This document shows positions 1-21,670 of a stretch of 21,670 bases of DNA, one piece after another. The notes under the pieces are model-generated. The model did no database searches. It had not been told where the DNA came from and saw only the letters and a program-made list of their open reading frames with translations. A program made the position numbers and the translations under genes. This DNA is from a virus: positions 1 to 21,670 of the IMG/VR virus record IMGVR_UViG_3300030117_000791. One strand, given 5' to 3'. Every line of letters begins with the position of its first letter. The stretch's first letter is position 1.

Positions 1-126
1 TGTCATCAAACTATGTAGTTTATCTTTAATTGACACACCTTCTTTTAACGTCTTGGACTTAAACTTTATCCAAAGTTTCTTGTCTACAACGAAAGAAGTT
101 TGATATCTATCTTTTGTATTTATCAT
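1..126 (-). CDS. Ribbon-helix-helix (CopG/ParD-type) DNA-binding protein, C-terminus cut by window edge
   Basis: The 42 visible residues begin MINTKDRYQTSF and have the classical ribbon-helix-helix pattern: a short beta strand (RYQTSFVV), an acidic/basic turn (DKKLW), helix 1 (IKFKSKTLKEG) and a Ser-Ile-capped helix 2 (VSIKDKLHSLM). Such proteins dimerise, insert the strand pair into the DNA major groove and usually act as repressors, often on their own promoter. The gene is open at the left edge, so total length and any C-terminal domain are unknown. A good sigma70-like promoter lies directly upstream and no Shine-Dalgarno site precedes the ATG. The predicted transcription start falls on the A of the ATG, so the mRNA may be leaderless. 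Family assignment rests on pattern only. Confidence 0.72.
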   Translation of the reverse strand, partial: MINTKDRYQTSFVVDKKLWIKFKSKTLKEGVSIKDKLHSLMT

Positions 127-132
127 ACACAG

Positions 133-162
133 AATATAGTTAAATAGTTTTACTTGTGTCAA
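133..162 (-). promoter_or_regulatory. Sigma70-type promoter of the RHH regulator
   Basis: On the minus strand the -35 box is TTGACA (plus 157-162, perfect consensus) and the -10 box is TATATT (plus 133-138, five of six), with an 18-bp spacer. Only six bases separate the -10 box from the ATG at 126, so +1 should coincide with the start codon. It lies between the stop of the 77-aa gene and the regulator, giving the regulator its own transcription unit. Confidence 0.65.
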
Positions 163-178
163 ATAAAACTTTAAAACT

Positions 179-412
179 TTATAAGTCAAGTTTCCTAAGT
201 TGTTTGTCCACATCTTCCTTGACATCATCGCTTAAACTATCAAAATACTCGTGAAGTATTTCAAAACCACTTTTATATCTTGCAGTAAAACCAATTTGAT
301 TATTTAATTCGTTTTTTGCTCTAGCATAATCTTCTTCTAATTTCTCTAGATACAGAAGTAGTTTGTCTAGTTCTGCGTCTACTTTTTTAAACTGCTCGTA
401 ACCTTTGCTCAT
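179..412 (-). CDS. Small coiled-coil protein of unknown function (77 aa)
   Basis: I do not recognise this protein. It is charged and helical: residues 8-40 (FKKVDAELDKLLLYLEKLEE) show a heptad-like Leu/Ile pattern and so a likely coiled coil, and the C-terminus (DVKEDVDKQLRKLDL) is also helical. There is no signal peptide or membrane segment. The start is supported by GGAG nine bases upstream of the ATG. It overlaps the preceding gene by 26 bp and is the last gene of the small-gene run, just before the promoter of the RHH regulator. Typical of small phage accessory proteins with scaffolding or inhibitor roles, but no role can be assigned. Confidence 0.7.
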   Translation of the reverse strand: MSKGYEQFKKVDAELDKLLLYLEKLEEDYARAKNELNNQIGFTARYKSGFEILHEYFDSLSDDVKEDVDKQLRKLDL

Positions 413-593
413 GATTTTCTCCAGTGTTGTTGTTTACTATTTCACTTGTCCATCCTGCACCTGGTCGATATATAGTTTCTATTCTATAACCTATCTCGTC
501 TAGTTCTGCAGTAAGTTCAAGTATCATTTTATTAATTGCTATTGCTCTTTCAGACCTATATTTATTTAATTGTCTTTGTTCGTTTTTGTCCAT
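387..593 (-). CDS. Small helical protein of unknown function (68 aa)
   Basis: Not recognised. A charged N-terminus is followed by a helix of about 35 residues (KYRSERAIAINKMILELTAE and onward), then a short RPGAGW segment and a polar tail rich in Asn and Glu. A very strong ribosome-binding site, GGGAGGG, lies six bases before the ATG and decides this start although the gene overlaps its upstream neighbour by 28 bp. It overlaps the next gene by 26 bp. The tight overlaps imply one polycistronic mRNA with coupled translation. Confidence 0.68.
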   Translation of the reverse strand: MDKNEQRQLNKYRSERAIAINKMILELTAELDEIGYRIETIYRPGAGWTSEIVNNNTGENHEQRLRAV

Positions 594-748
594 TTGCCCT
601 CCCTAAGCACAAAATGTCCTAGACTATTATTAACTCTTTCTAAGTCTTGAATTAGTCTATTTATCTTTTCATTAAATATAATATTATTTCTATTTAAATG
701 ACCTTCGTGTTTTATAGACCACGTTTTGTCTACTACTTTATTACTCAT
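566..748 (-). CDS. Small protein of unknown function (60 aa)
   Basis: Not recognised. It is basic and Asn-rich, with a central amphipathic helix (FNEKINRLIQDLERVNNSLG) and a short C-terminal strand-like stretch (HFVLREGKW). It begins in a four-base ATGA overlap with the stop of the 106-aa zinc-ribbon gene, and GAGGAAGA sits immediately upstream as the ribosome-binding site. It is part of the coupled run of six small genes downstream of the amidoligase terminator. Confidence 0.66.
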   Translation of the reverse strand: MSNKVVDKTWSIKHEGHLNRNNIIFNEKINRLIQDLERVNNSLGHFVLREGKWTKTNKDN

Positions 749-1065
749 TCTTCCTCCAGTTCAAAGTCTGACCAATCACGACACTCGCTACATATAGCGA
801 CACCAATATCTCCGTCTTCTACTAGTTCTGTAATGGCTTCTCCACCACAACATGTAGAGGACCAAACCATATCGTCTTTGTCTATTATTTCTATAATACC
901 TTCTTCGTGTTCAATCATATTTCCCTCACATTGTTCACATTCTTTAACATTAATACTTGGCTCGTCGCCTTCGTGTCTATTGCCACACTTACAAACAACT
1001 GTTGGTTCCCATAGACCTTTAGACGACTCGCCCTTTTCAATTGATATAAAACCAAGATAACTCAT
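745..1065 (-). CDS. Small zinc-ribbon-like protein (106 aa)
   Basis: An acidic protein with paired cysteines: CKCGN near residues 25-29, CEQCEG near 43-48, CC near 72-73 and CSEC near 92-95. This spacing suggests one or two zinc ribbons or treble-clef knuckles, as in many phage transcription-associated or nucleic-acid-binding accessory proteins. No catalytic motif is visible. The start sits in an ATGA overlap with the upstream 70-aa gene, and the stop overlaps the next start in the same way. Zinc binding is inferred from cysteine pairs; the biological role is unknown. Confidence 0.68.
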   Translation of the reverse strand: MSYLGFISIEKGESSKGLWEPTVVCKCGNRHEGDEPSINVKECEQCEGNMIEHEEGIIEIIDKDDMVWSSTCCGGEAITELVEDGDIGVAICSECRDWSDFELEEE

Positions 1066-1274
1066 CTTTGGTCGTTCATATAATCTCTTTGCTTATCGTT
1101 CCAAGCGTCATAACGCATATCATTGTCGTTCTCAAACTCTTTGATAGCACTACCAAACTCATTGTAAGCAAAGTCTACATCCCATACATCTAGCCCAGTC
1201 TCTTCGTCGTGAGCTATTGGTATGTATACTTTAATAAAAGCAGGGTCGCTTTTTTTACTTATAGTATCGTTCAT
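1062..1274 (-). CDS. Small acidic protein of unknown function (70 aa)
   Basis: Not recognised. The ATG at 1274 is preferred over an in-frame TTG four codons upstream because GGGA lies six bases before it and because ATG overlaps the stop of the 63-aa gene as ATGA. The sequence reads MNDTISKKSDPAF, then a strand-rich VYIPIAHD and a helical, Asp/Asn-rich C-terminus. There are no cysteines, membrane segments or motifs. It is coupled to the zinc-ribbon gene downstream. Confidence 0.6.
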   Translation of the reverse strand: MNDTISKKSDPAFIKVYIPIAHDEETGLDVWDVDFAYNEFGSAIKEFENDNDMRYDAWNDKQRDYMNDQR

Positions 1275-1462
1275 TTTATTTCCCATTGTTGTATTGCAGG
1301 TAGCGTCGCCAGACCAAAAGTTGTATTTGCATAACCTATTTGACTACCTGCAATTTTGTTAATATAAATTTTCACTACACAAGTTATAAAAAATAATCTA
1401 TAATTCCAAGAACTATATTGTCTTCTATCGAGCTTTTTGTCGAGCTTTTGTAAAAATTTCAT
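1271..1462 (-). CDS. Small basic, partly hydrophobic protein (63 aa), uncertain
   Basis: The reading frame starts MKFLQKLDKKLDRRQYSSWN and continues into a hydrophobic stretch (RLFFITCVVKIYINKI) that could be a single membrane segment or an amphipathic helix, ending AIQQWEIK. Its stop overlaps the next ATG in an ATGA junction, which favours a real gene. Against it, there is no Shine-Dalgarno site, and the ATG lies only about ten bases beyond the T-tract of the amidoligase terminator, so it would need read-through or an unseen promoter. Confidence 0.42.
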   Translation of the reverse strand: MKFLQKLDKKLDRRQYSSWNYRLFFITCVVKIYINKIAGSQIGYANTTFGLATLPAIQQWEIK

Positions 1463-1472
1463 AAATAAAATC

Positions 1473-1519
1473 AAAAAAACCAAGCGACGCCCGACATAAA
1501 ATTGTCGGACGCCATCTTG
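1473..1519 (-). terminator. Intrinsic terminator after the amidoligase gene
   Basis: On the minus strand an 11-bp stem GGCGTCCGACA / TGTCGGGCGTC (two G-T pairs, six-base loop) is extended by CAAG/CTTG across a small internal loop. It is followed at once by a G and seven T. It lies eight bases after the amidoligase stop, closing the amidotransferase/amidoligase unit. Confidence 0.85.
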
Positions 1520-1526
1520 ATTGTCT

Positions 1527-3263
1527 TTACAATGTATAACTACGTATCAACTCATAGTCTACATCTTGTTTCTGGTCGTACACTTGTTTCCAATCAACAC
1601 ATCTATCGTCGTTCACAAGTAGGAACGTATCTTTAAATATGTCTTTGTATTCAAATGTCAACGTCTCTTTGTCAAACTCTACAATGGAATCGACGCCTGA
1701 AAACACGTCGTTGTAGAATTTCGTCGCTATATGTTCTTCCATAGCATTGTGTAATTGCTCTTTCCTTTTTTGGAAGTAGCACTTTGTATCAACGTCTATG
1801 TCGAACAAGTCGTAGATATTATCTAACGACATTACAGACCTATTTGCTCTATGTCTCAAATAATTTACCATAGGTTGCAATAAGTAAGGTCTATCTTTTT
1901 TAGGCAGACCGAGATATCGTCGTAATACCTCAGACTTTTTCCTATAATCAAATACGTCAGATGAATCGCCGACGTCAGTAAATGAACTATACTGATTTGA
2001 TATCTGCGACAACTTGGTATTTATCGTTGGACTAACCCATAAAGACTTAAACATATCAGTGCTTCCAAAGCTGGAATAACTACTCATATTGTCCTTAATG
2101 TCTTCTGCTATTTGATAAGACCTGTCCACGACTTGTGTCCAGAACTTAGTCCAGTATTTGATTTTGTCTGTTTGCAAAGTACCCGAGTGATAACGTATTT
2201 CCAGACCTTGATTGGCTTGAAAATGGCTATGCCAATTCAGTCCATGATATCTTTTGTCGTTATACTTTTCGTCTGTATAACCACCATTGTCGTAGTAGAA
2301 CTCTACAAAAGAGTCTCTATCTTCAATATATTTGAAATCATTGACTGATTGTGAAACTGGTCTACCCCAACGTTGTCCACCACTACCATAGTATCTAGAC
2401 TTTGGCAACCACGTATAAATATGTGGCTCCATTAGTTTAGTAAATAGTGTTAAGACTGACGCGTGTATCCAGTCGTGGTCTTGGACGTCTATATGTAAGT
2501 GAAGTCCAGTCTTCCAGGAAGCATATGCGTTCCACTTGTTTTCCAGACGCCTACAAAAGAAGTCAGCATCGTGTAATAGTCTATCACCACGTCTTGGTCG
2601 CATAACAAGTTCACCACCATATCGGTGTCTGTCGTTTGTAACACTTCCATCGGAGACAAAATGAGACATACCCAGATTATAATAAACGTCTGTATTTTCT
2701 GTATCTCTTGTTCTTCCGAGTTCGTAGTTCAGGTCGTCTTGGACATCTTCGAAGCTCTCGTCATATCTGAAGTTAGTCTCCAGTTCTAGACCGACATACC
2801 TTTTAGACTTTATCCAACGAAAAGTGTCTTTCGTATAGAAATGTCTATCAGGGTGTACCCAGTCAGTTCTGTTTACTACATAGCTATGATTATAGACTTC
2901 CCAATCAGGTTGTCTATTGTATTCTTCTTCCTCATAGCAACTATCACAAAGATAATCGCCATACCTGTCTGACCAGCACGCGTCATCACGCCACATCTCG
3001 TAGTCGCAAGACGGACAACATATTACTGACTCGTCATAACAAGATTCGCAGAAGTAATGACCATTAAACTCAATAGCGTCTTCTTGGTGAATATTGTCTC
3101 CACACTCACAACTGAAGTAATTCTCTGCACAACTATTGCACAAAGGGTCGCCACTTGAATTGGTGTAATGATTGCCGTCTTCGACGACTTCTTCATTGCA
3201 GTCTTCACAACAAGAAGGTTCCATTTGATGTGGTTCTGTCTGATGTCTACTTTCAGGAGGCAT
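1527..3263 (-). CDS. Amidoligase (Amidoligase_2, glutamine-synthetase-like fold) with N-terminal Cys-rich zinc domain
   Basis: This 578-aa protein has two parts. Residues 1-115 hold about 16 cysteines, mostly as CxxC pairs (CCEDC, CNSC, CEC, CESC, CCPSC, CDSC), resembling tandem LIM-like or treble-clef zinc modules. From about residue 150 the COOH-NH2 ligase core is seen: GLELE (158-162), SDGS (near 204-207), GGELV (216-220), GLHLHID (253-259), RYHGLN (338-343) and LEIRYHSGTL (354-363). These match the metal, ATP and substrate motifs of the Amidoligase_2 family (PF12224), which joins amines to carboxylates using ATP. The remaining C-terminus, about 200 residues, is helical and unassigned. The ATG at 3263 has GAGG upstream and overlaps the amidotransferase stop by 11 bp, so the two are probably translated together. 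In this family a neighbouring Gln amidotransferase may supply the amine. The substrate is unknown. Confidence 0.85.
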   Translation of the reverse strand: MPPESRHQTEPHQMEPSCCEDCNEEVVEDGNHYTNSSGDPLCNSCAENYFSCECGDNIHQEDAIEFNGHYFCESCYDESVICCPSCDYEMWRDDACWSDRYGDYLCDSCYEEEEYNRQPDWEVYNHSYVVNRTDWVHPDRHFYTKDTFRWIKSKRYVGLELETNFRYDESFEDVQDDLNYELGRTRDTENTDVYYNLGMSHFVSDGSVTNDRHRYGGELVMRPRRGDRLLHDADFFCRRLENKWNAYASWKTGLHLHIDVQDHDWIHASVLTLFTKLMEPHIYTWLPKSRYYGSGGQRWGRPVSQSVNDFKYIEDRDSFVEFYYDNGGYTDEKYNDKRYHGLNWHSHFQANQGLEIRYHSGTLQTDKIKYWTKFWTQVVDRSYQIAEDIKDNMSSYSSFGSTDMFKSLWVSPTINTKLSQISNQYSSFTDVGDSSDVFDYRKKSEVLRRYLGLPKKDRPYLLQPMVNYLRHRANRSVMSLDNIYDLFDIDVDTKCYFQKRKEQLHNAMEEHIATKFYNDVFSGVDSIVEFDKETLTFEYKDIFKDTFLLVNDDRCVDWKQVYDQKQDVDYELIRSYTL

Positions 3264-4323
3264 TTTCAACCTCTACTTCTTCCCAGACACCTGTTCCATA
3301 CTTGTCTTGAAACATCTTATCCTCACTATATACTTCTTCGGTGTGAGGACAGACGTAATACCAAGTATCGTCTGACTCGTCAAAGAACCACGAATTTGGA
3401 CTAGTATTAAATATCCCTGCTAGTTCCAACGCTTCGTCGTTAAGCCATTGTTTGGACCAATCATCATTTATGTCATCATCAAATCCAAGTTCCTGTTGCG
3501 AGTTAAAGTCGCTAACTTGACTTGCACTTTTGAAATGACCCCAACCACGATTTTGCGTCGGGTATTGATTGATGTTCCATTGGTATACTCTTGACTCATA
3601 CTTGAACAATGTCTTTTCTACATTAGTTTTAATATCGTCAAACTTCGACGTATCAAAAGCATATAATGTATTTTTGTTAAGACTATAAACGTCTGCGTCT
3701 AAATTATGCATTATTAAAGCATCATTAATAAACGACGCTTCACTTGCATAGAACAACGTTTTTAGTTCAGGTATGTATGCGACGTGTAAAGGACGATTTG
3801 TCTCTCTACACAAATATAATACCATTGGGTTTTTCTTAACAAATGATAACGCAAAGTCGCTGTCAAAATCTTGGACTGCTTCTTGTATATTATCATTATC
3901 ATTAATTGACTTAAAGATAAGCTGTGAGTCTACAGGACATTGTTTGTCTAGTTTACTTTGCATTTCTTTAATATTGTAAACGCAACCATTGTGAGCTCCG
4001 ACGACATCGCCGACTCTAAATGGGTGTGCGTTCGATTTGACTATTGCTCCTTCTGTCGCAAAGCGTGTATGTCCAAGCAATATGTATGATGAGTCTAGTA
4101 ATGACTTAACTGCATCATTATATTCTTTGGAGTCTACAAACTTCTCAGACGGCAATAGTGATTTATATATTCTAGTGCTAGTTCCGACCTTAGCAATACC
4201 AGACGAGTGAGAACCACGCGACTGACTATCTATTGCTATTTCACGCAACACCTTTTTGACAACTTTATGTTGTCTCTTAGTGTACGGCGTCGGAGACTTT
4301 GCTATACCATATATACCACACAT
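3253..4323 (-). CDS. Class II glutamine amidotransferase (Ntn-hydrolase fold)
   Basis: 356 aa. It starts MCGIYG, so removal of Met exposes the catalytic Cys2 of the Ntn class II glutaminase fold. Other hallmarks follow in order: RGSHSSG (36-42, the usual RGxDSxG with His for Asp), GHTRFAT (84-90), SNAHPF (97-102), AHNGCVYN (110-117, oxyanion/glutamine pocket) and DSQ (132-134). The enzyme should hydrolyse glutamine and pass ammonia to a partner. No synthetase domain is fused, so the partner is probably the amidoligase encoded immediately downstream with an 11-bp overlap. The C-terminal 100 residues are acidic and aromatic (NSWFFDESDDTWYYV) and may be a docking region. GGAG lies eight bases before the ATG. 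Confidence 0.9.
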   Translation of the reverse strand: MCGIYGIAKSPTPYTKRQHKVVKKVLREIAIDSQSRGSHSSGIAKVGTSTRIYKSLLPSEKFVDSKEYNDAVKSLLDSSYILLGHTRFATEGAIVKSNAHPFRVGDVVGAHNGCVYNIKEMQSKLDKQCPVDSQLIFKSINDNDNIQEAVQDFDSDFALSFVKKNPMVLYLCRETNRPLHVAYIPELKTLFYASEASFINDALIMHNLDADVYSLNKNTLYAFDTSKFDDIKTNVEKTLFKYESRVYQWNINQYPTQNRGWGHFKSASQVSDFNSQQELGFDDDINDDWSKQWLNDEALELAGIFNTSPNSWFFDESDDTWYYVCPHTEEVYSEDKMFQDKYGTGVWEEVEVENAS

Positions 4324-4326
4324 AGT

Positions 4327-4467
4327 CTAATCTCCTTTGTTTATGTTTAAAATCCCTGTATCCTGTACAGGCGAAGTTTGCGACGATACATATTCGGTGC
4401 GAAAGGAATAACACCCAGACAAACCGACTATTTGTCCATACTGATTATGTCTCGTCGCTATAATCAT
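4327..4467 (-). CDS. Hidden 46-aa peptide gene coupled to the amidotransferase
   Basis: A short reading frame begins MIIATRHNQYGQIVGLSG, contains a single Cys (GCYSFRTEY) and ends LNINKGD. Its ATG overlaps the stop of the 111-aa gene as ATGA, and its last codons contain the GGAG ribosome-binding site of the amidotransferase; only three bases separate its stop from that start codon. The whole gap is thus used by one open frame, which argues for a real gene. No homologous family is recognised. It could be a small partner protein, a leader that couples translation, or a peptide substrate of the amidation system; the last is only a hypothesis. Confidence 0.6.
   Translation of the reverse strand: MIIATRHNQYGQIVGLSGCYSFRTEYVSSQTSPVQDTGILNINKGD
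4355..4371 (-). other. Small hairpin upstream of the amidotransferase start
   Basis: Perfect 6-bp inverted repeat CCTGTA / TACAGG with a five-base loop, inside the end of the 46-aa gene and about 15 bp upstream of the amidotransferase ribosome-binding site. It might tune translation of the amidotransferase, but a 6-bp stem is short and it may be chance. Confidence 0.3.
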
Positions 4468-4799
4468 TGTGTACCTGCTAATGCTAGGTAAAATTTTTCT
4501 CGTTGTGATAGTCGCTTTGCTTGATTGCGACTATATCTATAAGGTATTTTATCCATACCAATAAAATTATCATAACGTCTTTTAATAAACCATTTGTTTA
4601 ATGACGTTTTTATGTCCTGTTTTAAAGTCTTTGGAACAGGTAAAAATTGCATAGTAGACTTTTTAAAGTCTTTAATATATTCTGCGACTAGTTCGTTGTG
4701 TCGCTCTATACCACGACCAGACAAACGTCCCTGTCGATATAAATCTTTGTAGCAATTTATAACGTAGGCACGCTTGTCTTGATAGTCGTTTTTTTGCAT
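4464..4799 (-). CDS. Small basic protein of unknown function (111 aa)
   Basis: Not recognised. It is strongly basic (many Lys, Arg and Tyr) and predicted helical throughout: YRQGRLSGRGIERHNELVAE near 21-40, then KTLKQDIKTSLNKWFIKRRY and RNQAKRLSQREKFYLALAGT. The composition suggests binding to nucleic acid or another polyanion, but no motif proves it. Its start joins the 73-aa gene by a TAATG one-base overlap, and its stop joins the 46-aa gene by ATGA, so it belongs to the operon leading into the amidotransferase and amidoligase. Confidence 0.72.
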   Translation of the reverse strand: MQKNDYQDKRAYVINCYKDLYRQGRLSGRGIERHNELVAEYIKDFKKSTMQFLPVPKTLKQDIKTSLNKWFIKRRYDNFIGMDKIPYRYSRNQAKRLSQREKFYLALAGTQ

Positions 4800-5020
4800 T
4801 ATATAATGCCCTTTGTTATGTCGTAATTCATAAGTCTTATGTCTTCTAAGTCTCGACGTAATCTTGCAATGTCTTGTGTCATTGCGTCTCTCTTATCTTT
4901 TACGACTTGGTTGTCTGCATAGAAATTGAAAATCGCCGACTGCAATTCTTTTAATTGTCTATCAATACCTGATATCATTTGCACATTGCGTCTATGCGTT
5001 TTTATCTTGTCTTCTATCAT
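4799..5020 (-). CDS. Small coiled-coil protein (73 aa)
   Basis: Two long helices with hydrophobic heptads are visible: MISGIDRQLKELQSAIFNFY (15-34) and KRDAMTQDIARLRRDLEDIR (43-62), suggesting a helical hairpin or dimeric coiled coil. The ATG is preceded by AAGGAG with six bases spacing, the best ribosome-binding site of this operon. It overlaps a 24-aa frame upstream (ATGA) and the 111-aa gene downstream (TAATG). Function unknown. Confidence 0.7.
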   Translation of the reverse strand: MIEDKIKTHRRNVQMISGIDRQLKELQSAIFNFYADNQVVKDKRDAMTQDIARLRRDLEDIRLMNYDITKGII

Positions 5021-5091
5021 TTTAGCTCCTTATCTAGTCTAGCTTTATATATATAAGAAAATGTCTGAAAACTTTTATCGTCTATTATCAT
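5017..5091 (-). CDS. Possible 24-aa leader peptide
   Basis: A very short frame, MIIDDKSFQTFSYIYKARLD followed by KELK, fills the gap between the stop of the 138-aa gene and the start of the 73-aa gene. It ends in an ATGA overlap with that start. It has no Shine-Dalgarno site of its own. The ATGA junction is the only support; it may be a translational-coupling leader or chance. Confidence 0.3.
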   Translation of the reverse strand: MIIDDKSFQTFSYIYKARLDKELK

Positions 5092-5099
5092 ACTATCGT

Positions 5100-5516
5100 C
5101 TACAACCTACTTGGCGTCCAAGCTCTACGTGCTTGTCGATATAGTTTATGTAATGTCTTTAATGCGTCTTGAACATTACTTGCGTCCAGAACAATACGTC
5201 TGTCTTTTATCTCGTAAGTGTCCATAACATTGGACTCGACACGTAGATATGTATTGTCTTTTAGGTTTTGTTTTGCGAACACAGATATAAAGACGATGGC
5301 ATCATTGAAAGTAATACCAGTGACTACGTCTGTGTCTCCATTTAGACTAGTATCTATAACGTCGTGATACTCTATTGTCAAGTCTACTTTACTTCTAGCG
5401 TCCATAACGACATAGAATGTCATTCCGTCCTTAGGAGCAGGAACGTCAATCTCTCTAGTCCAACGTTGCCCACAACACGGACACGGGTCGCTTATAGTCT
5501 TTTTTATAGTTTTCAT
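5100..5516 (-). CDS. CPCC zinc-ribbon protein of unknown function (138 aa)
   Basis: Starts MKTIKKTISDPCPCCGQRW: the Cys triplet (residues 12, 14, 15) is a half-knuckle seen in small phage zinc-binding proteins, though no second cysteine pair follows in this protein. The middle is strand-rich (MTFYVVMDARSKVDLTIEYH, AIVFISVFA) and the C-terminus is a basic helix (DALKTLHKLYRQARRAW). I chose the ATG at 5516 because AAAGGA lies five bases upstream; a start at 5585 would add 23 residues but has only a weak AAGG. First gene of the left minus-strand operon; a promoter should lie in 5517-5640, but none is clear. Confidence 0.7.
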   Translation of the reverse strand: MKTIKKTISDPCPCCGQRWTREIDVPAPKDGMTFYVVMDARSKVDLTIEYHDVIDTSLNGDTDVVTGITFNDAIVFISVFAKQNLKDNTYLRVESNVMDTYEIKDRRIVLDASNVQDALKTLHKLYRQARRAWTPSRL

Positions 5517-5629
5517 ATTTTTCCTTTCGCCCGACGCTACGCCTGAAATTGTCGTTGACTTGGTTGCTATCGGGTCTATTTTCATACCTTAATTTACAAA
5601 ATTTTGGCGACAAAACCTACAACTCAATT

Positions 5630-5672
5630 GTCGGGGGAACTTAGCTAGACTAGAATTAGTCTAGCTCTAGAG
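5630..5672. repeat. Inverted-repeat element, left copy, flanking the lone plus-strand gene
   Basis: After TCGGGGG comes a perfect 10-bp palindromic stem AGCTAGACTA (5643-5652) / TAGTCTAGCT (5657-5666) with loop GAAT, then CTAGAG. The 16-bp string TAGTCTAGCTCTAGAG (5657-5672) recurs exactly at 6249-6264 beyond the gene, again as the right arm of a hairpin and again with a G-run about 15 bp to the left. The nonamer AGTCTAGCT also recurs at 5677-5685, and the decamer TAGTCTAGCT at 5035-5044. No poly-T follows, so it is not a simple terminator. Confidence 0.75.
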
Positions 5673-5781
5673 TTAGAGTCTAGCTTGGTGGTGTAGACCA
5701 CTCAGTCGGTCAAGATAAAAAAAGTTATAAAAAGACGAAATATTTCTAGGAATTCCCGATATTTAGACTTATTTTACTATT

Positions 5782-6144
5782 ATGACTAACAAGTTAAAAA
5801 CAGATGCCTTTGCCAAGCTCTTAGCTAAAACGGGCTTGACACAAGAACAATTAAAAGCGATGGACATCGAAGTTCTTGAAGCATCATCTAACGAAGGGCG
5901 TATACTTGAGAACGCGTCGAAGGTTTTAGCATCTCAAGAAGACAAAGCGGTTCAAAAAGATATGAATCGCCTAGTTGATATCGTAAATAATAAAGACGTG
6001 TTAAACGTTGCCGAAGGGAATAGTTTAATTCGCAAATACAAAGATGACTTTGTATATTCCAAAAAGAAAACAATTGACGGCGTGAAGCAAGATGTTGATT
6101 GTTATCCTCGTCTATCTATCAAGATAGAATCAGTAGAAGTATAA
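5782..6144 (+). CDS. Lone plus-strand gene of unknown function (120 aa), flanked by repeats
   Basis: Not recognised. Helical and charged: residues 7-60 form likely helices (DAFAKLLAKTGLTQEQLKAM, then ILENASKVLASQEDKAVQKD). The C-terminal third is basic and then strand-like (KKKTIDGVKQDVDCYPRLSI). It is the only plus-strand gene among minus-strand neighbours and is followed by two very strong hairpins. There is no Shine-Dalgarno site before the ATG; TATTTTACTATT precedes it directly and a TATAAAAA stretch lies at 5726, so the promoter is unclear. Isolated orientation, own terminators and flanking repeats resemble a phage 'moron' (independently transcribed accessory gene), which is inference. 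Confidence 0.75.
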   Translation: MTNKLKTDAFAKLLAKTGLTQEQLKAMDIEVLEASSNEGRILENASKVLASQEDKAVQKDMNRLVDIVNNKDVLNVAEGNSLIRKYKDDFVYSKKKTIDGVKQDVDCYPRLSIKIESVEV

Positions 6145-6152
6145 TCAGTTAG

Positions 6153-6174
6153 CCCCCGCTTTAGTCGGCGGGGG
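6153..6174 (+). terminator. GC-rich terminator hairpin 1 after the 120-aa gene
   Basis: Stem CCCCCGC / GCGGGGG (7 bp, all G-C) with an eight-base loop, nine bases after the stop codon. It lacks a T-run, but acts in tandem with the hairpin just downstream. Confidence 0.65.
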
Positions 6175-6180
6175 AATCCC

Positions 6181-6204
6181 TAGGGGCTAGGAATCTAGCC
6201 CCTA
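6181..6204 (+). terminator. Terminator-like hairpin 2, perfect 10-bp stem
   Basis: Perfect stem TAGGGGCTAG / CTAGCCCCTA with loop GAAT, the same loop as in the left repeat element at 5653-5656. Followed by AAAATCTTAG and no T-tract. Together with the preceding stem it should block or stabilise the 3' end of the 120-aa gene transcript. Confidence 0.6.
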
Positions 6205-6216
6205 AAATCTTAGAAA

Positions 6217-6264
6217 TCGACGGGGGTTAGAGCTAGACTGAGGAACGATAGTCTAGCTCTAGAG
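6217..6264. repeat. Inverted-repeat element, right copy
   Basis: CGGGGG is followed by a perfect 12-bp stem TAGAGCTAGACT (6228-6239) / AGTCTAGCTCTA (6250-6261) with a ten-base loop. The right arm lies inside the 16-bp sequence shared exactly with 5657-5672. Compared with the left copy the stem is two base pairs longer and the loop changed from GAAT to GAGGAACGAT. The two elements are in direct orientation around the 120-aa gene and its terminators. Confidence 0.75.
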
Positions 6265-6288
6265 CTGTTAAATTATTTTATATATACC

Positions 6289-6325
6289 AAAAAAAAATAC
6301 CCCAGGGTTGTTAGCCCCAGGGTAT
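6289..6325 (-). terminator. Intrinsic terminator of the small membrane-protein genes
   Basis: On the minus strand ATACCC and GGGTAT form the outer stem. After a two-base symmetric internal loop, GGGCT pairs with AACCC (one wobble) around a three-base loop. Nine T follow directly (plus 6289-6297 is all A). It lies seven bases after the stop of the 32-aa gene. Confidence 0.85.
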
Positions 6326-6331
6326 CTCTTG

Positions 6332-6430
6332 TTATTTGCGGTCAAAGTAAACACTTATTGCTATTGGTCCAATCACCGCTATAAAAACTACTAAGTTCAT
6401 CATTATGTGTTCAAAACTACCATATTCCAT
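6332..6430 (-). CDS. Tiny single-TM protein (32 aa)
   Basis: The frame reads MEYGSFEHIMMNLVVFIAVI, then GPIAISVYFDRK. Residues 8-28 are a continuous hydrophobic segment that should span the membrane once, with a DRK tail likely cytoplasmic. AAAGGA stands seven bases before the ATG, the same ribosome-binding motif as its upstream neighbour, and a strong terminator follows the stop. Those two flanking signals make a real gene likely despite its size. Small phage membrane peptides may act in lysis, superinfection exclusion or membrane-enzyme inhibition; none of these can be singled out. Confidence 0.7.
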   Translation of the reverse strand: MEYGSFEHIMMNLVVFIAVIGPIAISVYFDRK

Positions 6431-6448
6431 TTTATATTCCTTTCGTTT

Positions 6449-6506
6449 GTTAAGTTAAGTGGTGATTTCTGTTGCCAGGCTCACCACACCCCGAAGCTAA
6501 TTCAAC
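6449..6506 (-). ncRNA. Structured intercistronic RNA element upstream of the 32-aa gene
   Basis: An inner perfect 7-bp stem GTGGTGA / TCACCAC with a 15-base loop is enclosed by an outer ten-position helix. On the minus-strand RNA the outer helix is GUUGAAUUAG / UUAACUUAAC with one mismatch and three G-U pairs. The wobbles favour folding of the minus transcript over the plus one. The structure fills almost the entire gap between the two small genes and ends five bases before the ribosome-binding site. No T-tract follows, so it is not a terminator. It resembles a cis-regulatory or processing element; I could not match it to a riboswitch class. Confidence 0.45.
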
Positions 6507-6682
6507 TATCTTTTAGACAACTTATCTAAATCGCTACTAATCATACGATTTAACTTATTTTGTTGCTTCTGTTGATACTCTAAGTCGCGTATTCTACTGA
6601 ATGCTCGGTCCATCATGTAAAGATGTACACAAAACAAAACTAACACAAGACTAAAAATAAGTACGCTTTCCAGTTCAGTCAT
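6506..6682 (-). CDS. Small N-anchored membrane protein with coiled-coil tail (58 aa)
   Basis: Begins MTELESVLIFSLVLVLFCVH: residues 6-24 form one N-terminal membrane anchor. A soluble charged helix follows (RAFSRIRDLEYQQKQQNKLN, then a DLDKLSKR end) that is probably coiled coil. GAAAGGA and a second AAGGA are placed just upstream of the ATG. An N-anchored protein with a polar helical tail is reminiscent of an inner-membrane spanin or a pinholin-like partner, but no lysis enzyme is adjacent, so this is speculative. Transcribed with the 32-aa gene. Confidence 0.68.
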   Translation of the reverse strand: MTELESVLIFSLVLVLFCVHLYMMDRAFSRIRDLEYQQKQQNKLNRMISSDLDKLSKR

Positions 6683-7313
6683 ATTCCTTTTCCTTTCGTT
6701 TCTAATTGTTAATAATGTATAACGTTAAGGTATAAGAATCAAATATGCAAGAAAATAATGCATAAAAAGTAAAATAATAAATTCTATGACGACAAAATAC
6801 AAGGTTGACAATAGGCAAAAATATAAAAAAATAACATATATAACCAAAAACCAAATTTTCAACTAACTTTGGAATTTCTAATCTAAAAAAAGACCCGACG
6901 GGTAAATGAAAACAAAAGCCACACACAAAATAGTGCGATTTTTTCAACTAGGTTGGAATTTTTGGGGTAAAACTGGTGAGGTGGTAAAAAACGACGGCTA
7001 GAATAATTTTGGAAAAAATTTTTCGATTGGACCCTCTCTAGAACACCGAGTATTATGTAGGAAATAGATTTAATACTCTTTATATCATCAGAGCAACGAG
7101 CATTAGTGTTTTTTTTTCGTCCTTCGGACTGTTAAAGTTACTTGTTTTGTTTTATTGCTGTCAAGATTTTTTTTATTTATATCGATTTATAGAGCATTAG
7201 AATCTAGAACATTACCACGTCGTGCGATTTTTTGTAAAAAATACGTTTTTTATTTGACTTGTGTAGCAATTTTTGCCTAAGTTGCATACACAATTAATTA
7301 ATATGGGAGTATT
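6683..7313. other. AT-rich divergent intergenic region, candidate control region or origin
   Basis: About 630 bp with no convincing gene, between minus-strand genes and the plus-strand structural arm. It holds two copies of TTTTCAACTA-n-TTGGAATTT (6856-6877, 6941-6963) and two exact copies of GTGCGATTTTTT (6933-6944, 7222-7233). It also has GAGCATTAG twice with a related GAACATTAC (7098-7106, 7192-7200, 7207-7215), long A and T runs, and an A/T hairpin TAAAAAA-TACG-TTTTTTA near 7234-7251. A TTGACT at 7254-7259 could be a -35 box for the rightward operon, but its -10 (TAAGTT) is poor. A TATACAT near 6720 on the minus strand may serve the small membrane genes. Confidence 0.55.
6856..6963. repeat. 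Pair of imperfect direct repeats, TTTTCAACTA..TTGGAATTT
   Basis: Copy 1 at 6856-6877 and copy 2 at 6941-6963, 85 bp apart, differ only in the three or four central bases. Each half-site pair (TTCAAC / GTTGGAA) is an imperfect palindrome, as expected of a dimeric operator or an iteron. Confidence 0.5.
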
Positions 7314-7634
7314 ATGAGCAAAAAACAACAGAAAAAAGCAATGGAATTAACTATTGGTGGTCATTTATACAAGATAGTAGAATTACCACTAAAACATGAA
7401 GATGAAAGCAAAGAATTGTATGGTAGACATATGGTAAAAGAAAATATCATACTAATTAATGAAGATATACATCAATCTAGAAAAGAAGAAACGTTAGTAC
7501 ACGAAATATTACACGCTATATTTTACAATTATGGGTTAGAACACGAAGAAAGACTTATTGATGCTATATCAAACGGATTATTTCAACTAGGAGTAGGAGA
7601 CTATCTATGGAAGACCTCAAAAAAGCAATCTTAA
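7314..7634 (+). CDS. Small HExxH zinc-metallopeptidase-like protein (106 aa)
   Basis: The HEILH motif at residues 63-67 (LVHEILHAIFYNYG), followed by the acidic helix EHEERLIDAISNGLFQL, fits the minimal zincin core of ImmA/IrrE- or SprT-like small phage peptidases: two His ligands, a catalytic Glu and a downstream acidic third ligand (one of E76, E78, E79 or D83). The N-terminal half supplies the beta strands (YKIVELPL, NIILINEDI). Substrate unknown; relatives may cleave repressors, but that is not shown here. GGGAG precedes the ATG. First gene of the rightward operon, overlapping the next gene by 28 bp. Confidence 0.75.
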   Translation: MSKKQQKKAMELTIGGHLYKIVELPLKHEDESKELYGRHMVKENIILINEDIHQSRKEETLVHEILHAIFYNYGLEHEERLIDAISNGLFQLGVGDYLWKTSKKQS

Positions 7635-7792
7635 AAGCAAAAGAACAAGGAAATGCACCATTAGTGCAAAGATTACAGCAAGAACTAGATGAACTAGAAA
7701 AGATACGTCAAAACCTTAACTGGGATAAGTTAATACGTGAATTAGAAGATGTAAAAGATGCGGAGGATTTTCCAAATGAATCAAAAAAATAG
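7607..7792 (+). CDS. Small coiled-coil protein (61 aa)
   Basis: Helical and highly charged from end to end (MEDLKKAILKAKEQGNAPLV, then QRLQQELDELEKIRQNLNW). The heptads predict a coiled coil. AGGAG lies seven bases before the ATG, supporting this start inside the end of the metallopeptidase gene. Overlaps the next gene by 17 bp. Function not recognised. Confidence 0.7.
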   Translation: MEDLKKAILKAKEQGNAPLVQRLQQELDELEKIRQNLNWDKLIRELEDVKDAEDFPNESKK

Positions 7793-8135
7793 TACAACAG
7801 AAGACGTAGTATCATATATAAAAGAAAACTACCCTTCTACAGAAAAAGAATTTCAAGCTCTTTTAAATGAAATGTACTTAACATTTTGTAAAAAACAGTT
7901 TGATTATGGTCCTGGCAATATTGCTATGGGTACCAGTTTAAAAAACGAAAAAGAAGTCAATACAGCCTTATTTGGTATCATTGTAAGGCTTAATGATAAG
8001 ATAAACAGACTAATCAACTTGTCAACCAATCACGATATGAAAGCAAAGAATGAACCAATAGACGATGCTTTTATGGATATTGCAGTATATGCAGTGATGG
8101 CAATGATAGTCAAACAAAACAAATGGGGTAAATAA
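7776..8135 (+). CDS. DUF1599/Nmad1-like all-alpha protein (119 aa)
   Basis: The pattern FCKKQFDYGPGNIAMGTSL, then GIIVRLNDKINRLINL and finally EPIDDAFMDIAVYAVMA matches the DUF1599 (Nmad1, nucleotide-modification-associated) family. The motifs are an aromatic Lys/Asp-Tyr-Gly turn, a basic Arg-Leu-x-x-Lys helix and an acidic D-x-x-x-D helix. This all-alpha family resembles MazG-type nucleotide pyrophosphatases and is found in many phages, sometimes with base-modification genes. I place the start at 7776 because GGAGG lies nine bases upstream; an ATG six codons earlier lacks a site. The stop overlaps the exonuclease start by one base. No base-modification enzyme is seen in this window. Confidence 0.65.
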   Translation: MNQKNSTTEDVVSYIKENYPSTEKEFQALLNEMYLTFCKKQFDYGPGNIAMGTSLKNEKEVNTALFGIIVRLNDKINRLINLSTNHDMKAKNEPIDDAFMDIAVYAVMAMIVKQNKWGK

Positions 8136-8863
8136 TGCCTGGAGTAAAATGGACAGAAAATGAAATCAGAATCTTAGACCAGTATGAACGTACTGCTAAA
8201 TCTGCATTTGTTCTGTATCAAGAAATACGTATTGCTGGATATAATAGAACATATAAAGCAGTATCTCGTAAAATAGAATCCTTAGGATTAAGAAAACCTA
8301 CCAGATATACAACTGGACATGAGATGACTATCGGATACCTAGATATTGAATCTACTGGATTTAGTGCTAATATCGATGTTATGTTGTCTTGGTGTATAAA
8401 AGGAAGAGGTGACAAGAATGTTGCTGGAGCTAAAATTACAAGAGAAGAGCTAATGTCAGATAAGCAAGATGCTCGCATTGTAGAGCTTTTAGTAGAAGAA
8501 ATGAATAAATATGATGTAATATTTACATATTACGGCACTCGTTTTGATATTCCTTTTATTAGAACACGTGCACTATATCATAAAACATTCTTCCCGTTAT
8601 ATAAGCAAAAATCACATAAAGACCTATATTATGTAGTAAAATCTAAATTAAAACTACATCGCTCATCATTACAAGCAGCTACAGAGTTCTTTGGTATTGC
8701 TGGTAAAACAAGAGTAAAACCAGAAATGTGGCAAAAAGCTAGATGGGGCGATGAAAAAGCAATGAAATACGTTTACGACCATAATGTAGCAGATGTAGTC
8801 ATATTAGAAAAACTACATCGTAAGTTAGAAGAATATGCACCACCAATGGTAAGACCATTATAA
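8135..8863 (+). CDS. SANT/Myb-like HTH fused to DEDD-family 3'-5' exonuclease
   Basis: 242 aa in two parts. Residues 4-52 (WTENEIRILDQY, then RTYKAVSRKIESLGLRKP) form a SANT/Myb-like helix-turn-helix of the type that binds DNA. From residue 65 an RNase H-fold exonuclease follows: motif I YLDIES (68-73, D70 and E72), motif II TYYGTRFDIPF (131-141, D138) and motif III DHNVADVVIL (215-224, H216 and D220). The fold is of the YprB/RNase_H_2 kind; histidine four residues before the last Asp puts it closer to DEDDh than DEDDy. Likely cuts or trims nucleic acid, possibly in replication or host DNA degradation. Joined by TAATG to the preceding gene. Confidence 0.82.
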   Translation: MPGVKWTENEIRILDQYERTAKSAFVLYQEIRIAGYNRTYKAVSRKIESLGLRKPTRYTTGHEMTIGYLDIESTGFSANIDVMLSWCIKGRGDKNVAGAKITREELMSDKQDARIVELLVEEMNKYDVIFTYYGTRFDIPFIRTRALYHKTFFPLYKQKSHKDLYYVVKSKLKLHRSSLQAATEFFGIAGKTRVKPEMWQKARWGDEKAMKYVYDHNVADVVILEKLHRKLEEYAPPMVRPL

Positions 8864-8875
8864 TTAGGAGGAAAG

Positions 8876-9109
8876 ATGGTTAAAAAAGAAGAAAAGCTAA
8901 CAATAATGGATAACGGTAAAGAAGTTGAGTTTTTATATTCTGAGTTATCAGAAGAAGCAAAAGCTCAATACAATCGTGCTAATGAACTTGCTGGTCAATT
9001 AATAAGACTAGACCAACAAGCTAATGAATTACGATTCCTTGCTAATAATTATGTTAGGTTTGTTATCGACGAACTTGAAAAAGATGTTGACGACAAAGAA
9101 GAGAAATAG
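8876..9109 (+). CDS. Small helical protein (77 aa), DUF6447-like pattern
   Basis: The N-terminus carries a short strand pair (KLTIMDNGKEVEFLYSELS). The helix EEAKAQYNRANELAGQLIRL and a further helix (NYVRFVIDELEKDV) follow. The arrangement 'NGKE..y.eLSeEAKAQ' recalls the small DUF6447-type proteins common in marine phages; this is from memory of the pattern and unverified. AGGAGG lies immediately upstream. No enzymatic motif; role unknown. Confidence 0.68.
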   Translation: MVKKEEKLTIMDNGKEVEFLYSELSEEAKAQYNRANELAGQLIRLDQQANELRFLANNYVRFVIDELEKDVDDKEEK

Positions 9110-9116
9110 TTAAATT

Positions 9117-9878
9117 ATGAAAGAACGTATTGTAAAAGGTGTAACGCACTATCTTTATGAAAGCGAGTTAGAATTTAGGGAATATCATAAAAGTATTTCT
9201 TTAATTTCTAACTGGCGTCATTCAAATAAAGGTGATTGGATATTGACTGATGATGGTCAAGTATGTCAAGTGTTACACCTAGACGTTCTTAAAAAGCCTG
9301 ACAGAAAAAAAGAGACTACATTTATTAGAACTATAATTGGTTCTTTTATTTGTAGTCCTAGGGTAGTAATAAAAGGTGACATGAAAACAAACATGTACAC
9401 TTTTTCTACTGCAGGAGAATCTCCTTCTGTTAGGAAGAGAAATAGAAAACATACTACAGATAAAGAATTTTTGTTTGGAAAGTATGTTGCTAAAGGAGAT
9501 GATGTGGTTGAAGCATATATGAAAGCATTTCCTAGTAAGAATGAGAATTATGCAAAGTCACAAGCAAAGTTATTATTAAAAACCGATAGGGTAAAAAAAT
9601 TGATTAGAGAAGAAATAGACAAACACTTGAATGATGCTGAGATTACTCCTCAATATCTATTAGAAGAAATGAGAAATATCATAGATAAAGGAGGTTCTTC
9701 AGATAGAGACAAGATAACAGCTATAACAACATTAATGAAAATATCTGGAATGATGGACACAGAAAAGACTACAGAGTCTTTAACACTATTCCAAGGATTT
9801 ACACAGGAGCAACTAAATGCAATTCAAGGGTCCCAACACAAGAAATTGGCGGAAGTTAAAAAAGATAACGAAAAATAA
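9117..9878 (+). CDS. terS: Terminase small subunit-like protein with extra N-terminal domain (253 aa)
   Basis: Residues 110-215 look like a phage terminase small subunit: FLFGKYVAKGDDVVEAYMKA, then a helix-turn-helix-like region (YAKSQAKLLLKTDRVKKLI) and EITPQYLLEEMRNIIDKG before a helical oligomerisation part. Such proteins form a ring, recognise packaging DNA and regulate the large subunit. The first 100 residues (SNWRHSNKGDWILTDDGQVC) are strand-rich and not part of the usual short small subunit. Position three genes before the large terminase supports the call. The start has only a weak ribosome-binding site (AGAG at distance). Confidence 0.7.
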   Translation: MKERIVKGVTHYLYESELEFREYHKSISLISNWRHSNKGDWILTDDGQVCQVLHLDVLKKPDRKKETTFIRTIIGSFICSPRVVIKGDMKTNMYTFSTAGESPSVRKRNRKHTTDKEFLFGKYVAKGDDVVEAYMKAFPSKNENYAKSQAKLLLKTDRVKKLIREEIDKHLNDAEITPQYLLEEMRNIIDKGGSSDRDKITAITTLMKISGMMDTEKTTESLTLFQGFTQEQLNAIQGSQHKKLAEVKKDNEK

Positions 9879-10044
9879 ACGTTGTCATATCTGCTATTAT
9901 CGATTAAGTAAAACAGGAGTGTTTCTTTATAGTAAAGAAAAAAGAGATACTACTCATGTCAAATGTTTTAATTGTTTAACAGTATATAATACATCTTTTG
10001 GTATTACAGATGTAGGTATACCTAGAGAGGTAGGTCATTCATGA
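9817..10044 (+). CDS. Small zinc-finger protein (75 aa)
   Basis: Two CxxC knuckles, CHIC (near 23-26) and CFNC (near 50-53), separated by a basic stretch, form a probable zinc ribbon. The start lies within the end of the small-terminase gene but is supported by AGGAG seven bases before the ATG. The stop overlaps the cyclotransferase ATG as ATGA. The basic N-terminus (NTRNWRKLKKITKNKR) suggests nucleic-acid binding. Function unknown. Confidence 0.66.
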   Translation: MQFKGPNTRNWRKLKKITKNKRCHICYYRLSKTGVFLYSKEKRDTTHVKCFNCLTVYNTSFGITDVGIPREVGHS

Positions 10045-10448
10045 GATTAGCAGTTTATGGTACATTAAGAAGAGGATTTGAAGATACTGGCAAAGTAGAA
10101 GGCTTTAGTTTAGTATTTCCTGGGCACAAACATTTTCCAGCTCTAATAAAAAATGAAAAAGGCAAAGGTGCAGTCGTAGAAGTTGTTGATGTAACAGACG
10201 AAGAGCTTAATATGTATGATATGTATGAATCTACAAAAGATGGTTTATATATCAGAACAACAGCAAATGTTCTTCTTGATGAGACAAAAGAAAAAGAAAA
10301 ATGTTGGATATATGTAGCTGGACCTTTATTATGGCAAAGTTCTAATATGTTTACAGAAGTACCTGATGGTGACTGGCTTTCACCTAAAACAATGGTTATG
10401 ATGGATAGAGTTCATGAAAAAGAATACGAAGAAGCCAGAAAATTTTAA
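10041..10448 (+). CDS. Gamma-glutamylcyclotransferase-like (GGCT/AIG2 family) protein
   Basis: 135 aa, the usual size of the family. The signature YGTLRRG (residues 6-12) forms the glutamyl-binding loop. DEELNMYDMYES (53-64) with Glu63 fits the conserved 'D..E' region, followed by YIRT at 70-73. Members turn gamma-glutamyl-amines or peptides into 5-oxoproline plus the free amine, either in glutathione turnover or to release gamma-glutamyl protecting or cross-link groups. Catalytic identity is inferred. It sits just upstream of the large terminase gene, about 5.7 kb from the amidotransferase/amidoligase pair with which this family may cooperate. Overlaps the terminase start by 35 bp. Confidence 0.83.
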   Translation: MRLAVYGTLRRGFEDTGKVEGFSLVFPGHKHFPALIKNEKGKGAVVEVVDVTDEELNMYDMYESTKDGLYIRTTANVLLDETKEKEKCWIYVAGPLLWQSSNMFTEVPDGDWLSPKTMVMMDRVHEKEYEEARKF

Positions 10449-12000
10449 TATCATACCACCCGACTTATCTCAAAAAGAAAAAGCATTGGAGTTGGCAAGA
10501 AAGGATATTGTGACTTTTGGTCAAATGTTTCTACCAGAAGATTTTATGAAGTCAACTCCTGCTCCTTATCAGTATGAGCTAAGTGAAATACTTTTAGGAA
10601 AAGATAAGCGAGTTTGTATTATATTACCTAGAGGTCACGCTAAATCAACATTAGCTAAAACAGCTTTATTACATCAACTGTATTTTGCTCCACCAGAAAA
10701 AAAACAATTTATTGCTTGGGTATCAGAAGAGCAATCTCAGGCTATTGACCATATTAAATATATACAAAATCATATAGATATTAATCCTGCATTACAATAT
10801 TACTTTGGAGATTTAAAAGGAAGTAAGTGGACAGAGAAAGAATTTACAACTGCTAGAGGAGATAGAATTATTGCAAAAGGTACATCTCAAAGATTGCGTG
10901 GTCGTTCTCAATTAGGATTAAGATATACTAATATTATACTTGATGACTTTGAATCAGAATTAAATACTAAAACACCAGAAAGAAGAAGAGAGATTAAAGA
11001 ATGGGTAATGTCAACGGTAGAACCCGCTTTGGAAAACTCCAAAGAAAACGAAGGGTCAATATGGCTTATTGGTACAATAGTCCATTACGATTCATTCCTG
11101 CAAGGAGTATACGATGGATATCTTCAGGCGAAAAAAGAAGATAGAAAGTCTGCTTGGAATGTACTATATAAAAAGGCTATAGTAGATGATGTGCCTCTAT
11201 GGCCTAGCTATTTCACAAAAGAAAAGCTTATGGATATTAAAAGAAGGTTTACAGAAATGGGACTAGTCCATAAGTTTGCCCAAGAGTATCTAAATGAGGC
11301 AAGAGATTTAGAAAGTGCTAAGTTTCATATAGATAGACTTAATTACTACAGAGGAAATCTTGTAGAGAGAAATGGTTTTAACTATATGATGGTAGATGAA
11401 TCTGCTATACCTGTAAATGTATATATAGGAGTTGACTTGGCTTACGAAGCAAATGCAAGAAGCGACTACCAGGTAATTATGGTTATTGCTATTGATAGCG
11501 ATAGAAATGTATATATCGTTGATTACTACAGAGAACATTCTCCATTATATGATATGCCTAAGACTATTGTTGATATGGCAAAAAAGTACCACCCTGTTAG
11601 AAGAGTTAATGTTGAAAAGGTTGGTGCTCAAGGATTAGTAAAAGATTATGTAAATCAACTTGTTGGTAAAGATAGAAAATTAGCACCAGGTTTATCACAA
11701 GGAGTTAGACCTCCATCTGGTATCAAAAAAGAAGATAGGTTAGAAGCATTGCTTTGTCCTATTGTTAATCGAAGAAAGATGTTTATCAAGAAAGAACACG
11801 CAAATCTAGTAGATGAAATGTTTGAGTTTCCAAAAGGTAGAAACGATGACCTTCTTGACGGACTTTGGTATGCTGTCACTACAGCAAAACCTCCCAAAAG
11901 TTCTGCAATCGACGCAGATAAACTAGAAGACAAAATAAGTAAAATAGAAGAAAGTAGAGCAAAAAAAGTCATAAACTGGGTTACTGGTCAAAAAATATAA
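10414..12000 (+). CDS. terL: Terminase large subunit (ATPase and nuclease)
   Basis: 528 aa. The ATPase carries a degenerate Walker A, PRGHAKST (72-79), with Lys77, and a Walker B, IILDDFE (174-180), with the catalytic acidic pair. The C-terminal RNase H-like nuclease shows GVDLAY (339-344, Asp341), VEKVGAQG (400-407, Glu401) and the acidic NDDLLDGL (477-484). This is the motor that pumps DNA into the prohead and cuts the concatemer. The start overlaps the cyclotransferase gene by 35 bp and has only a weak ribosome-binding site. Terminase_6-type families are the nearest match by pattern. Confidence 0.95.
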   Translation: MKKNTKKPENFNIIPPDLSQKEKALELARKDIVTFGQMFLPEDFMKSTPAPYQYELSEILLGKDKRVCIILPRGHAKSTLAKTALLHQLYFAPPEKKQFIAWVSEEQSQAIDHIKYIQNHIDINPALQYYFGDLKGSKWTEKEFTTARGDRIIAKGTSQRLRGRSQLGLRYTNIILDDFESELNTKTPERRREIKEWVMSTVEPALENSKENEGSIWLIGTIVHYDSFLQGVYDGYLQAKKEDRKSAWNVLYKKAIVDDVPLWPSYFTKEKLMDIKRRFTEMGLVHKFAQEYLNEARDLESAKFHIDRLNYYRGNLVERNGFNYMMVDESAIPVNVYIGVDLAYEANARSDYQVIMVIAIDSDRNVYIVDYYREHSPLYDMPKTIVDMAKKYHPVRRVNVEKVGAQGLVKDYVNQLVGKDRKLAPGLSQGVRPPSGIKKEDRLEALLCPIVNRRKMFIKKEHANLVDEMFEFPKGRNDDLLDGLWYAVTTAKPPKSSAIDADKLEDKISKIEESRAKKVINWVTGQKI

Positions 12001-12008
12001 TTTTTTTC

Positions 12009-12038
12009 TTGACTTCAATAAACAAAAATCATTATTTT
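12009..12038 (+). promoter_or_regulatory. Candidate promoter ahead of the portal gene
   Basis: TTGACT (12009-12014, five of six) and TATTTT (12033-12038, four of six) with 18-bp spacing, in the 64-bp gap between the terminase and portal genes, the only sizeable gap in this part of the arm. Could start a late structural transcript; the -10 box is weak. Confidence 0.4.
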
Positions 12039-12064
12039 TAGACTAAAAACTAAATTGGGAGTTT

Positions 12065-14068
12065 ATGGCTAATTACGACGAAAATAAATCTAAGCCTCAG
12101 ATTACAAAAGAATTGTTTAGACGTTGGAGAGACGCAAGAGAACAATGGGACGCTGAAGCAAGAAATGCAGTAGACTTTACTCTAGGAAATCATTATAGTA
12201 ACGACGAATCAGATGCGCTACAATCAGTAGGGCAAGCTGACTTTGTTATAGATAGAGTATATGCTGCTGTTGACAAATTAAAATCATTACTTACAGCAAG
12301 ACCAGCAAAATTTTCTGCTATTGCAAGAGAAGATTCAGATAACAAACTATCAATTGTTTGGAGAACAATACTTGAATACGTGTGGGATATTTCAAATGGA
12401 GATAGCACATTCAAGCAAGTTGTTCACGATTATGCTGTTACTGGACTGGGATATATGTATGTATATATAGACCCTGAAGCAGACTATGGTAGAGGTGAAG
12501 TTAAGTATACGCACGTAGACCCTTTTAGAGTATATGTAGACCCAGCATCAAGAGATAGATTTTTTAGCGATGCGTCAGGAATAATATTGTCTACGTTTTT
12601 AACCAGGCAGCAAGTTTTAGATTTATATCCTCAAATGGAAGAGTTTATTGATGATATAGAAGTTGGAGTCAACTCTTTGTATGGAGAAGACTACCCAACA
12701 TCTAATTTAAAAAACAGCAATAATGTTTTAACTCCTGCTGAGGCAAAAGATTTAGACTACAATGTAAATCAAAAATATCAAATACTTGATAGATTTTACA
12801 AAGTAAAAGTTCCTTTCTATAGAATTTTTAACAATATGACTGGAGCAGAAAAGATAGTAGACCCAGAGGTTTATGCTAATCTTATAGAAAATCCAGAAAC
12901 TATAGAAGCTATAGAAATTGGAGCTATAGATATAGAAGAAATTTTACAAACAAGAATTGCTCAATGCAGTAGCATTGGAGATACTTTACTTTATGAGCGT
13001 ATTCTTAACACTGATATATATCCAATTGTTCCATTTACGAACATTTGGACTAATACTCCCTATCCAAAATCAGATGTGAACAAGGTTAAAGATTCACAAA
13101 GACTTTTAAATAAGTTATTTTCTCTAACCTTGTCACACGCTCAATCTGCTGCTGGTTTAAAACTTTTAATTCCAGAAGGTAGTGTTGATAGTGTTAGTCA
13201 GTTAGAAAAAGATTGGGCTAATCCAAATGCGGTTATTGAATATAACCCAGAGTTTGGTGAGCCACATTACCCGCAACCAGCTCCACTTACTAGCGAGTTT
13301 TATTATTTAATTGATAGGGTAGAAAAATATATAGATTTAAACTTTGGTATACCTGAACTTTTACAAGGGTTTAAAGACCAAGCACCTGACTCTGTTAGAG
13401 GTACTATGCTTTTATCAGAGATGGGAGAATCAAGAGGTAAATCAAAGTTAAGAGATATTGAAGCAAGTTTATCTATGGTTGGTCAGGTTGTTTATAATCT
13501 GTCTAAAGACCATTATACATTTGCAAAAACATTTAGAATTGTACAACCAAATAATGATATTACTGAATTTTCAGTAAACATGAGAATGTATGATGATAAA
13601 TCGAATGAACTGTCAACCTTGAAGAATGATATTCAACTTGGTCAACATGACATTCGAATTATATCAGGTTCAACTTTGCCTAGCAACAAGGTATCTGAAT
13701 ACAACATGTATCTTGATGCGTATAAACTTGGACTGGTAGATGACGTCGAGGTTTTAAAGAAAACTGAAATCTTTGACAAAGAAGGTGTCCTTCAGAGAAA
13801 AGGGCGTATGGCACAAATGCAACAGTATATTACACAGCTTGAAAATCAAGTGAAGAAACTAAGCGGAGACTTACAGACATCTGAACGTGAAATGGTATCA
13901 GCTAGAAAACGTACAGAAGTTGAGAAGTTTAAATCTAACTTAAATGAGATTACTTCTTCTGCTAAAGTTAAAGAAAAAGAAAAGGTAATGAAACTAGGAA
14001 ACATTATTGACCAAATGCAATCTTCTATGGAGGAAGAAGAAAATAACGAGCCTGGTTCAGAGTCTTAG
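12065..14068 (+). CDS. Portal protein (P22-like)
   Basis: 667 aa, soluble and helix/strand mixed. The N-terminus (RRWRDAREQWDAEARNAVDF) and the following FVIDRVYAAVDKLKSLLTAR fit portal helices. The core has the marker GLGYMYVYIDPEADYGRGEV and the repeated DPFRVYVDP. The middle (WTNTPYPKSDVNKVKDSQRL) is the typical portal stem region, and the C-terminus from about 575 is a long coiled coil (MQQYITQLENQVKKLSGDLQ). The ring of 12 copies forms the DNA gate at one capsid vertex and docks the terminase. GGGAG precedes the ATG. Assignment rests on pattern and on position after the large terminase. Confidence 0.88.
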   Translation: MANYDENKSKPQITKELFRRWRDAREQWDAEARNAVDFTLGNHYSNDESDALQSVGQADFVIDRVYAAVDKLKSLLTARPAKFSAIAREDSDNKLSIVWRTILEYVWDISNGDSTFKQVVHDYAVTGLGYMYVYIDPEADYGRGEVKYTHVDPFRVYVDPASRDRFFSDASGIILSTFLTRQQVLDLYPQMEEFIDDIEVGVNSLYGEDYPTSNLKNSNNVLTPAEAKDLDYNVNQKYQILDRFYKVKVPFYRIFNNMTGAEKIVDPEVYANLIENPETIEAIEIGAIDIEEILQTRIAQCSSIGDTLLYERILNTDIYPIVPFTNIWTNTPYPKSDVNKVKDSQRLLNKLFSLTLSHAQSAAGLKLLIPEGSVDSVSQLEKDWANPNAVIEYNPEFGEPHYPQPAPLTSEFYYLIDRVEKYIDLNFGIPELLQGFKDQAPDSVRGTMLLSEMGESRGKSKLRDIEASLSMVGQVVYNLSKDHYTFAKTFRIVQPNNDITEFSVNMRMYDDKSNELSTLKNDIQLGQHDIRIISGSTLPSNKVSEYNMYLDAYKLGLVDDVEVLKKTEIFDKEGVLQRKGRMAQMQQYITQLENQVKKLSGDLQTSEREMVSARKRTEVEKFKSNLNEITSSAKVKEKEKVMKLGNIIDQMQSSMEEEENNEPGSES

Positions 14069-14097
14069 GACTAAATCAGGGTTAGGAGAAAAAAAAT

Positions 14098-14865
14098 ATG
14101 GCACAAGAACAAGAACAACAACAGGTTGAACAGCAAGACCCAATTGTCGAATCTACAGTGGAGCAATCAGTTTCATTGCAAGAAGAGACCGTAGAAGAAG
14201 GTGTGGAAGCATCTGAATCTGTAGACTGGGAAGTTGAAGCTAAAAAGTTTCAATCAATGTATGACAAAAAGGTTGCAGAACACGAAAACTTAAAACAAGA
14301 TAGTAGTGATTTACTTCAGTTAAGACAAGTCTTATCTGAAAAACCAGAATTAGTCAACGTCATTGAAAAAAGCCTTTCTGGAGAATCAGTTGAGGACAAA
14401 GGTATGGAGGGAAGTACAACCCCAGATAACTTTGACCCTTGGGACGCCTACTACAAGCCTGACTCAGAATCTTACAAATTTAGAGTAAGTCAAGAGAAAA
14501 AGCTTGTACATGAAACAGTAGATAACGAACTAGCTAAACTACAAAATCAAATGGCGATAAATAATTTAAAAACAGAATTGGTTAGTAAGCACAATTTAGG
14601 CTCAGACGATGCTGAAAGGTTTTTACAGTTTGCAACAACACCAAAAGCTAATCTTCCTATTGAAACACTTATTAAAGTGTGGAAAGAGGATGAAGGCAAA
14701 GGTGCTAAACAAAGTGAAAATTTGGAAGCAGTCAGAAAAACAAAATCAATTCCTAAACCAGCTGGTGTGCTTCAGGGTGGCGAACAACCACAAAAGTCTG
14801 AAGGAGACCAAGTATGGGATAGAATTATGAGCGCTGGACGAGTTGGTAGAATAGCTAAAAACTAA
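14098..14865 (+). CDS. Scaffolding protein
   Basis: 255 aa. It is very acidic and Gln/Glu-rich in the first 55 residues (MAQEQEQQQVEQQDPIVEST), helical in the middle (VSQEKKLVHETVDNELAKLQ) and basic at the C-terminus (MSAGRVGRIAKN), which in scaffolds contacts the capsid shell. It lies between portal and major capsid protein, the usual scaffold position. AGGAG precedes the ATG. No protease motif is visible, so how the scaffold leaves the prohead is unclear. Composition and position give the call; sequence family is not recognised. Confidence 0.8.
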   Translation: MAQEQEQQQVEQQDPIVESTVEQSVSLQEETVEEGVEASESVDWEVEAKKFQSMYDKKVAEHENLKQDSSDLLQLRQVLSEKPELVNVIEKSLSGESVEDKGMEGSTTPDNFDPWDAYYKPDSESYKFRVSQEKKLVHETVDNELAKLQNQMAINNLKTELVSKHNLGSDDAERFLQFATTPKANLPIETLIKVWKEDEGKGAKQSENLEAVRKTKSIPKPAGVLQGGEQPQKSEGDQVWDRIMSAGRVGRIAKN

Positions 14866-14882
14866 CTTAGGAGTGAATTAAA

Positions 14883-16253
14883 ATGGCTTTTAAACAAGGA
14901 CAATTAAAGTCATCACAGATTACAGCAGCTTCAACAAGCGCTGGATACGGACAGGCTCCAGACCAAAGAAAGCTGTATGATTTCTCTGATAGAGTTGCAG
15001 AACTTATGCCAGAGGAGTCACCTTTTTTCGTCTATCTAAGTCAAGTTGCTAAAGTAGCTACTGACGATAATATTTTCAGATACTTAGAAAATAGAACTGT
15101 CACTAACTACACATCACGTAACTTTAGCTTAGCAGCAGCCGTAAACGGTGGTAGCGCAGTATCAGCAGGAAATCTTTATGATTTTACTGTAGATGACGGA
15201 GCAGGTTCTGCAATTGGTTTTATGACCAAAGGAATGGTACTTGCAGTAAAATCTGTGGATGACACAAATGGTTATAGTCAAGTTCTAGTTAGAGTTGAGT
15301 CTGCACCAAACGTACAATCAGCTAACACTACCTTCTCAGGTAGAGTTATTGAAGTGTCAAATTCAGGTGTATCAGGATACAATGTTTTATCAGATAACGA
15401 TGAAGCACAAATCGTAGGTACATCATTCGGAGAAGGAACAGGTTCACCTGACACTTTCTCAGACACTTTAGAAGATGACTTTGGTTATACTCAAATCTTT
15501 AAAACAGCTTGCGAATTAACCAACACAGCAATAGCTACAAGATATCGTGGCTATTCAAACGAGTTCGATAGAATTTGGGCTCAAAAACTACGTGAACACA
15601 AAGTTGACATCGAAAGAGCTATGCTTTTCGGTCAAAAAGCTCGTGTAAACGGAGTACAATACACTGAAGGTCTAGTTGGACACATTGTAAAAAATGTTGC
15701 TCCAGTAACTGACGATTCAGCATTTTCTTACTCATCAGGTAACGCTTACTACAGAAGTGTAGCACAAAGCGAACTTACTTATGACAGACTACTTGCTGAC
15801 TTAGAGGTTATCTTTGACCCAGCAAGAGGCGGTTCAAGTGAAAGACTTGTATTAGCTTCATTGCCAGTAATTACATTCTTTAACAAAATGGGCGACGGTG
15901 CTTTCATTGACGCTTCTGTTGGACATGCAAATGGACCATACAGAGTTAACATGAACAACGTACAAGGTAGCTTTGGCCACCAGTTAATGGAAATTAACAC
16001 TGTACATGGTTCTATGTTCTTAGTGAAAGAACCTCTATTTAGAGGAATTGCAAGTGGATTCATGCTTATGGCTGATATGTCTAAATTAGCATACAGACCA
16101 TTAGTTGGTAACGGTATTAATCGTGACACTCAAATCATGACAAACGTACAAAATGCGGATGAAGACTTGAGAAAAGACATGATTATGACTGAAGCTGGTC
16201 TTGAAATTACACTTCCTGAATGTCACGCTCTATACAATGTGGAGGGATTATAA
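14883..16253 (+). CDS. Major capsid protein (SU10-like/DUF5309, HK97 fold)
   Basis: 456 aa. The first 40 residues are Ser/Ala/Gln-rich (QITAASTSAGYGQAPDQRKL) followed by a DRVAELMPEESPFFVYLSQV segment. The region 205-260 (FGYTQIFKTACELTNTAIAT, RGYSNEFDRIWAQKLREHKV, then ERAMLFGQKA) has the signature of SU10-type major capsid proteins (DUF5309). Later come ARGGSSERLVLASLPVITFF and a C-terminal strand-rich part. It forms the HK97-fold shell. AGGAG lies upstream; it follows the scaffold gene by 17 bp and should be among the most highly expressed proteins. Confidence 0.88.
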   Translation: MAFKQGQLKSSQITAASTSAGYGQAPDQRKLYDFSDRVAELMPEESPFFVYLSQVAKVATDDNIFRYLENRTVTNYTSRNFSLAAAVNGGSAVSAGNLYDFTVDDGAGSAIGFMTKGMVLAVKSVDDTNGYSQVLVRVESAPNVQSANTTFSGRVIEVSNSGVSGYNVLSDNDEAQIVGTSFGEGTGSPDTFSDTLEDDFGYTQIFKTACELTNTAIATRYRGYSNEFDRIWAQKLREHKVDIERAMLFGQKARVNGVQYTEGLVGHIVKNVAPVTDDSAFSYSSGNAYYRSVAQSELTYDRLLADLEVIFDPARGGSSERLVLASLPVITFFNKMGDGAFIDASVGHANGPYRVNMNNVQGSFGHQLMEINTVHGSMFLVKEPLFRGIASGFMLMADMSKLAYRPLVGNGINRDTQIMTNVQNADEDLRKDMIMTEAGLEITLPECHALYNVEGL

Positions 16254-16254
16254 A

Positions 16255-16698
16255 ATGGCAAGAAGTAGTATAATAGAACAAAATAGTGGTAATGGTGGAT
16301 ATTTATTACCAGTTGAAAGAGTAACTGCAGCTAAAACTTTAGACGCAGTGAAGGATAGTGGAAAGATATTTTTACTAGACGCAGCTGGTGGTGCATACTC
16401 TATCACTTTACCTACAACTTTAGAAGTTGGTACTCAATACAAATTAATTGTAGAAGAGAATACACCAACAGGAGCTATTACCATAGCAGCTGGTTCTGCA
16501 ATTATGTTTGGTAAAATAGCAGAATCTGAAGTTGACACAAGTGATGATAACCCAGGTTCATCTGGTGCTACAGGAGTTTCAAATGTTATTTTTGGAACAA
16601 CTGCAGAACAAGGTGACCATATTAACATCGAATGTGATGGTAAAAAGTGGTATTTCTACGGAAACGCTGCTAAAGATGGAGCTGTAACAACATCATAA
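16255..16698 (+). CDS. Capsid decoration or head-fibre-like protein (147 aa)
   Basis: A beta-rich protein, GGYLLPVERVTAAKTLDAVK, then FLLDAAGGAYSITLPTTLEV and YKLIVEENTPTGAITIAAGS, in the style of trimeric jelly-roll or immunoglobulin-like head decoration proteins. It directly follows the major capsid gene, separated by one base, with GGAGG upstream. I place the start at 16255 rather than at an earlier in-frame ATG inside the capsid gene because of this site. Function is inferred from position and composition. Confidence 0.72.
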   Translation: MARSSIIEQNSGNGGYLLPVERVTAAKTLDAVKDSGKIFLLDAAGGAYSITLPTTLEVGTQYKLIVEENTPTGAITIAAGSAIMFGKIAESEVDTSDDNPGSSGATGVSNVIFGTTAEQGDHINIECDGKKWYFYGNAAKDGAVTTS

Positions 16699-16715
16699 TA
16701 GTTATTAGGTACTAT

Positions 16716-16736
16716 GGAGTGGGTTAGTCCCACTCC
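16716..16736 (+). other. Strong hairpin between decoration and downstream structural genes
   Basis: Perfect 8-bp stem GGAGTGGG / CCCACTCC with a five-base loop, 18 bases after the stop codon at 16698. No T-tract follows. It may be a partial terminator or an mRNA 3'-end stabiliser that lets capsid-region mRNA accumulate above the downstream genes. Confidence 0.6.
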
Positions 16737-16773
16737 GAAACCTATAAAGAATTTTAAATAATTAGGAGAAAAA

Positions 16774-16971
16774 ATGGCAAATTATAATACAACTACAAAG
16801 ATTATTATTAATGACCTTAGTGTTAAATCAGACTCAACTTCTGGTTCATTAGCTAAAGAGATTAATGATTATATTCAAACTTTAGATGATAGCACTAATG
16901 CTATTATAGATATTCAAGCAGTAAAGCTTGATGCTTCTAGAGTTGCTTACATAGTAGTAGCTAAAGGATAA
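16774..16971 (+). CDS. Small protein of unknown function (65 aa)
   Basis: MANYNTTTKIIINDLSVKSD then an Ile-rich helix (LAKEINDYIQTLDDSTNAII) and two C-terminal strands (IQAVKLDASRVAYIVVAKG). An alpha/beta small domain, not recognised. AGGAG precedes the ATG at good spacing; it is the first of a chain of genes joined by TAATG junctions, and the strong ribosome site here may drive the whole chain. Confidence 0.72.
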   Translation: MANYNTTTKIIINDLSVKSDSTSGSLAKEINDYIQTLDDSTNAIIDIQAVKLDASRVAYIVVAKG

Positions 16972-17225
16972 TGGCTAATTGTCAACACTGCGACAAGCCT
17001 AATCCAGAAGGTTACTTTAACTGTCCTTCATGCGGGCTAAGAGCAGCTCCTAATAAATGGAATACTAATTTTGTTATAAGAGAAGGTAATCCTTTTGCAA
17101 CAGCAATTAGAAAAGACCAGATTGACATTAATCATATGTCAATGGAAGATGGTGTAAAAAAGATGCAAGAAAGCAAAAAGAACGCAAAACCCACACCACG
17201 TGGGAAAGGAATAAGGGTAATGTAA
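16971..17225 (+). CDS. Zinc-ribbon protein (84 aa)
   Basis: The N-terminus, MANCQHCDKPNPEGYFNCPS followed by CG, holds two pairs (C4-C7 and C18-C21), a compact zinc ribbon. The rest is polar and basic, ending PTPRGKGIRVM. It starts in a TAATG overlap with the previous stop and is coupled to the next by the same. It lies within the virion genes, so it could be a minor structural or internal protein; this is inference. Confidence 0.72.
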   Translation: MANCQHCDKPNPEGYFNCPSCGLRAAPNKWNTNFVIREGNPFATAIRKDQIDINHMSMEDGVKKMQESKKNAKPTPRGKGIRVM

Positions 17226-17305
17226 TGCCAATGAAAAAAGGTAAAAAAGTAGTAAAGAAGAAAAAAGTAGTAAAGAAGAAAAAAAATTACGGTAAGAGAT
17301 ACTAA
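17225..17305 (+). CDS. Lysine-rich micro-protein 1 (26 aa)
   Basis: Thirteen lysines among 26 residues, built from the tandem KKVVKKK unit twice (MPMKKGKKVVKKKKVVKKKK, then NYGKRY). It starts at a TAATG junction and ends at one, so it is an additional link in the coupled chain. Strongly DNA- or RNA-binding by charge. Likely expressed only through translational coupling, having no strong site of its own. Confidence 0.6.
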   Translation: MPMKKGKKVVKKKKVVKKKKNYGKRY

Positions 17306-17451
17306 TGAAAGTAAAAGCTCCCAAAGGTTATCACTTTATGAAAAAAGGCAAAGGATATGTTTTGATGAAACATGGAGCTAAATTTAAAAGACATAAAGGA
17401 GCTTCATTATCTATGCCTATGAAAGTAATAAAAACTCATGGTAGAAAATAA
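17305..17451 (+). CDS. Lysine-rich micro-protein 2 (48 aa)
   Basis: A basic, glycine- and lysine-rich protein (MKVKAPKGYHFMKKGKGYVL, then KFKRHKGASLSMPMKVIKTH), with 13 lysines and only neutral or basic charged residues. TAATG junctions on both sides. No known domain. Like its neighbour it may bind packaged DNA or RNA, or be a minor virion protein. Confidence 0.62.
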   Translation: MKVKAPKGYHFMKKGKGYVLMKHGAKFKRHKGASLSMPMKVIKTHGRK

Positions 17452-17666
17452 TGTGGGCAATATTTAAAGATGAAAATGATTACAACGAAAAAGCAATTAT
17501 TGGTTTTATTTCTTTTGCCTTAATGTGCGTATTCGGAATTGTAGATTTAGTAACAGGTTTATTAGGACAAGAAATTATTATTAACGATAATATTTATAAT
17601 TCATTTGTTTGGGTTACACTTGGTTCATTTGGTATAGCAGGGGCAGAAAAGGTATATAAGAAATAA
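17451..17666 (+). CDS. Holin-like two-TM membrane protein (71 aa)
   Basis: Two hydrophobic segments, roughly residues 15-39 (AIIGFISFALMCVFGIVDLV) and 49-64 (YNSFVWVTLGSFGIAG), are separated by a charged loop (GQEIIINDN). Charged ends (MWAIFKDENDYNEK, then EKVYKK) are as in class II holins, which form pores for lysis. Length suits. No endolysin is next to it, so a membrane-structural role is possible. Chain member with TAATG junctions on both sides. Confidence 0.68.
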   Translation: MWAIFKDENDYNEKAIIGFISFALMCVFGIVDLVTGLLGQEIIINDNIYNSFVWVTLGSFGIAGAEKVYKK

Positions 17667-17806
17667 TGCCAAGAAAGAATACAGTAACCTTTGTAAGAAG
17701 AAATGGAAAAAAGAAAACAAGACAAGGCAAAAGCAAACTAACAAAGTATGGTACAAAAACTAGTAAGAAGTATTACAAAAAAAAGTATAGAGGACAAGGT
17801 AAGTAA
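17666..17806 (+). CDS. Lysine-rich micro-protein 3 (46 aa)
   Basis: Begins MPRKNTVTFVRRNGKKKTRQ and continues GKSKLTKYGTKTSKKYYKKK to a YRGQGK end. It has about 21 Lys/Arg in 46 residues and no acidic residue. TAATG junctions join it to the holin-like gene before and the 145-aa gene after. Third of three highly basic tiny proteins in 600 bp; function not recognised. Confidence 0.65.
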   Translation: MPRKNTVTFVRRNGKKKTRQGKSKLTKYGTKTSKKYYKKKYRGQGK

Positions 17807-18243
17807 TGGATAATGGCGTAAAAGGATTATTTGGAAGGCTTTTTGGAGAAAAGAGAAAAAAAAGCTTAGAGGAAATCTATGGAGATATGATGATAGGGCT
17901 TAGAAGAAGAACTAACTTAATAAAAAATAGAGACCCATATATAGGTAAAGTTTATAAAAAAAGACTTGAAAAATTATTTGACATGATACAAGACGAGGTC
18001 GGATATGACCTACCAAACAATGATAATATTCTTTTGTCTGAAGATGATTTAAGAATGATAGCAAATAGAACAGGATTTCTTTCTCCTAAGAGAACACCAG
18101 AAGGAATTGAACCAAGATATGTAGATAAAACTAGAAAAATGCCTACGTATTCAGGTATTGCGCAAACTGGTTCAATAAATGTTTTGAGCGATGAAGATAT
18201 ATTAGAGCTTCTTTTAGGACAACCTGAGATAAGAGGTAGGTAA
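17806..18243 (+). CDS. Protein of unknown function in virion operon (145 aa)
   Basis: Basic N-terminus (GLFGRLFGEKRKKSLEEIYG), helical middle (RRRTNLIKNRDPYIGKVYKK, then LEKLFDMIQDEVGYDLP) and an acidic C-terminal helix (SDEDILELLLGQPEI). Soluble, with no membrane segment or cysteine cluster. The basic first half and acidic end would suit a head-tail or internal virion protein. Chain member; TAATG on both sides. Confidence 0.75.
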   Translation: MDNGVKGLFGRLFGEKRKKSLEEIYGDMMIGLRRRTNLIKNRDPYIGKVYKKRLEKLFDMIQDEVGYDLPNNDNILLSEDDLRMIANRTGFLSPKRTPEGIEPRYVDKTRKMPTYSGIAQTGSINVLSDEDILELLLGQPEIRGR

Positions 18244-19859
18244 TGGCTGATTTTAAAACAAGAATAGATGATTTAACAGGCTTTGCAAGTACTGATGACA
18301 CAGCGTTAAATGACTGGTTGTCAGCTGGTGCTCGTTCTGTAATGAATGTACTTCCTCTAAATAAGCTAGAGAGAGTAGCAAGTAATGAAAACTTTACAAA
18401 CAATATAGATGTAGAGGGAAAAAAGATTTTAGCGGTTGTTAGAAAAGATAACAATCACGCAAGTAAGATTTATACACCATGTAGAAAATTACCACCTTCA
18501 ATGATGGGTAGAGTAAACGATACAAGCTATATGGAAGCTGCGTCAGAAAGTGACCCAGCATATATTATACAAAACGATGTTTTGAATACATATCCAGGTA
18601 GCAATGCAAGCAATGATAGTAGGGTTGTATTTGTAAACTCTTCAATAACTGTAGCACATGGAGATAGTGCAATAGCAAACTTTCCTGACGAAGCAGAAGA
18701 AGCAGTAGTTTTATACGGAGCAAGAAATGCATTAGAAAGATTAATGAATGGATTACAATCTAATGATTTAATAGACCACGCTTCAACAGGTGCATTAGCA
18801 CTTATGAATGCAGAGATTGATGATGTGGTTCATGATTCAAATGGTTCTTTAGCAAAAGCAAAAGCACAAATAGATAATTTTGTTACATCTATAGGAGATA
18901 TAGACGATACTACAGAATTGTTTGATAACACAAATAAGAGGTTTACAGTAGTAAGAGATGCTTTAGTAAAAGCACAAGATATTATAGATAATGATGGTTT
19001 TGGTAGCGGTTTAGATGTAACAGATTTTGTTGGAGATGTAGATACAGCTTTAGGTAAAATAGATGCACATTTAACTGACGAAGAAGCTATATTAACTAAT
19101 GACCCAACTTCTGGAGATATTTCTACAGCATTAGGAGCAATTAAAACAGCTGTAGACCAAGCAGCAACAGCAGCAGGAAAATTTACTTCAGCTGATGAGT
19201 CTGTTTTTGGAGATGAAGATACATTTTTAACTAGCAACTCTCAATTAACAAGAGTAAAAGATGCTCTAGATAAAGCACAAGAAACTATTACTGGAGACCA
19301 ACCATCTTCCAGCTTGGATGCAAGAGGTGCTCAAGCAGATGAAGATGTAGAACTAGTAAGCTCTGCTTTAAACATAGCTCAAACAGAAATATCAAGAGCT
19401 CAAACTCACTTATCAGAATGGGCTAGTATTGGAGATATGAGAGTAAAAGAAGTTCAGGTAGCACTTAATGAGGCAGATGGTTATGCAAAAGAAGTACAAG
19501 CTAGACTTGGATATGCAGCAGCTTACATAGCTGCAGCAAATGCTAGAACACAAGAAGGTTCTTCAAGAATATCTCAAGCTAGCCTAGGTGTGTCAGTAGC
19601 ACAACAAGAATTACAAAGAGCAAATGTAGCTATAGCAGAAATAAACTCTTTAATGGCTTCATATTCTTTAGAACTTCAAAGTGTTGCTCCTTATATGAGT
19701 GAAGTATCAGGAAAGTTGTCAGCAGCAGCTCAGTATGGTCAAGAGTTTCAAGCTAGACTTACTAGAGACCAGGCTAAATATCAGTGGTATACTCAACAGT
19801 ATGCTCAGGTAGATGCTAGATATAAAGAACAAATACAAACTCTTCAAGGAGCATTATAA
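18243..19859 (+). CDS. Large coiled-coil structural protein (538 aa), connector/neck-like
   Basis: The first 170 residues (TRIDDLTGFASTDDTALNDW, then SAGARSVMNVLP) look like a compact connector-type domain as seen in marine phage virion genes. From 175 to the end the protein is almost all helix with a regular Ala/Glu/Ser heptad, including LNIAQTEISRAQTHLSEWAS, YAAAYIAAANARTQEGSSRI and VAQQELQRANVAIAEINSLM. This implies a long trimeric or dimeric coiled coil, such as a neck whisker or fibre. The name is inferred from position between head and tail genes and from composition. Confidence 0.72.
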   Translation: MADFKTRIDDLTGFASTDDTALNDWLSAGARSVMNVLPLNKLERVASNENFTNNIDVEGKKILAVVRKDNNHASKIYTPCRKLPPSMMGRVNDTSYMEAASESDPAYIIQNDVLNTYPGSNASNDSRVVFVNSSITVAHGDSAIANFPDEAEEAVVLYGARNALERLMNGLQSNDLIDHASTGALALMNAEIDDVVHDSNGSLAKAKAQIDNFVTSIGDIDDTTELFDNTNKRFTVVRDALVKAQDIIDNDGFGSGLDVTDFVGDVDTALGKIDAHLTDEEAILTNDPTSGDISTALGAIKTAVDQAATAAGKFTSADESVFGDEDTFLTSNSQLTRVKDALDKAQETITGDQPSSSLDARGAQADEDVELVSSALNIAQTEISRAQTHLSEWASIGDMRVKEVQVALNEADGYAKEVQARLGYAAAYIAAANARTQEGSSRISQASLGVSVAQQELQRANVAIAEINSLMASYSLELQSVAPYMSEVSGKLSAAAQYGQEFQARLTRDQAKYQWYTQQYAQVDARYKEQIQTLQGAL

Positions 19860-20137
19860 TGGCTGATTATAAAAACACGCAATGGACAGAAGAAAGTATT
19901 GCACCAAGCACTACTTGGACAGAAGAAAATTTACAGGCATCAACAACCTGGACAGAGCAAGGTATATCTCCAAGCACTACTTGGACTGAAGAAAGTTTAC
20001 AAGCAGCAACTACTTGGACAGAACAAAATATAGCTCCAACTACAGGCTGGAAAGAGGTTATAGAAGAGTATGACAACTGGGAAGATGCAATTAATTTTTG
20101 GAATTTAGCTAATTTTAATTGGGAGGAAATAGGATAA
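19859..20137 (+). CDS. Trp-Thr-Glu repeat protein (92 aa)
   Basis: Five 11-residue repeats begin at residue 7 and a degenerate sixth follows (units TQWTEESIAPS, TTWTEENLQAS, TTWTEQGISPS, TTWTEESLQAA, TTWTEQNIAPT, then TGWKEV). Trp occurs at 9, 20, 31, 42, 53 and 64. Odd units carry I-[AS]-P, even units L-Q-A, giving a 22-residue super-repeat that probably forms a short beta solenoid or fibre. The tail is acidic and Trp-rich (YDNWEDAINFWNLANFNWEE). Chain member with TAATG at both ends; perhaps a small tail appendage. No family recognised. Confidence 0.75.
   Translation: MADYKNTQWTEESIAPSTTWTEENLQASTTWTEQGISPSTTWTEESLQAATTWTEQNIAPTTGWKEVIEEYDNWEDAINFWNLANFNWEEIG
19877..20074 (+). repeat. 33-bp tandem repeats (six units, last degenerate) coding the WTE repeat
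   Basis: 33-bp units such as ACTACTTGGACAGAA recur from 19877 with about 70-90% identity; units 1, 3, 5 and 2, 4 are closest to each other, as in the protein. The last is degenerate. Confidence 0.7.
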
Positions 20138-20442
20138 TGGCAGCTATAGAATTTAGTGGAAAAGAAATTTATAGTAGAGTATTACAAGCAGTTCCTGATG
20201 TATCAGAGAACTATGTTTTAAATTTAATCAATGAAGCTTTAATTGATATGGGAAGGTATTACTCTAAATACGAATACGCAAAAACAGATTTAATAAATGA
20301 CCAGCTTTGGTACAACTTAGATGATGATAGGGATATTACTGTAAACAAAGTAATGAGATGTAGTATATTAAACTCAGATGGAGAATATATTAAAATACCT
20401 AGATTAACACACGCAGATTTAAAAATTACACATACGGACTAA
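20137..20442 (+). CDS. Connector/adaptor-like structural protein (101 aa)
   Basis: MAAIEFSGKEIYSRVLQAVP, then ENYVLNLINEALIDMGRYYS and a strand-rich end (DITVNKVMRCSILNSDGEYI) suggest a helical adaptor with a beta tail, as in small head-tail connector proteins. GGAGG lies in the end of the previous gene and the ATG at 20137 overlaps its TAA; an earlier in-frame ATG lacks support. Position between the WTE-repeat protein and the next connector-like gene supports a head-tail joining role, inferred. Confidence 0.7.
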   Translation: MAAIEFSGKEIYSRVLQAVPDVSENYVLNLINEALIDMGRYYSKYEYAKTDLINDQLWYNLDDDRDITVNKVMRCSILNSDGEYIKIPRLTHADLKITHTD

Positions 20443-20444
20443 AA

Positions 20445-20894
20445 ATGGCAAATATATCAAGTACATATAAAAATCCAGAAAATACATTTGTTTGGTTTAT
20501 AGAAGGAGATAAGGTTGGTATTGCAACTACAGAAGGAGACGGAAGTACTAGCAATACTGGTAAAGGTGAATTAAAAGCTGTAGTATTAGGTAGTGGTAAT
20601 CAAATACAAAATGGATTACTAATATCTTATATAGCTGAGCCTGACAAACTAACTTCTATTACTGGAACTATAGATATTGACAATAACTTACAACCTGCAT
20701 TGATAGATTATGTTAAAGCAAAAGCACTTATGGACGCAGCTGCTAGAACAGATAATCCTAATATTGCACAAATTAGAATGGCATCAGCACAACAATGTAT
20801 GCTAAACTATAAAGAGGCTGTAAGAAGATTTGGAATGAAAAAGAATGATAAAACTGGAGGTACAAGAGCAGTTGTACCAGCTGATATGAGGTAA
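20445..20894 (+). CDS. Head-tail connector-like protein (149 aa)
   Basis: A strand-rich N-terminus (FVWFIEGDKVGIATTEGDGS) is followed by YIAEPDKLTSITGTIDIDNN and then LQPALIDYVKAKALMDAAAR, with a further helix (QQCMLNYKEAVRRFGMKKND). The 'YI.EP..LTS....I.....PALIDYVKA.AL.D.A' pattern is common in connector or adaptor proteins of marine phages. Weak ribosome site; two bases after the previous stop. Likely binds near the portal or tail; not proven. Confidence 0.72.
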   Translation: MANISSTYKNPENTFVWFIEGDKVGIATTEGDGSTSNTGKGELKAVVLGSGNQIQNGLLISYIAEPDKLTSITGTIDIDNNLQPALIDYVKAKALMDAAARTDNPNIAQIRMASAQQCMLNYKEAVRRFGMKKNDKTGGTRAVVPADMR

Positions 20895-20895
20895 G

Positions 20896-21670
20896 ATGGC
20901 AACATTAACTGGACAAAAAATAAAAAATTCTTATAAGGATTTATTACAAGTATCAAATAGTAATTCTGGAATTGATGGAACATTAAGAACTGTCTCAGAC
21001 GGAGAAGCAACTGATAGTGTTTTACAACTAAGTTCTAGTGCTGTAAACATATCATCAGCAGGTGCATTACAATATGCTGGTACTGCAATAACTTCTACTG
21101 CAGCTGAGTTGAATATCTTAGATGGCGTTACTGCTAGTACAGCAGAACTTAACATCTTAGATGGAGTGACATCAACTACCGCTGAGCTTAACATATTAGA
21201 TGGAGTTACGGCAACTACTTCTGAATTAAATATCTTAGACGGTGTAACAGCCACAGCCTCTGAATTAAATATTTTAGATGGTGTGACAGCAACTGCTTCT
21301 GAATTAAACATAATGGACGGAGTAACAGCTACTACAGCAGAATTAAATTATGTAGATGGAGTAACTTCAAACATACAAACACAATTAGATTCAAAAATGA
21401 GTGCTACACTAACGCAAGAACAGGTAGAAGATTTTGTTGGAGGTATGTTAGATGGTACAGAAACAGGTATTTCTGTTAGCTATGATGACACAGATGGTAA
21501 TATAGATTTTGTTGTAGCCACACAATCAGATAATAATTTTACAACCACACTTTTAAATAAATTAAATGCAATAGAGGCAAGTGCAGATGTAACAGATACT
21601 ACTAATGTAACTTCAGCAGGAGCATTAATGGATTCTGAAGTTAGCAACCTTTCTTTTGTAAAGGGTTTGA
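20896..21670 (+). CDS. Tail fibre protein with ELNILDGVT repeats, C-terminus beyond window
   Basis: The 258 visible residues begin MATLTGQKIKNSYKDLLQVS and are of the tail-fibre type. Residues 69-159 are seven 13-residue repeats of the form AAELNILDGVTAS. After the repeats come TQLDSKMSATLTQEQVEDFV and GGMLDGTETGISVSYDDTDG. The gene is open at the right edge. Such repeats are typical of T4-like and marine phage fibres, forming a triple beta-helical shaft; the receptor-binding tip would lie beyond the window. GAGG precedes the ATG, one base after the previous stop. Confidence 0.88.
   Translation, partial: MATLTGQKIKNSYKDLLQVSNSNSGIDGTLRTVSDGEATDSVLQLSSSAVNISSAGALQYAGTAITSTAAELNILDGVTASTAELNILDGVTSTTAELNILDGVTATTSELNILDGVTATASELNILDGVTATASELNIMDGVTATTAELNYVDGVTSNIQTQLDSKMSATLTQEQVEDFVGGMLDGTETGISVSYDDTDGNIDFVVATQSDNNFTTTLLNKLNAIEASADVTDTTNVTSAGALMDSEVSNLSFVKGL
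21100..21372 (+). repeat. Seven 39-bp tandem repeats coding ELNILDGVT units
   Basis: The Glu codons of successive units lie at 21106, 21145, 21184, 21223, 21262, 21301 and 21340, exactly 39 bp apart. Codon choice varies between units (GAG/GAA, TTG/CTT/TTA, AAT/AAC), so DNA identity is lower than protein identity; this limits homologous recombination and points to old duplication with selection on the protein. Confidence 0.85.

Follow-up and report, generated by a model that had tools for sequence, protein, structure and literature searches.

Gene content of the locus

The sequence analysed here (the window) is an IMG/VR virus record of 21,670 bases that belongs to an uncultured phage family. 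Two overlapping genes on the minus strand encode a class II glutamine amidotransferase (GATase) and a ligase of the Amidoligase_2 family, and the gene of a gamma-glutamyl cyclotransferase (GGCT) is localized in the other arm, on the plus strand (Table 1). An initial annotation, made from the sequence alone, had recognized the GATase and the ligase by their motifs and had described the third protein as GGCT/AIG2-like; the Pfam profiles recover all three. The dN/dS values of the three genes in close relatives are comprised between about 0.04 and 0.28, which indicates purifying selection on the three reading frames and rules out chance open reading frames.

Table 1. Coordinates of the features of the pair, of the GGCT and of the terminase in the window
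Feature	Position	Strand	Remarks
Terminator-like hairpin	1485..1514	-	12 pairs, T-rich tail; just 3' of the ligase; consensus match only
Amidoligase_2 ligase	1527..3263	-	578 aa from ATG; PF12224 E=5.6e-16
Ligase catalytic core, residues 156-379	2133..2804	-	Pfam span; invariant columns, 20 relatives
Three predicted Cys4 zinc-finger-like units	2937..3212	-	C21/24..44/47; C54/56..74/77; C85/88..108/111
Class II (Ntn) GATase	3253..4323	-	356 aa; PF13522 E=1.3e-13; phrog_4736 E=1.2e-39
AAGGAGA, probable ribosome-binding site of the GATase	4331..4337	-	Read from the sequence
GGACT/AIG2-type GGCT	10041..10448	+	135 aa; PF06094 E=2e-15
Terminase large subunit (TerL)	10414..12000	+	phrog_38 E=1.3e-77; start overlapped by the GGCT gene

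Direct tblastn searches of 50,697 phage records with the ligase, the GGCT and the portal protein gave zero matches, so that an isolate relative of this phage was not found; its TerL displays at best about 25% identity. The anti-phage defence models of PADLOC matched neither the GATase, the ligase nor the GGCT. Elsewhere in the window, a strong terminator-like hairpin of 16 pairs (6292-6330) is located between the two arms, a small M78/IrrE-like metallopeptidase with the motif HExxH (7314-7634) is also conserved in the sister clade, and a protein of the plus-strand arm (7758-8135) matches DUF1599, 'nucleotide modification associated domain 1', barely above the Pfam cut-off. A small protein composed of repeated (S/A)TTWTE(Q/E) units (19859-20137) has a diverged counterpart in the relative G005.

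Amidoligase_2 ligase

The ligase obtains 59.6 bits with PF12224 (curated cut-off 22), and this profile was above its cut-off in 28/28 records searched. The frame (1527-3269) is counted from its first start codon, the TTG at 3269, and the near-invariance of M3 among 20 relatives indicates that the ATG at 3263 is probably the true start. As read from the sequence, the start of the ligase and the stop of the GATase share 11 nt, ATGCCTCCTGA. The core contains the sequences GLELE (160-164), GLHLHID (255-261) and LEIRYHSGTL (356-365), whose motifs ExE (162/164), HxHxD (257/259/261) and ExRYHxGT (357-364) are invariant or nearly so in the 20 ligases. A profile of this core matches the amidoligases of isolate phages (E=5.5e-6), and the C-terminus of the ligase is variable.

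The N-terminus (about residues 20-111), which the initial annotation did not mention, is rich in cysteines: 10 of the 12 Cys of the three zinc-finger-like units are invariant in 20 relatives and the remaining two are near-invariant. A ligase bearing three such Cys4 units, for which zinc binding is predicted, is newly described here.

The structural model of the ligase has a mean pLDDT of 79, part of it being of low confidence. In the PDB, Foldseek retrieved as best match the glutamine synthetase 8oon (6.4e-4), followed by YbdK 1tt4 (8.9e-4), with further matches to YbdK 1r8g, Dop and the gamma-glutamylmethylamide synthetase GmaS. The TM-scores of the full-length model are modest (0.2-0.4), since the alignment is confined to the ligase core. 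This model thus predicts a glutamine-synthetase-like fold, at E-values of about 1e-3. Among viral fold predictions, the top matches were amidoligases, one of them labelled 'LIM domain containing protein'.

Class II glutamine amidotransferase

The GATase is composed of a glutaminase domain (about residues 2-245), a variable linker and a small C-terminal module (289-345). Class II enzymes are characterized by an N-terminal Cys, an Arg, the Asn-Gly of the oxyanion hole and a Gln-binding Asp. The corresponding residues C2, R87, N112, G113 and D132, found in or near the motifs C2, G84-HTRFAT and A110-HNG, are invariant in 22 GATase sequences. The model of the protein matches the glutaminases of PurF, GFAT and GlmS and also asparagine synthetase, with E-values down to 5e-13, and assigns to it a predicted Ntn glutaminase fold. 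Compared with the NCBIfam equivalogs of full-length GlmS, PurF and AsnB, the protein missed the cut-offs widely, and no Pfam synthase domain was matched in its C-terminal 110 residues.

GGCT and the terminase operon

The score of the GGCT with PF06094 is 57.8 bits (cut-off 22.8). The motif YGTLR and the residue E63 are invariant in 17/17 relatives. In an alignment with human GGACT, whose family has an established activity on gamma-glutamyl amines, the counterpart of E63 is E82. The GGCT gene adjoins that of TerL in all 78 family loci where this could be tested and in the five sister-clade records checked. By its position, the GGCT belongs to the terminase/packaging operon and lies outside the operon of the pair. 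Between TerS and the GGCT lies a gene that overlaps both (9817-10044); its product, conserved in the family, is of 75 aa, contains two CxxC pairs and has no Pfam match.

Linkage and co-evolution in the phage family

The scans of IMG/VR yielded 54 GATase loci, 103 stretches with a ligase (80 kept) and 179 stretches encoding a relative of the GGCT (80 kept). Wherever a GGCT locus extends as far as the pair (28/28), it contains both the GATase and the ligase. We also searched 50 divergent records over their whole length: the ligase is present in 46, and 44 of these 46 encode a GATase, the exceptions being G049 and G010, whose ligase is located at the edge of its contig. The two genes overlap in nearly all relatives of the clade, mostly by 8-17 nt, and the pair is retained while the small genes that flank it turn over. 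A gene for a substrate peptide adjoining the pair was sought in the window's clade, and the flanking small genes are not conserved. Structure prediction and co-occurrence of the genes had been named as checks by the initial annotation. Both came out in favour of the pair: the models keep the ligase and glutaminase folds with invariant catalytic residues, and the two genes are adjacent in essentially every relative.

In 31 contigs with all four genes, the protein distances of the ligase and the GATase are correlated with r=0.91, and still with r=0.82 when TerL is removed. In the same set, the partial correlation of the GGCT with the ligase is 0.17-0.25 (0.25 given TerL), and the partial r of the GGCT with TerL is 0.60 after removing the GATase; physical linkage could produce this last pattern, so that the distances neither disprove nor support a shared pathway. 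The close co-evolution of the ligase and the GATase is most simply read as that of a single, putative glutamine-dependent amidation unit.

The sister clade has a different organization, newly described here, in which two ligases flank a single GATase (ligase, GATase, a gene of 97-99 aa, second ligase), as expected if the GATase serves ligases. In several of its upstream ligases, the first 160 residues contain no CxxC pair, and the zinc units are thus dispensable for some ligases. The conserved 97-99 aa gene (L124:7698-7991, with counterparts in L126, L128, L130, L131, L132, L135, L137, L138 and L139) gave no credible family, the only Pfam match being a weak one (E=0.0097), below the cut-off, and no homologue was found in the window's clade.

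More distant phages have the order ligase-then-GATase. In distant phages carrying the pair, the GGCT was detected neither by the family's own model nor by Pfam, four of them (G042, G044, G048 and G050) having the pair without a detectable GGCT. An ATP-grasp ligase and a COOH-NH2 ligase (gamma-glutamyl amidoligase) were each found in 0/25 records, against 3/3 positive isolate controls; these absence counts are strong only in aggregate, as no record is known to be complete and several are of 40-72 kb. The absence of the other cassette ligases from the 25 records implies that the ligase and the GATase must suffice.

Some contigs stand apart from this picture. Six distant phage contigs (L056-L061) encode a MCGIYGI-type GATase of 395-463 aa, the family model detects no ligase in them, and they were treated as a separate matter. 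In L022 (10610-12350), the ligase is split into two overlapping frames, probably by a sequencing error or as a pseudogene. Finally, a scan of the genome collection recovered a single distant amidoligase, encoded by an Elusimicrobia MAG, and gave no clue to the host.

Proposed function of the pair

We consider it slightly better than an even bet that the ligase and the GATase form one cytoplasmic glutamine-dependent enzyme system which amidates a target, the GGCT acting later with packaging. The GATase would free its N-terminal Cys, hydrolyse glutamine and hand the ammonia to the glutamine-synthetase-like ligase, which would use ATP to activate a carboxylate and then form an amide, or join another amine. 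The N-terminal Cys4 units may dock the ligase on a macromolecule, either a protein of the host or a cell-wall precursor that bears a peptide, and together with the variable C-terminus would select the target. The pair probably acts early in infection, altering the host for the benefit of the phage. Early expression is suggested by its location close to the beginning of the minus-strand arm, where replication genes are also found (a DnaB-like helicase and a PD-(D/E)XK nuclease in the same arm of the relative G005). The GGCT would act later, with packaging, on small gamma-glutamyl compounds. Against a single unit, the GATase could cleave gamma-glutamyl amides or work alone; against docking, the Cys units could serve to bind nucleic acid or have a structural role only.

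The initial annotation had proposed a route that builds and reverses an amide or gamma-glutamyl link. Its building half is supported by the folds, the invariant residues and the adjacency of the pair. The reversal by the GGCT finds no support within the phage family: this gene lies in the terminase operon, its divergence tracks that of TerL more than that of the ligase, and distant phages keep the pair without a detectable GGCT. The same evidence, that is the adjacency or overlap with TerL in every locus examined, the partial correlations and the four records with the pair alone, gives about an even chance that the GGCT is unrelated to the pair and constitutes an independent accessory of the packaging operon. 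Against this independence, physical linkage alone could yield the correlations, all three genes occur together in every family locus that spans them, and the GGCT lies within the amidoligase cluster of the isolates Bjorn (gp22-gp26) and Vibrio 1.293.O. Its location inside the cluster of these two phages and of PSA-HP1 (PMC5498523) is what speaks for a possible reversal by the GGCT.

As for the target, a candidate is the cell wall. In PSA-HP1 and related podoviruses, seven genes make up a 'peptidoglycan modification cassette', with a GATase, a GGCT, an enzyme of the ATP-grasp type and two amidoligases; its hypothesised role is superinfection exclusion (PMC5498523). As was suggested for the cassettes of RIO-1/PSA-HP1 and of phiEco32 (in the latter case by Iyer et al. 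2009, as cited in PMC10580990), the pair would amidate or link peptidoglycan stem-peptide precursors in the cytoplasm to modify the wall and exclude superinfecting phages, and the GGCT would trim gamma-glutamyl products. This is possible, if clearly less probable than the general scheme above. The three enzyme types of the window are the same as in the PSA-HP1-type cassette and in UFV-P2 (PMC3890496), MurT/GatD of Staphylococcus aureus pairs an amidating ligase with a glutaminase and acts on peptidoglycan (PMC3267633), and in evolved Pseudomonas phages missense changes arose in an amidoligase gene as well as in a GATase-type gene (PMC11450229). However, the ATP-grasp and COOH-NH2 ligases of the cassette are missing here, zinc-finger-like units would be unexpected on an enzyme of UDP-muropeptides, and in the literature found the peptidoglycan target of such cassettes is a hypothesis only (PMC5498523, PMC10580990). 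That literature also reports no enzymatic test of phage amidoligases.

Small-molecule or amine metabolism appears a rather unlikely role: the ligase would synthesize the gamma-glutamyl derivative of an amine or of an amino acid, from which the GATase would take ammonia or an amine, and the GGCT would convert the gamma-glutamyl compound to 5-oxoproline. The matches of the ligase model to YbdK (glutamate-cysteine ligase-like) and to gamma-glutamylmethylamide synthetase point in this direction, as does the chemistry of the GGCT, suited to gamma-glutamyl amines and consistent with the E63/E82 match; but the GGCT is in a separate operon and is missing from distant pair-bearing phages, and a large, variable ligase with Cys units would exceed the needs of a small-molecule enzyme. 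Comparably doubtful is a stand-alone pair acting with glutamine on a specific host protein, picked by the LIM-like Cys units, whose side-chain carboxylates would be amidated or conjugated to an amine. If true, such amidation of host proteins would be a new kind of viral post-translational modification, unlike the ADP-ribosylation or acetylation carried out by phages. DNA base hypermodification, in which the pair would put an amino group or an amino acid on a modified base, is highly improbable. The DUF1599 protein mentioned above would agree with it, but among the 58 proteins of a 51.8 kb relative a Pfam search detected neither a thymidylate synthase-like enzyme nor a hydroxymethylase nor a nucleotide kinase, and this explanation was rejected on the absence of these nucleotide enzymes.

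Phage amidoligases have been annotated for more than ten years, and the known cassettes comprise at least five genes, which makes their chemistry hard to untangle. As the family described here retains one ligase and one glutaminase, a two-protein reconstitution could reveal the function of the module; the large size of this uncultured family, judged from the 179 stretches encoding a GGCT relative, suggests that the module may be common.

Comparison with known systems

MurT and GatD resemble the pair by their working mode, in which two genes encode a glutaminase and a ligase that amidates with glutamine. They belong to the Mur-ligases (MurT) and to the class I amidotransferases (GatD), and neither of these families matches the proteins of the window.

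The predicted folds nearest to the complete ligase model are those of amidoligases of uncultured Caudovirales phages (BFVD A0A6J7X2B6 and A0A6J7X5D3), which bear the annotation 'LIM domain containing protein' or 'Amidoligase enzyme' and are 14-17% identical to the ligase when the folds are aligned. Ligases of this Cys-rich architecture are thus probably already present in databases.

Pseudomonas phage Bjorn encodes the same enzyme types on a single strand (gp22-gp26), in a row composed of an amidoligase, a GATase, a small gene, a protein that weakly matches ATP-grasp enzymes (gp25) and a GGCT. It differs from the window by an amidoligase without CxxC units, by a ligase that precedes the GATase and by the ATP-grasp-like gp25. 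In Vibrio phage 1.293.O, the GGCT gene overlaps that of the GATase.

The nearest systems are the cassettes of the RIO-1-like, LUZ24-like and Zobellviridae podoviruses (PSA-HP1, RIO-1, PA11, tf, UFV-P2 and phiEco32), which combine, as here, an Amidoligase_2 protein and a class II GATase, often have a GGACT-type GGCT and are located near replication genes. OM43 phages likewise have an amidoligase plus a GATase (PMC10580990). The general idea has prior art in Iyer et al. 2009, as reported by papers that cite it, and in the work of Hardies et al. 2013 cited by PMC5498523, and in view of this podovirus literature the idea of the initial annotation re-derives published predictions. The GATase of the window is about 31% identical to the PA11-type GATase, and the window family has an amidoligase and a GATase close together, as in such cassettes. 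The differences are that this family has a single ligase, bearing three Cys4 units, that its GATase and ligase genes overlap directly and that its GGCT lies outside the cassette, in the terminase operon of the other arm. What is new here is a reduced version of the known phage cassette, without the ATP-grasp or COOH-NH2 ligases: the putative glutamine-dependent amidoligase pair is a slimmed form of a gene set that earlier work had predicted in other phages.
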